In this document: piece after piece, positions 1-64,000 of the stretch
How positions within the stretch are numbered: the first letter of the stretch is position 1
How the letters are laid out: every line of letters starts with the position of its first letter
Assembly: GCF_028471945.1 (NCBI RefSeq)
Contig: NZ_CP110128.1
Location: 6,909,001-6,973,000 of the forward strand
DNA length: 64,000 nucleotides
Origin: Pseudomonas sp. WJP1
Lineage (GTDB): Bacteria; Pseudomonadota; Gammaproteobacteria; Pseudomonadales; Pseudomonadaceae
Direction: 5' to 3'
Program-made: the position numbers and the translations under genes
The notes under the pieces: model-generated
Databases searched by the model: none
Seen by the model: only the letters and a program-made list of their open reading frames with translations
Told to the model about the DNA's origin: nothing

Positions 1-2
1 AA

Positions 3-269
3 GGCAATAGCGTGCAGTTCCAGGCCGATGGCCAGGTCATCGGCCTGCCGGAGGCCGATCGTTATGCCCTGTGCCTGGCGGGTGATTGTGCATCGATGAG
101 CGGTGGCAATGACAACATGTGGTTGCAACTCAACGGCCAGGGAAACCCCTGGATCTTTGCGCGCAAAGGCAAGGAACTGGAAATTTTCCAGGCAGTGAAT
201 ACCGCCCAGGCAGACGAAATGCCCCAGTACACGCCGGGCAATCGCAAGTGGTTGCTGGAAAAACAGTAA
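3..269 (+). CDS. 3' end of an unknown protein (partial, 5' end outside window)
   Basis: The reading frame is open from the first bases of the window and ends with TAA at 267-269, so the true start lies upstream. A GTG at position 12 could be read as a start but has no ribosome binding site, and the frame continues before it. The visible 88 residues are polar with two cysteines (LCLAGDC) and end in RKWLLEKQ. The fragment looks like the C-terminal part of a small beta-rich, possibly exported or lipoprotein-type domain, but I do not recognise the family. It is followed by a REPIN and a convergent epimerase gene. Confidence 0.6.
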   Translation, partial: GNSVQFQADGQVIGLPEADRYALCLAGDCASMSGGNDNMWLQLNGQGNPWIFARKGKELEIFQAVNTAQADEMPQYTPGNRKWLLEKQ

Positions 270-284
270 GCACCGATTACCCCA

Positions 285-374
285 TGTAGGAGTTAGCCTG
301 CTCGCGATGAGGCCATAACATTCAACATCCTCGTTGACTGTTACATCGCCATCGCGAGCAGGCTCACTCCTACA
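285..374. repeat. REPIN (paired inverted REP palindromes)
   Basis: TGTAGGAGT...CTGCTCGCGAT faces ATCGCGAGCAG...ACTCCTACA, the arrangement of two REP sequences in inverted orientation with a variable centre. It lies between two convergent genes, where it may also act as a transcription barrier. Similar elements recur throughout this window. Confidence 0.85.
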
Positions 375-396
375 GGTGCCTCAGGGTGCCTGAAAG

Positions 397-1254
397 TCAG
401 CAACGCCCTTCAATGATCGCCGCATAACCCTCGCGAAAACTCGGGTACTTCGGCGTCCAACCCAACGCCTTCGCCCGCGCATTGCTGCAACGCTTGCTCC
501 CGGTGCGGCGCACAGTGGCGTCCTCCGCCCATTCGGTCACACCCAGATACTCGCGCAACCAGCCCACCACATCCGCCAGCGCTGCGGGCGCGTCATCAAC
601 GCCAATATAGACGTCATCCAGTGCCACGCCACGCCGGTCCGCCTCCAACAGACAGGCCATCAACCCGGCCGCGTCATCGGCATGAATGCGATTGGCGTAC
701 AGCGGTGGATCGACCGCCACGCGATAGCCCCGGCGAACCTGGGTCAGCAACCACTCACGACCCGGCCCGTAGATTCCGGTCAGACGCACGATACTGGCCG
801 GGATACCGCTATTGAGCGCAATCTGCTCCGCTTCGAGCATCACCCGCCCTGAATAACCCGCCGCTACGGCTGGCGAAGTCTCGTCAATCCACTCGCCCTG
901 CTGCTGGCCGTAGACACTGCTGCTGGAAACGAACAGCAAGCGATTGGGCACCTGCCCATAGTCCTCCAGCCACTCCAGCACATGCTGCAGGCCCTGGACA
1001 TAAGCGGCGCGGTAACCGGCTTCATCGTGATCGGTGGCGGCCGCGCAATACACCAGGTAGTCCACCGCACCCACCGGCCAGGTCGCCGGGCAGTCTTTGT
1101 TGAACAAGTCGCCAGCCACTCCTACAACCCCGTCGGGCAGGCGCGAAACGTCACGGCGCAGGCCATGGACTTCCCACCCGCCTTTCAACAATTGCGTGGC
1201 CAGACGACTGCCGACATCACCGCAACCGGCGATCAAAACAGAGGGTGCGGACAT
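397..1254 (-). CDS. NAD(P)-dependent epimerase/dehydratase (SDR, YeeZ-like)
   Basis: A 285-residue Rossmann-fold protein of the extended or atypical short-chain dehydrogenase superfamily. Near the N-terminus it has the dinucleotide-binding motif GCGDVGSRLA; further on come the active-site-like VSSSSVYG (Ser/Tyr region) and the sugar-nucleotide-epimerase-like RLTGIYGPGREW. The substrate is unknown; relatives are annotated as NAD-dependent epimerases. I chose the ATG at 1254 because GAGGAGAG lies about 8 bases upstream and the protein then starts just before the first beta strand; the frame extends 9 codons further with no better signal. The gene is divergent from exbB across about 190 bases and converges on the partial gene at the window start. 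Confidence 0.8.
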   Translation of the reverse strand: MSAPSVLIAGCGDVGSRLATQLLKGGWEVHGLRRDVSRLPDGVVGVAGDLFNKDCPATWPVGAVDYLVYCAAATDHDEAGYRAAYVQGLQHVLEWLEDYGQVPNRLLFVSSSSVYGQQQGEWIDETSPAVAAGYSGRVMLEAEQIALNSGIPASIVRLTGIYGPGREWLLTQVRRGYRVAVDPPLYANRIHADDAAGLMACLLEADRRGVALDDVYIGVDDAPAALADVVGWLREYLGVTEWAEDATVRRTGSKRCSNARAKALGWTPKYPSFREGYAAIIEGRC

Positions 1255-1349
1255 CAGGAAACTCTCCTCAAAAATGGACAAACCAGCGCTGCCAATGGAC
1301 GAGCGGCTAGCAATGCAGGAAAAAAAGATACTCTATTACTTCTGTTAAC

Positions 1350-1368
1350 AAGAATTACTTGCAATAAT
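1350..1368. promoter_or_regulatory. Weak Fur-box-like sequence upstream of exbB
   Basis: AAGAATTACTTGCAATAAT in the AT-rich gap before exbB matches about 9 of 19 positions of the classical Fur consensus. TonB systems are usually iron-regulated, which makes the location sensible, but the match is poor. Treat it as a candidate only. Confidence 0.2.
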
Positions 1369-1444
1369 GCGGACCACTTTTGTTCTCGGCCTCACGAGGC
1401 CTGGAAGAACATTAACCGTCTTTTTCCTTCAGGTCCGGCCCAGC

Positions 1445-2422
1445 ATGACACGTAATCAACTCTCCGCTTCGCCAACCAAACGACCTCGCGCCTGGAGCGC
1501 GGCGGCCGCCCTGCTACTCAGCCTGATGCTGGCGCCAACCGCCGCTTTTGCTGACGCACAAGCCCCCGCCGCACCGGCTGCTGCCGCCGCACCTGCCCAG
1601 GCCGACCACGCCGCTCCAGCAGTGACACCGGTTGCGACCGATCCTGCCCAGGCAGTACCGGCAGACACTAACGGTGAAAACGCTCCCGAAGTCCTGGAGG
1701 CCGACAACACCCTGGGCATGGCCCATGACCTGTCGCCGTGGGGCATGTACCAGAACGCCGACATCATCGTCAAAATCGTGATGATCGGCCTGGCCATCGC
1801 CTCGATCATCACCTGGACCATCTGGATCGCCAAAGGTCTTGAGTTGATGGGCGCCAAGCGTCGTCTGCGCGGTGAAATCGCCCAGCTGAAAAAATCCGCC
1901 TCCCTTAAAGAAGCCAGTGCCACTGCGGCAAAGGAAGGCACCCTGGCCAACCTGCTGGTCCATGACGCCCTTGAAGAGATGCGCCTGTCGGTCAACAGCC
2001 GTGAGAAAGAAGGCATCAAGGAACGCGTCAGCTTCCGCCTTGAGCGCCTGGTCGCGGCCTGCGGTCGCAACATGAGCAGCGGTACCGGCGTGCTCGCCAC
2101 CATCGGTTCCACTGCACCGTTCGTCGGCCTGTTCGGTACCGTATGGGGCATCATGAACAGCTTCATCGGCATCGCCAAGACCCAGACCACCAACCTCGCC
2201 GTCGTGGCCCCCGGCATCGCCGAAGCCCTGCTGGCAACCGCTCTGGGCCTGGTTGCAGCGATCCCTGCGGTGGTGATCTACAACGTCTTCGCCCGCTCCA
2301 TCGCCGGTTACAAGGCTCAGGTGTCCGACGCGTCGGCACAGGTCCTGCTGCTGGTCAGCCGCGACCTCGACCACCAGCCTGAGCGCAGCAGCTCGCAACC
2401 GCACATGGTGAAAGTGGGGTAA
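1445..2422 (+). CDS. exbB: TonB-system proton channel subunit ExbB
   Basis: ExbB is the inner-membrane scaffold of the ExbB-ExbD-TonB complex, which uses the proton motive force to drive TonB-dependent outer-membrane receptors. The 325-residue product starts with a basic, then hydrophobic stretch (about residues 13-35), followed by an Ala/Pro-rich periplasmic tail of about 60 residues. This gives the long ExbB variant common in pseudomonads. Then come the MotA/TolQ/ExbB core helices (DIIVKIVMIGLAIASIITW; GVLATIGSTAPFVGLFGTVWGIM; EALLATALGLVAAIPAVVIY). The ATG at 1445 is preferred; the frame also opens at 1367, but that would put 26 extra residues before a normal signal-like segment. It lies 6 bases upstream of exbD and is clearly co-transcribed with exbD and tonB. 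Confidence 0.93.
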   Translation: MTRNQLSASPTKRPRAWSAAAALLLSLMLAPTAAFADAQAPAAPAAAAAPAQADHAAPAVTPVATDPAQAVPADTNGENAPEVLEADNTLGMAHDLSPWGMYQNADIIVKIVMIGLAIASIITWTIWIAKGLELMGAKRRLRGEIAQLKKSASLKEASATAAKEGTLANLLVHDALEEMRLSVNSREKEGIKERVSFRLERLVAACGRNMSSGTGVLATIGSTAPFVGLFGTVWGIMNSFIGIAKTQTTNLAVVAPGIAEALLATALGLVAAIPAVVIYNVFARSIAGYKAQVSDASAQVLLLVSRDLDHQPERSSSQPHMVKVG

Positions 2423-2428
2423 TCGGCC

Positions 2429-2857
2429 ATGGGCCTGCATTTGAAAGAAGGGGCAGACGACGATCTGTCCGAAAACCACGAAATCAACGTCACGCCGTTC
2501 ATCGACGTGATGCTGGTGCTGCTGATCATCTTCATGGTGGCGGCCCCGCTGGCCACCGTGGACATCAAGGTCGACCTGCCGGCGTCCACCGCCAAGCCGG
2601 CGCCACGGCCGGAGAAACCGGTGTTCCTCAGCGTCAAGGCTGACCAGCGCCTTTTCCTCGGCGAAGACGAAGTGAAGGCCGAAGCACTTGGCGCCACGCT
2701 CGACGCCAGGACCCAGGGCAAGAAAGACACGACGATCTTCTTCCAGGCCGATAAAGGTGTGGATTACGGCGACCTGATGAACGTAATGGACAATCTGCGT
2801 GCCGCCGGTTACCTGAAGGTCGGCCTGGTCGGACTCGAGACGGCAGCCAAGAAATGA
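2429..2857 (+). CDS. exbD: TonB-system proton channel subunit ExbD
   Basis: A 142-residue ExbD/TolR-family protein with a short cytoplasmic N-terminus, one transmembrane helix (about residues 24-43) and a periplasmic domain. The proton-pathway aspartate conserved in the family is visible as Asp26 in TPFIDVMLVLLIIF. It works with ExbB to energise TonB. The start is 6 bases after the exbB stop, and its stop overlaps the tonB start in ATGA, so the three genes form one operon with translational coupling to tonB. Confidence 0.95.
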   Translation: MGLHLKEGADDDLSENHEINVTPFIDVMLVLLIIFMVAAPLATVDIKVDLPASTAKPAPRPEKPVFLSVKADQRLFLGEDEVKAEALGATLDARTQGKKDTTIFFQADKGVDYGDLMNVMDNLRAAGYLKVGLVGLETAAKK

Positions 2858-3603
2858 TCACTACGCGCCATAAGCTGACGCGTTACAGCGGTAGCCTGGC
2901 CATTGTGCTGGGCGTTCACGCGCTGGCCATCGCGCTGGCCGTGAACTGGACGGCCCACCCGCCCATCGAATTGCCACCCCAGGCAATGATGGTCGAGCTG
3001 GCACCGGTTCCCGCCCCGCCACCGCCTGCACCGCCGAAGGTCGTCACGCCACCGCAGCCGCCCGCTCCGGTCGAAGAACTGCCGATACCCAAGCTTGCCG
3101 AAGCGCCGAAGGCCGAGATTGCCGTGCCCAAGCCGGTAAAACCCAAGCCGAAGCCTCAGCCGCCCAAACCGGTAGAGAAGAAGCCCGAGCCGCCGAAGGA
3201 AAAACCGTCGGAAGCCAAACCGAGCGAGGCGCAACCGACCCAGGCCCCGTCGGAGAAATCCGCCCAGCCTGCACCTGGCCCTTCCGCCGCTCAAGTCGCG
3301 GCCAAGGCCAGTTGGCAAGGCGCATTGCTGGCGCACCTGCAAAAGTACAAGAAGTATCCGGCCAGCGCACAGGCACGGGGCAAGGAAGGCATGAACCGCC
3401 TGCGTTTCGTGGTGGATGCCGAAGGCAACGTCCTGTCCTTCGAACTGGTTGGCGCCTCGGGCACAGCCGATCTGGACCGAGCGACCCTGGACATGATCCG
3501 CCGTGCCCAGCCGCTGCCCAAACCACCGGCCGACATGCTGACCAACGGCTCGATCGAAATCGTTGCACCTTTTGTTTACTCGATCGACAAACGCCGACGC
3601 TAA
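2854..3603 (+). CDS. tonB: TonB energy-transducing protein
   Basis: A 249-residue TonB. The N-terminal transmembrane anchor carries serines and a conserved histidine (SLAIVLGVH, His22). A long Pro/Lys/Glu-rich periplasm-spanning region follows (about residues 50-145, with repeated KPKP, PPKPVEKKPEPPKEK). The C-terminal TonB domain binds receptor TonB boxes (about residues 150-245, LLAHLQKYKKYPASAQARGKEG). The start overlaps the exbD stop. A perfect hairpin terminator sits 30 bases after the stop codon, closing the exbB-exbD-tonB operon. Confidence 0.95.
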   Translation: MITTRHKLTRYSGSLAIVLGVHALAIALAVNWTAHPPIELPPQAMMVELAPVPAPPPPAPPKVVTPPQPPAPVEELPIPKLAEAPKAEIAVPKPVKPKPKPQPPKPVEKKPEPPKEKPSEAKPSEAQPTQAPSEKSAQPAPGPSAAQVAAKASWQGALLAHLQKYKKYPASAQARGKEGMNRLRFVVDAEGNVLSFELVGASGTADLDRATLDMIRRAQPLPKPPADMLTNGSIEIVAPFVYSIDKRRR

Positions 3604-3632
3604 TCACAACGGCAACCCAGGAAACTGGAACT

Positions 3633-3660
3633 GCAAAAGGCACCGAAAGGTGCCTTTTGC
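3633..3660 (+). terminator. Intrinsic terminator of exbB-exbD-tonB
   Basis: A perfect 12-bp inverted repeat, GCAAAAGGCACC and GGTGCCTTTTGC, with a GAAA tetraloop. The T-rich 3' arm lies just downstream of the tonB stop. Confidence 0.85.
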
Positions 3661-3715
3661 GTATCTGGAAACGCCAAACCGATATTACCCTGTGTCACTC
3701 GCCACCTGCCTTCTG

Positions 3716-3730
3716 ATAACGTGCGTCTAT
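3716..3730. promoter_or_regulatory. OxyR-like half-operator upstream of oxyR
   Basis: ATAA-N7-CTAT differs by one base from the OxyR dimer motif ATAG-N7-CTAT and lies 46 bases before the oxyR start, a normal autoregulation position. The second dimer motif expected 7 bases further on is not recognisable, so this is a weak candidate. Confidence 0.3.
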
Positions 3731-3776
3731 CGATTGCAAGCGGTATGCTTGGCCCGCAACTTCATGGACGCTTGCT

Positions 3777-4706
3777 ATGACCCTCACAGAATTACGCTAC
3801 ATCGTTACCCTCGCCCAAGAACAACACTTCGGCCATGCCGCCGAGCGTTGTCACGTCAGCCAACCGACCCTGTCGGTGGGCGTGAAAAAGCTTGAAGACG
3901 AACTCGGTGTGCTGATTTTTGAGCGCAGCAAAAGCGCCGTGCGCTTGACCCCCGTCGGCGAGGGCATCGTCGCCCAGGCGCAAAAAGTGCTCGAGCAGGC
4001 CCAAGGCATCCGCGAACTGGCCCAGGCCGGCAAGAACCAGTTGACCGCGCCACTCAAGGTCGGCGCGATCTACACCGTCGGCCCGTATCTGTTCCCGCAC
4101 CTGATTCCGCAACTGCACCGGGTTGCCCCGCAGATGCCGTTGTACATCGAGGAAAATTTCACCCACGTGCTGCGCGACAAACTGCGCAACGGCGAACTCG
4201 ACGCGATCATCATCGCCCTGCCGTTCAACGAAGCCGACGTGCTGACCTTGCAGCTCTATGACGAGCCGTTCTATGTCCTGATGCCGGCCCAGCACCCATG
4301 GACACAGAAAGAATCCATCGACGCCAACCTGCTCAACGACAAAAGCCTGCTGCTGCTCGGCGAAGGCCATTGCTTCCGCGACCAGGTACTCGAAGCCTGC
4401 CCGACCCTGGCCAAGGGCAACGACGGCGCCAAGCACACCACGGTGGAGTCCAGCTCGCTGGAAACCATCCGCCACATGGTGGCTTCCGGTCTTGGCATTT
4501 CGATCCTGCCGCTGTCGGCAGTCGACAGCCATCACTACGCCCCCGGCGTGATCGAAGTCCGGCCACTGTCGGCGCCAGTGCCATTTCGCACCGTAGCCAT
4601 CGCCTGGCGTGCCAGCTTCCCGCGGCCAAAGGCCATTGAAATCCTCGCTGACTCCATTCGCCTGTGCTCGGTGGCCAAACCCGCCGCACCGGTAACGGCC
4701 GGTTAA
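3777..4706 (+). CDS. oxyR: Hydrogen-peroxide-sensing LysR-type regulator OxyR
   Basis: OxyR activates catalase, peroxidase and related genes when peroxide oxidises its two redox cysteines. The 309-residue protein has the LysR winged helix at the N-terminus (HFGHAAERCHVSQPTLSVGVKKLE, residues 17-40). The redox pair is Cys199 and Cys208 in GEGHCFRDQVLEAC, at exactly the positions known from E. coli OxyR. The regulatory LysR-substrate fold occupies about residues 90-295. recG begins 8 bases after its stop, an arrangement conserved in pseudomonads, so oxyR and recG are probably co-transcribed. Confidence 0.96.
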   Translation: MTLTELRYIVTLAQEQHFGHAAERCHVSQPTLSVGVKKLEDELGVLIFERSKSAVRLTPVGEGIVAQAQKVLEQAQGIRELAQAGKNQLTAPLKVGAIYTVGPYLFPHLIPQLHRVAPQMPLYIEENFTHVLRDKLRNGELDAIIIALPFNEADVLTLQLYDEPFYVLMPAQHPWTQKESIDANLLNDKSLLLLGEGHCFRDQVLEACPTLAKGNDGAKHTTVESSSLETIRHMVASGLGISILPLSAVDSHHYAPGVIEVRPLSAPVPFRTVAIAWRASFPRPKAIEILADSIRLCSVAKPAAPVTAG

Positions 4707-4714
4707 GCCACGCC

Positions 4715-6790
4715 ATGACCGAGTTGTCGCAAGTGTCGGTGACGGCACTCAAGGGTGTCGGCGAAGCCATGGCCGAAAAACTGGCCAAGGTCGGCCTGGA
4801 AAATCTCCAGGACGTTCTGTTTCATCTGCCGCTGCGCTACCAGGATCGCACTCGCGTCGTGCCGATCGGCGCGCTGCGCCCAGGGCAAGATGCCGTGATC
4901 GAAGGCACCGTCAGCGGCGCCGATGTGGTCATGGGCCGACGCCGCAGCCTGGTGGTGCGCCTGCAGGACGGTACCGGCGGGCTCAGCCTGCGCTTTTATC
5001 ACTTCAGCAACGCGCAGAAAGAAGGTCTCAAGCGCGGCACGCGGATTCGCTGCTACGGCGAAGCGCGGCCCGGTGCCTCGGGGCTCGAGATCTACCACCC
5101 GGAATACCGCGCCATCACCGGCGACGAACCGCCGCCCGTGGATGAAACCCTGACCCCGGTGTACCCGCTCACCGAGGGCCTGACCCAACAGCGCCTGCGC
5201 CAGCTCTGCCTGCAAACCCTGACCTTGCTCGGCCCCAGCAGCCTGCCCGACTGGCTGCCGAAGGAACTGGCCCGCGATTACCAACTGGCGCCGCTGGCCG
5301 ATGCGATCCGCTACCTGCATAACCCGCCTGCCGATGCCGATGTCGACGAACTCGCCCTGGGTCATCACTGGGCCCAGCACCGCCTGGCCTTCGAAGAACT
5401 GCTGACCCATCAACTGTCGCAGCAACGCTTGCGCGAGAGCATGCGTGCCCTGCGCGCGCCAGCGATGCCGAAAGCCACGAAGCTGCCCACCCAGTATTTG
5501 GCCAACCTGGGCTTCACCCCGACCGGCGCACAACAGCGGGTCGGCAACGAAATCGCCTACGACCTCAGCCAGCACGAACCCATGTTGCGACTGATTCAGG
5601 GCGACGTCGGCGCGGGCAAAACCGTGGTCGCCGCGCTGGCTGCACTACAGGCGCTGGAAGCCGGTTATCAAGTTGCCCTGATGGCGCCCACCGAAATCCT
5701 CGCCGAGCAGCACTTCATCACCTTCAAGCGCTGGCTCGAACCGCTGGGCATCGAAGTCGCCTGGCTGGCCGGCAAGCTAAAGGGCAAGAACCGTGTCGCC
5801 GCGCTTGAGCAGATTGCGGGCGGCGCACCGATGGTGGTCGGCACCCACGCGCTGTTCCAGGACGAAGTGCAGTTCAAGAATCTCGCGCTGGCGATCATCG
5901 ACGAACAGCACCGCTTTGGCGTACAGCAGCGCCTGGCGCTGCGGCAGAAAGGCGTCGGCGGACGGATGTGCCCGCATCAGCTGATCATGACCGCCACGCC
6001 GATCCCCCGAACCTTGGCCATGAGCGCCTACGCCGACCTCGACACCTCGATCCTCGACGAACTGCCCCCAGGCCGTACCCCGGTGAACACGGTGCTGGTC
6101 ACCGACACCCGGCGCGTCGAAGTGATCGAACGGGTGCGCGGTGCTTGTGCCGAAGGGCGTCAGGCCTATTGGGTGTGCACGCTGATCGAAGAATCGGAAG
6201 AGCTGACCTGCCAGGCCGCCGAAACTACGCACGAAGACCTCACCGCCGCTCTCGGCGAATTGAAAGTCGGCTTGATCCATGGACGCATGAAGCCTGCCGA
6301 AAAAGCGGCGGTGATGGCCGAGTTCAAAGCTGGCAACCTGCAGTTGCTGGTCGCCACCACCGTGATCGAAGTCGGCGTGGACGTGCCCAACGCCAGCCTG
6401 ATGATCATCGAAAACCCCGAACGCCTGGGTTTGGCGCAATTGCACCAGCTGCGCGGGCGCGTCGGGCGGGGCAGCGCGGTCAGCCACTGCGTGCTGCTTT
6501 ATCACCCGCCGTTGTCACAGATCGGACGCCAGCGGCTGGGTATCATGCGCGAAACCAACGACGGCTTTGTGATCGCCGAAAAAGACCTCGAACTGCGCGG
6601 TCCCGGCGAAATGCTCGGTACACGGCAAACCGGCCTGCTGCAATTCAAGGTCGCCGACCTGATGCGCGACGCCGACCTGCTGCCTGCCGTACGCGACGCC
6701 GCCCAAGCCCTGCTGGAGCGCTGGCCTGACCATGTCAGCCCGTTACTCGATCGCTGGCTGCGCCATGGGCAGCAATACGGCCAAGTGTGA
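4715..6790 (+). CDS. recG: ATP-dependent DNA helicase RecG
   Basis: RecG reverses stalled forks and branch-migrates recombination intermediates. The 691-residue product has the family length. An N-terminal helical and OB wedge region (GAVIEGTVSGADV area) comes first. The SF2 helicase motifs follow: Walker A GDVGAGKT at about residues 295-302, the DEQH box (IIDEQHRFG), motif III TATPIPRT, motif V TTVIEVGVDVPNA and motif VI QLHQLRGRVGRG. The ATG at 4715 starts MTELSQVSVTALKGVGEAM, the usual RecG N-terminus; an upstream in-frame start inside oxyR is rejected. It sits 8 bases after oxyR. Confidence 0.96.
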   Translation: MTELSQVSVTALKGVGEAMAEKLAKVGLENLQDVLFHLPLRYQDRTRVVPIGALRPGQDAVIEGTVSGADVVMGRRRSLVVRLQDGTGGLSLRFYHFSNAQKEGLKRGTRIRCYGEARPGASGLEIYHPEYRAITGDEPPPVDETLTPVYPLTEGLTQQRLRQLCLQTLTLLGPSSLPDWLPKELARDYQLAPLADAIRYLHNPPADADVDELALGHHWAQHRLAFEELLTHQLSQQRLRESMRALRAPAMPKATKLPTQYLANLGFTPTGAQQRVGNEIAYDLSQHEPMLRLIQGDVGAGKTVVAALAALQALEAGYQVALMAPTEILAEQHFITFKRWLEPLGIEVAWLAGKLKGKNRVAALEQIAGGAPMVVGTHALFQDEVQFKNLALAIIDEQHRFGVQQRLALRQKGVGGRMCPHQLIMTATPIPRTLAMSAYADLDTSILDELPPGRTPVNTVLVTDTRRVEVIERVRGACAEGRQAYWVCTLIEESEELTCQAAETTHEDLTAALGELKVGLIHGRMKPAEKAAVMAEFKAGNLQLLVATTVIEVGVDVPNASLMIIENPERLGLAQLHQLRGRVGRGSAVSHCVLLYHPPLSQIGRQRLGIMRETNDGFVIAEKDLELRGPGEMLGTRQTGLLQFKVADLMRDADLLPAVRDAAQALLERWPDHVSPLLDRWLRHGQQYGQV

Positions 6791-6868
6791 GCAGCGTCTC
6801 AGTTTCCAGACCATGGCCTTGAGCAAGCTGGTTATACTCCTGAAATTGTTTTGAAACGGATACAGACC

Positions 6869-8269
6869 ATGACCGAAGTTGCCCTCGCACCCGCTGACCC
6901 GCACGCTCCGTCGGTCATTCGGCTGCTGCTGGACAAAATGGGCATCGCCTTCGAAGAAGTGCTTGACCATCACGGCCTGAACGCCGCGCGCAAAGTCCAG
7001 GCCGTGCTGCTCGATGACAGTGTCGGTGCACTGATGGTGCTGTATCCGCAGAGCCAGTTGCTGGACCTCAATCGCCTGACCGAACTCACCGGCCGCCGCC
7101 TCACGGCCGTGTCGACCGAGCGCCTGCAGAAAATGCTCGGCAAACACAGCCTGAGCCTGCTGCCGGGCCTGCCATCGCTGACCAGCTCGCCCTGCCTGTA
7201 TGAAGAAAGCCTGTTGCGCGAGCCCATGGTGCTGGTCAATTCGGGTGAGCCGGGCGTGCTGCTGGAGATCAGCAGTGACGCCTTCCGGTCCATGCTGACC
7301 AAGGCCAGCGCCGCCAACTTCGGCGAGAACCTGAGCAGCATCCGCCCCAACCTCGATCGCCCTGACGATGACCGCGAGGAAATCTCCCAGGCCGTCCAGG
7401 CGTTCACCGCACGACGTATCCAGCAACGACTGGAAGCAACCATCGAGATTCCACCGCTGGCTGAAACGGCACAGAAGATCATCAAGCTGCGCGTCGACCC
7501 CAACGCCACCATCGACGACATTACCGGCGTGGTCGAAACCGACCCGGCGCTGGCCGCACAGGTGGTGAGTTGGGCCGCATCGCCCTACTACGCCTCACCC
7601 GGCAAGATTCGTTCGGTAGAGGATGCGATCGTCCGGGTACTGGGTTTCGACCTGGTGATCAACCTGGCGCTGGGCCTGGCCCTGGGCAAAACCTTGAGCC
7701 TGCCCAAGGACCATCCACAACACAGCACCCCGTACTGGCAGCAATCGATCTACACGGCCGCGGTCATCGAAGGGCTGACCAGAGCCATGCCCCGCACCCA
7801 GCGCCCGGAAGCGGGCCTGACCTACCTGGCGGGCCTGCTGCACAACTTCGGCTACCTGCTGCTGGCCCACGTGTTCCCGCCGCACTTCTCGCTGATCTGC
7901 CGGCACATGGAGGTCAACCCGCACCTGTGCCACAGCTACATCGAGCAACACCTGCTGGGCATCAGCCGTGAACAGATCGGCTCATGGCTGATGCGCTACT
8001 GGGACATGCCGGAAGAACTCACCACCGCGCTGCGCTTCCAGCACGACCCAGGCTACGACGGCACCTTTGCCGAATACCCGAACCTGGTTTGCCTGGCGGT
8101 GCGCCTGCTGCGCAGCCGCGGTATTGGCTCCGGACCGGATGAAGACATCCCCGATGCCCTGCTGGAGCGACTCGGCCTGAGCCGTGCCAAGGCTGAAGAC
8201 GTCGTTAGCAAAGTGCTTGAGGCTGAAGTGTTGCTGCGTGAACTGGCTTCGCAGTTCAGCCAGCCCTGA
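6869..8269 (+). CDS. YbaK-like tRNA-deacylase domain fused to HDOD domain
   Basis: A 466-residue two-domain protein. Residues about 10-150 resemble the YbaK/ProRS-associated editing fold (VLLDDSVGALMVLYPQSQLLDLNRL). Residues about 190-400 form an HDOD domain (ATIEIPPLAETAQKIIKL, TDPALAAQVVSWAAS, EDAIVRVLGFDLVINLALGL). HDOD domains are usually non-catalytic signalling relatives of HD hydrolases. The biochemical role is unknown, although the fusion next to recG is conserved in pseudomonads. The ATG at 6869 is preferred over an upstream TTG. A TATACT -10-like hexamer lies at 6833-6838, but I could not pair it with a convincing -35. Confidence 0.8.
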   Translation: MTEVALAPADPHAPSVIRLLLDKMGIAFEEVLDHHGLNAARKVQAVLLDDSVGALMVLYPQSQLLDLNRLTELTGRRLTAVSTERLQKMLGKHSLSLLPGLPSLTSSPCLYEESLLREPMVLVNSGEPGVLLEISSDAFRSMLTKASAANFGENLSSIRPNLDRPDDDREEISQAVQAFTARRIQQRLEATIEIPPLAETAQKIIKLRVDPNATIDDITGVVETDPALAAQVVSWAASPYYASPGKIRSVEDAIVRVLGFDLVINLALGLALGKTLSLPKDHPQHSTPYWQQSIYTAAVIEGLTRAMPRTQRPEAGLTYLAGLLHNFGYLLLAHVFPPHFSLICRHMEVNPHLCHSYIEQHLLGISREQIGSWLMRYWDMPEELTTALRFQHDPGYDGTFAEYPNLVCLAVRLLRSRGIGSGPDEDIPDALLERLGLSRAKAEDVVSKVLEAEVLLRELASQFSQP

Positions 8270-8331
8270 CAGCATCGCCGGTAAGCCCGCTGACCAGACG
8301 CCGCGGTGTATCTGTCACACCGCGTCATCGT

Positions 8332-8358
8332 TCTTCGCCGGCAAGCCTGGCTCCTACG
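8332..8358. repeat. Single REP element
   Basis: TTCGCCGGCAAGCCTGGCTCC followed by TACGGG is one half of the REP palindrome type seen as a pair at 21200-21265. It lies in the 123-base gap between two convergent genes. Confidence 0.6.
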
Positions 8359-8392
8359 GGCGAAGAACCCAACTCGGTCCAACTGAAAAAAC

Positions 8393-8776
8393 TCAAGCCT
8401 TCGCCTTGGCCTTCTTCGGCTTCAAATACTTGGTCAGCCCCTGAAACCAGATCACCAGCGCCGGGTTGCCCTTGATCTGGATCGACTTGTCCTGAATCCC
8501 CGTCATGAAGGCCAACTGCTTGTTCTTGGCCTGCATGGTGTCAAAGCCATACGCCGCATCCTTGAAGGCAATCGCAAACGCCGGCTCGGCGTATACGCCT
8601 GCCTTGCTGGTAATGCGCTGATCCTTCACCCGGAAGTGCCGCGCCACTTTCCCGTCCAGGGTCTGCAGCTGAAACACCAGTTCCTTGTCACCCAGCTGCT
8701 GTTGAAACGCCGGATTGGTCCGACTGGCCTTACCCATCAACAAACCCAGCATCCACAGCAGAAAACGAAATTTCAT
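8393..8776 (-). CDS. Conserved hypothetical protein, possible SCP2-like lipid-binding fold
   Basis: A 127-residue protein with a hydrophobic N-terminus (FRFLLWMLGLLMG), a central beta-rich region (ELVFQLQTLDGKVARHFRVKDQRI) and a very basic C-terminus (KYLKPKKAKAKA). Its general pattern, a beta sheet with a helix around KNKQLAFMTGIQDKSIQIKGN, is reminiscent of sterol-carrier (SCP2-like) proteins, but I cannot be sure. The start at 8776 is chosen because TTGAGG lies 7 bases upstream; an ATG two codons earlier is less well placed. A similarly located gene exists next to hupA in other pseudomonads. Confidence 0.6.
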   Translation of the reverse strand: MKFRFLLWMLGLLMGKASRTNPAFQQQLGDKELVFQLQTLDGKVARHFRVKDQRITSKAGVYAEPAFAIAFKDAAYGFDTMQAKNKQLAFMTGIQDKSIQIKGNPALVIWFQGLTKYLKPKKAKAKA

Positions 8777-8924
8777 GCGCAAGCCTCAAAAGAAAAATGA
8801 ACGGCCCGCGCAGTGTAGCGATTAAATGCCAGAACGCCACCTTCGAGTTACGTTAGGAGGAGATGCCCGGTTTTTTGACGCAGATGACTACCAAGTCACT
8901 GACGTAAGCCCTGCTCTTCCCGAC

Positions 8925-9299
8925 TCAGGCAGGGTGCGTCGGGGCGACGTTATCCAGCACCCGATTCACCGCCAACTCACCGAGCATGATCACCTGCTGA
9001 AGCGCCAGCATCGTGCTGCGGTGCGCCCCTTCCAGCATCGCGGCGATTTCACTCGCCATCACATTGGCCGTCGCCAACGACTCACAGGCGTGCGCCAATA
9101 GCGTTTCGTTGTCGATGTCAGGCGCCACGACGAAGATCGTGCCGGGCGGATGAGCCCCTGCCATGACCAGGGCATTGGGTTTGAGGTAATGGTCCAGGGC
9201 GCGAGTGGCTGCATGGTGCAACTTTCTTGAAGTCGCGGACATGTACGGGGTTGTGCTTTCGCTTGCTGATCCGGCTGGCAGTTCGTTGACCTTGGGCAT
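8925..9299 (-). CDS. DUF6124 family protein
   Basis: A 124-residue protein with the pattern of a Pseudomonas-restricted family (DUF6124, formerly grouped with DUF3077). It has the signatures SRKLHHAATRALDHYLKP, FVVAPDIDNETLLAHACESLA and LALQQVIMLGELAVNRVLDN. It is mostly helical and cytoplasmic, with no known function; such genes occur in many copies per Pseudomonas genome. The start at 9299 has GGAG 8 bases upstream. The frame continues 20 codons further without a better start. Confidence 0.75.
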   Translation of the reverse strand: MPKVNELPAGSASESTTPYMSATSRKLHHAATRALDHYLKPNALVMAGAHPPGTIFVVAPDIDNETLLAHACESLATANVMASEIAAMLEGAHRSTMLALQQVIMLGELAVNRVLDNVAPTHPA

Positions 9300-9579
9300 G
9301 GTGCATCTCCGAGGAATATGGGGAGTGACCACGCTAACCGTCGCGCTTCCGAAGGCCAACCTTAAAAAAGCGTCGGATGCTTCCTCAATTTTGTAAGGGA
9401 TTTCATCATTTTCCAGCCGCGTTTAACGATTTAAAACCCGCCGTTTGGAGGCATTGGAGCTTTCGAAGGTTCGGATCGCGTTCGGACGATCTTTCACTCC
9501 TCCATCCCACAACACTCTCGGACATTTCCCTCAAAGACGCCGGGTTATGGGTGAACCCCACGGCGTTAAAGTCGATACC
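9300..9579. other. Intergenic stretch without a recognisable gene
   Basis: About 280 bases between the DUF6124 start and the hupA terminator. Several short frames cross it but none has a ribosome binding site or a protein-like composition. It must hold the promoter of the DUF6124 gene. I see no repeat or strong hairpin in it. Confidence 0.5.
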
Positions 9580-9620
9580 AAAAAAATGGGCACCCAACCC
9601 GGTTGGCGCGCCCATTTTTT
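9580..9620. terminator. Bidirectional hairpin terminator downstream of hupA
   Basis: AAAAAATGGGC and GCCCATTTTTT flank an inner palindrome CAACC/GGTTG, giving a long stem with A/T tracts on both sides. It follows the hupA stop on the minus strand at a distance of about 30 bases. Confidence 0.8.
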
Positions 9621-9649
9621 ATTGCGCAACCCCGCAAAGGGGATGCGAA

Positions 9650-9925
9650 TTACGGATTAACACTATCCTTCAACGACTTACCCGGCTTGAACGCAACAGT
9701 GTTGCTGGCCTTGATTTTAACCGGCTCACCGGTTTGCGGGTTTTTGCCGGTGCGGGCACCGCGATGGCGTTGCAGGAAGGTGCCGAAACCTACCAGCGTC
9801 ACGCTGTCTTTGCGGTGCAGGGCGCCGGTGATTTCTTCGAGAACGGCGTTGAGGACGCGGTTGGCCTGCTCTTTGGTGAGATCTGCTTTTTCAGCAATGG
9901 CTGCGGCGAGTTCTGGTTTGCGCAT
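9650..9925 (-). CDS. hupA: Nucleoid protein HU (alpha-type)
   Basis: HU is a small dimeric DNA-bending histone-like protein. The product of 91 residues shows the complete family: N-terminal helices MRKPELAAAIAEKADLTKEQ, the hydrophobic core VTLVGFGTF, the DNA-binding beta arm around GARTGKNPQTGEPVKIKA with its intercalating proline, and the C-terminal FKPGKSLKD. The start at 9925 is set by homology; a much longer frame upstream has no HU-like sequence. GGGG lies about 10 bases before the ATG. Confidence 0.96.
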   Translation of the reverse strand: MRKPELAAAIAEKADLTKEQANRVLNAVLEEITGALHRKDSVTLVGFGTFLQRHRGARTGKNPQTGEPVKIKASNTVAFKPGKSLKDSVNP

Positions 9926-10119
9926 ATTAGTGAAGCCCCTTTGACGGTTTTTTGTTGTTATGTCCGTGCCGCTCTCTGTGGAGCAGCGCCCAAAGCGCCG
10001 CAGGTGCTCTACTCTGCGGCCGACGGGAGTGAGGATGGCACGCAGTGAGGAGCCGCGCCAGTGTCGGCGCGGCCAATGTTTGGGCAAAAGGGGGGTGATT
10101 CCGACAGAACGACCGGTAT

Positions 10120-11268
10120 TTACGCCAGCAGTGCCGGTAGCTCTTTGTTGAGGGCCAGTTTTTCCATCACGGCCGCGCCAGTCAGGGCATAACCGAGCAG
10201 TTTGCCGTTGTTATCGCGGCATAAAACCTTGATGTCAGCGCCCTGCCCTTCGACGGTCCAGACGCCCTCCGTACCCCGTGGCGGCGGGGAAACCACCAAT
10301 GGACACACCGGGGTTTTGACGGTGATCGGCATCGGTCCATAGTTGACCACCGTCGGGTTGCCGGCGAGGGTCTGGGCCAGCGCCCTCGCACAGCTCATCA
10401 GGGGCATCACGTACAACAGGTTCAGCCCATCGACCTCGGCACAGTCGCCCAGGGCGTAGATGTTGGCGTGGGACGTTTGCAGGTGACGGTCGACCACTAC
10501 GCCGCGATTGACTTGCAGGCCGGCAGCGGCGGCCAGGTCGATGCGCGGACGCAGGCCAATGGCCGACACCACCACGTCGCACGGGATGACCTGGCCATCA
10601 GAAAGATGGGCTTCCAGGCCGTCAGCAACCCGCTCCAGGCGATTGAGCACCGGACCGAGGTGGAAGCGTGCACCCAGGCTTTCCAGCCCGGCCTGGACCG
10701 CTGCCGCCGCCGCCGGGTGCAACAGGGTCGGCATGACCTGCTCGCACGGTGCAACCAGTTGCACCTCGTAGCCGCCCAGGGTCAGGTCGTTGGCGAATTC
10801 GCAGCCGATCAGGCCGGCGCCCAATAACAGGACCCGACGCTTGCCGGCCGCTGCCGCGCGAAAGCGTGCGTAGTCTTCCAGGTCGTTGATCGGGAACACG
10901 CAATCCGCCGCGTCGCCTTCGATGGGTACGCGTACGGTTTCGGCACCCCAGGCCAGAATCAAGTCACGGTAAATGACCGATTCTTCGCCGATCCACAGGC
11001 GCTTGTGACCAGGGTCAATGCCACTGATTCGGGTATGGGTACGCACTTCGGCCTTCAACTGCTCGGCCATGGCGCCCGGTTCGGCCATGCTCAGGCCGTC
11101 GGCATCCTTGTTTTTGCCGAAACCGGTGGAGAGCATCGGCTTGGAGTAGGAGCGCCCGTCATCGGCGGTAATCAGCAGGAGCGGGGTTTCGCTGTCGAGT
11201 TTGCGAAACTCGCGAGCCACGTTGTAGCCCGCCAGCCCGGTACCAACGATTACGACAGGTGCGTTCAT
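10120..11268 (-). CDS. rubB: Rubredoxin-NAD(+) reductase
   Basis: A 382-residue FAD-dependent pyridine nucleotide-disulfide oxidoreductase that passes electrons from NADH to rubredoxin. Visible motifs are the FAD-binding [14 protein letters not shown] at the N-terminus, a second Rossmann motif [12 protein letters not shown] for NAD(H) at about residues 147-158, and the late FAD motif [13 protein letters not shown]. It lies 18 bases downstream of the rubredoxin gene in the same orientation, so donor and partner are made from one transcript. In pseudomonads this pair serves alkane hydroxylation or oxidative-stress electron transfer; no alkane hydroxylase gene is present here. Confidence 0.92.
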
Positions 11269-11286
11269 TCCTTACTCCTCAGTTAT

Positions 11287-11457
11287 TCAGGCGGCGATTT
11301 CGATCATTTCGAAATCCATTTTGCCCACACCGCAGTCCGGGCACAGCCAGTCTGCCGGGACGTCTTCCCAACGGGTGCCCGGCGCAATGCCGTCATCGGG
11401 CCAACCGTCGGCTTCGTTATAGATCAGGCCGCAGACGATACATTGCCACTTTTTCAT
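11287..11457 (-). CDS. rubA: Rubredoxin
   Basis: A 56-residue iron-sulfur electron carrier. The four iron-ligating cysteines appear as two CxxCG motifs: CIVCG at residues 6-10 and CPDCG at residues 39-43. Between them lie the typical [20 protein letters not shown] segment and an acidic tail. It starts at ATG 11457 and ends 18 bases before rubB, its reductase. Its divergent neighbour ubiC starts about 200 bases away. This small gene is fully supported by its motif pattern. Confidence 0.95.
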
Positions 11458-11658
11458 TCAGGTATTTCCTCGGGATTCAGGCTATTGCCGGCGCGGACGG
11501 TCGATGGTTACTGCGTTGCCATCCAGCTCAAAGCGTTTTTTTACTGATCGGGCCCAACAGATGCAAGCCTGTTCGGCGCAATGGGCCGCCGGGTCAATCA
11601 AAATTCGTGGCGCACATGGTAAGCTCGCGACCTCCTTTGCTGCCAATAATGACTCATT

Positions 11659-12222
11659 GTGCAACACACAGAATCCCCCTGCCCGCCTCCGATCTGGCTC
11701 CTTGAAAGCCAACTGACGCCTCTGCCCGACACGTCTATCCTCGATTGGTTGTTCGATCATGGCTCGCTGACCAGGCGCCTCATTCACCTGACGAATGATG
11801 CGTTTAGCGTCACGCCGTTGTTCGAAGGCTGGCAGACCCTGCGTACGGATGAATGCGCCGCGCTCGACCTGGCCGAAGGCAGTGAAGGCTGGGTGCGCGA
11901 GGTGTATTTGCGTGGTCACGGGCAAGCCCTGGTGTTTGCCCGCAGCGTCGCTGCACGCAGTGCGTTGCAGGGCGACGGCTTGCACATGGATGAATTGGGC
12001 AGCCGATCGCTGGGCGAGTTGCTGTTTTGCGATCACGCTTTCCAGCGCCGGGCCATCGAGGTTTGCCACTACCCGCAGGCGTGGCTGCCAAGTGAAGTGC
12101 GAACGCCTGGGCTGTGGGCCCGTCGCTCGCGCTTCGACCGTGGCGCCTTGAGCGTGCTGGTGGCCGAGATCTTCCTGCCGACCCTGTGGAGCGCCGCCCG
12201 CGCCCATCCGGAGAATTGCTGA
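11659..12222 (+). CDS. ubiC: Chorismate--pyruvate lyase UbiC
   Basis: UbiC converts chorismate to 4-hydroxybenzoate, the first step of ubiquinone synthesis. The 187-residue protein matches the family: N-terminal [16 protein letters not shown], the active-site Arg region [11 protein letters not shown], and the C-terminal glutamate in [10 protein letters not shown] corresponding to the catalytic Glu. The only usable start upstream of the conserved N-terminus is a GTG at 11659, since a TGA lies three codons earlier; the ribosome binding site is poor. The stop overlaps the ubiA start (TGATG), indicating coupling. Confidence 0.9.
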
Positions 12223-13112
12223 TGTACCAGAGCCTGCTCAAGTCCTTGAACCGCTTGAATCCCCGGGCCTGGGATTTCATTCAGCTGACGCGCATGGACA
12301 AGCCGATCGGCATTTACCTGCTGCTGTGGCCGACGCTGTGGGCGCTGTGGATTGCCGGCCAGGGTTCGCCATCGCTGGCCAATATCGTGATTTTCGTCCT
12401 TGGCGTGGTGCTGACCCGCGCGGGCGGCTGTGTAATCAATGACTGGGCGGATCGCAAGGTCGACGGCCATGTGAAACGCACCGAACAGCGCCCGCTGCCG
12501 AGCGGCAGGATCAGCTCCAAAGAAGCGCTGGTGTTCTTTGCGCTGCTGATGGGCCTGAGTTTCCTGCTGGTGCTGTGCACCAATGCGGCAACGATCTGGC
12601 TGTCGTTCGGTGGTTTGGCCCTGGCCTTCACTTACCCGTTCATGAAGCGCTACACCTATTACCCGCAAGTGGTGTTGGGCGCGGCGTTTTCCTGGGGCAT
12701 GCCGATGGCCTTCACCGCCGAGACCGGGGAACTGCCTGCGGCGGCGTGGCTGCTGTGGATCGCTAACCTGATGTGGACGGTGGGCTACGACACCTACTAC
12801 GCGATGACCGACCGCGACGACGATTTGAAGATCGGCGTGAAATCCACGGCGATCCTGTTTGGCGAGGCAGACCGGGTGATCATCCTGACCCTGCAAGGGT
12901 TGGCATTAGGTTGCCTGCTGCTGGCCGGGGCGAAATTCGAGCTCGGCGGCTGGTTCCATCTGGGACTGACGGTGGCGGCGGGCTGTTTTGCCTGGGAGTT
13001 CTGGTACACCCGCAGCAAGGACCGGATGCGCTGTTTCAAGGCGTTCTTGCACAACCACTGGGCCGGGATGGCGATTTTTGTCGGGATCGTGCTGGATTAC
13101 GGGTTGCGCTAA
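12222..13112 (+). CDS. ubiA: 4-hydroxybenzoate polyprenyltransferase UbiA
   Basis: An integral membrane prenyltransferase of 296 residues that attaches the polyprenyl chain to 4-hydroxybenzoate. Both Mg-diphosphate-binding Asp motifs are visible: [12 protein letters not shown] (about residues 72-83) and [13 protein letters not shown] (about residues 189-201). They are separated by hydrophobic helices; about eight are predicted in all. The start is set by TGATG coupling with ubiC and the typical [20 protein letters not shown]-terminus. A hairpin terminator follows. Confidence 0.95.
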
Positions 13113-13117
13113 AACGA

Positions 13118-13144
13118 TGATTGCCCCGTAAACCGGGGCAATCA
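13118..13144. terminator. Hairpin terminator between ubiA and the convergent gene
   Basis: A perfect 11-bp inverted repeat, TGATTGCCCCG and CGGGGCAATCA, with a 5-base loop just after the ubiA stop. It lies between convergent genes and may serve both. Confidence 0.7.
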
Positions 13145-13160
13145 CACCGGGCCGAATCCG

Positions 13161-13547
13161 TTACTTCTGCGATTCGTGAACAACGTGCCAGACGTCTTTC
13201 ATCTTGTCGCCCGTCATATCGCCAGGCTTTTCATCTTTCACAAACGTATAAAGCGGCTTGCCGTCGTAAGCATATTGACTGGTGCCGTCATCACGCTTGA
13301 TCACACTCCACTTGCCTGTAGCCGCGGCACCCGCCGGCGCCATCATCGGTGGCCAGTTCTTGGCGCAATCACCATTACACATCGACTTGCCACCCGAGTC
13401 CTTGTCGAATGTGTACAAGGTCATTCCCTTATGATCGACCATCATGCCGTCCTTCATCATCGCGGGGTCGGCGGCGAAGGCCATGGTCGGCAGCGTTAGC
13501 GCAGCAGTTACCAGCAAAGCCTTCCAGGATTGAGCAATGTGTTTCAT
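13161..13547 (-). CDS. Secreted COG4315-type repeat protein (lipoprotein-15 family)
   Basis: A 128-residue exported protein. An N-terminal signal peptide (SWKALLVTAALTLPTMAFA, cleavage after AFA at about residue 25) is followed by two related repeats of about 45 residues: GMTLYTFDKDSGGKSMCNGDCAKNWPP and PLYTFVKDEKPGDMTG. The C-x3-C pair in the first repeat is typical. This is the secreted repeat family of unknown function (COG4315); no reaction is known. It lies between ubiA (convergent) and the phoB promoter (divergent). Confidence 0.8.
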   Translation of the reverse strand: MKHIAQSWKALLVTAALTLPTMAFAADPAMMKDGMMVDHKGMTLYTFDKDSGGKSMCNGDCAKNWPPMMAPAGAAATGKWSVIKRDDGTSQYAYDGKPLYTFVKDEKPGDMTGDKMKDVWHVVHESQK

Positions 13548-13628
13548 GGAAACCTTCCGTTTGTGGTTGTCAGGATTCGGACTTAGAGCTTAGTCCAGGT
13601 TCATGACAATCGCCGGGCGACTAAAATA

Positions 13629-13660
13629 CTGTCACACGACTGCAATAATTCCGTTATCTA
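13629..13660 (+). promoter_or_regulatory. Pho box and -10 element of the phoBR promoter
   Basis: CTGTCAC-ACGA-CTGCAAT (13629-13646) matches 11 of 14 defined positions of the PhoB operator CTGTCAT-N4-CTGTCAT. A -10-like TATCTA follows 8 bases later (13655-13660), the spacing of classical Pho promoters that lack a -35 box. This predicts autoactivation of phoBR. Confidence 0.7.
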
Positions 13661-13699
13661 ATGCGGCGCAAGACAGTTAAATGACAAGAGGATTAAGGC

Positions 13700-14389
13700 A
13701 TGGTTGGCAGGAGCATTCTGATCGTCGACGACGAAGCGCCCATTCGCGAAATGATCGCCGTTGCGTTGGAAATGGCCGGCTATGACTGCCTGGAGGCGGA
13801 GAACTCCCAGCAGGCCCACGCCATTATCGTCGACCGCAAACCGGACCTGATCCTGCTCGACTGGATGCTGCCCGGCACGTCCGGCATCGAGCTGGCCCGC
13901 CGCCTCAAGCGCGACGAGCTGACCGGGGATATCCCGATCATCATGCTCACCGCCAAGGGCGAAGAGGACAACAAGATCCAGGGCCTGGAAGTCGGCGCCG
14001 ATGACTACATCACCAAGCCCTTTTCCCCGCGCGAGCTGGTTGCACGCCTCAAGGCCGTGCTACGCCGTGCCGGCCCTAGCGATGGCGAAGCGCCGATCGA
14101 AGTCGGCGGCCTGCTGCTGGACCCGATTGGCCACCGCGTGACCATCGACGGCAAACCGGCGGAAATGGGGCCCACTGAATACCGTCTGCTGCAGTTCTTC
14201 ATGACCCACCAGGAACGCGCCTACACCCGTGGCCAGTTGCTGGATCAGGTCTGGGGCGGCAATGTGTATGTCGAGGAGCGCACCGTAGACGTGCACATCC
14301 GGCGCCTGCGCAAAGCCCTCGGCGATGCCTACGAAAACCTGGTACAAACCGTGCGCGGCACCGGTTACCGCTTTTCCACAAAAGCCTGA
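13700..14389 (+). CDS. phoB: Phosphate regulon response regulator PhoB
   Basis: A 229-residue OmpR-family response regulator. The receiver domain has acidic residues in VDDE, the phosphoacceptor Asp54 in LLDWMLPG and Lys106 in TKPFSP. The C-terminal winged-helix domain (about residues 130-228) carries the recognition helix region [19 protein letters not shown] and the end motif VRGTGYRFS. When phosphorylated by PhoR under phosphate starvation, it binds Pho boxes such as those before phoB, pstC and pstS in this window. phoR follows after 45 bases. Confidence 0.96.
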
Positions 14390-14434
14390 CCCGGATTTCC
14401 CCCGTTTTAGAAGTAGACAAGGACGCGCTTTCAA

Positions 14435-15757
14435 GTGAACCAAAACTGGCATGGCACCCTGATTCGCCACATGCTGCTGCTGGTCACCGCCTGCCTGGTG
14501 ATCGGCCTGATCACCGGCTACTACGGCTGGAGCCTCGCCGCGGGACTCGGCGTTTACCTGGCCTGGACCCTCAAGCAACTGCTGCGCCTGCACGAATGGC
14601 TGCGCCTGCACAAACCCGATGAAGCGCCACCTGATGGCTACGGCCTGTGGGGCGAAGTGTTCGACAGCATCTACCATCTGCAACGTCGCGACCAACGCGT
14701 TCGCGGGCGCCTGCAAGCGGTCATCGACCGGGTCCAGGAATCCACCGCAGCCTTGAAAGATGCAGTGGTCATGCTCGACAGCGACGGCAACCTGGAATGG
14801 TGGAACCGTGCCGCCGAAACCCTGCTGGGCCTCAAGACGCCGCAGGACAGCGGCCAGCCTGTGACCAACCTGGTACGCCATCCGCGCTTCAAGGAATATT
14901 TCGAACAGGACAGCTACGCCGAACCGCTGGAAATCCCTTCGCCGACCAACGACCGGATGCGCATCCAGTTGTACATCACCCGTTACGGCAACAATGAGCA
15001 CCTGATGCTGGTGCGCGACGTGACGCGTATCCATCAGCTGGAGCAGATGCGCAAAGACTTCATCGCCAACGTCTCCCACGAGCTGCGCACGCCGTTGACG
15101 GTGATCTGCGGCTATCTGGAAACCCTGCTCGACAACGTCGAGGAAGTGAACCCGCGCTGGACCCGTGCCCTGCAGCAAATGCAGCAGCAAGGCGGGCGCA
15201 TGCAGACCTTGCTTAACGACCTGCTGTTGCTGGCCAAGCTGGAAGCCACCGATTACCCGTCGGACAACCAACCAGTGGCCATCGACGGCTTGCTGCAATC
15301 GATCAAGGGCGACGCTCAACAGCTGTCCGGCCAGAAAAACCAGCAAATCACCCTCGAAGCCGACCCGACGATCCTGCTCAAGGGCAGTGAAGCGGAACTG
15401 CGCAGCGCGTTTTCCAACCTGGTGTTCAACGCGGTGAAATACACCCAGGCCGAAGGCAACATCCGCATCCGCTGGTGGGGCGACGAGCAAGGCGCGCACC
15501 TGAGCGTGCAGGATTCCGGGATTGGCATCGACAGCAAACACCTGCCGCGCCTGACCGAACGCTTCTACCGGGTCGACTCCAGCCGCAACTCCAACACCGG
15601 CGGCACCGGGCTGGGCCTGGCGATCGTCAAACACGTGTTGTTGCGTCACCGTGCGCGGATGGAAATCAGCAGCGTGCCGGGACACGGCAGCACGTTTACC
15701 TGCCATTTCGCGCCGGCCCAGGTCAGCAAATCCCGGGTGATCAGCACCGCCGACTGA
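14435..15757 (+). CDS. phoR: Phosphate regulon sensor histidine kinase PhoR
   Basis: A 440-residue membrane histidine kinase. Two N-terminal transmembrane segments (about residues 10-50) lack a large periplasmic sensor, as expected of PhoR, which reads the state of the Pst transporter via PhoU. A PAS domain (about residues 98-195) precedes the H-box FIANVSHELRTPL with His215. The ATPase motifs follow: N-box LVFNAVKYT, G1 VQDSGIGID and G2 GGTGLGLAIVKH. Translation probably starts at GTG 14435; AAGGAC lies about 11 bases upstream, and the next in-frame ATG is within the first membrane segment. Confidence 0.95.
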   Translation: MNQNWHGTLIRHMLLLVTACLVIGLITGYYGWSLAAGLGVYLAWTLKQLLRLHEWLRLHKPDEAPPDGYGLWGEVFDSIYHLQRRDQRVRGRLQAVIDRVQESTAALKDAVVMLDSDGNLEWWNRAAETLLGLKTPQDSGQPVTNLVRHPRFKEYFEQDSYAEPLEIPSPTNDRMRIQLYITRYGNNEHLMLVRDVTRIHQLEQMRKDFIANVSHELRTPLTVICGYLETLLDNVEEVNPRWTRALQQMQQQGGRMQTLLNDLLLLAKLEATDYPSDNQPVAIDGLLQSIKGDAQQLSGQKNQQITLEADPTILLKGSEAELRSAFSNLVFNAVKYTQAEGNIRIRWWGDEQGAHLSVQDSGIGIDSKHLPRLTERFYRVDSSRNSNTGGTGLGLAIVKHVLLRHRARMEISSVPGHGSTFTCHFAPAQVSKSRVISTAD

Positions 15758-15880
15758 TACCGGCCAGCACGCGCCACTAGGCAATTGCCCAGTCAGCCGC
15801 TACATTGGCTGACTTGTGCCTGCCTTTCAGGCGCACTTTTTTCTTTCCTTTCGAATACACGGAACCCGCAAAACTCCATC

Positions 15881-17221
15881 ATGGACCCTTCCCCTGGCTT
15901 GTCCCTCGCAACAATATTCGCCGACTTCGGCATGATCCTTTTTGCTCTGATCCTGGTATTGCTCAACGGCTTTTTCGTTGCGGCGGAATTCGCCATGGTC
16001 AAATTGCGCTCGACCCGGGTCGAAGCCATCGCTGAGCAGCACGGCTGGCGCGGACACATCCTGCGCACCGTGCACAGTCAGCTCGATGCTTACCTGTCGG
16101 CGTGCCAGTTGGGTATCACCCTCGCCTCGCTGGGCCTTGGCTGGGTCGGTGAGCCGGCGTTCGCGCACCTTCTGGCCCCCGTGCTGAGCGCCGTGGGCGT
16201 CGATTCGGCCGAAGTGGTCAAGGCCGTGTCGTTCTTCACCGCGTTCTTCATCATTTCGTACCTGCACATCGTGGTCGGCGAGCTCGCCCCGAAATCCTGG
16301 GCCATCCGCAAACCCGAATTGCTGTCGCTGTGGACCGCCGTACCGCTGTACCTGTTCTACTGGGCCATGTACCCGGCCATTTACCTGCTCAACGCCAGCG
16401 CCAACCAGATCCTGCGCATCGCAGGGCAAGGCGAACCCGGCCCGCATCACGAGCACCATTACAGCCGCGAAGAACTGAAATTGATCCTGCACTCGAGCCG
16501 TGGCCAGGACCCGAGCGACCAGGGCATGCGCGTTCTGGCCTCTGCTGTGGAAATGGGCGAGCTGGAAGTGGTCGACTGGGCCAACTCCCGCGAAGACCTG
16601 GTGACCCTGGAATTCAACGCGCCGCTCAAGGAAATCCTGGCGATGTTCCGTCGCCACAAGTTCAGCCGCTACCCGGTGTACGACAGCGAGCGCCAGGAGT
16701 TCGTCGGCCTGCTGCACATCAAGGACCTGCTGCTTGAGCTGGCGGCCCTGGACCACATTCCCGAGTCGTTCAACCTGGCCGAACTGACCCGCCCGCTGGA
16801 GCGCGTGTCGCGGCACATGCCGCTGTCGCAGTTGCTGGAGCAGTTCCGCAAGGGCGGCTCGCACTTCGCCGTGGTCGAAGAGGCCGACGGCAACATCATC
16901 GGCTACCTGACCATGGAAGACGTGCTGGAAGTGCTGGTGGGCGATATCCAGGACGAACACCGCAAGGCCGAGCGCGGCATCCTCGCCTATCAGCCAGGCA
17001 AGCTGCTGGTACGGGGCGATACGCCACTGTTCAAGGTCGAGCGCCTGCTGGGCATCGATCTGGACCACGTTGAAGCCGAAACCCTCGCAGGTTTGGTCTA
17101 TGAGAGCCTCAAGCGCGTTCCTGAAGAGGAAGAAGTGCTGGAAGTCGAAGGTCTGCGCATCATCATCAAGAAGATGAAAGGGCCGAAGATTGTGTTGGCC
17201 AAGGTGTTAATGCTCGATTGA
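15881..17221 (+). CDS. CorC/HlyC-family membrane protein (DUF21 + CBS pair)
   Basis: A 446-residue protein of the CNNM/CorC-type transporter or hemolysin-like family. The N-terminal DUF21 membrane domain (about residues 10-200, LVLLNGFFVAAEFAMVKLRSTR) is followed by two CBS repeats (about residues 215-345, KFSRYPVYDSERQEFVGLLHIKDLL and SHFAVVEEADGNIIGYLTMEDVLE). A C-terminal CorC_HlyC transporter-associated domain completes it. Relatives move or regulate Mg2+/Co2+. I chose the ATG at 15881 because it directly precedes the family N-terminus; the frame is open 32 codons further with sequence that looks non-coding. The position after phoR is conserved in pseudomonads. Confidence 0.88.
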   Translation: MDPSPGLSLATIFADFGMILFALILVLLNGFFVAAEFAMVKLRSTRVEAIAEQHGWRGHILRTVHSQLDAYLSACQLGITLASLGLGWVGEPAFAHLLAPVLSAVGVDSAEVVKAVSFFTAFFIISYLHIVVGELAPKSWAIRKPELLSLWTAVPLYLFYWAMYPAIYLLNASANQILRIAGQGEPGPHHEHHYSREELKLILHSSRGQDPSDQGMRVLASAVEMGELEVVDWANSREDLVTLEFNAPLKEILAMFRRHKFSRYPVYDSERQEFVGLLHIKDLLLELAALDHIPESFNLAELTRPLERVSRHMPLSQLLEQFRKGGSHFAVVEEADGNIIGYLTMEDVLEVLVGDIQDEHRKAERGILAYQPGKLLVRGDTPLFKVERLLGIDLDHVEAETLAGLVYESLKRVPEEEEVLEVEGLRIIIKKMKGPKIVLAKVLMLD

Positions 17222-17239
17222 TGCGCTGATTCGGATTCG

Positions 17240-17276
17240 CGGCGCGCCCTTCGCGGGCAAGCCTCGCTCCTACAAG
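17240..17276. repeat. Single REP element
   Basis: GCGCGCCCTTCGCGGGCAAG followed by CCTCGCTCCTACA is one REP half, of the same type as the pair at 18300-18366. It lies between convergent genes. Confidence 0.6.
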
Positions 17277-17297
17277 GCGTCAACCCTAGACACCCCA

Positions 17298-18194
17298 TCA
17301 TTGTTTGCCCAACGCAAAGTTGGGCAACGCATTGACCGGCTGATTGAACTGGTACGGAATCGATACCAGCCCCATCCCGGTATTGCGCTGCACCACGAAG
17401 TGCAGGTGTGGCCCGCTGCTGTTGCCGGTATTGCCCGACAGCGCCAACGGGCTGCCCACTGCCACCCGCTGCCCCTCCCGAACGCTGACCGAGCCCTGTT
17501 TCAGGTGCAGGTATACGCCCATGGTCCCGTCATCGTGCAGCACCCGCACAAAATTGCCCGACGCGTCGGTGCCACGCCCGCTCTGACTGTTTTCGGTCTT
17601 GATCACGGTCCCGCCTCGCGCGGCGATGATCGGCGTGCCTTCGGGCATGGCGATGTCTATGGCGTAACGGTTCTTCGGGCCGAAGTGGCTGTATTGGCCA
17701 TTGGCGCCCTGGCTGACCCGGAACGGCCCGCCACGCCAGGGCAGCGGGTAGCGATAGGCCATGGAGGCGCCTGCGGGGTCGCCCAGGGAATATTCAAACC
17801 TGGGGATGTAGGCAATCGGGCTCCCGGCCTTAGTCGCCGTGAGCTGCGCCAGGCGAATGCTGCTGCGCAACGGCATTACCCGGCGAATCGGTCGACTCGG
17901 CGCGCCGCTGACGTTCTTCAACCCGGCGAAACTCAACTCGATCTCTACCGGCGCGTACAAGTCATTGCGCACGTACACGCTGTCCACCCCGTCCTTCTTC
18001 GTGATGACGAGGTACACCTGCCGCTCAAGGCGCTCGTCCATGCGGTCCTGGAAAGTGAACACCTTGGAGCCTGTCGTGGGGCGGTCACTGTAGGAGACCA
18101 CGCCATTGACGTCGGTGGACTTGTAGATGGTCATGGCCACGGCCGCGGTCGAGGCTATGAACAGACCACAGAAAAACAGCAGGCGCACGAGCAT
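17298..18194 (-). CDS. Periplasmic M23-family peptidase with DUF4124-like N-terminus
   Basis: A 298-residue exported protein. A signal peptide (LVRLLFFCGLFIASTAAVA) is followed by a short DUF4124-like region (IYKSTDVNGVVSYSDRP). The C-terminal LytM/M23 metallopeptidase domain occupies about residues 170-285. Zinc-site motifs are visible as SHFGPKNRYAIDIAMPEGTP (the H-x(n)-D motif) and GPHLHFVV (the HxH motif). Such enzymes cut peptidoglycan cross-bridges or act as amidase activators; since the HxxxD and HxH residues appear present, it is probably active. It is flanked by REP elements on both sides. Confidence 0.87.
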   Translation of the reverse strand: MLVRLLFFCGLFIASTAAVAMTIYKSTDVNGVVSYSDRPTTGSKVFTFQDRMDERLERQVYLVITKKDGVDSVYVRNDLYAPVEIELSFAGLKNVSGAPSRPIRRVMPLRSSIRLAQLTATKAGSPIAYIPRFEYSLGDPAGASMAYRYPLPWRGGPFRVSQGANGQYSHFGPKNRYAIDIAMPEGTPIIAARGGTVIKTENSQSGRGTDASGNFVRVLHDDGTMGVYLHLKQGSVSVREGQRVAVGSPLALSGNTGNSSGPHLHFVVQRNTGMGLVSIPYQFNQPVNALPNFALGKQ

Positions 18195-18299
18195 GGGCGG
18201 GATTCTGTCGAGTCAGGTTTTGGATTGAGCCTAGCAGCTGCAATGGACCCGGGTAGTCGGCAGATGTTCAGACAGATGTGCGGTGATTTCCAGGGCCTC

Positions 18300-18366
18300 T
18301 TCGCGGGCAAGCCTCGCTCCTACGGGTAATAGGCAATCCGTTGTAGGAGCGAGGCTTGCCCGCGAA
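18300..18366. repeat. REPIN with 24-bp perfect arms
   Basis: TTCGCGGGCAAGCCTCGCTC plus CTAC (18300-18323) is mirrored exactly at 18343-18366, separated by 19 bases. It lies between the M23 peptidase start and the response-regulator stop. Confidence 0.85.
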
Positions 18367-18391
18367 GGCGGCTTGGCAGGCAAACCCGGAT

Positions 18392-19285
18392 TTACGCGCC
18401 TGGAATGAAATGTTTCTGCGCGGTACCCCGGGCAATCAGCCGGGAGAGGTAGTCCAGTTTCTGCGCGTCCTGATCGACGAAGCGGAAGGTCAGCTGCAAC
18501 CAGTCACTGTCGGGCTTGGGCTCGTGGGCCACGACGGCGTGCAGGTAGCCATTGAGGCGGGCCACTTCGGCGCGCTCGCCCTGCTCCAGGTCCAGTACGG
18601 CGCTGTCGAGAACCTGCGGCAGGTTGTCGGTACGCTTGACCACCAGCAGCGCTTCCTTGAGGCTCAGCGCCTTGATCACGCACTGTTGGATGCCATTGGG
18701 CAACCGCAGCTGACCCTGACCTCGCCCAGCGCCGGCAGCCGCCACCGGGGCCTTGGCCGGCGGGTTGTTGAGCAAGCCCGGGGACGGTGCAGCAGCCGCT
18801 GGAGCGCTCACGGCAGGCTTGTTGCCGGTCAATGCGTTCAGGGTGTCGTTGCCGAATGCCGAGATTGTCTTGGTGGCCGCCACGCTCATCAGGCCGTCGA
18901 GTTTGCCGACCTTGTGCAGCGCTTGCTTGACCTTGGTGATCAGTTGCTCGTTGGTGAACGGCTTGCTGACGTAGCCGGAAACGCCGGCCTGGATCGCCTG
19001 GACGACGTTCTCCTTGTCGCCGCGGCTGGTCACCATCACGAATGGCATGCCTTTGAGGCTGTCTTGCTCGCGGCACCAGGTCAGCAGTTCCAGGCCGGAC
19101 ATTTCCGGCATTTCCCAATCGCACAGCACCAGGTCGAAGGCCTCCCTTGCCAGCAGCGACTGAGCCTTGCGGCCGTTGACCGCGTCTTCGATGCGCATGC
19201 CCGGGAAATAGTCGCGCAGGCATTTCTTCACCAGGTCACGAATGAACGAGGCATCGTCCACGACCAACACACTGACCTTACTCAT
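18392..19285 (-). CDS. CheY-like response regulator with uncharacterised C-terminal domain
   Basis: A 297-residue protein with an N-terminal receiver domain (residues 4-125). The acidic pair is in VVDDA, phosphoacceptor Asp56 in LCDWEMPEMSG, Thr in VMVTSRGD and Lys in VSKPFTNEQL. An Ala/Pro-rich linker (about residues 155-185) leads to a C-terminal domain of about 110 residues (LRLPNGIQQCVIKALSLKEALLVVKR ... LTFRFVDQDAQKLDYLSRLIARGTAQ). Its tail resembles the ending of PilZ-like or chemotaxis-associated modules but is not clearly assignable. There is no DNA-binding domain. It lies between the phoR-CorC block and phoU, as in related species. Confidence 0.8.
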   Translation of the reverse strand: MSKVSVLVVDDASFIRDLVKKCLRDYFPGMRIEDAVNGRKAQSLLAREAFDLVLCDWEMPEMSGLELLTWCREQDSLKGMPFVMVTSRGDKENVVQAIQAGVSGYVSKPFTNEQLITKVKQALHKVGKLDGLMSVAATKTISAFGNDTLNALTGNKPAVSAPAAAAPSPGLLNNPPAKAPVAAAGAGRGQGQLRLPNGIQQCVIKALSLKEALLVVKRTDNLPQVLDSAVLDLEQGERAEVARLNGYLHAVVAHEPKPDSDWLQLTFRFVDQDAQKLDYLSRLIARGTAQKHFIPGA

Positions 19286-19414
19286 CCATAACCCCTTTAA
19301 AAAATCCCGGCAAGCCTACCGTCTTGCTGATGGCACATTGCCAAAAAACTCAGTCACTCCGGGACTTTTCGATCGCGGGTGCTGCTTTTCGAATTCGTGA
19401 ACCGCAAACGAAAA

Positions 19415-19436
19415 CGCCCGGCCAATAGGCCGGGCG
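19415..19436 (-). terminator. Intrinsic terminator after phoU
   Basis: A perfect 9-bp GC-rich inverted repeat, CGCCCGGCC and GGCCGGGCG, with a 4-base loop. Read on the minus strand it is followed by GTTTTCGTTT. It ends the pst-phoU transcript. Confidence 0.8.
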
Positions 19437-19452
19437 CTTTGATTGGGCAATC

Positions 19453-20214
19453 TTACTTATCGTCAGATTCGCCCGGAACATTAGCGGTTTCGCCGCTGGT
19501 TCCTTCAACTTCTTCCTTCATGCGCTTGAGACCCAGGTGACGTACGTCGGTGCCGCGCACCAGGTAAATCACCAGCTCCGAAATATTGCGTGCGTGGTCG
19601 CCGATACGCTCCAGCGAACGCAGTACCCAGATGATGCTCAAGACCCGCGAGATAGAGCGAGGGTCTTCCATCATGTAGGTCGCCAGCTCACGCAAGGCGG
19701 TCTTGTATTCGCGGTCGATGATCTTGTCGTACTGCGCCACCGACAACGCCAGGTCGGCATCGAAACGGGCAAAGGCATCCAGCGCATCACGGACCATGTT
19801 TCGCACCTGGTCACCGATGTGGCGAACCTCGACGTAACCACGCGGTGCTTCGCCTTCTTCGCACAGCTGGATGGCGCGACGGGCGATCTTGGTCGCTTCG
19901 TCACCGATGCGCTCCAGGTCGATCACCGATTTGGAAATGCTGATGATCAGGCGCAAGTCGGACGCCGCCGGCTGACGACGGGCCAGAATGCGCAGGCATT
20001 CTTCGTCGATATTGCGTTCCATCTGGTTGATCTGGTCGTCGATCTCACGCACCTGCTGGGCCAGGCCGGAATCGGCCTCGATCAGCGCGGTGACCGCGTC
20101 GTTGACCTGTTTTTCCACCAGCCCGCCCATGGCCAGGAGGTGGCTGCGCACTTCCTCGAGTTCGGCGTTGAACTGCTGGGAAATGTGGTGGGTAAGGCCT
20201 TCTTTACTAATCAT
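19453..20214 (-). CDS. phoU: Phosphate transport system regulator PhoU
   Basis: PhoU links the Pst transporter with PhoR so that PhoB stays off when phosphate is ample. The 253-residue all-helical protein holds two PhoU repeats with the metal-binding-type motifs: QVNDAVTALIEADSGLAQQVREIDDQINQMERNIDEECL, and LERIGDEATKIARRA paired with LERIGDHARNISELVIYLVRG in the second half. It is the last gene of the pst operon, about 70 bases after pstB, and is followed by a strong terminator. The C-terminus is an acidic, low-complexity tail. Confidence 0.95.
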   Translation of the reverse strand: MISKEGLTHHISQQFNAELEEVRSHLLAMGGLVEKQVNDAVTALIEADSGLAQQVREIDDQINQMERNIDEECLRILARRQPAASDLRLIISISKSVIDLERIGDEATKIARRAIQLCEEGEAPRGYVEVRHIGDQVRNMVRDALDAFARFDADLALSVAQYDKIIDREYKTALRELATYMMEDPRSISRVLSIIWVLRSLERIGDHARNISELVIYLVRGTDVRHLGLKRMKEEVEGTSGETANVPGESDDK

Positions 20215-20286
20215 GTTGGCGTCCTTGGAGCGTCCGGTAAGGTGCGGTGGGCCGCAGCGTCAGTTCAGTGAGCAACCACAGCTTTC

Positions 20287-21120
20287 CTAGCCGTAACGAC
20301 CGGTGATGTAGTCTTCGGTCTGCTTCTTCGCCGGATTGGTAAACAGGGTGTCGGTGTCGCCGAACTCCACCAGTTTGCCCATGTACATGAACGCCGTGTA
20401 GTCGGAAACCCGCGCGGCCTGCTGCATGTTGTGGGTCACGATGACGATGGTGAACTTGGATTTCAGTTCGTAGATCAGCTCTTCGACTTTCAGCGTCGAG
20501 ATCGGGTCGAGTGCCGAGCACGGTTCGTCGAGCAGCAGCACTTCCGGCTCCACGGCGATGGTACGGGCGATCACCAGACGTTGCTGCTGACCACCAGAAA
20601 GGCCCAGTGCCGATTCGTGCAGGCGGTCCTTGACCTCATCCCACAGTGCCGCGCCTTTCAACGCCCACTCGACGGCTTCGTCCAGTACGCGCTTCTTGTT
20701 GATGCCCTGGATGCGCAGGCCGTAGACCACGTTTTCGTAGATGGTTTTCGGGAACGGGTTCGGCTTCTGGAACACCATGCCAACGCGACGACGCAGCTCG
20801 GCCACGTCTTCGCCCTTGCGGTAGATATTGTTGCCGTACAGGTTGATCGCGCCTTCGACGCGGCAGCCATCCACCAGGTCGTTCATGCGGTTGAAGGTCC
20901 GCAGCAGCGTGGACTTGCCGCAGCCGGACGGGCCGATGAAGGCGGTCACGCGCTGTTTCGGGATGTTCATGCTGACGTCGTACAGCGCTTGTTTGTCGCC
21001 GTAGAACAGGCTCAGGCCCGGCACTTCGATGGCCACGGTTTCCTGCTCGAGGCTCAGGCTCTGTTTGTCGCGACCCAGGGCCGACATGTTGATGCCGTGG
21101 GTATGTGCTTCGTGCTGCAT
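20287..21120 (-). CDS. pstB: Phosphate ABC transporter ATP-binding protein PstB
   Basis: A 277-residue ABC ATPase that powers high-affinity phosphate uptake. Walker A is GPSGCGKST (residues 63-71), the Q-loop region [13 protein letters not shown] is typical of PstB, the signature is LSGGQQQR, Walker B is [13 protein letters not shown] and the switch His is in [11 protein letters not shown]. The N-terminal 25 residues are a pseudomonad-type extension. A REPIN separates it from pstA by about 160 bases, which could tune relative expression within the operon. Confidence 0.96.
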
Positions 21121-21199
21121 GGGAGGCTCCCTGTGCTAACAAATTCGGTTCAGTTGCCGCTGGCCTCACAAAATGGGCCAGGGGTGTTGCCGTTTTCCC

Positions 21200-21265
21200 G
21201 TAGGAGCCAGGCTTGCCGGCGAAGGCGATCTCGAGGACGCCTTCGCCGGCAAGCCTGGCTCCTAC
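21200..21265. repeat. REPIN with 28-bp perfect arms inside the pst operon
   Basis: Left arm 21200-21227 (GTAGGAGCCAGGCTTGCCGG then CGAAGGCG) and its exact reverse complement 21238-21265 are separated by 10 bases. It lies between pstA and pstB on the same transcript. Confidence 0.88.
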
Positions 21266-21279
21266 AGGGAGCGGCGTGA

Positions 21280-22950
21280 TTAGCTATCCAGCGCCTTGTA
21301 CTTCTCGCGCAGGTGGTTACGGATATAAACGGCCGACAGGTTCAATGTCGCGATCACCAGCACCAGCAACAGCGCCGTGGCGTACACCAGCGGCCGCGCG
21401 GCTTCGACGTTCGGGCTCTGGAAGCCGACGTCATAGATGTGGAAGCCCAGGTGCATGATCTTCTGGTCCAGGTGCAGGTACGGGTAGTTGCCATCCACCG
21501 GCAGCGACGGCGCCAGCTTCACCACACCCACCAGCATCAGCGGCGCCACTTCACCGGCGGCGCGGGCCACGGCGAGGATCATGCCGGTCATCATCGCCGG
21601 GCTGGCCATTGGCAGTACGATCTTCCACAGGGTTTCCGCCTTGGTCGCGCCGAGGGCCAACGAGCCTTCGCGCACGGTGCGAGGAATCCGCGCCAGGCCT
21701 TCTTCGGTGGCCACGATCACCACCGGCACCGCCAGCAGCGCCAGGGTCAACGATGCCCAGAGCAGGCCCGGTGTGCCGAAGGTCGGCGCCGGCAAGGCTT
21801 CAGGGAAGAACAGACGGTCAAGCGAGCCACCCAGTACGTAGACGAAGAAGCCCAGGCCGAACACGCCGTAAACGATGGCCGGAACGCCCGCCAGGTTGTT
21901 CACCGCGATGCGGATCACCCGGGTCAGGGTGTTCTGCTTGGCGTATTCACGCAGGTACACCGCGGCCAGGACGCCGAACGGGGTCACGATCATCGCCATG
22001 ATCAACGTCATCATCACGGTGCCGAAGATCGCCGGGAAAATACCGCCTTCGGTGTTCGCTTCACGCGGGTCGTCGCTCAGGAATTCCCAGACCTTGCTGA
22101 AGTAGAAACCGATCTTGGTGAAGGTACCCATGGCGTTCGGCTGGTAGGCGTGAACCACTTTACCCAGGCCAATTTCGATTTCCTTGCCGTTGGCATCACG
22201 GGCGGTGAGGCTGTCGCGGTTGAACTGCGCGTGCAGATCACCCAGGCGAGCTTCAACGTCCTGATAGCGGGCATTGAGCTCGGCGCGCTCGGACTCCATG
22301 TCCGCTTGCGCGGCGGCGTCGAGCTTGCCATCCAGTTCCAGTTTGCGGCCGTGCAGGCGGATGCGTTCGAGGCCAGCGTTGATCGCGCCGATGTCGACTT
22401 TTTCCAGGGTCTTGAGCTGGCCAGCCAGCTGATTCACACGGTCGATCCGCGCCTGCAGCTCAGGCCACGCAGCCTCGCCTTCGGCAATCACCTTGCCGTC
22501 CTGTTTGACGTTGACCAGGTAGCCGTAGAAATTGCCCCACTCGCGACGTTCCAGCGCCATCAGTTCGACTGGCGTCGTCTGTTTAGTCAGCCACTCGCCG
22601 ACGATCCACGTGAAATCGGTGCCGTTCAGGTCACGGTTGCCGACCTTGATCAGCTCGCGGGTCATGAACTCCGGGCCTTCGTCAGGCACCGGCAGGCCGG
22701 CGCTCTTCAGGCGCGCACGCGGCACTTCTTCCTTCTGCACCACTTCGCCAACGACCAGGTGATTGGCCTGGCCCGGCACGTCGTAGCTGGCGTGGATCAG
22801 ATCCGCCGGCCAGAAGTGACCCAGGCCACGCACGGCAATCACCGCCAGCAGGCCAATGGTCATGATGACCGCGATGGACACCGCGCCACCGCTGATCCAG
22901 ACGCCCGGGGCGCCGCTCTTGAACCATCCTTTCAGGGAGTTCTGTTTCAC
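21280..22950 (-). CDS. pstA: Phosphate ABC transporter permease PstA (long form)
   Basis: A 556-residue permease. The N-terminal membrane segment (VSIAVIMTIGLLAVIAVRGLG) is followed by an inserted, largely helical periplasmic region (about residues 50-290, with a charged stretch ELNARYQDVEARLGDLHAQFNRDS). Then comes the canonical ABC permease domain with about five helices and the ATPase-coupling EAA-type loop GLARIPRTVREGSLALGATKAETLWKIVLPMA. The E. coli protein is under 300 residues; the long insert is the usual pseudomonad form. It works with PstC as the membrane pore for phosphate. It ends about 160 bases before pstB and starts 15 bases after pstC. Confidence 0.95.
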   Translation of the reverse strand: MKQNSLKGWFKSGAPGVWISGGAVSIAVIMTIGLLAVIAVRGLGHFWPADLIHASYDVPGQANHLVVGEVVQKEEVPRARLKSAGLPVPDEGPEFMTRELIKVGNRDLNGTDFTWIVGEWLTKQTTPVELMALERREWGNFYGYLVNVKQDGKVIAEGEAAWPELQARIDRVNQLAGQLKTLEKVDIGAINAGLERIRLHGRKLELDGKLDAAAQADMESERAELNARYQDVEARLGDLHAQFNRDSLTARDANGKEIEIGLGKVVHAYQPNAMGTFTKIGFYFSKVWEFLSDDPREANTEGGIFPAIFGTVMMTLIMAMIVTPFGVLAAVYLREYAKQNTLTRVIRIAVNNLAGVPAIVYGVFGLGFFVYVLGGSLDRLFFPEALPAPTFGTPGLLWASLTLALLAVPVVIVATEEGLARIPRTVREGSLALGATKAETLWKIVLPMASPAMMTGMILAVARAAGEVAPLMLVGVVKLAPSLPVDGNYPYLHLDQKIMHLGFHIYDVGFQSPNVEAARPLVYATALLLVLVIATLNLSAVYIRNHLREKYKALDS

Positions 22951-22965
22951 AGACTTCTACCTTTC

Positions 22966-25248
22966 TTAAAGCGACGAGTATTTCTTGCGCAGACGCTGAC
23001 GAATCAGTTCCGCGAGGGTGTTCATGATGAAGGTGAACAACAGCAGCACCAGCGCCGAGAGGAACAGCACGCGGTAGTGGCTGCCGCCGACTTCCGACTC
23101 CGGCATTTCCACCGCGACGTTGGCGGCCAGGGTGCGCAGGCCTTCGAACAGGTTCATTTCCATGACCGGGGTGTTACCGGTGGCCATCAACACGATCATG
23201 GTTTCGCCGACTGCACGGCCCATGCCGATCATCAGCGCCGAGAAGATGCCCGGGCTGGCGGTGAGGATCACCACGCGAGTCATGGTCTGCCACGGCGTGG
23301 CACCGAGGGCCAGGGAACCCAGGGTCAGGCCACGCGGCACGCTGAACACGGCGTCTTCGGCGATGGAGTAGATGTTTGGGATGACCGCGAAGCCCATGGC
23401 CAGGCCGACTACCAATGCGTTGCGCTGGTCGTAGGTGATGCCCAGGTCGTGGGAGATCCACATGCGCATGTCGCCGCCGAAGAACCAGTTCTCCATGTAC
23501 GGGCTCATGTACAGCGACAGCCAGCCAACGAACAGGATCACTGGAATCAGCAGGGCACTTTCCCAGCCGTCAGGGACTTTCAGGCGAATCGATTCCGGCA
23601 GGCGGCTGAAGGTGAAACCGGCAACCAGGATGCCGACTGGCAGCAGCATCAGCAGGCTGAAGATGCCTGGCAGATGCCCTTCCACATACGGCGCGAGGAA
23701 CAGGCCGGCGAAGAAACCGAGGATCACCGTCGGCATCGCTTCCATCAGCTCGATCACCGGCTTGACCTTGCGACGCATGCCCGGGGCCATGAAGTACGCG
23801 GTGTAGATCGCCGCGGCGACGGCCAGTGGAGCGGCCAGCAGCATGGCGTAGAACGCGGCTTTCAGGGTACCGAAGGTCAGCGGCGACAGGCTCAGTTTCG
23901 GTTCGAAGTCGGTGTTGGCGGCGGTCGATTGCCAGACGTATTTAGGCTCGTCGTAGTTTTCGTACCAGACCTTGCTCCACAACGCGCTCCACGATACTTC
24001 CGGGTGCGGGTTGTCCAGCAGCAGCGGTTGCAGCTTGCCGCCGGCTTCGACGATCACGCGGTTGGCCCGTGGCGACAGACCGAACAGGCCCTGGCCTTCG
24101 ACCACCTGGTCGACCAGCAAGGTACGGTGTGCGGTGCTGTGGAACACGCCAAGCTTGCCGGAGGCATCGAGGGCCACGAAGCCCTTGCGGCGCTCTTCGG
24201 CGGTGATTTCAACGATAGGCGTGGTGCCCATCTGGAAGGTACGGATCTGCTTCAGGCGCTGCTCGCCATCCGGGTCGCGGGCCATGAACCACTGGGCCAG
24301 GCCACCTTTGGAGTCGCCAAGGATCAACGAGATGCCGCCTACGAGCTGGGTACTGGCGGTGATTTCGGCGTCACCGTTTTCCAGCAGTTTGTAGCGACCG
24401 TTAAGGCTCTTGTCGCGCAGGCTGAAGACGTCGGCCTGGGCACGACCGTTGATCACGTACAGCCACTGCTGACGCGGGTCGACGAAGATGTTCTTCACAG
24501 GCTCAGTCATCTGCGGCAGATCGATGCGCTTCTGCTCGCTGGTGATTTCGCCGGTCATCATGTTTTCTTCGCTGGTCAGCGACAGAACATTGAGTTGCGA
24601 ACCGGTAGAACCCACCAGCATCAGGGTCGAATCGTTGGCGTTGAGGCTGACATGTTCCAGCGCACCGCCCGCCTCGTTCAGCGTGATCGGGGTTTCGCCA
24701 TACGGATATTCAATGGCCGGCGAGATAGTCTTCTTGCCGTCCGGGTAGCTGACTTTGTAGGTGTGGCGGAACACCATGGCCTGGCCGTTGGACAATCCCA
24801 CCGCCACCAGCGGTTGACCTGGCTGGTCGTCACCGATGGACGTCACGGTAGCACCGGCCGGAAGCGGCAGATCGACGCGCTTGAGTTCAGCACCACTGTC
24901 GATGTCGAAGAACAGTGCCTGGCCCCTGTCGGAAACCCGCATGGCGACCTGGTTCTGCTCTTCAAGGGAAAACATCAGTGGCTTGCCGGCATCTTGCATC
25001 CAGGCAGGCGTGATGGCGTCCTTGGCAGTCAGGCTGGCACCCTGGAACAGGGGCATCACCACGTAGGCGAGGAAGAAAAAGATCAGCGTGATCGCGGCGA
25101 GAACGGCGAGGCCGCCCACCAGGACGTACCAGCGGGTCAGGCGATCCTTGAGCGCGCGGATGCGGCGCTTGCGTTGCAACTCAGGCGTATTGAAATCAAT
25201 TCGCTTGGGGGGATTTGTAGTCATTGTGGAATTGGCCAGATCATTCAT
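22966..25248 (-). CDS. pstC: Phosphate ABC transporter permease PstC (long form)
   Basis: A 760-residue permease with a basic cytoplasmic N-terminus (ELQRKRRIRALKDRLTRW) and a first membrane helix at about residues 42-66. A beta-rich, WD-like periplasmic insertion of about 350 residues carries motifs such as LMLVGSTGSQLNVLSL and LYVINGRAQADVFSL. The C-terminal ABC permease part contains PRGLTLGSLALGATPWQTMTRVVILTASPG as the EAA loop. The start at 25248 (MNDLANS) is preferred over a GTG two codons upstream. The perfect Pho box is only 23 bases upstream, so the transcript leader must be very short or the true start is the ATG at 25218. Confidence 0.93.
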   Translation of the reverse strand: MNDLANSTMTTNPPKRIDFNTPELQRKRRIRALKDRLTRWYVLVGGLAVLAAITLIFFFLAYVVMPLFQGASLTAKDAITPAWMQDAGKPLMFSLEEQNQVAMRVSDRGQALFFDIDSGAELKRVDLPLPAGATVTSIGDDQPGQPLVAVGLSNGQAMVFRHTYKVSYPDGKKTISPAIEYPYGETPITLNEAGGALEHVSLNANDSTLMLVGSTGSQLNVLSLTSEENMMTGEITSEQKRIDLPQMTEPVKNIFVDPRQQWLYVINGRAQADVFSLRDKSLNGRYKLLENGDAEITASTQLVGGISLILGDSKGGLAQWFMARDPDGEQRLKQIRTFQMGTTPIVEITAEERRKGFVALDASGKLGVFHSTAHRTLLVDQVVEGQGLFGLSPRANRVIVEAGGKLQPLLLDNPHPEVSWSALWSKVWYENYDEPKYVWQSTAANTDFEPKLSLSPLTFGTLKAAFYAMLLAAPLAVAAAIYTAYFMAPGMRRKVKPVIELMEAMPTVILGFFAGLFLAPYVEGHLPGIFSLLMLLPVGILVAGFTFSRLPESIRLKVPDGWESALLIPVILFVGWLSLYMSPYMENWFFGGDMRMWISHDLGITYDQRNALVVGLAMGFAVIPNIYSIAEDAVFSVPRGLTLGSLALGATPWQTMTRVVILTASPGIFSALMIGMGRAVGETMIVLMATGNTPVMEMNLFEGLRTLAANVAVEMPESEVGGSHYRVLFLSALVLLLFTFIMNTLAELIRQRLRKKYSSL

Positions 25249-25270
25249 TCGCACACCCTAGCGATCCTGT

Positions 25271-25288
25271 ATGACAGAAAGATGACAG
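25271..25288 (-). promoter_or_regulatory. Perfect Pho box upstream of pstC
   Basis: Read on the minus strand the sequence is CTGTCAT-CTTT-CTGTCAT, a 14 of 14 match to the PhoB operator. It is preceded at the same 11-base period by a third, degenerate unit GCGTCAC (25293-25299). It predicts a PhoB-driven promoter inside the pst cluster giving pstC-pstA-pstB-phoU independent of pstS. Confidence 0.88.
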
Positions 25289-25350
25289 TGCAGTGACGCA
25301 ACAAATCCGCCACCCGGTGAAACCGGCAGCGGAGCGAGAATTTGGGGGGT

Positions 25351-25441
25351 TGTAGGAGTGAGCTTGCTCGCGAAGGCGTCATTACATTCACCGTCAATGC
25401 TGAATGAACCATCGCTTTCGCGAGCAAGCTTCGCTCCTACA
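25351..25441. repeat. REPIN between pstS and pstC
   Basis: TGTAGGAGTGAGCTTGCTCG and CGAGCAAGCTTCGCTCCTAC form the two inverted ends with a variable centre. With the adjacent hairpin it separates the pstS transcript from the pstC promoter. Confidence 0.82.
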
Positions 25442-25464
25442 GGTCCGGGGTTTACCCCGGACCT
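25441..25464 (-). terminator. Hairpin downstream of pstS
   Basis: A perfect 10-bp stem, AGGTCCGGGG and CCCCGGACCT, with a TTTA loop begins 6 bases after the pstS stop. No long T run follows on the minus strand, so it may attenuate or stabilise the abundant pstS message rather than terminate fully. Confidence 0.55.
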
Positions 25465-25470
25465 AGGGTT

Positions 25471-26469
25471 TTACTTTTTTGCTACGTTGTTACCTTCCTG
25501 CAGACCCAGGTCAGCCAGTGCTTTTGCAGCAACTTTGGCTGGCAGTGGGATGTAACCGTCTTTCACCACGACTTCCTGGCCCTGTTTGGACAGAACCAGC
25601 TTCACGAACTCGGCTTCCAGCGGGGCCAGAGGCTTGTTCGGGGCTTTGTTGACGTATACGTACAGGAAGCGCGACAGCGGGTACTTGCCGTTCAGGGCGT
25701 TTTCTTCGGTGTCTTCGATGAAGTCAGTGGAGCCTTTCTTGGCCAGGGCCACCGTCTTCACGCTAGCGGTCTTGTAGCCGATGCCCGAGTAACCGATGCC
25801 GTTCAGCGAGGAGCTGATCGACTGCACGACCGAAGCCGAACCTGGTTGTTCGTTGACGTTTGGCTTGAAGTCACCTTTGCACAGGGCTTCTTCCTTGAAG
25901 TAGCCGTAGGTGCCGGATACCGAGTTACGACCGAACAGTTGCACCGGCTTGTTGGCCAGGTCGCCCGTCACGCCCAGGTCACCCCAGGTTTTAACGTCGG
26001 TTTTAGCGCCGCACAGACGAGTGGACGAGAAGATCGCATCGACCTGTTCCATGGTCAGGTGCTGGATCGGGTTGTCCTTGTGCACGAAGACGGCCAGGGC
26101 GTCCACTGCAACCGGAATAGCGGTTGGCTTGTAGCCGTACTTCTGCTCGAAGGCAGCCAGTTCGGTGTCCTTCATCTTGCGGCTCATCGGGCCCAGGTTG
26201 GAGGTGCCTTCAGTCAGCGCAGGTGGCGCAGTGGCGGAGCCAGCGGCCTGAATCTGGATGTTTACGTTCGGGTATTCTTTTTTGTAGTTCTCAGCCCAGA
26301 GGGTCATGAGGTTGGCAAGGGTATCGGAGCCGACGCTGGACAGGTTGCCCGACACACCGGTGGTCTTGGTGTAGCTCGGGATCGACGGGTCAACAGCGGC
26401 AACCGCGTTGGCAGTCGCAACGCCAGCAGCGACAAAAGTCATTGCCGCCATCAAACGCTTCAGTTTCAT
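25471..26469 (-). CDS. pstS: Periplasmic phosphate-binding protein PstS
   Basis: A 332-residue phosphate-binding lipoprotein-like or periplasmic protein of the PstS/SphX family. The signal peptide is [24 protein letters not shown]. Phosphate-contact motifs are visible: [11 protein letters not shown] near the N-terminus, [22 protein letters not shown], and [15 protein letters not shown]. It delivers phosphate to PstC/PstA and is expected to be strongly induced on starvation through the Pho box at 26547-26564. It is the first gene of the pst cluster but is separated from pstC by a hairpin, a REPIN and a second Pho promoter. Confidence 0.95.
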
Positions 26470-26546
26470 GCCTTACTCCTAGCAGATAGGGTGTGTTATT
26501 CGGGGCCAAGTATCAGCAGGCCGTGTGAACACTCTATGGCTGAAAT

Positions 26547-26564
26547 ATGACAATTGGATGAAAG
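26547..26564 (-). promoter_or_regulatory. Pho box upstream of pstS
   Basis: On the minus strand CTTTCAT-CCAA-TTGTCAT matches 12 of 14 operator positions, about 80 bases before the pstS start. A looser third unit, CAGCCAT, follows at the same 11-base period. Confidence 0.78.
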
Positions 26565-26581
26565 GCCAGCATCTGGCGACA

Positions 26582-26694
26582 GATCGTTCCCACGCTCTGC
26601 GTGGGAATGCAGCCAGGGTCGCTCCGCGACCCTTTCAAAAGCTGGAACGCGGAGCGTCCCTTGAAGCATTCCTTTGCTGCGCGTGGGAACGATC
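26582..26694. repeat. Long imperfect palindromic repeat (GATCGTTCCCACGC type)
   Basis: The ends GATCGTTCCCACGC (26582-26595) and GCGTGGGAACGATC (26681-26694) are exact reverse complements. Inner segments (GGGTCGCTCCGCGACCC, GGAACGCGGAGCGTCCC) form further hairpins. It has the look of a dispersed intergenic element of fluorescent pseudomonads, different from the REP family. Confidence 0.7.
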
Positions 26695-26704
26695 AAAGTC
26701 GAAA

Positions 26705-28003
26705 TTAACGACCCTTCTTCCAGAGATACGCACCCACCACAATCCCGACTCCGCACAGCACCGCCACGTAATACGCCGGCCCCATCGGGCTTTCCTTGAG
26801 CAGCAGGCTGACGACCATCGGCGTCAAACCACCGAAAATCGCGTAGGCCACGTTGTACGAGAACGACAGGCCGCTGAAACGCACCACCGGCGGGAACGCC
26901 TTGACCATCACATACGGTACCGCGCCGATGGTGCCCACCAGCAGGCCGGTCAGGGCGTACAGCGGGAACAACCAGTCGGGATGGTCGGCCAGGCTGTGAT
27001 AGAAAGTCCAGGAACTGGCCAGCAACGCCGTGCAACCGACAACGAACACACGCCCCGCGCCAAAACGGTCCGCCAAGGCGCCGGCAATGATGCAGCCTAT
27101 GCTCAGGAACACGATTGCCACGCTGTTGGACTGCAGCGCGGTAGTTGGCGCGAAGTGGTAGACCGTCTGCAGCACGGTCGGGGTCATCAGGATCAACACC
27201 ACGATGGCGGCGGACAACAGCCAGGTCAGCAGCATCGAAATGGCAATCGCACCACGATGGTCACGCAGCACCGCGCGCAACGGCACTTCTTCGGCCAGGG
27301 CCTTGCGCTGTTGCAGCTCGGCGAACACCGGGGTTTCGTGCAGCCAACGGCGCAGGTACACCGAGAACAGGCCAAACACGCCACCAAGCAGGAAAGGAAT
27401 CCGCCAGGCGTAATCCGCCACTTCAACCGGCGTGTAAACGCTGTTGATCGCCGTAGCGACCAGCGAACCCAGCAAGATCCCAGCCGTCAGGCCGCTGGTC
27501 AGGGTGCCGCAGGCATAGCCGACATGCCGCTGCGGTACGTGCTCTGAAACGAAGACCCAGGCACCCGGGACCTCACCGCCAATGGCCGCGCCCTGGATCA
27601 CCCGCATCAACAGCAACAGGATCGGCGCCCACATGCCGATCTGCGCGTAGGTCGGCAACAGGCCCATGATCAGGGTCGGTACCGCCATCATGAAGATGCT
27701 CAGGGTGAACATCTTCTTGCGCCCCAGCAGGTCGCCGAAGTGCGCCATCACGATGCCGCCCAGTGGCCGCGCCAGGTAACCGGCGGCAAAGATGCCAAAG
27801 GTCTGCATCAGGCGCAGCCATTCGGGCATGTCCGCCGGGAAGAACAGCTTGCCCACCACGGTCGCAAAGAACACGAAGATGATGAAATCGTAGAATTCCA
27901 GCGCGCCGCCCAGGGCCGACAGCGATAGCGTCTTGTAATCGTTGCGGGTCAACGGACGTGCGGATTGGGAAGGCTGCGCGATACTCGAGGGCGCTGTGGT
28001 CAT
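26705..28003 (-). CDS. MFS transporter, metabolite:H+ symporter (MHS) family
   Basis: A 432-residue major-facilitator protein with 12 predicted membrane helices. Family hallmarks are the N-terminal SALGGALEFYDFIIFVFFATVVGKLFFP, the loop 2-3 motif GGIVMAHFGDLLGRKKMF, RVIQGAAIGGEVPGAWVFVSEH, and a large central cytoplasmic loop (RRWLHETPVFAEL). This is the ProP/KgtP/ShiA branch that imports small organic acids or osmolytes with protons. The substrate cannot be told. The start at 28003 gives the family N-terminus; the frame is open 40 codons further with Cys/Arg-rich sequence that looks non-coding. Confidence 0.87.
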   Translation of the reverse strand: MTTAPSSIAQPSQSARPLTRNDYKTLSLSALGGALEFYDFIIFVFFATVVGKLFFPADMPEWLRLMQTFGIFAAGYLARPLGGIVMAHFGDLLGRKKMFTLSIFMMAVPTLIMGLLPTYAQIGMWAPILLLLMRVIQGAAIGGEVPGAWVFVSEHVPQRHVGYACGTLTSGLTAGILLGSLVATAINSVYTPVEVADYAWRIPFLLGGVFGLFSVYLRRWLHETPVFAELQQRKALAEEVPLRAVLRDHRGAIAISMLLTWLLSAAIVVLILMTPTVLQTVYHFAPTTALQSNSVAIVFLSIGCIIAGALADRFGAGRVFVVGCTALLASSWTFYHSLADHPDWLFPLYALTGLLVGTIGAVPYVMVKAFPPVVRFSGLSFSYNVAYAIFGGLTPMVVSLLLKESPMGPAYYVAVLCGVGIVVGAYLWKKGR

Positions 28004-28162
28004 GGCAAGGCATCTCTTATAGTCAAATCTGCCGCCCCAACAACGCTGGCAAGGGCTCGGGCAGGACCGGCACGATAGCAAATTGTTCGAAAAAGCACAT
28101 AGAGGTGCGTATTTGATGGTCAAAATGAGAACCGGATGGTCGTATCGGAGTCTACCGACCGA

Positions 28163-28168
28163 TATACT
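28163..28168 (+). promoter_or_regulatory. -10-like element before the structured RNA region
   Basis: TATACT lies about 35 bases upstream of the first hairpin of the RNA candidate. The corresponding -35 region (TCGTAT at 17-base spacing) matches only 3 of 6 positions, so the promoter is tentative. Confidence 0.35.
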
Positions 28169-28174
28169 CGCATT

Positions 28175-28310
28175 AAGTAATAACGTGTAAGGGTTGCTGT
28201 GCGAAAACGCCTGTCAGGTTCATAGGCGATTTCGCAGAGTTTCCCTTTAGGCGCCTGACGAAAAACGTGACGAACGCAGTATGTTCGGGGATGAATCGTT
28301 TTTCCTGAAG
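28175..28310 (+). ncRNA. Structured intergenic RNA candidate with predicted pseudoknot
   Basis: A 5' hairpin of 12 base pairs with one A-A mismatch pairs 28200-28212 with 28224-28236 (TGCGAAA-a-CGCCT). Its 11-base loop contains GTCAGG (28213-28218), which is exactly complementary to CCTGAC at 28254-28259, giving an H-type pseudoknot. Immediately afterwards GAAAAACG (28260-28267) pairs with CGTTTTTC (28297-28304) around an inner CGAAC/GTTCG stem (28271-28275 with 28283-28287). The whole set lies in the 360-base gap before a thioesterase gene on the same strand, so it could be a leader (riboswitch-like) or a separate small RNA. Boundaries are guesses. I recognise no known family. Confidence 0.45.
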
Positions 28311-28364
28311 ACGGCTATTCACTGAAATACACACGAAGAGTCACGGGTCAGAGGCACCCCCGGC

Positions 28365-28769
28365 ATGATAGAGCTCGAACAAGAAGATCCGATCCCGCAA
28401 GGCGACCTGGCCCTGCAAATCACCGCGCTTCCTCGCGAAACCAATGGCTTTGGCGATATTTTCGGCGGCTGGCTGGTGGCGCAGATGGACTTGGCCGGTA
28501 CTGCGATGGCCAGCAAGGTGGCGGGTGGTCGCGTGGCCACTGTCGCGATCGACCGCATGGCATTCCTGGTTCCGGTTGCAGTGGGTGCCCAGCTCTCCTT
28601 CTATACCCAGGCACTGGAAATCGGCCGCAGCTCGATCCAGATGATGGTCGAGGTCTGGAGCGACGACCCACTGTCCAGCGAATGGCGCAAAGTCACCGAA
28701 GCGGTGTTTGTGTTCGTCGCCATCGATGGCAGCGGCCGTACTCGTTCGGTTCCACCCAGAGCACGTTAA
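28365..28769 (+). CDS. Acyl-CoA thioesterase, hotdog fold (YciA-like)
   Basis: A 134-residue single hotdog-domain thioesterase that hydrolyses acyl-CoA. The family core is NGFGDIFGGWLVAQMDLAGTAMA, with the catalytic Asp in the QMD segment at the start of the central helix. It is followed by RVATVAIDRMAFLVPVAVGAQLSFYTQALEIGRSS. Its upstream leader contains the structured RNA candidate at 28200-28304. AGAGG lies about 10 bases before the ATG. A second, longer thioesterase of the same superfamily is at 48020-48502. Confidence 0.85.
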   Translation: MIELEQEDPIPQGDLALQITALPRETNGFGDIFGGWLVAQMDLAGTAMASKVAGGRVATVAIDRMAFLVPVAVGAQLSFYTQALEIGRSSIQMMVEVWSDDPLSSEWRKVTEAVFVFVAIDGSGRTRSVPPRAR

Positions 28770-28842
28770 AACCGGGCTGCGTTAAACCCGACAAGCGTTT
28801 TGCGGTCCATTGCAGTCATTGTTACTGATCGAGAGCTGTCCC

Positions 28843-29742
28843 ATGAGCACGCCCAACGTTGAAGCCGTCAAACTGGATGAACTGAACTGCTGGCGCATCC
28901 GCCACGGCCAGGCCGAATTGCTGGTGGCCCAGCAGGGTGCACACATCCTCAGCTATCAGTTGGCTGGCCAGCCACCGCTGATCTGGCTCAACGACGAGGC
29001 TGTCTTCAAGGCGGGCAAAAGCATCCGCGCCGGTGTGCCGGTGTGCTGGCCGTGGTTCGGTAACCTGGCGCGCAACCCGCAGAGCGTCCAGGCGATGCGC
29101 ATCAGCAACGAACCCGCCGCCGCTCACGGGCTGGTGCGGGCGATCGACTGGGAATTGGGCGGCATCGAGGCCGAAGGCGAAAGCCTGAAGATCGAGTTCC
29201 TCCTGCCCTGCCCCGAAGGCGGCTTGCCAGGCTGGCCGCACAAGGTCGACCTGAAGCTGAGCATTCGCCTGGACGAGCAACTGCAGATCAACCTGACCAG
29301 TCTCAACCAGGGCACCGACACCGTCACGATCAGCCAGGCGCTGCACAGCTATTTCGCGGTCAGCGATGTGCGCCATGTGCATGTCGAAGGGCTGGACGGC
29401 CTGAGCTATATCGAGACGCTGGACGACTGGAAAACCGTGCCCCAGTCCGGTGACTTGCACTTTACCGGCGAAACCGATCGCATCTACCTCGATACGCCGC
29501 CCCGGCTCGGCATTGTCGACCCGGCCTGGGAGCGGCGCATCGAGCTGACCAGTACCGGTTCACGTTCGGCAGTGATCTGGAACCCGTGGACCGAGCGCGC
29601 CGCGGCGTTCAGCGACATGGCCGACGATGGCTGGCAGCGCATGCTGTGCATTGAAACGGCGAATGTGCTGGGTGATGTGGTGACGTTGGCACCGGGTGCC
29701 AGTCATACGCTGGGTGTGAGCATCAACAGCAAACCACTCTAA
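28843..29742 (+). CDS. Aldose 1-epimerase-like D-hexose-6-phosphate mutarotase
   Basis: A 299-residue galactose-mutarotase-like beta sandwich of the YeaD branch, which interconverts anomers of hexose 6-phosphates. Visible signatures are GAHILSYQLAGQPPLIWLN, KSIRAGVPVCWPWFGN, AHGLVRAIDWEL (active-site His), LHSYFAVSDVRHVHVEGL, and the C-terminal catalytic-Glu region MLCIETANV. GAGAG lies about 8 bases before ATG 28843; an upstream start at 28810 is rejected. It follows the thioesterase by about 70 bases and may be co-transcribed with it. Confidence 0.88.
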   Translation: MSTPNVEAVKLDELNCWRIRHGQAELLVAQQGAHILSYQLAGQPPLIWLNDEAVFKAGKSIRAGVPVCWPWFGNLARNPQSVQAMRISNEPAAAHGLVRAIDWELGGIEAEGESLKIEFLLPCPEGGLPGWPHKVDLKLSIRLDEQLQINLTSLNQGTDTVTISQALHSYFAVSDVRHVHVEGLDGLSYIETLDDWKTVPQSGDLHFTGETDRIYLDTPPRLGIVDPAWERRIELTSTGSRSAVIWNPWTERAAAFSDMADDGWQRMLCIETANVLGDVVTLAPGASHTLGVSINSKPL

Positions 29743-29759
29743 GCAACACCAGAAACCAA

Positions 29760-29849
29760 TGTGGGAGCGAGCCTGCTCGCGATAGCGGGCTGATAGTCAA
29801 CGAAGATGTTGAATGTCATGGCCTCATCGCGAGCAGGCTCGCTCCCACA
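29760..29849. repeat. REPIN between convergent genes
   Basis: TGTGGGAGCGAGCCTGCTCG CGAT and its exact complement ATCGCGAGCAGGCTCGCTCC CACA form the two ends with a variable centre. Confidence 0.85.
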
Positions 29850-29878
29850 GTTAGTTTGTGCAGAACCGGAATGGCGAG

Positions 29879-30415
29879 TTACAAATCCGACTCCTGCACC
29901 ACCCGCACCTTCGCCGCATCCAGCGCATACGCCGCATCCGCCAGGTCATTGCTGACCTTCTCGATCTTCAGCGTGCCAGTCACCCACAGCGGCGTGTAGA
30001 TATCAGCCAGCTTCAAGCCCTTGGGATAACGCACCAGCACCAGCTGATTGGGTGGCGGTGGCGGTACGTGGATGCAGGCCCCCGGGTATGGCACCAGGAA
30101 GAACAGTGTGCTGCGGCCCTTGGCGTCGGACTCCAGCGGTACCGGATAACCACCGATACGGATGTCCTTGTCGTTCATCGACGCTACGGTCTTGGTCGAA
30201 TACATCACCGCAGGCAAACCCTTGCTCTGCTTCATGCCACCTTTTTCAGTGAAGGTGCCATTGGCTTCCGGGGAGTCGTGGTCGATTTCGGGCATGGCCT
30301 CGAGGGCTTTCTGGTCCGACTTGGGCATCAGTTCGAGCCAGTCGGTTTCCGGCAAATCGCCGGCATGGGCAAGGCCCGTACTCAGTAAAACAAGAGTCAG
30401 CAGAAGACGTCGCAT
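29879..30415 (-). CDS. DUF3299 family exported protein
   Basis: A 178-residue protein with a clear signal peptide (MRRLLLTLVLLSTGLAHA) and the DUF3299 pattern: LPAVMYSTKTVASMNDKDIRIGGYPVPLE, then FFLVPYPGACIHVPPPPPNQLVLVRYPKG, then PLWVTGTLKIEK. The conserved Cys-His pair in GACIHVPPPPPNQ suggests a metal or redox site, but the function is unknown. Homologues are periplasmic and often occur near lipoprotein-export-like ABC genes, which are absent here. Confidence 0.8.
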   Translation of the reverse strand: MRRLLLTLVLLSTGLAHAGDLPETDWLELMPKSDQKALEAMPEIDHDSPEANGTFTEKGGMKQSKGLPAVMYSTKTVASMNDKDIRIGGYPVPLESDAKGRSTLFFLVPYPGACIHVPPPPPNQLVLVRYPKGLKLADIYTPLWVTGTLKIEKVSNDLADAAYALDAAKVRVVQESDL

Positions 30416-30498
30416 GAAAATGCCCGGTAGGGTTAAGGAAATCGCCGGGCATTCTAGTCCTCCCGGGCTGCGCAGCCGAGAGGACTTTGTCGCTTGGA

Positions 30499-30744
30499 TC
30501 AGTTCTTTTTGATCAAGCCGTAGATCACCAGCAAGATGACGGCGCCCACCAGTGCCCCGATGAAGCCTGCGCCTTCACCCGCTTGATAGAAACCCAGGGC
30601 CTGGCCGCCGTAAGTGGCTGCCAACGAACCGCCGATACCGAGCAGGATGGTCATGATCCAGCCCATGCTGTCATCGCCCGGTTTCAGGAACCGAGCCAGC
30701 AGGCCGACGATCAAGCCGATAAAGATGGTTCCGATAATTCCCAT
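30499..30744 (-). CDS. GlsB/YeaQ/YmgE family membrane protein
   Basis: An 81-residue very hydrophobic protein with three predicted membrane helices and a Gly-rich pattern: MGIIGTIFIGLIVGLLARFL, MGWIMTILLGIGGSLAATYGGQALG, and FIGALVGAVILLVIYGLIKK. This is the transglycosylase-associated (Transgly_assoc) small membrane protein family, often stress-induced. The molecular function is not known. Confidence 0.88.
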   Translation of the reverse strand: MGIIGTIFIGLIVGLLARFLKPGDDSMGWIMTILLGIGGSLAATYGGQALGFYQAGEGAGFIGALVGAVILLVIYGLIKKN

Positions 30745-30851
30745 GGCATTTCCCTCTGAATGAAGTGGCTATGCGAAAGCCTAGTCAGACTTTGGCATCC
30801 TGCCATGAGAGAACGGCGGTCCCGCAATGGTTCCGCCGCTGCCAGATGAAA

Positions 30852-31934
30852 CTATTCGGCGATAAGCGCTTCGACCTTGAGGATCTGCGCGGCCAGTGTT
30901 TCGCGGTCTGCACAACGCAGGTTGGCGTGACCGACCTTGCGGCCGACCTTGAATGCCTTGCCGTAGTGATGCAGATGGCAATCGGCGATGGCCAGGACTT
31001 TTTCAGTTTCCGGCACTTTACCGATGAAGTTCAGCATTGCGCTTTCGCCAACCTTGGCGGTCGAACCCAGCGGCAGGCCGGCAACCGCCCGCAGGTGGTT
31101 TTCGAACTGGCTGCACTCGGCGCCTTCGGTGGTCCAGTGCCCGGAGTTGTGCACACGCGGGGCGATTTCGTTGGCTTTCAGGCCGCCGTCGACTTCAAAG
31201 AACTCGAACGCCATGACGCCAACATAATTCAGCTGCTTGAGCACCCGGCTGGAGTAATCTTCGGCCAAGGCTTGCAACGGGTGATCGGTGCTGGCCACGG
31301 ACAGCTTGAGGATGCCGCTGTCGTGGGTGTTGTGTACCAGCGGATAGAACCGGGTTTCGCCATCGCGAGCACGTACGGCGATCAGCGAGACTTCGCCGGT
31401 GAAAGGTACGAAACCTTCCAGCAGGCAAGCCACACTGCCCAGCTCGGCGAAAGTGCCAACCACATCTTCAGCGGTGCGCAGGACTTTCTGGCCCTTGCCG
31501 TCGTAACCCAGGGTGCGGGTTTTCAGTACGGCTGGCAGACCAATGGAGGCCACGGCAGCGTCCAGGTCAGCCTGGGACTGGATGTCGGCGAACGCCGGGG
31601 TCGGAATGCCCAGGTCCTTGAACATGCTCTTCTCGAACCAGCGATCGCGGGCGATCCGCAAGGCTTCGGCGCTCGGATAGACCGGCACGAACTGCGAGAG
31701 GAACGCCACGGTTTCCGCCGGAACGCTCTCGAACTCGAAGGTCACCAGATCGACTTCATCGGCCAGCTGACGCAGGTGATCCTGGTCGCCGTAATCGGCT
31801 CTCAGGTGTTCGCCCAACGCGGCGGCACACGCGTCCGGAGCCGGGTCGAGGAAAGCGAAGTTCATACCCAGCGGAGTGCCCGCCAGCGCCAACATGCGAC
31901 CCAACTGGCCGCCACCGATTACACCGATCTTCAT
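30852..31934 (-). CDS. purK: N5-carboxyaminoimidazole ribonucleotide synthase PurK
   Basis: PurK is an ATP-grasp enzyme that carboxylates aminoimidazole ribonucleotide with bicarbonate; its unstable product is then rearranged by PurE. The 360-residue product has the N-terminal MKIGVIGGGQLGRMLALAG, the ATP-grasp lid and core (PAVLKTRTLGYDGKGQ; EGFVPFTGEVSLIAVR), and FFEVDGGLKANEIAPRVHNSGHWT carrying the Mg-binding residues. Start 31934 is chosen at the conserved MKIGVIG. It begins 11 bases after purE and forms a two-gene operon with it. Confidence 0.96.
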   Translation of the reverse strand: MKIGVIGGGQLGRMLALAGTPLGMNFAFLDPAPDACAAALGEHLRADYGDQDHLRQLADEVDLVTFEFESVPAETVAFLSQFVPVYPSAEALRIARDRWFEKSMFKDLGIPTPAFADIQSQADLDAAVASIGLPAVLKTRTLGYDGKGQKVLRTAEDVVGTFAELGSVACLLEGFVPFTGEVSLIAVRARDGETRFYPLVHNTHDSGILKLSVASTDHPLQALAEDYSSRVLKQLNYVGVMAFEFFEVDGGLKANEIAPRVHNSGHWTTEGAECSQFENHLRAVAGLPLGSTAKVGESAMLNFIGKVPETEKVLAIADCHLHHYGKAFKVGRKVGHANLRCADRETLAAQILKVEALIAE

Positions 31935-31945
31935 CGTCAACAACC

Positions 31946-32437
31946 TCAGGCGATGCGTGGGTCTGGATTTTCCAGGACGCTGTCTGTCTGCTCAGCACGG
32001 AAGGTTTTCAGCACCGCGTGGAACTGCGGGTGCTTGGCGCCCAGGATACTCGCCGACAGCAGGGCTGCGTTGATCGCACCGGCCTTGCCGATGGCCAGGG
32101 TGGCAACCGGAATGCCTGCTGGCATCTGCACGATCGAGAGCAGCGAATCGACACCCGAGAGCATCGCCGACTGCACCGGCACGCCCAGCACCGGCAGGTG
32201 GGTCTTGGCCGCACACATGCCAGGCAAGTGGGCCGCGCCACCGGCACCGGCGATGATCACCTCGATGCCACGCGCCTCGGCTTCTTCAGCGTACTGGAAC
32301 AGCAGGTCCGGGGTACGGTGGGCAGAGACCACTTTCACCTCGTAAGGGATGCCGAGCTTTTCCAGCATATCGGCGGTGTGGCTAAGGGTGGACCAATCGG
32401 ACTTGGAGCCCATGATCACGCCAACCAATGCACTCAT
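31946..32437 (-). CDS. purE: N5-carboxyaminoimidazole ribonucleotide mutase PurE
   Basis: A 163-residue class I PurE that converts the PurK product to CAIR in de novo purine synthesis. The signature is complete: [32 protein letters not shown] (active-site Ser-Ala-His), [14 protein letters not shown] and [41 protein letters not shown] lies about 10 bases before the start. The leader contains a terminator-like hairpin (32475-32508), leaving too little room for a promoter between it and the gene, so attenuation of purEK is plausible. Confidence 0.96.
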
Positions 32438-32474
32438 CGTCGTGCCTCTTCTCTCTGGGCGCCCGCAGGCGCAT

Positions 32475-32508
32475 CAAAAAACAACAAGCCACGCAGAATG
32501 CGTGGCTT
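32475..32508 (-). terminator. Intrinsic terminator in the purE leader
   Basis: On the minus strand a perfect 9-bp stem, AAGCCACGC/GCGTGGCTT (32500-32508 with 32486-32494), has a 5-base loop and is followed by TTGTTGTTTTTTGA. It ends only about 38 bases before the purE start codon. Confidence 0.75.
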
Positions 32509-32551
32509 GATTGTACGAATTATGGCCAGGCGAACCGGCCGAAGGCCGCGC

Positions 32552-32557
32552 AGTATA
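32552..32557 (-). promoter_or_regulatory. Candidate -10 element for purEK upstream of the leader terminator
   Basis: On the minus strand TATACT matches the sigma-70 -10 consensus in 5 of 6 positions, about 115 bases before purE. The -35 region is weak. If real, transcripts must read through the hairpin at 32475-32508 to reach purE. Confidence 0.4.
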
Positions 32558-32660
32558 CCTCAATGAGGCAGATAAACAGCCCCCATTGCGACCATCTGTC
32601 AAACGGCGCAAAGCACCGGTTTTATTGACCTGAAGGTCAATCCGATACACCACAAATCCC

Positions 32661-32750
32661 TGTGGGAGCTGGCTTGCCTGCGATGGCGTCGGCACAACAC
32701 ACATTTATGTTGAATTTACTGGCCCCTTCGCGGGCAAGCCCGCTCCCACA
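32661..32750. repeat. REPIN between lysR-type gene and purE leader
   Basis: TGTGGGAGCTGGCTTGCCTG and CGGGCAAGCCCGCTCCCACA are the inverted ends; the arms are imperfect. Confidence 0.8.
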
Positions 32751-32766
32751 GGGATGTACGTGGTGC

Positions 32767-33684
32767 TCAAGAACCGGTGGTGCCCTGCGCTGCCCCGCCC
32801 TCCAGCTTGCGCCACAACAACCGCACATTCGCCTTGCGCACCAGCGCACAGCGATACAGGCGGATCTCAAGCGGCACATGCCATTGCGGACCGCCACAGA
32901 CCACCAACTCACCGCGTGCCAGTTCGGCGCGCACACTCAGTTGCGGGACCCAGGCAATGCCCAGCCCTTCCAGTGCCATGCTTTTCAGGCTGTCGGCCAT
33001 GGCGGTTTCATACACCGTGGTAAAGCGCAACGCGCGCTGGCGCAGCAACCCATTGACCGAACGCCCGAGAAACGCTCCCGCACTGTAGGCCAGCAACGGC
33101 ACGCTAGCCTCACCCTCCAGATCGAACAGGGGCTTGCCCTGCTCATCTGCAGCGCATACCGGGAGCATTTCGGTGTGCCCAAGGTGCAGGGAAGGAAAGA
33201 TCTCAGGGTCCATCTGCATGGCCGCATCCGGGTCATAGAACGCCAGCATCAAGTCACAACCGCCCTCGCGCAATGCATGCACGGCGTCGCCGACGTTGGT
33301 CGCCACCAACCGTGTAGCGATGTTCAAGCCTTCGTTGCGCAGTTGCGCGATCCAGCGCGGGAAAAACCCCAGCGCCAGTGAGTGCGCCGCCGCAACTTGC
33401 ATCACCTCGCCCTGCCCACCTTCCAGATGATGCAGGTGGCGCAGCACTTCACCGAGCTGCTCGACCACGGTGCGCGCGGTAACCAGGAACAACTGGCCCG
33501 CAGCTGTCAGCTCGACCGGCGTGCGCGAGCGGTTGACCAACGTCAGCCCCAGCGCGGCTTCGAGGCTGCGGATTCGGCGGCTAAAGGCCGGTTGAGTCAC
33601 GAAGCGGCGTTCCGCTGCCTGGGAGAAGCTGCGGGTGGCGGCCAGGGCACTGAAGTCCTCCAGCCATTTACTTTCCAGATTCAT
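32767..33684 (-). CDS. LysR-family transcriptional regulator
   Basis: A 305-residue LysR-type regulator. The N-terminal winged helix-turn-helix is WLEDFSALAATRSFSQAAERRFVTQPAFSRRIRSLEAALG (residues 5-44), followed by a substrate-binding domain (about residues 90-295). It is transcribed divergently from aspA, which by the usual rule for this family makes aspA, or the gene itself, a possible target; the ligand is unknown. Start 33684 gives the standard N-terminus; the frame continues 8 codons upstream. A candidate binding site lies in the shared spacer at 33752-33768. Confidence 0.85.
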   Translation of the reverse strand: MNLESKWLEDFSALAATRSFSQAAERRFVTQPAFSRRIRSLEAALGLTLVNRSRTPVELTAAGQLFLVTARTVVEQLGEVLRHLHHLEGGQGEVMQVAAAHSLALGFFPRWIAQLRNEGLNIATRLVATNVGDAVHALREGGCDLMLAFYDPDAAMQMDPEIFPSLHLGHTEMLPVCAADEQGKPLFDLEGEASVPLLAYSAGAFLGRSVNGLLRQRALRFTTVYETAMADSLKSMALEGLGIAWVPQLSVRAELARGELVVCGGPQWHVPLEIRLYRCALVRKANVRLLWRKLEGGAAQGTTGS

Positions 33685-33751
33685 CACGCCCTCCCGGACA
33701 CGCACCAATTTAGGTCACACGCTCGCCATCAACACGGCGTCACATGGGCAT

Positions 33752-33768
33752 TATGCCGAATATGCATA
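33752..33768. promoter_or_regulatory. LysR-type box between lysR-type gene and aspA
   Basis: TATGC-N7-GCATA is a symmetric site containing the T-N11-A core favoured by LysR-type regulators (T at 33754, A at 33766). It lies in the 180-base divergent spacer, 68 bases upstream of the regulator start. Confidence 0.4.
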
Positions 33769-33864
33769 GGCCAGTGTTTAACAGCATTGGCCCAAAATTC
33801 TCTACAAGCCTAGCATTTGCAGTGTTCCGGCACAGCCCGGGTCCATATTGAGATGATTTCTATC

Positions 33865-35289
33865 ATGTCCTCCGCTGCATCATTCCGCACAGAAAATGAC
33901 CTGCTTGGCGCTCTCGAAGTACCAGCTCAAGCGTATTACGGTATCCAGACCCTGCGAGCGGTGAATAACTTCCGCCTCTCAGGCGTTCCGATTTCGCACT
34001 ACCCGAAACTGGTTGTCGGTCTGGCCATGGTCAAACAGGCCGCCGCTGACGCCAACCGCGAGTTGGGTCACCTGAGCGAAGCCAAGCACGCTGCCATCAG
34101 CGAAGCCTGTGCACGTTTGATCCGCGGCGACTTCCACGAAGAATTCGTGGTGGACATGATTCAAGGCGGCGCTGGCACTTCAACCAACATGAATGCCAAC
34201 GAAGTCATCGCCAACATCGCGCTGGAGGCCATGGGTCACCAGAAAGGCGAATATCAGTACCTGCACCCGAACGACGACGTGAACATGGCGCAGTCGACCA
34301 ACGACGCCTACCCGACGGCGATCCGCCTGGGTCTGTTGCTGGGTCATGACACCCTGCTCGCCAGCCTCGACAGCCTGATTCAGGCATTCGCGGCCAAGGG
34401 TGAAGAATTCAACCACGTCCTGAAGATGGGCCGTACCCAGCTGCAAGACGCCGTGCCGATGACCCTGGGTCAAGAGTTCCGCGCTTTCGCCACCACGATG
34501 GGCGAAGACCTGGCCCGCCTGAAGACGCTGGCTCCGGAACTGCTGACCGAAGTGAACCTGGGTGGCACCGCGATCGGCACCGGCATCAACGCCGATCCAC
34601 GCTATCAGGCCCTGGCCGTACAGCGTCTGGCCCTGATCAGCGGTCAACCGCTGGTTCCAGCCGCCGACCTGATCGAAGCCACCTCCGACATGGGCGCCTT
34701 CGTGCTGTTCTCCGGCATGCTCAAGCGCACCGCGGTCAAGCTGTCGAAGATCTGCAACGACCTGCGCCTGCTGTCCAGCGGCCCACGCACCGGCATCAAC
34801 GAAATCAACCTGCCAGCGCGTCAGCCAGGCAGCTCGATCATGCCAGGCAAGGTCAACCCGGTGATCCCGGAAGCCGTGAACCAGGTTGCGTTCCAGGTCA
34901 TCGGTAACGACCTGGCGCTGACCATGGCAGCCGAAGGCGGCCAACTGCAATTGAACGTGATGGAGCCGCTGATCGCCTTCAAGATCCTCGACTCGATCCG
35001 CCTGCTGCAACGCGCCATGGACATGCTGCGCGAACACTGCATCGTCGGCATCACCGCCAACGAAGCGCGCTGCCGTGAACTGGTCGAACACTCGATCGGC
35101 CTGGTCACCGCACTGAACCCGTACATCGGCTACAAAAACGCCACCCGCATCGCCCGTATCGCCCTCGAAAGCGGCCGCGGCGTGCTGGAACTGGTGCGCG
35201 AAGAAGGTCTGCTCGACGAAGCCATGCTCGCCGACATCCTGCGCCCAGAAAACATGATTGCCCCGCGTCTGGTGCCTCTGAAGGCTTGA
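33865..35289 (+). CDS. aspA: Aspartate ammonia-lyase (aspartase)
   Basis: AspA reversibly deaminates L-aspartate to fumarate and ammonia. The 474-residue product belongs to the fumarase/aspartase superfamily. Its signature GSSIMPGKVNP (SS loop) is at about residue 325, with GGAGTSTNMNANEV and HPNDDVNMAQSTNDAYPTA forming the other active-site regions. Start 33865 (MSSAASFRTE) is preferred; upstream in-frame ATG codons would add non-conserved residues. ansA downstream produces aspartate from asparagine, so together they degrade asparagine to fumarate. A strong terminator separates the two genes. Confidence 0.95.
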   Translation: MSSAASFRTENDLLGALEVPAQAYYGIQTLRAVNNFRLSGVPISHYPKLVVGLAMVKQAAADANRELGHLSEAKHAAISEACARLIRGDFHEEFVVDMIQGGAGTSTNMNANEVIANIALEAMGHQKGEYQYLHPNDDVNMAQSTNDAYPTAIRLGLLLGHDTLLASLDSLIQAFAAKGEEFNHVLKMGRTQLQDAVPMTLGQEFRAFATTMGEDLARLKTLAPELLTEVNLGGTAIGTGINADPRYQALAVQRLALISGQPLVPAADLIEATSDMGAFVLFSGMLKRTAVKLSKICNDLRLLSSGPRTGINEINLPARQPGSSIMPGKVNPVIPEAVNQVAFQVIGNDLALTMAAEGGQLQLNVMEPLIAFKILDSIRLLQRAMDMLREHCIVGITANEARCRELVEHSIGLVTALNPYIGYKNATRIARIALESGRGVLELVREEGLLDEAMLADILRPENMIAPRLVPLKA

Positions 35290-35345
35290 CCAACGCTGTA
35301 GCACCGCTCACCAGGTCGAGGGACTAGACACCTCTCACCTTTTGA

Positions 35346-35379
35346 GGGCCTGGAGATCACTCTCCAGGCCCTTTTTTTT
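35346..35379 (+). terminator. Intrinsic terminator of aspA
   Basis: A perfect 11-bp stem, GGGCCTGGAGA and TCTCCAGGCCC, with a 4-base loop is followed by eight T residues (35372-35379). Confidence 0.95.
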
Positions 35380-35474
35380 GACTTTTTGAAAACACCACCC
35401 GGACGCCACATTCCCCGACCTGGATCTGGGCGTACCCGCAGCGCATCATTGATCGGTTAAAGTGCGAAACCCCT

Positions 35475-35563
35475 TGTGGGAGCGGGCTTGCTCGCGAAGA
35501 GGGAGTGTCAGGCAACATTACATCGCCTGACACTCCCTCTTCGCGAGCAAGCCCGCTCCCACA
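35475..35563. repeat. REPIN with 39-bp perfect arms upstream of ansA
   Basis: The 39-base left arm (35475-35513, starting TGTGGGAGCGGGCTTGCTCG) is mirrored without mismatch at 35525-35563 around an 11-base loop. It is the longest perfect inverted repeat I found in the window and ends 29 bases before the ansA start. Confidence 0.92.
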
Positions 35564-35592
35564 CAGGAAATCATCGTTCTCGGAGTGCCTTC

Positions 35593-36600
35593 ATGAATTC
35601 CTCGACCTACCCTGCCGCCCAGCACGTCATGGTGCTCTACACCGGCGGTACTATCGGCATGCAGGCCAGCGCCCACGGCCTGGCGCCGGCATCCGGTTTC
35701 GAAGCGCGGATGCGTGAGTACCTGCACAGCCAGCCTGATCTCGTGGTACCGCATTGGCGCTTTCGCGAGATGTCGCCGCTGATCGACAGCGCCAACATGA
35801 CCCCGGCGTATTGGCAGCAACTGCGTGAAGCGGTGGTCGATGCCGTGGACGTGCAAGGCTGCGACAGCGTGCTGATCCTGCACGGCACCGACACCCTCGC
35901 CTACAGCGCGGCCGCCATGAGCTTTCAGTTGCTTGGCCTGCAGGCCCGCGTTTGCTTTACCGGCTCGATGCTGCCGGCCGGCGTCGCCGACAGCGATGCC
36001 TGGGAAAACCTCAGCGGCGCACTGGTGGCCCTTGGCCAAGGCTTGGCACCGGGCGTTCATCTTTACTTCCACGGCGAACTGCTAGACCCGATGCGATGCG
36101 CAAAAATTCGCAGCTTCGGTCGACATCCGTTCAAGCGACTCGAGCGTCAGGGCGGCGGCGTGAAAGCGCCATCGATATCTACGCCATTGCACTACGACCA
36201 GCCCAGGCAACTGGCCAACGTCGCGGTACTGCCTTTGTTCCCCGGCATCGGCGCCGAGATTCTAGAAGGCCTGCTAGACAGCGGCATTCAAGGCCTGGTG
36301 CTGGAGTGTTATGGCAGCGGCACCGGACCGAGCGACAATCCCGAATTTCTCGCAGCGCTTTCCCGGGCACGTGACAACGGTGTGGTGGTGGTCGCGGTGA
36401 CACAGTGTCATGAAGGTGGTGTGGAGCTGGATGTCTACGAGGCGGGGAGCCGGTTGCGCAGTGTTGGGGTTTTGTCTGGAGGCGGAATGACCCGGGAAGC
36501 GGCGTTCGGTAAATTGCATGGTTTGTTGGGAGCGCAGCTTGAGCCGACACAAGTCCGACAGTTGATGGAACTGGATCTTGCTGGAGAATTCAGCGCGTAG
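35593..36600 (+). CDS. ansA: L-asparaginase
   Basis: A 335-residue asparaginase that hydrolyses L-asparagine to aspartate and ammonia. Both catalytic threonine motifs are visible: VLYTGGTIGM near the N-terminus and LHGTDTLAYSAAAMSF at about residues 96-111. No signal peptide is seen, so it is probably cytoplasmic (type I-like). The start has TCTCGGAG about 8 bases upstream; a longer frame through the REPIN is rejected. It follows aspA in the same orientation but behind a terminator and a REPIN, so it likely has its own promoter. Confidence 0.92.
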   Translation: MNSSTYPAAQHVMVLYTGGTIGMQASAHGLAPASGFEARMREYLHSQPDLVVPHWRFREMSPLIDSANMTPAYWQQLREAVVDAVDVQGCDSVLILHGTDTLAYSAAAMSFQLLGLQARVCFTGSMLPAGVADSDAWENLSGALVALGQGLAPGVHLYFHGELLDPMRCAKIRSFGRHPFKRLERQGGGVKAPSISTPLHYDQPRQLANVAVLPLFPGIGAEILEGLLDSGIQGLVLECYGSGTGPSDNPEFLAALSRARDNGVVVVAVTQCHEGGVELDVYEAGSRLRSVGVLSGGGMTREAAFGKLHGLLGAQLEPTQVRQLMELDLAGEFSA

Positions 36601-36628
36601 CTGAGTAAAGATCTGCGCTGATAGAAAA

Positions 36629-36654
36629 AACCCTCCAAAACTCATAGGAGGGTT
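36629..36654. terminator. Bidirectional terminator between ansA and the convergent gene
   Basis: An 8-bp stem, AACCCTCC and GGAGGGTT, is preceded by an A-rich tract and followed by a T-rich tract, so it can work on both strands. Confidence 0.75.
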
Positions 36655-36660
36655 ATTCAT

Positions 36661-37116
36661 TTATTTTTGTTTTGGGGTAAAAATTGATATCTCCCCTACT
36701 ACGGGAACAAGCTCCTGATCATCCCCTACCCCAGTGAATACAGTAGCGTCAAACTTACCAGTGACCTTATTGTCATCATCTTTTTTCAAGTCAATCATTT
36801 TCCCTTGACTCAGGTCCCATAGTTTCTCTGCGGTAATGAATCTCAATAAATCCCTGGGGTTATTCAACTTAAACTCGTTAGTATTGAAAGCCTCCTCAGG
36901 AATTTTTATAAAAACATTGATGATTCCCGGACCACTATTGCTGAAACTCATGTACCACGAGTTTTGCACTGAAAACAGATCTACTGCTGCATACTCAAAC
37001 GCTTTATCATTCAGCCTACCTTTCACATACCCCATGACACGCGATTTAGCATCCCCTTTGGCAGCCCTGTCATCTGCGCGCTTCTTAAAGGCATCATCAA
37101 TATTTGCCTGCTTCAT
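36661..37116 (-). CDS. Unknown cytoplasmic protein in AT-rich accessory patch
   Basis: A 151-residue protein that I do not recognise. The N-terminus is highly charged (MKQANIDDAFKKRADDRAAKGDAKSR), suggesting a helix. The middle (YAAVDLFSVQNSWYMSFSNSGPGIINVFIKIPEEAF) and end (GKFDATVFTGVGDDQELVPVVGEISIFTPKQ) are beta-like. There is no signal peptide or membrane segment. GGAGAG lies 7 bases before the ATG, so it is probably translated. The sequence is clearly richer in A and T than its neighbours, which suggests acquisition by transfer. It is divergent from the next small gene across a long AT-rich spacer. Confidence 0.65.
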   Translation of the reverse strand: MKQANIDDAFKKRADDRAAKGDAKSRVMGYVKGRLNDKAFEYAAVDLFSVQNSWYMSFSNSGPGIINVFIKIPEEAFNTNEFKLNNPRDLLRFITAEKLWDLSQGKMIDLKKDDDNKVTGKFDATVFTGVGDDQELVPVVGEISIFTPKQK

Positions 37117-37503
37117 ATCTGTACTCTCCGTGAATGACGCGAACGTCGCATATGACCGATTGCGACTCGATTCAACGGTAGTTTCAACCTAGAAAAAAAT
37201 CAAAATTTAAAAGTCGAAAAAGCAAACCTTTATACCTTCAAAAATAAACATGACAAATGGCAGTTATATTTTTTAACAACTGATAAATTTGACAGTAGCC
37301 AGCTCAAATAAGACAGCATAAAATGGATAGGCAAAAGTCATGTCTTCGCCCATGTACCGTCGTTTCACGCAAACACTGCACTTAAACCCCTCTCTACTGT
37401 CAACTCTGACAGTAGACGCGCCAATTCCGAGCTTCTAAATTGATGAGTCAGAACTGGTTTCGCGAGGGACTGGTTCCATGCCCATACGCCGAGGAGCTGC
37501 ACG
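37117..37503. other. AT-rich divergent spacer with inverted and direct repeats
   Basis: A 387-base spacer between divergent accessory genes with no credible coding frame. It contains three copies of TGACAGTAG or its complement, described separately, and must hold the promoters of both flanking genes. Confidence 0.6.
37393..37416. promoter_or_regulatory. 10-bp perfect inverted repeat, possible operator
   Basis: Arms TCTACTGTCA (37393-37402) and TGACAGTAGA (37407-37416) are separated by ACTC. A further half copy, TGACAGTAG, is at 37290-37298. The geometry fits a dimeric repressor site or a small hairpin, about 90 bases before the gene at 37504. Confidence 0.5.
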
Positions 37504-37812
37504 ATGGAAAGTTCCAACTACCCAAATGCTCAACCTGACCTCCCTGAAGATGTTCTCCCTGAACAAATCATCATTCTGAAAAACGCCAACACAAACTCTC
37601 TTGAGGGGCTTTTCCATGTTCGGTTCAAGAACGAAGCGTACGAGAAAAAGGTAGTGATCAGAAGATTTGAACAACTGGTAGTACTCTTCGACGTGCCCGC
37701 CGACATCAAGGAGGGTACGTACTCCGTTAGCGGTGGCTTCCCAGGCGCGATCCCCACCATTCCAGAATATCGGGATTTCGGCACAGTCACCTTCGAGTTG
37801 CGGGACAAATAA
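37504..37812 (+). CDS. Unknown small protein in accessory patch
   Basis: A 102-residue protein without a recognised family. An acidic Pro-rich N-terminus (YPNAQPDLPEDVLPEQ) precedes a probably all-beta body (LEGLFHVRFKNEAYEKKVVIRRFEQLVVLFDV, EGTYSVSGGFPG, RDFGTVTFELRDK), of the size of an immunoglobulin-like or C2-like sandwich. There are no cysteines, signal peptide or membrane helix. GAGGAG lies 7 bases before the ATG, so expression is likely. It may form an operon with the gene at 38048, from which it is separated by 235 bases. Confidence 0.65.
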   Translation: MESSNYPNAQPDLPEDVLPEQIIILKNANTNSLEGLFHVRFKNEAYEKKVVIRRFEQLVVLFDVPADIKEGTYSVSGGFPGAIPTIPEYRDFGTVTFELRDK

Positions 37813-38047
37813 ACATGAGGGGCGCAGTCACAATCACTGCGTACGTGTCGGCGTCGCTGGCGCACACGTCCAAGACTGAACGCGCGCGCCCTTCAAAACC
37901 CCAAAAGTTTCAAAATTCAGCCCTTGATGAACAGCCGCCAACAATCGAGCTTACATTTTCAATTAAAACACCCCACACAAAAAAAACTGGAGTTAGATAT
38001 ATTGCTCGCGCAGGACGCGATTAATCTAATTACAGGAGTTACACATC
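37813..38047. other. Spacer between two accessory genes
   Basis: A frame from 37815 to 38024 crosses this spacer but has no ribosome binding site and a composition (many Thr, Lys, Arg, Pro) unlike a folded protein. I therefore treat the region as non-coding. Its second half is AT-rich and probably carries the promoter of the next gene. Confidence 0.45.
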
Positions 38048-38362
38048 ATGAGCATTAAAACCAAAGACTGGACCGCACAAATCGACCGAATGCCGGGAGC
38101 AGCCTCCTTCCGCACCTTTGGCACGGTAACGGTTGCTCACACGGGCATTACGCCAAAGCTGGTCATGAGTGCACTGCAAGACAAATCCTTTGATTTGCGC
38201 CTGGAATTGCAACTGGAAAATTCCAACGACATGTCGCTGCAGGTCGTAACAGACAAGTTTGTCGAGTACAAAAAAATGGGCAACTCGAATGTCACCGGCG
38301 TCAGCATCTTCTACGAAGGCAAATTGCTGCATCATATCGATAAAGTACAGATTACCCACTAA
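38048..38362 (+). CDS. Unknown small protein in accessory patch
   Basis: A 104-residue protein that I do not recognise. The pattern is beta-rich: ASFRTFGTVTVAHTGITPKLVMSA, FDLRLELQLENSNDMSLQVVTDKFVEYKK, VTGVSIFYEGKLLHHIDKVQITH. It contains no Cys, signal peptide or membrane segment, and resembles a single small beta sandwich. AGGAG is placed 9 bases before the ATG, the best ribosome binding site in this patch. The gene is followed by a hairpin terminator shared with the convergent GGDEF/EAL gene. Confidence 0.7.
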   Translation: MSIKTKDWTAQIDRMPGAASFRTFGTVTVAHTGITPKLVMSALQDKSFDLRLELQLENSNDMSLQVVTDKFVEYKKMGNSNVTGVSIFYEGKLLHHIDKVQITH

Positions 38363-38390
38363 GCGCCGCATTTATTCCGCGCTGTAGAAC

Positions 38391-38425
38391 TTCCCGCCAG
38401 AAACACACCAGGTACCTGGCGGGAA
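38391..38425. terminator. Hairpin terminator between convergent genes
   Basis: A 10-bp stem, TTCCCGCCAG and CTGGCGGGAA, has a 15-base loop. No strong T tract, but the location between two stop codons fits. Confidence 0.55.
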
Positions 38426-38435
38426 ACCTCGTCGC

Positions 38436-41300
38436 TCACGTTACGCATTGCGCTTGTAGCAAACCCGCCAGGGCCTCAGCCTCAACCGGCCGACTGATCA
38501 GATAGCCCTGCACTTCGTCACAACGCTCAGCTTTCAAAAACTCAAGCTGCTCCGGCCGCTCAACGCCTTCGGCCACCACTTTCAATTTCAAGCCGTGGGC
38601 CATCGCAATGATCGCCCGGGTGATCGCCGCGTCTTCCGTACCCTCTCCCAGGCCCCGGATAAACGCCTGATCGATCTTCACGTAATCCACCGGGATGCGC
38701 TTGAGGTAGCTCAGGGACGAATACCCCGTGCCGAAATCGTCGATCGCAAGCTTCACCCCCAACTCACGCAGTTGCTGGAACGTCGCGATAATGTGCTCGA
38801 CGCTGTCGAGTAACTGACTTTCAGTCAATTCCAACTCCAGGTAGTGCGGCGCCAGCCCTGTTTCTTCCAGCACCTGGCGCACCAGGCTGACCAGCTTGCC
38901 CTGGCGCAATTGATGCACCGACAGATTGACCGACACCCGGATCGCCTCGAGTCCCAGGCGCTGCCACTCGCAGGCTTGCCAGCAGGCCTGGCGCAAGACG
39001 AACTCGCCGATCGGGCCGATCAACCCGGTCTCCTCCGCCAGACCGATGAAATCCCCCGGCGGCACACGCCCCATGGTCGGGTGGTCCCAGCGCACCAAGG
39101 CCTCGGCGGCATTGAGCTTGCCCGTGGCGAGGCACAGTTTCGGTTGGTAAAACACTTTCAGCTGCTTCTCTTCGACCGCTTTACGCAGATGATTTTCCAG
39201 CTGCAGGCGTTCCAGGGTGCTGGCTTGCAGGCTATCGGTGTAGAACTGGAAATTGTTACCACCCAAATGCTTGGCGTGCTGCATGGCCATGTTTGACTGA
39301 CTGACCAATGCGGATATTTCCCGGGCGTTATCCGGCAACAGGCTGATGCCCATGGATGCACTAACCACCAGCTCATGACCCTCAACGGTCAGCGGTAACC
39401 GCAATTTGGCCGACAAGCGAGTCGCCACCCGCGCCAGACTGGAGAGGTTGCCGTAGGCATTGAACAGCACGGCGAATTCATCGCCGGACAAGCGTGCGAT
39501 GGTGTCTGCCTCAGGCAATGCGTTGACCAGCCGTCGGGCCATTTTCTGCAACAGCTGATCGGCTACCTCGTGACCCAGGCTGTCGTTGAGCTGCTTGAAG
39601 CGATCCAGATTGATGTGCAACAACGCCAGGCTGCGATACCCGCCCTGACGCACACGCTGATGCGCCTCGCTCAGCCGTTCGCGGAACATCGAGCGATTGG
39701 CCAGGCCCGTGAGTTCGTCATGATGGGTCAGGTAGCGCATGCGCTCTTCGGATTCTCGCCGTGCCGAGAGATCCGCGAAGAAGCCCACGATATGACTAAC
39801 ATTTCCCCGGGAATCGCGTACGGCGGTCAATTGCAGCCATTGCGGGTACATCTCGCCATTTTTGCGAGTCTCCACCAGCTCACCCTGCCAACTGCCGTGC
39901 TGCTCCAGCGCCAGATGGATCGCGCCGTAATGCCGGCGAGCATCACGACTGCAGGGCAAATCGACCACTTTACGCCCGAGAATTTCCTCGATTTCATAAC
40001 CGGTCACCCGGCTGAAGGCTTGATTGACCGCGATCAGGGCGTAATTCGGATCGAAAATCACGATACCTTCGCTGGCCGCCTCGAACACCGTCGCCGCCAA
40101 CTGCAGTTGTTCTTCCTGGGCCTTGCCGACGCTGATATCGCGCCGCGTGCCCACCATGCGAATCACCCGGCCGTTCTCGGCGCGCTCCACCGCCCGTCCG
40201 CGGTCCTCGATCCACACCCAGTGGCCATCGCCATGCCGCACGCGGTACTCGATCTGGTAATCCTCGGTGCGGCCTTTCAAATGCTCGACCAACGCCCTTT
40301 TCAGTGCAGGAAGATCGTCGGGATGCAGGCGCGGTTTAAGGTGGCGCAGTAATGCCGTTACCTGTTCCGGCGCCAGGCCAAACAGTTCCTGGATATGCGT
40401 GTGATGGACTTCGTCGGTTTGCAGGTTCCAGTCCCACAGCCCCAGCTCGCTGGCCTTCAATGCCAGCGCCAGGCGCGCCTCACTCTGGCTCAGCGCCTGG
40501 CTGGCCGCCTCCAGCTCCAGACTGCGCTGGGCGACACGGTTTTCCAGGTCGACCTGGATTTCGCGCAATTCGTCTTCGGCGCGTCGACGCTGATCGATTT
40601 CCCTGGCCAGCTTCTGATTGAGCTGGTCGCTGCAGTTCTGCGCCTGCTGCAGATTCTCGATCAGCGCCTGATTCTGGAAGCGTCGCAACAGGCCGCGATC
40701 GATCAACCGATTCACCTGCCAGGCGACCACACTCAGCGCACCCAGCAGAATCAGGCCGAACCAGCCCCAACCGTGCTCGTCCCCGCCCCAGAACATATAG
40801 GCAATGGCCGGCAACAGGCAGGGCAAGGTGAAGGACAGGAACGCCGGCAAACTCACCGCGTAGGCCACGCTGGCCGACAGCGCCGCGGCACCAATCAGGC
40901 CGAACACCCACGCTTGCTGAATGAAGTTATCGGCGGGAACCAGGGCAATGCCGGCACCGGCCAGGGTCAGGCCGGTGAGACCGGATCCCAGTAAAAACAT
41001 GCGGCGCCAGATCGGATGCGCCTGGCGGTTGGGGATCGCCGAATCGAAGGCCGCCACCTGGATCACCCGCAATGCGACCAGCGACAGCAACCACACCAGC
41101 CAGACACTGACCAGGAAATAACGCTGCGGACTCCAGAGCAATCCGGCGCACACCAGGCCATTGATCAACATGAACAGCGTGGGCAGCAAGGAACCCTGAT
41201 ACAGCAGACGCGTGCGTTCGACCGCCATTTCCATGGCGAATTGTTTACGGATCACCCGGGGCTCCACAGTAGGGCCCGACAGGTCGATGCTGAGGGTCAT
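38436..41300 (-). CDS. Membrane PAS-PAS-GGDEF-EAL cyclic-di-GMP protein
   Basis: A 954-residue protein. About six N-terminal membrane helices (residues 30-205) are followed by a coiled coil (LAREIDQRRRAEDELREIQVDLENRV), two PAS/PAC modules (about residues 285-535), a GGDEF domain and a C-terminal EAL domain. The diguanylate-cyclase signature is LSGDEFAVL, a Ser variant of GGDEF. The phosphodiesterase signature is intact: EALVRWDHP, VNLSVHQL, ELTESQL, DDFGTGYSS, DYVKID, AEGVE and EVQGY. The net activity is therefore most likely c-di-GMP hydrolysis, with GGDEF catalysis uncertain. Start 41300 is preferred over longer in-frame options. It is divergent from uvrD. Confidence 0.9.
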   Translation of the reverse strand: MTLSIDLSGPTVEPRVIRKQFAMEMAVERTRLLYQGSLLPTLFMLINGLVCAGLLWSPQRYFLVSVWLVWLLSLVALRVIQVAAFDSAIPNRQAHPIWRRMFLLGSGLTGLTLAGAGIALVPADNFIQQAWVFGLIGAAALSASVAYAVSLPAFLSFTLPCLLPAIAYMFWGGDEHGWGWFGLILLGALSVVAWQVNRLIDRGLLRRFQNQALIENLQQAQNCSDQLNQKLAREIDQRRRAEDELREIQVDLENRVAQRSLELEAASQALSQSEARLALALKASELGLWDWNLQTDEVHHTHIQELFGLAPEQVTALLRHLKPRLHPDDLPALKRALVEHLKGRTEDYQIEYRVRHGDGHWVWIEDRGRAVERAENGRVIRMVGTRRDISVGKAQEEQLQLAATVFEAASEGIVIFDPNYALIAVNQAFSRVTGYEIEEILGRKVVDLPCSRDARRHYGAIHLALEQHGSWQGELVETRKNGEMYPQWLQLTAVRDSRGNVSHIVGFFADLSARRESEERMRYLTHHDELTGLANRSMFRERLSEAHQRVRQGGYRSLALLHINLDRFKQLNDSLGHEVADQLLQKMARRLVNALPEADTIARLSGDEFAVLFNAYGNLSSLARVATRLSAKLRLPLTVEGHELVVSASMGISLLPDNAREISALVSQSNMAMQHAKHLGGNNFQFYTDSLQASTLERLQLENHLRKAVEEKQLKVFYQPKLCLATGKLNAAEALVRWDHPTMGRVPPGDFIGLAEETGLIGPIGEFVLRQACWQACEWQRLGLEAIRVSVNLSVHQLRQGKLVSLVRQVLEETGLAPHYLELELTESQLLDSVEHIIATFQQLRELGVKLAIDDFGTGYSSLSYLKRIPVDYVKIDQAFIRGLGEGTEDAAITRAIIAMAHGLKLKVVAEGVERPEQLEFLKAERCDEVQGYLISRPVEAEALAGLLQAQCVT

Positions 41301-41557
41301 AGGCAGTGTTCTTGTTCTTATAATGATGAGCATGTGCCCGAAACGTGGACGGAGCATACACAAGCCAATGCCCGGACCAAACTGCTCCTGATCAAAAAAC
41401 AGACCAAAGTATCAGCCGTCAGCAGTGGCAAAATGCCGTCAGACGGGGCCGGCAAACGATTGCAACCGATGACTGACCGGTCGTCCCGTGCGTAACTTTC
41501 ATCGGCTAAAACGAAGCGGGGTTTGCCCGTGGTGACGCAGCCCCCTAGAATGCCCTG

Positions 41558-43741
41558 ATGCGCGATGATCTCTCCCTTCTGCTGAACTCCCTCAACGATG
41601 CCCAACGCCAGGCCGTAGCTGCCCCCGTGGGTCGTCAGTTGGTCCTGGCCGGTGCTGGTTCCGGTAAAACCCGAGTGCTGGTGCACCGTATCGCCTGGTT
41701 GATCCAGGTCGAAAACGCCTCGCCCCACTCCATCCTGTCGGTGACCTTCACCAATAAGGCCGCTGCCGAGATGCGACAGCGCATCGAGCAGTTGATGGGT
41801 ATCAACCCGGCCGGCATGTGGGTCGGCACCTTCCACGGCCTGGCGCACCGCTTGCTGCGGGCGCACTGGCAGGAAGCGGGCTTGAGCCAGACCTTCCAGA
41901 TTCTTGACAGCGACGACCAGCAACGCCTGGTCAAGCGGGTGATCCGCGAGCTCGGCCTGGACGAACAGCGCTGGCCCGCCCGCCAGGCCCAATGGTTCAT
42001 CAACGGGCAGAAAGACGAAGGCCTGCGCCCGCAACACATCCAGGCCAGCGGCGACCTGTTCCTGGCGACCATGCGCGGCATCTATGAAGCCTACGAGGCC
42101 GCCTGCCTGCGCGCCGGCGTGATCGACTTCTCCGAATTGCTGCTGCGCGCGCTTGACCTGTGGCGCGATCACCCCGGCCTGCTGGCGCACTATCAGAAGC
42201 GCTTCCGGCACATCCTGGTGGACGAGTTCCAGGACACCAACGCCGTGCAGTACGCCTGGTTGCGCCTGCTGGCCAAAGGTGGCGACAGCCTGATGGTGGT
42301 CGGCGACGACGACCAGTCGATCTATGGCTGGCGTGGCGCGAAAATCGAGAACATCTACCAGTATTCCGAAGACTTCCCGGACGCCGAAACCATTCGCCTG
42401 GAGCAGAACTATCGCTCCACCGCCGGCATCCTCAAGGCTGCCAACGCCCTGATCGCCAACAACACCGGGCGTTTGGGCAAGGAGCTGTGGACCGATGGCG
42501 GCGACGGCGAAGCGATCAACCTGTACGCCGCGTTCAATGAACACGATGAAGCTCGCTACGTTGTCGAAACTATCGAAAGTGCGCTGAAAACCGGCTTGGC
42601 TCGCAGCGATATCGCGATTCTGTACCGCTCCAACGCCCAATCGCGCGTGTTGGAAGAAGCCTTGCTGCGCGAGCGCATTCCGTACCGCATCTATGGCGGC
42701 CAGCGCTTCTTCGAACGTGCAGAAATCAAGAACGCCATGGCCTACCTGCGCTTGCTCGAAGGCCGTGGCAACGATGCCGCGCTGGAAAGGGTGATCAACG
42801 TGCCGGCCCGGGGCATCGGCGAGAAAACCGTCGAAGCGATCCGCGACCACGCCCGCCACAGCGATGTGTCGATGTGGGAAGCGATGCGTCTACTGGTGGC
42901 CAATAAAGGCGTTACCGGCCGGGCAGCCAGCGCGCTGGGCGCATTTATCGAGTTGATCGAGAACCTCGCCGCCAAGTGCATGGAAATGCCGTTGCACCTC
43001 ATGACCCAGACCGTCATCGAACAGTCGGGGCTGATCGCCTATCACGAAGCGGAAAAAGGCGAGAAGGGCCAGGCCCGGGTAGAAAACCTTGAGGAACTGG
43101 TCAGCGCGGCGCGCAACTTCGAAAACAGCGAAGAGGACGAGGACCTGACGCCACTGGCGGCCTTCCTCGGTCACGCCTCGCTGGAAGCCGGCGATACCCA
43201 GGCCGACGAACACGAAGACAGCATTCAATTGATGACCCTGCACAGCGCCAAGGGCCTGGAATTCCCCTATGTATTCCTTGTGGGCATGGAAGAAGGCCTG
43301 TTCCCGCACAAGATGAGCCTGGAAGAGCCCGGCCGCCTTGAGGAAGAGCGTCGCCTGGCCTATGTCGGCATCACTCGGGCCATGCAAAACCTGGTGATGA
43401 CCTATGCTGAAACCCGACGCCTGTACGGCAGCGAGACCTACAACAAGGTTTCGCGATTCGTACGCGAAGTGCCCAAGGGCCTGATTCAGGAAGTGCGGCT
43501 GTCCAACAGCGTCAGCCGGCCGTACGGCGGCAACCAGTCGATGAGTGGCAGCAACCTGTTCAGCGGCAGCGAGATTCCGCAGACCGGCTTTAGCCTGGGC
43601 CAGACTGTACGCCACTCGATCTTCGGTGACGGCGTGATCCTCAACTTCGAAGGCGCCGGGGCGGCGGCTCGGGTGCAGGTGAACTTCAGCGAAGGCAGCA
43701 AGTGGCTGATGCTGGGTTACGCCAAGCTGGAAGCGATCTAA
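41558..43741 (+). CDS. uvrD: DNA helicase II UvrD
   Basis: A 727-residue SF1A 3'-5' helicase for nucleotide excision and mismatch repair. Walker A is AGAGSGKTR (residues 31-39), motif Ia TFTNKAAAEM, motif II VDEFQDTNAVQYAW, motif III GDDDQSIYGWRGA, motif IV LEQNYRS, motif V MTLHSAKGLEFPYVFLVG, and motif VI RRLAYVGITRAM. The C-terminal VRHSIFGDGVILNFEGAG tail is typical of UvrD/PcrA rather than Rep. The length is as expected, and the start ATG is the first in frame. Confidence 0.95.
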   Translation: MRDDLSLLLNSLNDAQRQAVAAPVGRQLVLAGAGSGKTRVLVHRIAWLIQVENASPHSILSVTFTNKAAAEMRQRIEQLMGINPAGMWVGTFHGLAHRLLRAHWQEAGLSQTFQILDSDDQQRLVKRVIRELGLDEQRWPARQAQWFINGQKDEGLRPQHIQASGDLFLATMRGIYEAYEAACLRAGVIDFSELLLRALDLWRDHPGLLAHYQKRFRHILVDEFQDTNAVQYAWLRLLAKGGDSLMVVGDDDQSIYGWRGAKIENIYQYSEDFPDAETIRLEQNYRSTAGILKAANALIANNTGRLGKELWTDGGDGEAINLYAAFNEHDEARYVVETIESALKTGLARSDIAILYRSNAQSRVLEEALLRERIPYRIYGGQRFFERAEIKNAMAYLRLLEGRGNDAALERVINVPARGIGEKTVEAIRDHARHSDVSMWEAMRLLVANKGVTGRAASALGAFIELIENLAAKCMEMPLHLMTQTVIEQSGLIAYHEAEKGEKGQARVENLEELVSAARNFENSEEDEDLTPLAAFLGHASLEAGDTQADEHEDSIQLMTLHSAKGLEFPYVFLVGMEEGLFPHKMSLEEPGRLEEERRLAYVGITRAMQNLVMTYAETRRLYGSETYNKVSRFVREVPKGLIQEVRLSNSVSRPYGGNQSMSGSNLFSGSEIPQTGFSLGQTVRHSIFGDGVILNFEGAGAAARVQVNFSEGSKWLMLGYAKLEAI

Positions 43742-43759
43742 AGACCGCCAGCGGACCAA

Positions 43760-43864
43760 TGTGGGAGCGGCGGTGCGACGATTCGACTTGCTCGCGAATG
43801 CGGTGGATCAGCCACTATCAATGTCGACTGACCTGACGCTTTCGCGAGCAAGCCCGCTCCCACA
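43760..43864. repeat. REPIN variant after uvrD
   Basis: The ends TGTGGGAGCGG and CCGCTCCCACA and the inner CTTGCTCGCGAA/TTCGCGAGCAAG pair, but the left arm carries an extra segment (GGTGCGACGATTCGA) between them. This is a common variant form in fluorescent pseudomonads. Confidence 0.75.
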
Positions 43865-43900
43865 GGGTTATGCATCGTCTGAACTGAAAGGAAACGACTC

Positions 43901-44341
43901 ATGGGCTCAGGCTTCTTTTCTTCCTGGACATTCTGGGCCCTTCTATCCGCAGTCTTCGCGGCAATGACCGCCATTTTCGCGAAGATCGGCATCGAAAACG
44001 TCAATCCAGACTTCGCCACCCTGTTACGCACCGTGGTGGTACTGGTCAGCCTGGCCTTGATTTTGTACGCCACGGGCCAATATCAGTCTTTAGGATCGAT
44101 CTCTTCCAAGAGCTACCTGTTCCTGCTGTTGTCGGGACTTGCCACCGGTGCGTCGTGGATTTGCTACTTCCGCGCACTCAAGGTCGGCCCGGCCTCACTG
44201 GTCGCTCCCGTGGACAAACTCAGCGTGGTGCTGGTGGCCGTGCTCGGTGTGGTCCTGCTGGGCGAAAAGCTCGATCTGCGCCAATGGAGTGGGATTGGCC
44301 TGATCACGGCGGGCGTCATCATGCTCGCGCTGCGACGCTAG
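43901..44341 (+). CDS. EamA/DMT-family small membrane protein
   Basis: A 146-residue protein with five predicted helices: FWALLSAVFAAMTAIFAKIGI, LLRTVVVLVSLALILYATG, SYLFLLLSGLATGASWICYFRAL, LVAPVDKLSVVLVAVLGVVLLGE and WSGIGLITAGVIMLALRR. It is one EamA domain, half the length of typical ten-helix drug/metabolite transporters, and so would need to dimerise. The substrate is not known. AAAGGAAA lies about 10 bases before the start. Confidence 0.87.
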   Translation: MGSGFFSSWTFWALLSAVFAAMTAIFAKIGIENVNPDFATLLRTVVVLVSLALILYATGQYQSLGSISSKSYLFLLLSGLATGASWICYFRALKVGPASLVAPVDKLSVVLVAVLGVVLLGEKLDLRQWSGIGLITAGVIMLALRR

Positions 44342-44521
44342 ATATCCTTTCCTACAGAACTTATCCACTTTTCCTACAGACCAAAGTTAACAAGCCCTAT
44401 TGCGCTGACTGAAGCTGAATGCAACCTGTCAGGCAAAAGCTCGAAACACTCTGCCGCTAGCCAGTAACACTTCAGCTGTGCAACATGGCGCGCGTGCCTT
44501 CCACAAATGGGAATTCCCTTT

Positions 44522-45400
44522 ATGAAACGTTTTCTTAGCATCGCCATGGCGTTGTGCATCGGCTTGACGATGAGCCTCGACGCCAATGCCGCCAAGCGCT
44601 TTGGTGGTGGCAAAAGCGCAGGCGCTGCGCCGACACACCAGACCAGCCAGATGGCTCCTTCTTCTCCAGGCATGGGCGGCGCTGCAGCGACTGCTGGTGC
44701 AGCCGGTGCCGCTGGCGCCGCAGCCAAGGCCGGTGGCGCTTCGCGCTGGCTCGGCCCTCTGGCCGGTATCGCCGCCGGTGGCCTGCTGGCCTCCATGTTC
44801 ATGGGCGACGGTTTCCAGGGCATGCAGATCTTCGACATCCTGATCATGGCGGTCATCGCGTTCCTGGTCTTCCGCTTCATCGCCGCTCGTCGTCGCAAGC
44901 AGCAGCCGCAAATGGCTCCGGCAGGCTACGCGCCGATGCAGCGTGAAGCGTTCGAGCCCAAGCCTGCTGGCGGTTCGATCTTCGGCGGAGCGGCAGCACC
45001 GGTCGCCGCTCGTCCGGTAATCAACGCTCCAGCCTGGTTCAACGAACACAACTTCATCGAAGCCGCGCGCAATCACTTCCAGTCCCTGCAGCAACACTGG
45101 GACGCGAACGAAATGGACAAGATCGCCGAGTTCGTGACCCCGCAAATGCTGGAATTCCTCAAGCGCGAGCGTGCTGACCTGGGTGACGGCTTCCAGTCCA
45201 CCTACATTGATAACCTCAATGTGCAACTGGACGGTGTGGATGATCGCGCCGACAAGACCATCGCCACCCTCACCTTCAGCGGCGTGTCGAAAACCTCGCG
45301 TTTCGACCAGGGTGAAGTGTTCAGCGAAAGCTGGAACATGGAACGTGCACAGGGCGAAAACCAGCCTTGGCTGGTGGCCGGTATCCGCCAGAACGGCTGA
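44522..45400 (+). CDS. Tim44-like domain protein with signal/membrane N-terminus
   Basis: A 292-residue protein. The N-terminal signal segment (MKRFLSIAMALCIGLTMSLDANA) is followed by an Ala/Gly-rich low-complexity stretch (about residues 45-85). A membrane segment IFDILIMAVIAFLVFRFIAARR precedes a C-terminal Tim44-like (NTF2-fold) domain at about residues 170-290: FIEAARNHFQSLQQHWDANEMDKIAEFVTPQMLEFL. Bacterial homologues are probably lipid or protein-associated; the function is unknown. Start 44522 is chosen to begin at the signal sequence. A strong terminator follows. Confidence 0.85.
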   Translation: MKRFLSIAMALCIGLTMSLDANAAKRFGGGKSAGAAPTHQTSQMAPSSPGMGGAAATAGAAGAAGAAAKAGGASRWLGPLAGIAAGGLLASMFMGDGFQGMQIFDILIMAVIAFLVFRFIAARRRKQQPQMAPAGYAPMQREAFEPKPAGGSIFGGAAAPVAARPVINAPAWFNEHNFIEAARNHFQSLQQHWDANEMDKIAEFVTPQMLEFLKRERADLGDGFQSTYIDNLNVQLDGVDDRADKTIATLTFSGVSKTSRFDQGEVFSESWNMERAQGENQPWLVAGIRQNG

Positions 45401-45429
45401 TTCCCCTCCGCGCTTCACTTGATGTAATA

Positions 45430-45455
45430 AAAACCCCAGCCTCGGCTGGGGTTTT
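45430..45455 (+). terminator. Intrinsic terminator after the Tim44-like gene
   Basis: A perfect 12-bp stem, AAAACCCCAGCC and GGCTGGGGTTTT, with a 2-base minimal loop. Confidence 0.88.
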
Positions 45456-45538
45456 CTATTTCGCGGTTGCATCTATAGCGAGCTACTGTATAAACCGCCC
45501 CATATAAACCGCGCCATACAAGCAAGAGGATCCCGGAC

Positions 45539-45946
45539 GTGGAAGAAATCATCGAACAACTGCGTGAAGCCAACGAACCGGTACCGGTCCCCTTGGAGTT
45601 GCCCGACGAAGATCTGCTGGTCGAAATCGAAGAACAACTGTTCATCGACATTCCGTTCGTCTTCAGAGAATTCCTGCTGACCGTCAGCGACGTGGTCTAT
45701 GGCAGCCTGGAGCCGGTCACCGTCACTGACCCGCAATCCCACACCTACCTGCCGGACGTTGCCGCCAATGCCTGGGATGCAGGCGTCGATCGCAGCCTGA
45801 TCCCGATCTGCCAGGACGGCGACGACTACTACTGCGTCGAAGAAGACGGCACCGTGGTGCTTTGGCAGGCCGAAGAAGAACTGATCGCCGAAGAAACCTG
45901 GGAATCGGTATGGCACTGGGCGCGGGACGTCTGGCTGGAAAGCTGA
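45539..45946 (+). CDS. SMI1/KNR4 (SUKH-1) family protein
   Basis: A 135-residue acidic protein with the SUKH pattern: an N-terminal helix (EEIIEQLREAN), LPDEDLLVEIEEQLFIDIPFVFREFLLTVSDVVYGSLEPVTV, LIPICQDGDDYYCVEEDGTVVLWQ and a C-terminal Trp-rich helix (WESVWHWARDVWL). Members often act as immunity proteins for contact-dependent toxins, but this one stands alone next to housekeeping genes and may have another role. It uses a GTG start with AGAGGA about 9 bases upstream. Confidence 0.82.
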   Translation: MEEIIEQLREANEPVPVPLELPDEDLLVEIEEQLFIDIPFVFREFLLTVSDVVYGSLEPVTVTDPQSHTYLPDVAANAWDAGVDRSLIPICQDGDDYYCVEEDGTVVLWQAEEELIAEETWESVWHWARDVWLES

Positions 45947-45969
45947 GCCGTTTGACGCCCCTCACATGA

Positions 45970-47733
45970 TCAATGCCCCGGCGAATCCTTGTGGTTTTCC
46001 AGGGTATCGAGCAAGGCCACCTGCATCCGTGTGTGCACTCGGATGAACCAGCGCCAGAGCAACGCCGCCACGGCGGCCGCAACCACGGCGATCAGGACCA
46101 GCAACTTGTTGGTCGGCAGAATACTGGCCGACAAGGCTGCCAGCAGCAGGAAAATCACCAGCAGCGAGAGGATCGGGATCACTTCGGAGATCACCCGGCG
46201 CACTCGCTGCGTGTGACGGCCCGCCATCTCCGGTTTGACGCCCATTTCCGCCAGCAACATCGACAGCGCCTTGAGCTTGCGATACGCGGCAATCAGGAAG
46301 GGCAGCGACAGCAGCAGCGCCCCGCCCCAGATCAACGCTTTCTGCCAGCTCGGGTCACTGATCCAGTCTTGCAGGTAAGTAGACATGCCTTCGGCGAAGT
46401 AAGCACCCGCGAAGAAGATCGCAATCACCAACGCCAGATTGACCCCCACCTGCAGCAAAATCCGCCGAATCATCGAAGCCAGCAACGCACCCTCGCCCTG
46501 CGGCTGGATGCTGCGCAGCCATTCGCCATACATCCCCAACACCCGAGCCAACCGTTGCGGCATCACCGCCGCCAGTTTGATTGACAGCGGGTCGGCTGCG
46601 CGGATCAGATAGGGCGTCATCAGCGTGGTAAGCACCGAGACCGCCACGGCCACCGGGTAAAGGAAGTTACTGGTGACCTGCAGGGTCATGCCCAGCGACG
46701 CAATGATGAAAGAGAATTCGCCAATCTGCGACAGCCCCATCCCGACCCGCAGTGAGGTACGTCCGTCGTTGCCGGCGATAAAGGCGCCAAGGCCGCACGA
46801 CAGCATCTTGCCGAGCACCACCGCCACGGTGATCACCGCAATTGGCCAGGCGTATTGCAGCAGTATCATGGGATCGAGCATCAGGCCGATGGCGACGAAA
46901 AAAATCGCACTGAACAGGTCGCGAACCGGTTCGATCAGGCGTTCGATTTTCAGCAACTGCCGCGACTCCGCCATGATCGCGCCAATCAGGAACGCACCGA
47001 GCACCATGCTGTACTCAAGCTTGACCACCAGCAGGCAGAAGCCAAAACACAGGCCCAGCACAGTGATCAGCAGCATTTCGTTGCTTTCGAACTTGGCCAC
47101 GTAGGCCAGCAAGCGCGGCACCAGCAAGATGCCAATGACCAGCGCGACAATCATGAACAGCGAAAGCTTGCCGACGGTGGAGAACACCTCGCTCGAACTG
47201 ACCGTGCCGCTGACCGCGATACTCGACAGCAAGGCGATGATGCCGATACCCAGGATGTCTTCGACGATCAGTACGCCGAATATCAACTGCGCAAAGCGCT
47301 GGTTTTTCATCTTCAGGTCATTGAGTGCCTTGACGATGATGGTGGTCGAGGAAATGGCCAGGATCGCCCCGAGGAATAGCGAATCCATGGTGTTCCAATC
47401 GAACCAGCGGCCGATTTCGTAGCCGATCCAGATCATCAGCACGATTTCCAGGAACGCCGCGATAAACGCCGTGGCGCCGACCTTGAACAGCTTGCGCAGG
47501 CTGAACTCCAGGCCCAGGCAGAACATCAGGAAAATCACCCCCAGCTCCGCCAGGGTCTTGATGGTCCCTTCGTCGTGGATCAGGCTGAACGGCGGAGTGT
47601 GCGGGCCAATAATGAAGCCGGCCACAATGTAGCCCAGCACCACCGGTTGCTTGAACCGGTGGAAAAGCACGGTCACCACGCCCGCGACCAACATGATCAC
47701 TGCCAGATCCTGAATAAAACTGATGGCATGCAT
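45970..47733 (-). CDS. CPA2-family cation:proton antiporter (KefB/YbaL-like)
   Basis: A 587-residue membrane protein with about 11-13 helices in the Na+/H+ exchanger domain (residues 1-385) and additional helices in the C-terminal third. Motifs include FIIGPHTPPFSLIHD, LGVIFLMFCLGLEFSLRKL, FGVLIVEDILGIGIIALLSSI (the ion-binding acidic pair region) and VGMGLSQIGEFSFIIASLGM. There is no TrkA-N nucleotide-binding domain, unlike classical KefB/KefC; instead the C-terminus carries extra membrane segments. It probably exports K+ or Na+ in exchange for protons. Confidence 0.88.
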   Translation of the reverse strand: MHAISFIQDLAVIMLVAGVVTVLFHRFKQPVVLGYIVAGFIIGPHTPPFSLIHDEGTIKTLAELGVIFLMFCLGLEFSLRKLFKVGATAFIAAFLEIVLMIWIGYEIGRWFDWNTMDSLFLGAILAISSTTIIVKALNDLKMKNQRFAQLIFGVLIVEDILGIGIIALLSSIAVSGTVSSSEVFSTVGKLSLFMIVALVIGILLVPRLLAYVAKFESNEMLLITVLGLCFGFCLLVVKLEYSMVLGAFLIGAIMAESRQLLKIERLIEPVRDLFSAIFFVAIGLMLDPMILLQYAWPIAVITVAVVLGKMLSCGLGAFIAGNDGRTSLRVGMGLSQIGEFSFIIASLGMTLQVTSNFLYPVAVAVSVLTTLMTPYLIRAADPLSIKLAAVMPQRLARVLGMYGEWLRSIQPQGEGALLASMIRRILLQVGVNLALVIAIFFAGAYFAEGMSTYLQDWISDPSWQKALIWGGALLLSLPFLIAAYRKLKALSMLLAEMGVKPEMAGRHTQRVRRVISEVIPILSLLVIFLLLAALSASILPTNKLLVLIAVVAAAVAALLWRWFIRVHTRMQVALLDTLENHKDSPGH

Positions 47734-48019
47734 GGCGTGGAGCTCCTTGGGTGCAATGGCTTGATCACCGGACGCGGGAAGTCTCCGATTTGAGCAGTGT
47801 AAAAATCTGCTTCTCGTGTAGGACTATTCCCTGGGTCTGGGCTTTTGCAGGGTAACACCGCGACTTCCGGCGCAAAGGCGGTGCAATATATGGAAACAGA
47901 TCGATTGGGCGTGACGGCGGTCGTCCGCGTGGCGTCCCGATATCTGTTGGTTTGAAAAAACCGCTGAAGCGCCCGCAGAGGTGCGTCCCTCAAACCTTGC
48001 CTTGACCCGTGAGATCGCT

Positions 48020-48502
48020 ATGGAACCCGGAAACGCCCAGCTGTCGATGACAGTATTGATGACCCCCGACATGGCCAATTTCTCTGGCAATGTTCATGGC
48101 GGCACCCTGCTCAAGTACCTCGACGAAGTAGCCTATGCCTGCGCCAGCCGCTATGCCGGCCGCTACGTGGTGACCCTGTCGGTAGACCAGGTGATTTTCC
48201 GCGAGCCGATCCATGTCGGTGAGCTGGTGACCTTCCTGGCATCGGTCAATTACACCGGCAACACCTCCATGGAGGTGGGCATCAAGGTGGTGACCGAGAA
48301 TATCCGTGAGCGCTCGGTACGCCATACCAACAGCTGCTTCTTCACCATGGTCGCCGTGGATGACCAGCGCAAGCCCGCGCCGGTGCCGCCGCTGCAACCT
48401 GAAAACAGTGAAGACAAGCGCCGCTATATGCAGGCGCAGCAACGCCGCCAGATTCGTCAGGAGCTGGAAAAGCGTTATCAGGAAATCAAGGGCGACGCTT
48501 AA
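48020..48502 (+). CDS. Acyl-CoA thioesterase, hotdog fold (BFIT/BACH-like)
   Basis: A 160-residue hotdog thioesterase. The catalytic region is MANFSGNVHGGTLLKYLDEVAYACASRYAG, with the conserved Asn/His and Asp of the BFIT/BACH acyl-CoA thioesterase branch. VTLSVDQVIFREPIHVGELVTFLASVNYTGNTSMEVGIKV follows. The last 30 residues are charged and helical. Start 48020 (MEPGNAQLS) is preferred; the frame is open 13 codons upstream. It is the second member of this superfamily in the window. Confidence 0.88.
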   Translation: MEPGNAQLSMTVLMTPDMANFSGNVHGGTLLKYLDEVAYACASRYAGRYVVTLSVDQVIFREPIHVGELVTFLASVNYTGNTSMEVGIKVVTENIRERSVRHTNSCFFTMVAVDDQRKPAPVPPLQPENSEDKRRYMQAQQRRQIRQELEKRYQEIKGDA

Positions 48503-48509
48503 AGCAATG

Positions 48510-48552
48510 GATCGCAGCCTTTTGTAGGCGCTGCCGAAGGCTGCGATCTTTT
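48510..48552 (+). terminator. Hairpin repeat and probable terminator after the thioesterase
   Basis: A perfect 12-bp stem, GATCGCAGCCTT and AAGGCTGCGATC, has a 15-base spacer and is followed by TTTTA. The same GATCGCAGCC sequence type is a frequent intergenic repeat in Pseudomonas, so it may be both. Confidence 0.65.
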
Positions 48553-48565
48553 AGCCGTAACCGCA

Positions 48566-49438
48566 TTACAAACTGATAGGGGTTGCCTCGAACCGCACCC
48601 GCGGATGGGCGATCCGGTCCTGAGCTCGAACCAGCTCCATCTCGTAACTGGCGCAGGCCTGGGTTTCCAGCAACACCTCATGCACCGCCGATGCTGCGAA
48701 TTCGAAAGCCGCCACCAGGCTGTCGCCCAGCAGGACGCGCGCCAGGAACAACCCCGACGTCAGGTCGCCAACACCCACCGGCTGACGCGGAAACGCCAGC
48801 AGCGGACGCTGCAGATGCCAGCTGCCTTCGGCTGTCACCAGCAACATCTCGAAGACATCCGCCTTTTTTCCAGGGTAATCCAGGTGCTTGACCAGCACCG
48901 CCTTCGGCCCACGTGCCAACAGCGCACGCGCCATCGCCAGGCAATCGAACAGCGACTGCGGCTTGCGTCCCGAGAAGCTGTCGAGCTCCAGTTGATTGGG
49001 GCACATGAAGTCGGCCACGCTGGCGGCCTCCTCCAGCAGGAAATCGCTGACTTCCGCCGGTACGCTGCAGCCCTTCTCCGGATGGCCCATCACCGGGTCA
49101 CACAGGTACAGCGCCTTGGGATTGATTGATTTGATCTTTGCCACGCCCGTCAGTATCGCCCTGCCCTGGGCTGCACTGCCGAGGTAACCGGACAGTACCG
49201 CATCGCAATTGCCCAGCTCGCCAATGGCCGCGATACCTTCGACCAGATCGGGAATCTGGTGCGGCGCCAGTACGTCACCCGCCCATTGGCCATACTGGGT
49301 GTGATTGGAGAACTGCACGGTGTTGAGCGGCCAGACATTCACCCCGACCCGCTGCATCGGGAAAACCGCGGCACTGTTGCCGGCGTGACCGAACACCACG
49401 TGGGACTGGATAGCGAGCAGATGGGGTGTACGTTTCAT
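48566..49438 (-). CDS. pdxY: Pyridoxal kinase PdxY
   Basis: A ribokinase-like kinase of 290 residues that phosphorylates pyridoxal in the vitamin B6 salvage pathway. Signatures are [27 protein letters not shown] at the N-terminus, [38 protein letters not shown], and the anion-hole/catalytic-Asp motif [18 protein letters not shown]. The start at 49438 gives the family N-terminus; the frame continues 13 codons upstream. Confidence 0.94.
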
Positions 49439-49558
49439 GCGGTGAGTTATCCGTAAAACGATTGAAATTCGAGCCACGCAGTATGCGACTAAACGCAGCC
49501 TGTACGACAGACCGGCGACACAGTTAAGCTGACACTATCTTGTTGGAGCGCCCTGTTG

Positions 49559-49972
49559 ATGCTGACCCTCGGAAATATTCTAGTACTGATGCTTTTCGCT
49601 ACCGCGGGTGCGTGGCTATGGCACAACCACGGCTTGCGCGAACACGCACTGGAGCGGGTCAAGCAGCATTGCGCCAAGCTCGGCATCGAGTTGCTGGATG
49701 GCAACGTGGCATTGAAAAAAATCGCCTTCATCAAGGATGCCAATGGCCGGCGACGATTGGCTCGTGTGTATAACTTCGAATTCACCGTAACCGGCGAAAC
49801 CCGCCACAACGGTACCATCACACAATTCGGCCCCCACAGCGCACAGATCGAACTGGCGCCTTATCCCGTGCCATTCGACGACACCCCCACGGTGGCCGAC
49901 GTGGTCAAGCCGCGTGCCGAGGTGATCGAATTGAGCCAGTGGCGGCAGGAACATACCAAGTGGCGGCCATGA
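49559..49972 (+). CDS. DUF3301 family membrane-anchored protein
   Basis: A 137-residue protein with an N-terminal membrane anchor (MLTLGNILVLMLFATAGAWLW). A soluble domain follows (LRVKQ-type helix then FEFTVTGETRHNGTITQFGPHSAQIELAPYPV). The DUF3301 family is widespread in gamma-proteobacteria, with no known function. TTGGAG lies about 12 bases upstream, and the ATG at 49559 is preceded by an in-frame TTG. It is divergent from pdxY. Confidence 0.8.
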   Translation: MLTLGNILVLMLFATAGAWLWHNHGLREHALERVKQHCAKLGIELLDGNVALKKIAFIKDANGRRRLARVYNFEFTVTGETRHNGTITQFGPHSAQIELAPYPVPFDDTPTVADVVKPRAEVIELSQWRQEHTKWRP

Positions 49973-49984
49973 GTCGTTTGGTCT

Positions 49985-50950
49985 TCACTCCAACCGACAG
50001 CCGTCCAGACCTTTCTTCAGCCCCTCGACATCCTGCGACTCACTAAAAATGAGCTCAATCCGCGAATCTTGCCGCCATTCGCTGCTTTTCCATTCCAGCA
50101 CCGCGTTATCCAGCGCATTCGCCGACACCCAGCCCTCGGTGCCGTGGATAACCAACTTGGCCCGCCGCCATTCAAGGCCTGCGAGCCACCGAGCGATCCT
50201 GTCGGTGTCAAAGGTCTGGCCTGGATGCCAGCGCCAACCAATGCTCCAGCCACCCTCCTGCGTCTGGCTCAAGCAAATCGGCAGCGTAGGATCGGTCCAG
50301 ATCGCCGGCAACTGCGCCAGCCCCTTGGGCGCCACGAAGTTATCCACACCCGCCACCGCCTGAGCGTCCAGGCCAGGCAACTGGCTCAATGGCAAGGCCG
50401 CGTGGTGCGCCCAGTACAACGGGCGTACCGGCAACTGCACGACGAGGCGTTGGCGAGCGGTTTCATCAAGGTGCTCCGACTTGTTCATCAGCAACAGGCC
50501 GGCACTCTCCAGGGCCTCCTGTTGCGCCGGCGGTAGCGGCTTGCCAGCGGCAAGCGCCTGGGCGTCCAGAACCAGAACGCAGGGTTGGACACTCAGGACA
50601 CCTTGCCACGGTGTTTCACCCAACTGCCGGAGCAACTGCGCCGGATGCCCCAGCCCGGACGGCTCGATGAACAGTCGATCCGGCCGCGCCTTGCGCAGCA
50701 AACGCCCGAGGCCGATCTGAAACGGCGCACCGTTGACGCAACACAAACAGCCTCCGGCCACTTCACCCAGTGCGATACCATCGGCGTCACGGGTCAGCAA
50801 CGCGGCATCGATACCGATCTGCCCGAATTCATTGATCAACACCGCCCAGCGCTCGCCAGCGGGACGTTGCGCCAGCAGGTGCCTGATCAGGCTGGTCTTG
50901 CCAGCCCCCAATGGCCCGGCGATGACATGGGTGGGTATGTTCTGCAACAT
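49985..50950 (-). CDS. COG0523-type (CobW/G3E) GTPase, subgroup with CLCC motif
   Basis: A 321-residue G3E P-loop GTPase. Walker A is GPLGAGKTSL (residues 12-21), the metal-binding CxCC motif is GGCLCCVNG, the Walker B-like ESGLGHP is IEPSGLGHP, and the base-recognition motif NKxD is present as MNKSEHLD. The C-terminal CobW_C-like domain is short. Family members act as metal (Zn, Co, Fe) chaperones. A second, longer member, zigA-like, lies 400 bases upstream on the same strand, with a small exported Cys-containing protein between them. Overlapping functions in zinc handling are plausible. Confidence 0.85.
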   Translation of the reverse strand: MLQNIPTHVIAGPLGAGKTSLIRHLLAQRPAGERWAVLINEFGQIGIDAALLTRDADGIALGEVAGGCLCCVNGAPFQIGLGRLLRKARPDRLFIEPSGLGHPAQLLRQLGETPWQGVLSVQPCVLVLDAQALAAGKPLPPAQQEALESAGLLLMNKSEHLDETARQRLVVQLPVRPLYWAHHAALPLSQLPGLDAQAVAGVDNFVAPKGLAQLPAIWTDPTLPICLSQTQEGGWSIGWRWHPGQTFDTDRIARWLAGLEWRRAKLVIHGTEGWVSANALDNAVLEWKSSEWRQDSRIELIFSESQDVEGLKKGLDGCRLE

Positions 50951-50976
50951 GATCGAAGATGTCTTGGGAGGTAAGG

Positions 50977-51333
50977 ATGCGGTGGATAGGCATGTCGTTG
51001 CTGCTGGCGCTCAATAGCGGCGAGGCGCTGGCGCAGGCTTGTGTGGTCCACAGCCAGGCGGAACGGCTCGACGTGAAAGTCTGCCAGCAAAACCGCAACA
51101 TTCCGCAAAAACTCTTTGCCGAAGGCTTCTGCCAGCCCAGCCTTGCCGGGCAGAAAGTCGAGGTGCAGTACGTCGACCAATGCCCTGGTGGGGCGTTCGG
51201 TGTGTGCAGCAACGCCCAAGTCGCCAATATGCCTTACCGGCAGGATATTCACTATTACGGCGTCGCCACGGATGCGGCGTATTTGCAGCCGTTTTGCGAA
51301 GCCCAGAGCCAGGGGACCTGGCTCAAGCCTTGA
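50977..51333 (+). CDS. Small exported Cys-containing protein of unknown function
   Basis: A 118-residue protein with a signal peptide (MRWIGMSLLLALNSGEALAQA). The mature part has six cysteines at CVV, VCQQ, GFCQP, DQCPGG, GVCSN and PFCEA, so disulfides or metal ligands are likely. Start 50977 is set by GGGAGG 5 bases upstream; an earlier ATG at 50959 is poorer. It is 26 bases from the divergent COG0523 gene and converges on the zigA-like gene, which suggests a role in periplasmic metal handling. I do not recognise the family. Confidence 0.72.
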   Translation: MRWIGMSLLLALNSGEALAQACVVHSQAERLDVKVCQQNRNIPQKLFAEGFCQPSLAGQKVEVQYVDQCPGGAFGVCSNAQVANMPYRQDIHYYGVATDAAYLQPFCEAQSQGTWLKP

Positions 51334-51336
51334 GGG

Positions 51337-52542
51337 TCAAGCGACCTCTTCATACCAAGGGCCGAACGGATCAGGCAACGAGCACCAGCTCTCTGCCCCC
51401 AGCGCCATCTCTTCATCGCTCAACAGGCAATCGTCTAGCTCGTCGGCAAGCTGCGTGAAATCGATGTTTTGGCCGATGAACACCAGTTCCTGCCGGCAAT
51501 CCCCGCTATCAGCGTCCCAGTTCTGCAGGATGGCGGCTGTGCTTTCCGGGTCCTGCGGCCACTGGTCCTTCGGCACGAACCGCCACCAGCGCCCGGCAAA
51601 ACCATAACGCATCATCCCACCGGCCTGGGACCAGCTGCCGGCGTCGGTGTGTTTACTCGCCAACCAGAAGAAACCCTTGGAGCGCAGCAGCTTGCCATTG
51701 AGCCACGGGCCGTCGATGAAATTGAAGAAGCGCTGCGGATGGAACGGGCGACGCGCGCGGTAGGCGTAGGACGCGACGCCATATTCATCGGTTTCCGGCA
51801 CATGCTCGCCGCGCAGCTCCTGCAACCAGCCCGGCGCCTGCGCCGCTTTCTCGAAGTCGAAGCGACCGGTATCGAGGATCTTCTCTAGTGGCACTTCGCC
51901 CATGACCATCGGGATGATCTGCGCCTGAGCGTTGAGTCGCTTGAGGATTGCCGTCAGCTCATCGCGTTCGCGGCTGCTGATCAAGTCGATCTTGCTGATC
52001 AGGATGACGTCGGCGAATTCGATCTGCTCGATCAACAGATCGGTGATCGCCCGCTCATCCCCCTCCCCCAGCGTTTCGCCACGGGAAGCCAGGGTTTCGG
52101 CAGCCTGGAAGTCGAGCAGGAAATTCATGCCATCGACCACGGTGACCATGGTGTCGAGCCGGGCGATGTCGGTGAGGCTCTGGCCGTTTTCATCGCGAAA
52201 GGTAAATGTCTCCGCCACTGGCAGTGGCTCTGAAATGCCGGTTGATTCGATCAACAGGTAATCAAAACGACCCTCCCGGGCGAGCGAGCTAACCTCCTTC
52301 AACAAGTCTTCACGCAACGTGCAGCAGATGCAGCCATTGCTCATTTCCACGAGTTTCTCTTGCGCACGATTGAGGCTGACATCGCGCTGGACCTCGCTGC
52401 CGTCGATGTTGATTTCACTCATGTCATTGACGATAACAGCAACGCGCAAGCCATTTCTATTACGTAGTATGTAATTAAGAAGTGTACTTTTTCCGGCCCC
52501 AAGAAAGCCCGAAAGCACGGTTACGGGAAGGCGATTTGACAT
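51337..52542 (-). CDS. zigA: Zinc-starvation COG0523 GTPase (ZigA-like metallochaperone)
   Basis: A 401-residue G3E GTPase. Walker A is [10 protein letters not shown], the metal motif is [10 protein letters not shown], the switch is IESTGISEP, and the NKxD equivalent is ISKIDL. A CobW C-terminal domain ends in an acidic tail ([17 protein letters not shown]). The length and Cys motif match the Zur-regulated COG0523 proteins thought to deliver scarce zinc. GAGGAG lies 7 bases before the start at 52542. The perfect Zur-type palindrome at 52588-52606 lies 46 bases upstream and also faces folE2. Confidence 0.88.
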
Positions 52543-52587
52543 CAGAAGCTCCTCACAGGCCATTCATCAAAATTCTATCGTTGCGCG

Positions 52588-52606
52588 AATGTTATCATAT
52601 AACATT
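52588..52606. promoter_or_regulatory. Zur-type operator between zigA-like gene and folE2
   Basis: AATGTTATCATATAACATT is a perfect 8-bp palindrome around a 3-base centre, matching the ATGTTAT...ATAACAT core of zinc-uptake-regulator boxes. It is placed between divergent genes that are both known Zur targets in pseudomonads. Confidence 0.85.
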
Positions 52607-52635
52607 ACAAGCACGCCTCCACGATGGATTTCCTC

Positions 52636-53532
52636 ATGAACGCACTGACTCTTCCGGACATCGCCACGCAGGCCTCACGCCAAGCCCTGCCACTGGAGTG
52701 GGTGGGCATGTGTGGCATTGCTCTTCCTGTTTTGCTCGACGGCAAAAAATCGCCTGCGACGGCCGATGCCGGCGTGAGTCTCGATAACGGCGAGGCACGC
52801 GGTATTCATATGTCACGGTTGTACCTGGCGCTGGAAACGCTCGAGCAAGAGCCGCTCACACCCAAGCAGCTGCGACGGGTTTTACACAATTTCCTGAGCA
52901 GTCACGACGGGCTATCAAACAACGCCTACCTGACCATTCACACTGATCTGCTGCTGAAAAGACCGGCTCTGCTCAGTCCTTTGGCCGGCTGGAAAAGCTA
53001 TCCCGTCAGCATCGAAGCCCGTTTGAAAAACCAGATGTTCCACGTGGAACTTAAAATCGCGCTGCCTTATTCCTCAACCTGTCCTTGTTCAGCAGCGCTT
53101 TCCCGTCAATTGATTCAACAGCAATTCGTCGATGATTTTGCCAACCGGACGTTGCATCACACCGAGGTGCTGGCTTGGCTCGGCTCCCCTGAAGGCATCG
53201 TCGCAACGCCCCACAGTCAACGCAGCACGGCGCAATTGAGTCTGCGTTTGCACGAGTGTGTGGATGAGTTGCCACTGATCGCCGTGATCAACGATGCCGA
53301 GGCTGCGCTCGGCACAGCCGTGCAGACCGCCGTCAAGCGTGCTGATGAACAGGCGTTCGCCTTGGCCAATGGACAGAACCTGATGTTTTGCGAAGACGCC
53401 GCTCGACGCCTGAACGTGGCCCTGAAACGCTCACCCGGCATCAGCGGCTTTCAGATACGCGTCATCCACGCCGAAAGCCTGCATGCCCACGATGCCGTTG
53501 CCGAAAGTCGCTGGAACTGGGAGGCCACCTAA
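52636..53532 (+). CDS. folE2: GTP cyclohydrolase FolE2 (type IB)
   Basis: The zinc-independent replacement for FolE that makes dihydroneopterin triphosphate for folate and other pterins. The 298-residue product has the family signatures: LPLEWVGMCGIALPV, RGIHMSRLYLALE, the catalytic Cys in YSSTCPCSAALSRQL, and NGQNLMFCEDAARRLN. An alternative start at 52624 cannot be excluded. Its divergence from the zigA-like gene over a perfect Zur box indicates induction by zinc starvation. The stop codon TAA overlaps an ATG (TAATG) of a 41-codon frame of doubtful meaning. Confidence 0.92.
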   Translation: MNALTLPDIATQASRQALPLEWVGMCGIALPVLLDGKKSPATADAGVSLDNGEARGIHMSRLYLALETLEQEPLTPKQLRRVLHNFLSSHDGLSNNAYLTIHTDLLLKRPALLSPLAGWKSYPVSIEARLKNQMFHVELKIALPYSSTCPCSAALSRQLIQQQFVDDFANRTLHHTEVLAWLGSPEGIVATPHSQRSTAQLSLRLHECVDELPLIAVINDAEAALGTAVQTAVKRADEQAFALANGQNLMFCEDAARRLNVALKRSPGISGFQIRVIHAESLHAHDAVAESRWNWEAT

Positions 53533-53727
53533 TGCGTTTCCAGGCTTTGCGCCGGGATATGTACCGAAGATATGCCGCGCCTCAACAATCACGCTTCTGC
53601 GCGACTACAGGGCTTTGCAGAAAGAGTTTTGAGGGAGCACGACAAACGTCTACATGACAGCGACCGGGGTTTGGATCTAAGGTTAATCCGCTGACGCATG
53701 TGATCGAAGCATTCGAGAACAACAATC
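53533..53727. other. Spacer between folE2 and the ThrRS-like gene
   Basis: A 195-base spacer. A 41-codon frame (53532-53657) starts in the folE2 stop as TAATG but has no ribosome binding site and shows an Arg- and Gln-rich composition, so coding is uncertain. No Zur-type palindrome was found here, so the next gene is probably expressed from the folE2 promoter. Confidence 0.4.
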
Positions 53728-54618
53728 ATGATCCAGATCACTCTGCCCGATGGTTCATTGCGTGAATACGATCAACCGCTGACCGTGCATGAAGTTGCCG
53801 CGAGTATTGGCCCCGGGCTGGCCAACGCTGCGGTAGCGGGTCGGGTGGACGGTCTGTTGGTGGACTGTGAGTTTGTGATCCGGGCCAATGCCAGGGTCAG
53901 CATCGTTACGCCCCAGGAACCCGACGGCCTGGAGATTCTCCGGCGCTCCTGTTCGCTGGTGCTGGCGATGGCGGTCAAGCAATTGTATTCCCATACCCAA
54001 TTGCGAACCGGCTCGGCGCTGGGTGACGGATTCTATTGCGAGTTCGCTGTCGAGCGCCCAATCAGGGCCGCTGATTTGCCGCTGATCGAAGCGCGCATGC
54101 ACTCATTGGCGGCGGCCAACCATTCGATTCGCCGCAGTCGCAGTCACTCCCCGTCTTGCGCCGATCTGTCGCTGTATCGCCTCGGGGACACCGACTATTT
54201 GACGAGCGGCCCGCATGTCCCCACCACCAGGGTCTTGCAGGCGTTTGCCCTCGATCACATCAACGGGACCTTGCAGCAACGCATCTATGGCACCTGCTGG
54301 TCCAGCCACCTGGAGCTGCAGCATTGGCGCCTGCCGGCCCATGTGGTGGTCGTCAGCATGGATGACAGGCAGGCGAGCTACGCCCACGCGGTCACCGAAC
54401 GCCTGCGCCGCAGTGGCGTACGCGCCCTGGCGGACCTGCGCAACGAAAAAGTTCGCCACAAGATTCGGCATCACAGCCAGACGGTGCCGTACCTGGTGGT
54501 GGTCGGCGAACAGGAAAAGGCTGGCGGGTTTGTCAGCGTGCGCAATCGCAACGGGGAGGATTTTGGCAGGATGAAGGTTGAGGCGGTGTGTGAGTGGTTG
54601 GGTCAGTCGGGGATTTGA
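53728..54618 (+). CDS. Threonyl-tRNA synthetase-like protein lacking the catalytic core
   Basis: An intact 296-residue protein composed of three pieces of ThrRS joined without the aminoacylation domain. The TGS domain (residues 1-60, ITLPDGSLREYDQPLTVHEVA) is followed by the editing domain (about residues 70-195, MAVKQLYSHTQLRTGSALGDGFY, ADLSLYRLGDTDYLTSGPHVPTTRVLQAFAL, QQRIYGTCW). It ends with the anticodon-binding domain (about residues 208-294, LPAHVVVVSMDDRQASYAHAVTERL, ADLRNEKVRHKIRHHSQTVPYLVVVGEQE). Comparison with ThrRS from memory suggests that the editing-site His pair and Cys are replaced (Ser, Met, Thr), while GPH is kept. The absent core carries the zinc site of full-length ThrRS. 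No charging activity is expected; a regulatory or editing-related role in zinc limitation is inference. Confidence 0.85.
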   Translation: MIQITLPDGSLREYDQPLTVHEVAASIGPGLANAAVAGRVDGLLVDCEFVIRANARVSIVTPQEPDGLEILRRSCSLVLAMAVKQLYSHTQLRTGSALGDGFYCEFAVERPIRAADLPLIEARMHSLAAANHSIRRSRSHSPSCADLSLYRLGDTDYLTSGPHVPTTRVLQAFALDHINGTLQQRIYGTCWSSHLELQHWRLPAHVVVVSMDDRQASYAHAVTERLRRSGVRALADLRNEKVRHKIRHHSQTVPYLVVVGEQEKAGGFVSVRNRNGEDFGRMKVEAVCEWLGQSGI

Positions 54619-54636
54619 GGTGGTTGAACGGACGTC

Positions 54637-54665
54637 TTCCCGGGCAAGCCTCGCTCCTACAAGAA
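54637..54665. repeat. Single REP element
   Basis: CCCGGGCAAGCCTCGCTCCT followed by ACAAGAACA is a degenerate single REP half in the gap between two convergent genes. Confidence 0.45.
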
Positions 54666-54684
54666 CAAGGCTTTCCCGATAAGG

Positions 54685-55206
54685 TTAGGCTCTTGGCTTC
54701 ACGGTGCCGCAGTCCTGCCCCAACCAGACCGCACGGGTATCGAGGCTACCCTTCTGCTGGATGCCGGTGGCGTTGAACGTACCGTTGACCTTGGTGGTGA
54801 ACTCGCGATCGCTGAGGAAGGTGGCAACACCCGCGCCCTGCGCTTTCGGGCAGCTGAAGCGGAATTTCCACTGGTTGCCGGTGCGCTCGGTGATTTCCTG
54901 TTTGCAACCCGATTGTGGGTCGGTCAGCGGAATGTTGTCGCTCTTGACCTGCTCTGGGGTCAAGCATGCCCGAATCCCTTTGCCACCCATGGTGATGCCC
55001 TGTTTTTCCAGCTGCGCGCGCTGTTCAGGGGTCATCTGGCTTTGTATTTGACCCAGGATCAGTTGCAGATCCGGCAGGTTCTGGTCATCGACTTTCATGT
55101 TGCTCGAGGTCAATTCCCACAAACCTGGCTGAAGCATCTGCGCCTGAGCAGCCACAGGAAGTGCCAAACCAAATGCCATGGCCAAACCCAGCAGACGAAC
55201 GTTCAT
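54685..55206 (-). CDS. DUF3617 family exported protein
   Basis: A 173-residue protein with a signal peptide (MNVRLLGLAMAFGLALPVAAQAQ). The DUF3617 pattern follows: LQPGLWELTSSNMKVD, a Gln-rich helical part (LILGQIQSQMTPEQRAQLEKQG), IRACLTPEQV, CKQEITERTGNQWKFRFSCP, and the final TRAVWLGQDCG. Four cysteines suggest two disulfides. Homologues are periplasmic with unknown function. It is divergent from the cardiolipin synthase gene. Confidence 0.82.
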   Translation of the reverse strand: MNVRLLGLAMAFGLALPVAAQAQMLQPGLWELTSSNMKVDDQNLPDLQLILGQIQSQMTPEQRAQLEKQGITMGGKGIRACLTPEQVKSDNIPLTDPQSGCKQEITERTGNQWKFRFSCPKAQGAGVATFLSDREFTTKVNGTFNATGIQQKGSLDTRAVWLGQDCGTVKPRA

Positions 55207-55339
55207 CGAGTAACTCCTGATCAGTAGTGGCCGTTAGACGTCGCCGGCGGGCTTCGGTTCATGGGCCAATTAAATAGCGACATTCTGCACGGAACATGGT
55301 CTGTTAAGCATTGAATCTTCAGGAGCAAGGCTGCCCCCC

Positions 55340-56779
55340 ATGGATTATTTTGGACCGCATGTCTTTGGCTATGTCATCGCCCTGCTGCACTCATTGGGCT
55401 TGGTTGCGGCAATCCATGCCGTGTTGACCGTCCGCACCGCACAAGGCTCGATTGCCTGGGCCTTGTCACTGTTGTTCATGCCTTACCTGACCCTCATTCC
55501 CTATCTGGTATTCGGCCGCAGCTCCTTCGACGGTTACATCAAGGCTCGGCGCCAGGCCAACGAGGAGATGCGCAAGGCTGTCTCCGAGCTCAACTGGCGA
55601 CCGTGGGTGGAGGAAGCCCTCACCGCTCGCGCATCCAGCGCCTACGCTTCACTGAGGGCGATGCCGAAACTGGGGCGCATGCCTTGCCTGGCAAACAATG
55701 AAGTGCGCTTGCTGGTGAATGGACAGGCGACCTTCGAGGCGATTTTCCACGCCATCAGCCAGGCCCGAGAAGCTGTACTGGTCCAGTTCTTCATCATCCA
55801 CGATGACCGCCTGGGCCGACGCCTGCGTGACCTGCTGCTACACAAGGCCAGCGAAGGCGTGGTGATTTACCTGCTGTACGACCGAATCGGCAGCCACTCC
55901 CTGCCCCACGCTTACGTCCAGTCGCTGCGCGACGGCGGTGTCAAGGTCAAAGCCTTCGCCACCCGCAGCGGCTGGCTCAATCGCTTCCAGGTCAACTTTC
56001 GCAACCACCGCAAGATCGTGGTCGTCGACGGCATCCTCGGCTTCGTGGGAGGCCACAACGTTGGCGATGAATACATGGGTGAGAAACCACCGCTCGCACC
56101 TTGGCGCGATACCCATGTGCAAGTACGGGGGCCAGTGGTGGCCTGCATGCAGGAGTCCTTCGCCGAAGACTGGTTCTGGGCGGCCCGCGAGTTACCGCAG
56201 CTGATCCTGCCGCAGGTTTATCCGGACGGCGGAGTGCTGTGCCAAATGCTTGCCAGCGGCCCGGCGGATGCCTACGAAACCTGTTCACTGTTCTTCGTCG
56301 AAGCGATTCACGCGTCGACCGAACGGGTGTGGATCACCAGCCCTTATTTCATCCCCGACGAAGCGGTCCTCGCTGCGTTACGCCTGGCGGTCTTGCGCGG
56401 GGTGGATGTGCGGATTTTGCTGCCGTCGAGGCCCGACCACCGAATCGTCTACGCCGCTTCCAGCCTCTATGCCTTCGAAGCTGTGCGCGCCGGTGTGCGG
56501 GTGTTCCGCTACGAACCCGGTTTCCTGCACCAGAAAGTGGTGTTGATCGACAGTGAAATCAGCGCCATCGGCAGTGCCAACATGGACAACCGTTCGTTTC
56601 GATTGAATTTCGAAGTGATGTTACTGACGGTCGACAGGGCGTTTGCTGCCCAGGTGGAGCAGATGCTCAACGACGACTTCGACCAGGCTCATGAAATCGC
56701 CAAGGAAGAAGGCCGGGAGACCCATCGCCTGCAGCAAGTCGGTATGCGGGTCGCCCGGCTTATTTCGCCCATCCTCTAG
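55340..56779 (+). CDS. cls: Cardiolipin synthase
   Basis: A 479-residue phospholipase-D-superfamily enzyme that condenses two phosphatidylglycerol molecules to cardiolipin. Two N-terminal membrane helices (about residues 8-60) precede two HKD motifs, seen as [19 protein letters not shown] (about residue 223) and [25 protein letters not shown] (about residue 400). The length and domain order are those of ClsA-type bacterial enzymes. The gene overlaps the convergent cfa gene by 4 bases at their stops. Confidence 0.92.
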
Positions 56780-57960
56780 GGATTGTAGATATCGTCTCGC
56801 GTCCAGGGCAGCTCATGGCTGCCATCGGCGTGGGCTTTCACCGCGAGTATCTGGTGCAGGTTGATCCAGCCTCGGGCGAACGCATAAGCACAACCGGCCA
56901 GGTACAGGCGCCAGATGCGCAGGGCTTGATCCGGCACCAGTTTCGAGGCGGCCTCCAGGTTGTCTTCCAGGCGTTCGCTCCAGTGATCCAGGGTGCGCGC
57001 GTAATGCAGACGCAGGCTCTCGACATCGACGATCTCCAGCCCTGCTTCACTGATCTCGGCAGAGATCATCGACAGGTGCGGCAGTTCGCCGTTGGGGAAC
57101 ACATACTTCTCGATGAACTCCCCGGCACCGCGTCCCACAGGACGCCCATCGGTGTGCTTGGCGGTGATCCCGTGGTTCATCACCAGCCCGCCCTCTTTCA
57201 CCGCGCCGAACAAGGTTTTGCAATACTCGGCCAGGTTTTCGTGCCCGACGTGTTCGAACATCCCGACGCTGACCACTTTATCGAAGCGCCCGTCCTGAGG
57301 CAGGTCGCGGTAGTCGAGTAACTGCAGCTCGACCAAATCCTCCAACCCTTCCGCTTTTACGCGTTCCCGGGCCAGGGCAAGTTGTTCCTTGCTGAGGGTA
57401 ATACCGAACACCTTCGCGCCAAATTCCCGGGCTGCATACCGCGCCAACCCGCCCCAACCGCAGCCGACATCCAGCAGATATTCGCCGGGTTGCAGGCGCA
57501 ACTTGCGACACAGATGACGGAATTTCGCCTGTTGGGCCTGTTCAAGGGACTCACTGCCCGTCTCGAAGTACGCGCAGGAATACGCCATGTCGCTGTCGAG
57601 CCACAGTTGATAAAAGGCGTTCGAGAGGTCGTAATGGTAGGAGATCGCCTTGGCGTCTGTTTCCTTGTCGTGGGGGGTGCGCACAGGCTGACTGTCGAGA
57701 TCACCGAGCAATGCCTGACTCCACTCATCACAGACGCGGATCACATCGCTGATGGAACCTTCCAGTTCCAGTTTGCCCTCGACGAACGCAGCCCCTAGCG
57801 CGTCCAGGCTAGGATGGGTGAACTGGGTGACCATTTGTGGGTCCTTGACCACAATTGTGACACTGGGCGTCGGCCCCAGATTGAACTCATGGCCGTCCCA
57901 GAGTCGCAGGCGTAGCGGTAGCTGCAGATTCTGTAAGGCCGGTGGAAGTTGCGCGAGCAT
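56776..57960 (-). CDS. cfa: Cyclopropane-fatty-acyl-phospholipid synthase
   Basis: A 394-residue S-adenosylmethionine-dependent enzyme that methylates membrane unsaturated fatty acids to cyclopropane rings, usually on entry into stationary phase. An N-terminal lipid-binding region (about residues 1-95) is followed by the methyltransferase domain. The SAM-binding motif is [17 protein letters not shown], the conserved Cys is in [13 protein letters not shown], and the bicarbonate-site region is [22 protein letters not shown] lies before the start. Its convergent, end-overlapping partner is cardiolipin synthase, so two lipid remodelling genes share one site. Confidence 0.94.
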
Positions 57961-58128
57961 GGAAAATCCCCCTTGTTTCAGACGTCTGCTGAGAGGTTAG
58001 ACCATCCTTGAAAAATAGCTGGCTATCGATTTCATAGTGAACTTCTATGATTCCAAAACTGTTCCGAATTCGCAGAAATGACCGCTCTCACCTAGATGAC
58101 TGCAAATTCGGCCAACAGTTCTGTATTT

Positions 58129-60042
58129 TTAGAACTGCTCTTCCTTGAGCTTGAACAGTGGTTCCTGAAAGCGCAGCAAACGCCCGGCATTACCCAATAC
58201 CAACAACGTACTGAGGTTGTGCAGCAACGCGGCGATCATCGCCCCTGCTGCCCCGAGCCAACCAAACGCCGCGAAAGCAACGATCGCCAAGGTCCAGCCC
58301 AAACCGATGATCACGTTCACTTGCAAGGTCTGACGGCACTGTCGACTCAAGCGCACGCAGGTACCGAGGCGCCGCAGGTCGCTACCGATCAGCACGATAT
58401 CCGCTGATGCCAGCGCGATGTCCGCCCCGCCTGCGCCCATCGCCACACCAACAACACCAGCCTTGAGCGCCAGGGAATCGTTGATGCCATCACCCACCAC
58501 CATAGGACGAAAACCGTTACCGATTTCTTTCAACACGCGATTCAATTTGTCCTCGGGCAAGGCCTGCGCTTCGACCTCACTGATGCCTACATCCCGCGCG
58601 AGTGTGTGAGCGACGCTGTGCCGATCGCCGGTGAGCAAAAGCTGCCGGCCCAATCCAAGGTCCTTCAGTTCGCTCAAGGCAAACCTGGCTTCCGGTTTGA
58701 CGCTGTCGGCCAACAACAGCCAAGCGAGGAACTCGCCGTTGAGCGCCAGCCCGGCAATCGGGCCGTCGTGGTCGGGAACATCTGAGGTCGCTATGCCCAA
58801 TTGGGCGAACAACTCCGGGCGCCCCAGCGCGGCCTCGCCCTGCTCCGTCATGGCCACCACGCCCAAACCCTGCCGCTCGCGAATGTCCGACAGCAACAGA
58901 AAATGCTCTTGTGCGACCAGCCCCGCCAGCGCCCGGCTGACCGGGTGACTGCTGGCGGACCCGAGACTGGCGGCGAGCTTCAAGACGGGGTTGCGATCCT
59001 CCAGCGGGCTCTCGATGGATTGCAGGCGCAAGGTACCGAAGGTCAGGGTTCCGGTCTTGTCGACCACCAGCGATGTGAGGTCTGCCAGCTCCTCGAGAAA
59101 CGCCGAGCTGCGAATCAGAATGCCGTGCCGCGCGGCTACCGCTACCCCGGCAATCGCCGTCGCGGGCGCCGACAACACCAACGCACAAGGACAGGCAGCC
59201 ACCAGCACCGCGAGCATGGCCTGGGCATCGTTGGTGATGAACCAGGTGACTGCGGCCAGCAGCAATACCAGCACCAGGTAGCTCCCGGCGTAACGCTCCA
59301 GCAACCGGGTGATCGGCGGTTTGGAACGCTCGGCGTTTTGCATCAGCGCGATCACTTTGCCGAGGGTCGATTCGTCGCCGGTCCGAGTCACTTCAATGCG
59401 CAGCAGGCCATCGAGATTGATCGCGCCACCGAACACCGCCATGCCGACGCCCGCTTCCATCGGCACCGACTCGCCGGTAATGGAGGCGGTGTCCAGACTC
59501 GCTTGGCCGGACATCACCCGACCATCCGCCGGCACCCGATCACCGGCACGGACTTCCACCAGATCGCCAGCCCTGAGCGTACCGTTGTCGACCTCGACGA
59601 TGGAGCCGTCGGCCTGCACCTTGCGCGCGTGACTGCGGGTGAGTTTGCCTAAAGCATGAATGGCTTCTTGCGAACCGATCACGCTGCGCTCTTCCAGCAC
59701 ATGGCCGAAGATCATGATGATCGGCAGCAATGCCGCCGTCAGCAAATCGCCTGTCGCCCACGCACCGAGCATGGCCAGGGCGATCAGTTGATCGGTGATG
59801 CCATGCAGGCTTGGATACCGCAGGCTGTACCAGGCCGAACGCATCACTGGTACGGCCACCAGCACGGAAGCAACACCCAGTAGCAATTGGCTGACCCCGG
59901 TCTGTTCCGGCGACAACCAGCGCCATACGAGGCCCAGCGCGAGCAAGCCAAGTGCGAGCATGGCCAGGGTCAGTTGACGGGCAGCGCTGCGTTGTTCCGC
60001 CGAGGACAACATGCTCGGTGCAGCGGTGGTTTGAGCGGTCAT
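58129..60042 (-). CDS. P1B-type heavy-metal ATPase without N-terminal metal-binding domain
   Basis: A 637-residue P-type ATPase for transition metals. Two N-terminal membrane helix pairs precede the actuator domain with TGES (residues 189-192). The membrane metal-site motif CPC is at residues 284-286, followed by the phosphorylation motif DKTGT (Asp328), the nucleotide-domain motif HP (SASSHPVSR) and GDGIND. No CxxC or HMA domain precedes the first helix. The last helix shows HNLST in place of the HxxGST or Asp-containing patterns of Cu or Zn subclasses, so the metal is uncertain. It overlaps the upstream SPFH gene by ATGA and ends the four-gene operon. Confidence 0.88.
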   Translation of the reverse strand: MTAQTTAAPSMLSSAEQRSAARQLTLAMLALGLLALGLVWRWLSPEQTGVSQLLLGVASVLVAVPVMRSAWYSLRYPSLHGITDQLIALAMLGAWATGDLLTAALLPIIMIFGHVLEERSVIGSQEAIHALGKLTRSHARKVQADGSIVEVDNGTLRAGDLVEVRAGDRVPADGRVMSGQASLDTASITGESVPMEAGVGMAVFGGAINLDGLLRIEVTRTGDESTLGKVIALMQNAERSKPPITRLLERYAGSYLVLVLLLAAVTWFITNDAQAMLAVLVAACPCALVLSAPATAIAGVAVAARHGILIRSSAFLEELADLTSLVVDKTGTLTFGTLRLQSIESPLEDRNPVLKLAASLGSASSHPVSRALAGLVAQEHFLLLSDIRERQGLGVVAMTEQGEAALGRPELFAQLGIATSDVPDHDGPIAGLALNGEFLAWLLLADSVKPEARFALSELKDLGLGRQLLLTGDRHSVAHTLARDVGISEVEAQALPEDKLNRVLKEIGNGFRPMVVGDGINDSLALKAGVVGVAMGAGGADIALASADIVLIGSDLRRLGTCVRLSRQCRQTLQVNVIIGLGWTLAIVAFAAFGWLGAAGAMIAALLHNLSTLLVLGNAGRLLRFQEPLFKLKEEQF

Positions 60043-61097
60043 TGTGCAGCTCCCTGAATGATCAGGCGGGAATCGTCTTTCGGATCAACCGTGGTGACTG
60101 AGCCGGCCTGACCCAGAATTTTCGGCATCCGCTCGCGGTAGATCCGCAGCAACATTTGCGGGTCCGCGGCTTGTTGCTGGGCGTTGGCCAGGCTCATTAC
60201 CGTGGCGGTATCAGCCGACGCTTTCGCCAGCCGTTCACTCGATTGAGCATGGGCGACTTGCAGCGTGCGGTCGGCTTGTTCATTGGCGGTCTGGGTCAGC
60301 TTCTCGGCCTCGGTGCGCGCGTTGGCCACGGCCTTGTCGGCTTGCTGGCTGGCGGTCAGTACGGCGTTGAACGCATTGATCGCCGGCGCCGGCAGACTCG
60401 ACTGCACGTCAACCCGAGCCACTTCGATCCCCAGCCCCTGCCCCGTCGCGGCCAATTGCGCCAAGCGTTGGTTGATACCTTGCACCAGATCGCCGCGCAG
60501 ACGCTCGCGCCTTTCTGCTGCCTGATTATCCGCGCCGATCAACTCCGGACGTGCGACCAGAATAGTGTCCAGATCTCGTGCAGCCGTGAGTGCCAAGGCG
60601 CTGCGGGTCACCAGACGATCCAGGGCTGGCAACACATGCTCGCCTTGAAGTACGAAGGCATACGGCTCAGTGACCTTGTAGAAAACCCGCACATCCAGTT
60701 GCACTACACCGGCATCCCCCGTCAGCAAATAACCGGAGCCTGCCAGTGCGTCACTGATCGGCGTCGCAAAACTGGCCGCGCGATCGGCCTGCAATGCGGC
60801 ATCCGTGCGCAACAGGTTTTCCACTCGACGCTCGATTACCCGGTCCGCCGCTGGCAGCAAAATCACCTGCTCAAACGGTCGCGGCCAGGCCAACAGCAAA
60901 CCGGCATTCTGGATGCGATCCAGCGCGCCGAAGTGCAAAACAACCGCGCGATTTTGCGGATCAATCTGCCGCACATTGGAGAACGCCCATGCCAAAGCGG
61001 CCAACACCGTCACTGCATATAGGGCGAGAAACGCCAAGCGTCCGGCCTGAATCCACGGGCTGCTCAACTCATGTGTTCCACGTGGAACCAAATTCAT
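60039..61097 (-). CDS. SPFH/HflK-like membrane protein (operon member 3)
   Basis: A 352-residue protein with one N-terminal membrane helix (LAFLALYAVTVLAALAWAFSNV, about residues 17-38). A SPFH/Band 7 domain follows (about residues 45-220, RAVVLHFGALDRIQNAGLLLAWPRPFEQV). The C-terminal half is a long coiled coil rich in Ala and Gln (ASQQADKAVANARTEAEKLTQTANEQADRTLQVAHAQ), typical of HflK/HflC/stomatin oligomers. It is a paralogue of the other two SPFH genes of this operon, not the canonical hflK next to hflX. It overlaps its neighbours on both sides by 4 bases, so tight translational coupling is expected. Confidence 0.85.
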   Translation of the reverse strand: MNLVPRGTHELSSPWIQAGRLAFLALYAVTVLAALAWAFSNVRQIDPQNRAVVLHFGALDRIQNAGLLLAWPRPFEQVILLPAADRVIERRVENLLRTDAALQADRAASFATPISDALAGSGYLLTGDAGVVQLDVRVFYKVTEPYAFVLQGEHVLPALDRLVTRSALALTAARDLDTILVARPELIGADNQAAERRERLRGDLVQGINQRLAQLAATGQGLGIEVARVDVQSSLPAPAINAFNAVLTASQQADKAVANARTEAEKLTQTANEQADRTLQVAHAQSSERLAKASADTATVMSLANAQQQAADPQMLLRIYRERMPKILGQAGSVTTVDPKDDSRLIIQGAAQ

Positions 61098-62134
61098 GGC
61101 TGCGATCCGGGTTTGCTATCGAGCGTCGGCGGACCGTCAACCAACACCCGGAAAGGCGCGGCATCGGTACGCAGGATCAGTTTGGTGCCTGGGGTGATCA
61201 CCGTGCCCAAGGTGTCAAGCGAGCGCAGCAGGTTGTAAAGCTGCGGTGAGCCGGCGTAGGCACGCGCATAAATCTGCGCGGCTTCAACCCGGGATTGCGC
61301 CTCGATGTCAGCCGCTTTCACCGTGGCATCGGCCTGGACGATTCGCGCATCACGTTCCGCCGCGGAGCGAATTTGCGCCGCTTCGCGCTTACCGATGGCG
61401 GTGCGTTCGGTCGCGATGGTTTCACGCTCGGCGCGCATGCGATCGACCGTCGCAGTGAGCGTGACCGATGGCAAGGTCAGGCGCTCGATGCCGACTTGCA
61501 GCACTCGCACACCATAGGTGGTCAGCAACTGCTGATCGATTTGCTTGCGCAGCTGCGCTTCGAAATCGGCGATGTGCACTTGATTGGCGTCGGTGTTCAC
61601 CAGGTTAGCCAGATCGAAACTACTGGCCGTGGTTTCCAGGGCGGAGCCGACGAAGGTGCGGATCTGCCGAGCCGCTTCGTCCGGCTGGTTTTGCACTGCG
61701 CGCATAAAGCGCTGCACGTTGTCCGCATCACCCTGCACCTGCCAGGCAACGTAAGCCTGAACGATGATGCGCAAGCCGTCCCGCGTGCCCACATCCTGCA
61801 AACCGCTGGACGTGGTGCGCAGTCGCAGATCCACCGGGATCGCCGCTTCGAAGGGTGCCGGCCAGCGCCAGCCAAGGCCCGGCTCCAGCAACACTCGCGA
61901 TGGGTTGCCAAAACGAGTGATGACCGTGGCTTCGCCCGAACGCACTTGCACCAGGCTCGCAGCCGCCACGGCAAAGGCCACCAACAACGCCGCCCAGGCC
62001 ATGCGTCGCCAAGGGAATGGACCGGCTTCCTGCGGATCACCGTGGTGGTGATGGTGATGACCGTGGTGATGTCCGCCGTGGCCGTGATCGTGGCCACTGT
62101 GGTCGGCGTGATCGTGGGTATGTGGTTGGCTCAA
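61094..62134 (-). CDS. SPFH/HflC-like protein with His-rich N-terminus (operon member 2)
   Basis: A 346-residue protein. The first 33 residues contain 16 histidines (HTHDHADHSGHDHGH continuing into GGHHHG and a run of six His). This looks like a cytoplasmic metal-binding tail of the kind found in metallochaperones and transporters. Then come one membrane helix (MAWAALLVAFAVAAASLVQV, about residues 45-64) and a SPFH domain (SGEATVITRFGNPSRVLLEPGLGWRWPAPFE). A helical region (AAQIRSAAERDARIVQADATVKAADIEAQSRVEAAQIYARAY), as in HflC/stomatin, follows. Starts and stops overlap neighbours (ATGA). Combination with a P1B ATPase in one operon supports a metal-related role. Confidence 0.85.
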   Translation of the reverse strand: MSQPHTHDHADHSGHDHGHGGHHHGHHHHHHGDPQEAGPFPWRRMAWAALLVAFAVAAASLVQVRSGEATVITRFGNPSRVLLEPGLGWRWPAPFEAAIPVDLRLRTTSSGLQDVGTRDGLRIIVQAYVAWQVQGDADNVQRFMRAVQNQPDEAARQIRTFVGSALETTASSFDLANLVNTDANQVHIADFEAQLRKQIDQQLLTTYGVRVLQVGIERLTLPSVTLTATVDRMRAERETIATERTAIGKREAAQIRSAAERDARIVQADATVKAADIEAQSRVEAAQIYARAYAGSPQLYNLLRSLDTLGTVITPGTKLILRTDAAPFRVLVDGPPTLDSKPGSQP

Positions 62135-64000
62135 TTGGCGGCTCCTGGCTGAGCAGTTTTACGCGACGACGCAGGGTCAGCCGGCAACGTGAATGTACGC
62201 AGATCAATGGTCGGTGCATTGCTGCTGCCGCCCAGACGATGATCGAGGACCAGTAACCTGGCATTGGCCAGGCCCTGGGAAAGTTGGCCGAGATATTGCT
62301 CCAGCACGAAGGCCTGGCCGGCACTGGCGTAAGCCTTTTTCTCGGCGCTGAATTTCAGCTCGCCCGCCTTGGCCGTCGCGTTGATTTCATGGGCATTCGC
62401 CGTTGCCTGATCCCGGGCAATGCTCGCCTGCAACTGCGCCTGGTTGGTGGCTTCGGCGGCGGCTCCGCGTTCGCGGGCGATCAACGCCTGAGCGCCGATC
62501 TGTGCGGCTTGCACCCCGTGATAAGCATTGGCCGCCCCTGCCGGTGGGTGAATCGCTTCGACCACCGTGGCGAGAATTTCCACGCCACTGTTTAGTTTCT
62601 GCAGGTCGACCTGCACGGCCCGGCCGATTTCCTCGGCGAGCCCTACCCGGTCCTCACCGAGCAAACCGTCCAGGGTTCGTGAGGCGAAGTCGTGAACCAG
62701 AATGCGGCTGGCGGTGCTGCGAATCAGCGTTGGCACATCCGCGCTGTTGTAGGTTGCTGCCAATGCCGCCTGATCGCTCAAACCGATGCGATAGACAAAA
62801 CGGACGTCCATGTTGACGATCTGAAAGCTCTGCTTGTCCGCACGGCTGCTGGCAATCACCTGGGATTTGTCATTCACATGGCTGGCGTCCCACAACCGGT
62901 TGGCGGTCATCGGTGCCGGGCCTTCGGCGGGGTCTGCCTGCACGGGTGCCGACGTTTCGCCGACACTGGTGGCCAATTCGTGAACCACGCCATTTTCGAC
63001 ACTCAGCACCCGGCCCAACGGCCACGGTAAACCTGCATGCAGACCCGGACCGAACACCGTCACCGGTTTGCCGAAACGCTCGTAGATCCCCCGCCCTTGC
63101 AGCGGAATTTCGTGAACACCGCTGAGTGACCATCCGACGAGGGCAACAACGAACAGCACCGGCAACAATGCCCGGCGCATGTAAGTGAAGGCCCAGATCT
63201 GCCTCAGGTCGATGCCAAAGCGGTTGTGCAATTCGTGCTGCAACGCCTGCAATGGTTGCGGTGGCCAGCGCAGCATATCGGCGACAAAACTGCGCGCCAG
63301 CAGCGCAGGTTCAAGTTGTTCGCGACGTGGGCTGAACAATGACAGTACGGCACGAAGTAGCAATTCGAAGGCCACGAACCCCGGCAGCAGGCCGATCAGT
63401 ACGGCCAGACGCACCGGCCAAACCGAAGTTTCATTGCCGAACAGCAGGCATAACGCTCCAAGTATCAGGCTGATGATTGCAACGCGAGTCAGCTGCGCCA
63501 AGGCTTGCGCCTCGGGCCATTGAGCGCTGTTTTCCTGGGCAAGCTGACGTTCCAGAACCAGCAATCCAAAGGCCAGCAATAACCCCAGGGCCGCGCCGAT
63601 AGTGGCCGACATTCCCAGCGCTGCGGGTGGCAAAGCAAGGTTCCAGGCCTGATTGACGCATAACAACGCCAGCAGCGCCCAACCACCCAGCCACAGCGTT
63701 GGCGCACCGATTTGCCTGAGTAGCTTCAGCCAGCGCTGGCTGATTCGCTCCAGTAGCCGTTCGTACCAGCCCACCGGTGCTTCAGCTTCTTCAGAGTCGA
63801 CCACTGGCGCCAAGGGATTCATCGCCCGCGCCCGCCATTTCGTCACCCACCAGGCCGATTGCAAGCCAGCGACCAACACCAGCAACGCAGCGCTCTGATT
63901 GAATAACAGAGGAGGCCAAAGGGATTGCGGCGCAAACAGCCCGACAAAAAACCCCAGCACCAAGCCCATTGCCGCGAGCGCGCCGAGACCAATGGCGAAC
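62131..64000 (-). CDS. Polytopic SPFH-domain membrane protein (5' end outside window)
   Basis: The frame is open to the end of the window, so the N-terminus is missing; an ATG at 63969 sits in the middle of a hydrophobic stretch that continues upstream. The visible part (over 620 residues) begins with about six or seven membrane helices, for example LALAAMGLVLGFFVGLF-like, SAALLVLVAGLQSAWWV, LWLGGWALLALLCV and LLPVLFVVALVGWSL. A SPFH/HflK-type domain follows (QGRGIYERFGKPVTVFGPGLHAGLPWPLG; FVYRIGLSDQAALAATYNSADVPTLIRSTASR) with a C-terminal helical tail. A polytopic N-terminus is unusual for this family. It is the first visible gene of the operon. Confidence 0.82.
   Translation of the reverse strand, partial: FAIGLGALAAMGLVLGFFVGLFAPQSLWPPLLFNQSAALLVLVAGLQSAWWVTKWRARAMNPLAPVVDSEEAEAPVGWYERLLERISQRWLKLLRQIGAPTLWLGGWALLALLCVNQAWNLALPPAALGMSATIGAALGLLLAFGLLVLERQLAQENSAQWPEAQALAQLTRVAIISLILGALCLLFGNETSVWPVRLAVLIGLLPGFVAFELLLRAVLSLFSPRREQLEPALLARSFVADMLRWPPQPLQALQHELHNRFGIDLRQIWAFTYMRRALLPVLFVVALVGWSLSGVHEIPLQGRGIYERFGKPVTVFGPGLHAGLPWPLGRVLSVENGVVHELATSVGETSAPVQADPAEGPAPMTANRLWDASHVNDKSQVIASSRADKQSFQIVNMDVRFVYRIGLSDQAALAATYNSADVPTLIRSTASRILVHDFASRTLDGLLGEDRVGLAEEIGRAVQVDLQKLNSGVEILATVVEAIHPPAGAANAYHGVQAAQIGAQALIARERGAAAEATNQAQLQASIARDQATANAHEINATAKAGELKFSAEKKAYASAGQAFVLEQYLGQLSQGLANARLLVLDHRLGGSSNAPTIDLRTFTLPADPASSRKTAQPGAAN

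Follow-up and report, generated by a model that had tools for sequence, protein, structure and literature searches.

The closest described counterpart of the locus analysed here is the hmtA locus of Pseudomonas aeruginosa PAO1, in which PA2439 (HflK family), PA2438 (HflC), PA2437 (HflC family) and PA2436 are followed by PA2435, the gene for HmtA. HmtA is a disputed case of an importing heavy-metal P-type pump. Its overexpression caused hypersensitivity to zinc and copper and accumulation of both, which was taken as import, and confirmation has been called for (review PMC10393844). In a znuA mutant, the listed genes of PA2434-2439 were induced 5.6-14.4-fold, PA2436 being unlisted, and a weak Zur site (E 0.11) was reported (PMC4542158). 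The PA2439 promoter was fully shifted by Zur only in the presence of zinc; the same study found low hmtA mRNA levels that zinc does not repress and suggested mainly a role in copper transport (PMC8531726). Contrary to this EMSA, the review exempts hmtA from Zur binding (PMC10393844). Upon zinc depletion, a preprint reports a rise of HmtA (log2 2.9), PA2438 (3.6-4.9) and PA2439 (2.7-3.8), with p ranging from 0.01 to 0.18, and no significant rise of PA2437 (PMC11761036).

The neighbouring SPFH genes have been approached from a different side. PA2437-2439 correspond to PA14_33110/33080/33070 (PMC9431628), and PA14_33070/33080/33110 were studied as PaFlo5-7, whose joint deletion lowered biofilm by about 20% and left the strain somewhat attenuated in larvae; the trio was present in 2 of 10 other Pseudomonas species (PMC13086221). 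In the main text of that paper the words 'ATPase' and 'P-type' are absent, 'zinc' occurs once (for FtsH) and the listed assays include no metal test. The adjacency of HmtA to HflK/HflC-family genes is mentioned in the literature, and a description of ATPase and SPFH proteins as one device was not found in the open-access literature searched. Among SPFH proteins, the HflK/C assemblies encircle FtsH and modulate the degradation of membrane proteins (PMC12048511).

The window, i.e. the whole stretch of DNA analysed, comprises 64,000 nt of Pseudomonas sp. WJP1 (NZ_CP110128.1, forward-strand positions 6,909,001-6,973,000). The original prediction had read from it four minus-strand genes, three for SPFH proteins and one for a metal ATPase, joined by three ATGA overlaps and belonging to no described system. 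ORFs and Pfam bear out the gene content (Table 1): Band_7 was found in SPFH-A, SPFH-B and SPFH-C (68.8, 108.9 and 66.2 bits; gathering score 23.6), E1-E2_ATPase and hydrolase in the ATPase. In the direction of transcription the order is SPFH-A, SPFH-B, SPFH-C, ATPase. A four-base overlap exists at each of the three junctions, but only two read ATGA; the first is TTGA because SPFH-B starts with TTG. Upstream extension, proposed as a means to complete the first gene, closed the SPFH-A ORF at an ATG 95 bases beyond the window (window-equivalent 64095), the likelier start as it follows an SD-like GGAG, or at a GTG 122 bases beyond it, which would yield 663 aa. A dihydrolipoyl dehydrogenase gene lies divergently about 190-220 bp upstream of SPFH-A.

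Table 1. Features of the four-gene operon and of the zinc-related neighbourhood
Feature	Position in the window	Strand	Basis
Zur-like palindrome GTTATATCGTAAC, upstream of SPFH-A	window-equivalent 64133-64145, outside the window (L007:9134-9146)		pattern match
SPFH-A, 654 aa when completed	62131-64000, open at window edge	minus	ORF, Pfam, model
SPFH-B, 346 aa, TTG start, HflC-like	61094-62134	minus	ORF, Pfam, His count
SPFH-C, 352 aa, HflK-like, single membrane helix	60039-61097	minus	ORF, Pfam, family scores
HmtA-type P1B ATPase, 637 aa	58129-60042	minus	ORF, Pfam, motifs
folE2, GTP cyclohydrolase FolE2	52624-53532	plus	320.1 bits vs cut-off 215
Zur-like palindrome, same pattern, between zigA and folE2	52591-52603		
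zigA, zinc metallochaperone GTPase	51337-52563	minus	678.2 bits vs cut-off 600

The claim that no such system had been described did not hold. On sequence comparison the ATPase is the orthologue of P. aeruginosa HmtA, being identical at 503/619 and 502/620 positions to two P. aeruginosa records (P0156 and P0143; 81% over about 620 residues) that do not carry the HmtA name and are linked to it through the published locus. In both loci an HflK-family gene comes first, then HflC, then an HflC-family gene and last the ATPase. They presumably also share Zur control, which is published for P. aeruginosa, where the trio has also been deleted as PaFlo5-7; they differ in that PA2436 separates SPFH-C from HmtA in P. 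aeruginosa, whereas the window has a four-base overlap there. The locus was already known by parts, and it is seen here as an HmtA-type pump with constant SPFH partners.

This constancy is evident from genome surveys, in which the best 3-6 candidates per genome were scored. A search of 199 genomes of the genus gave hits to SPFH-A (E <= 1e-20) in exactly those 118 that also had the ATPase (E <= 1e-120), on the same contig and strand with matches 2009-2224 bp apart. In a phylum-wide set of 398 genomes, the 11 with the ATPase (E <= 1e-140) were also the 11 with SPFH-A (E <= 1e-40), and 5 of them belong to the genus sample as well. SPFH-A without the ATPase was found in none of these 118 and 11 genomes. 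The order sample, 145 genomes, included 3 with a full-length match to SPFH-A and 57 others with partial matches, mostly to the SPFH region. For comparison of gene order, 113 loci were assembled: the window, 20 diverse relatives, 80 named loci (the best 80 of 425 in a collection scan, all Pseudomonas), 4 found through the ATPase search of the phylum and 8 that are plasmid-borne. All 113 have the same order (108 plainly, 1 cut by a contig end, 4 with one gene as two ORFs), a test that bears on the remaining genes, since loci were chosen by SPFH-A or the ATPase. The arrangement is beyond chance, and the operon anatomy is real and firmer than a reading of the sequence alone could show.

The three SPFH proteins score nearest to HflK and HflC, but stay below the NCBIfam equivalog cut-offs for hflK (SPFH-A 53.7, SPFH-C 93.8; cut-off 159.4) and hflC (SPFH-B 96; cut-off 134.4). 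Identity to the canonical proteins of the same genome is 28% for SPFH-B with HflC and 24% for SPFH-C with HflK, and SPFH-A is nearest to SPFH-C and HflK (21-24%). With 377 bits for HflK and 286.8 bits for HflC, the canonical pair exceeds the cut-offs; its genes lie at 545-546 kb. In a tree over 12 loci, A, B and C form one clade each (support 100/100, 100/99 and 97/92); the tree is rough, with long branches for three outgroup rows and a bootstrap that had not settled. Two ways of being wrong had been named along with the prediction, namely that the four genes are not conserved together and that the trio is the canonical hflKC duplicated. The shared order speaks against the former, and the separate clades together with the canonical pair elsewhere in the genome rule out the latter, so that the SPFH genes are distinct, as claimed, and not recent copies.

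The trio consists of two HflK-like proteins (A and C) and one HflC-like protein (B), a composition that makes the mixed ring envisaged earlier plausible by analogy. With the HflK/HflC cage around FtsH (7vhp, 7wi3, 9cz2) it shares one anchor helix, HflK- and HflC-like partners and a long coiled coil. It differs in being a trio instead of a pair, in the six-helix extra domain of one member and the His tail of another, in scores below the HflK/HflC cut-offs and in its partner gene, here a P-type ATPase.

SPFH-A is polytopic, as predicted: in its structure model six long helices precede the SPFH anchor helix, the seventh, and a hydropathy scan passes five of the six, the second peaking at 1.51 (threshold 1.6). 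In the full-length model, the membrane fold of residues 20-258 shows a tentative resemblance to the six-helix fold of CDF/ZnT transporters such as YiiP and ZnT1. Membership of the CDF family by sequence was ruled out, with the fold resemblance alone retained: Pfam Cation_efflux (PF01545) had no match in 16 SPFH-A members up to E 10, and HHalign against 18 CDF proteins gave a probability of 0.2% (reversed control 0.1%). The Asp/His metal pairs of CDF TM2 and TM5 were absent from the alignment columns; TM2 has no conserved Asp, Glu, His or Cys column, and TM5 has only E195 (25/28 sequences, at the TM5 start) and C216 (19/28). E182 in TM4 and E244 in TM6 are invariant. The domain also differs from CDF transporters in being followed, after the seventh helix, by an HflK-like SPFH part, which carries conserved His residues at 353, 372, 406, 516 and 526.

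SPFH-B bears the 16 His among its first 33 residues that had been counted before, followed by a single membrane helix (about 41-64). A His tail, here meaning 5 or more His within the stretch of up to 50 residues that precedes the membrane helix, is present on SPFH-B in 112/113 loci (median 16), and on the ATPase N-terminus in 21/112; no SPFH-A or SPFH-C had such a tail in any of the 113. Tail counts were based on the longest ORF up to a fixed anchor and may in a few cases contain residues that lie ahead of the true start. In the only locus with a tail-less SPFH-B, on a Klebsiella aerogenes plasmid, the ATPase carries 5 His. After collapsing to 27 loci below 80% identity, the tail is found on SPFH-B in 26/27, on the ATPase in 15/26 and on either in 27/27. 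The SPFH-B model (mean pLDDT 58.5) was too low for a fold search, and the tail, with the very low model confidence typical of disordered stretches, is probably disordered. In HflC, the region before the membrane helix is cytoplasmic. The SPFH-B tail, having the same position, is probably cytoplasmic as well and, if HmtA imports, would sit at the exit and not at the entrance. The original idea that the tail supplies the ATPase with metal would then be reversed, the tail receiving or buffering zinc instead.

A role of the trio in quality control, outside transport itself, has to be weighed against these features. The SPFH proteins would shield HmtA from FtsH or assemble it in a membrane microdomain, and the His tail would sense zinc and, when loaded, release HmtA or pass it to proteolysis, which would turn import off. 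The likeness of all three proteins to HflK/HflC, whose assemblies surround FtsH and modulate membrane-protein degradation (PMC12048511), and the low-confidence, probably disordered tail argue for this reading, which nevertheless leaves two features of SPFH-A unexplained, its CDF-like domain and the conserved His in its SPFH part, and appears unlikely, if worth keeping in sight.

The ATPase contains the CPC (M4), DKTGT, TGES and GDGIND motifs noted earlier, together with HNLST in M6, and Pfam found no metal-binding domain, N-terminus included, again in line with the prediction. Among proteins of solved structure, it scores best with sCoaT (7qbz) and ZntA (4umv), with residue roles and P1B-4 motifs taken from PMC8880997. 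ZntA/CadA (P1B-2) share the P1B core and CPC, but E202, K693 and D714 of ZntA, the M2 Glu, M5 Lys and M6 Asp of the P1B-2 signature, align with T102, T584 and H608. sCoaT (P1B-4) shares the core, the lack of a classical metal-binding domain and the M6 His, but E120 and E658 are replaced by T102 and N609, and where sCoaT has SPC and HEGxT the ATPase has CPC and HNLST, with His and Thr kept and Glu changed to Asn. Residue numbers were counted on the alignment, that of D714 being our own count. T102 and T584 occur in 112/112 orthologues and H608, N609 and T612 in 111/112, with one gap. The same genome has 7 other P1B-family matches, of which 5 were aligned; one paralogue (L228) has the E/K/D set of ZntA, and L227 and L231 are presumably copper pumps, judging by motif.

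That the ATPase exports metal, as first assumed, conflicts with the import reported for HmtA (PMC10393844). As an exporter it would, like other P1B pumps, deliver or expel zinc or copper, fed by the cytoplasmic His tails; its closest solved relatives are annotated as exporting, efflux, translocating or transporting and none as an importer, and one study proposes mainly a copper role with hmtA mRNA unresponsive to zinc (PMC8531726). We regard this as quite unlikely in view of hypersensitivity and metal accumulation upon overexpression (PMC10393844, citing Lewinson 2009), Zur control and induction by zinc depletion (PMC11761036, PMC4542158, PMC8531726) and the presence of Thr and Asn where ZntA and sCoaT have acidic residues in the exit path. 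The loss of both exporter-path acids is consistent with a changed transport polarity.

Exact matches to GTTATANNRTWAC occur three times in the whole 7.0-Mb genome: upstream of SPFH-A, between zigA and folE2, and 37 bp ahead of a zinc uptake gene of the ZrgA family that is followed by an ABC ATPase. By gene family, all three are zinc-starvation loci; the reversed pattern likewise has 3 genome matches, so the number of matches by itself proves nothing. In the 300 bases upstream, a site of at least 10/12 was found in 92/113 loci as compared to 1.1% of single-base shuffles. Of the 27 collapsed loci, 13 have a site of at least 10 and 22 one of at least 9, a level that 9.4% of shuffles reach; 0/8 plasmid copies have an upstream site reaching 10. 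The Zur-box-like palindrome is a candidate Zur site of the operon.

The least probable reading, in which at low zinc the trio takes the place of canonical HflK and HflC at FtsH, a zinc protease, and HmtA is merely co-transcribed, accords with the nearest family scores and with a view of the trio as FtsH/HflB-related modulators (PMC11761036, PMC9431628), but is opposed by the sub-cut-off scores of all three proteins, the canonical pair at 545-546 kb and the finding that SPFH-A was always accompanied by the ATPase in the 118 and 11 genomes.

The pump and the three SPFH proteins probably bring zinc in jointly. That the four genes form one zinc-starvation uptake machine, in which an SPFH ring holds HmtA and zinc moves inward, has in our judgement an even chance of being correct. 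Gene structure, strict co-inheritance, the His-tail rule, the shared palindrome and family relationships come from this analysis, Zur binding, zinc-depletion induction and import by HmtA from published work on P. aeruginosa; we infer the topology, the ring with HmtA inside and the relay. Zur would repress the operon, and zinc scarcity would lead to synthesis of HmtA together with the SPFH proteins. The HflK-like A and C and the HflC-like B might assemble as a ring or dome of the HflK/C type at the periplasmic face of the inner membrane, enclosing HmtA instead of or beside FtsH. SPFH-A would bring in a degenerate CDF/ZnT-like six-helix domain that lacks the metal pairs known from CDF proteins and probably serves to dock or gate the pump; the conserved periplasmic His of SPFH-A may collect zinc. 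HmtA would transport Zn(II), and perhaps copper, inward. On entry the ion might be captured or buffered, or sensed so as to throttle the pump, by the disordered cytoplasmic His tails that SPFH-B and, in some species, HmtA carry. A bolder version, tentative and with the balance somewhat against it, is that HmtA functions only inside an SPFH cage, formed by a pseudo-CDF/SPFH fusion and the other two SPFH proteins, with zinc relayed vectorially from the periplasmic His of SPFH-A through a pump whose membrane ligands are rewired to a cytoplasmic His crown; the whole would be a mobile four-gene cassette.

If import by HmtA needs three SPFH partners, studies of HmtA alone could miss the machine. For the SPFH field, the trio offers a constant partner in transport, a metal as cue and a testable phenotype, and the near-silent PaFlo5-7 deletion in P. 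aeruginosa may find an explanation in listed assays that include no metal test (PMC13086221).

A plasmid search found relatives of SPFH-A in 10 records (7 from Rhizobium, the others from K. aerogenes, Paraburkholderia and Burkholderia ubonensis); 8 plasmid loci were examined and two are typed as conjugative plasmids. A recurring fifth partner was found neither among the 23 flanking proteins scanned, which cover part of the flanks, nor among the window's own neighbours. CfaB and Cls lie nearby in all 80 named Pseudomonas loci, which indicates one chromosomal site in close relatives. Among the other 33 loci, window included, 8 share at least one of seven neighbours, with ZigA in one (L084). In Paraburkholderia sprentiae, a zinc ABC transporter gene cluster and the gene of a GTP-binding protein precede the four genes by ~3.5 kb, and the stretch between holds a PCu(A)C gene.

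The type of Zur-like palindrome that lies upstream of SPFH-A and between zigA and folE2 was also found 37 bp upstream of the gene for a ZrgA-family His-rich protein of the same genome. This protein scored 136 against the NCBIfam ZrgA model, below the cut-off of 185, and together with the ABC ATPase encoded behind it looks like the counterpart of P. aeruginosa PA4063-PA4064. The ThrRS-like protein encoded near folE2 has an anticodon-binding domain as well as a TGS domain, with no match to the catalytic core; it is possibly a paralogue for zinc starvation, with tRNA or ThrRS as its target. The WJP1 genome also encodes a P1B-like ATPase, L229, whose M4 motif reads TPC in place of CPC.

Positions of the additional genes
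Feature	Position	Strand	Setting
ThrRS-like protein, 296 aa	window 53728-54618	+	downstream of folE2
150-aa protein	L069:8142-8594	+	other Pseudomonadaceae genome; between SPFH-C and ATPase
P1B-like ATPase L229	G000:C1:3530913-3532544		WJP1 genome
ZrgA-family His-rich protein, then ABC ATPase	L192:1501-2972		WJP1 genome (G000:C1), about 6.324 Mb

Among the loci of other genomes, L069 carries in the place of PA2436 a 150-aa protein with no match in Pfam, and its ATPase is identical to a record labelled Pseudomonas sp. PSE14. Possibly through sequencing error or decay, two ORFs stand for one of the four unit genes in L096, L105, L162 and L181.
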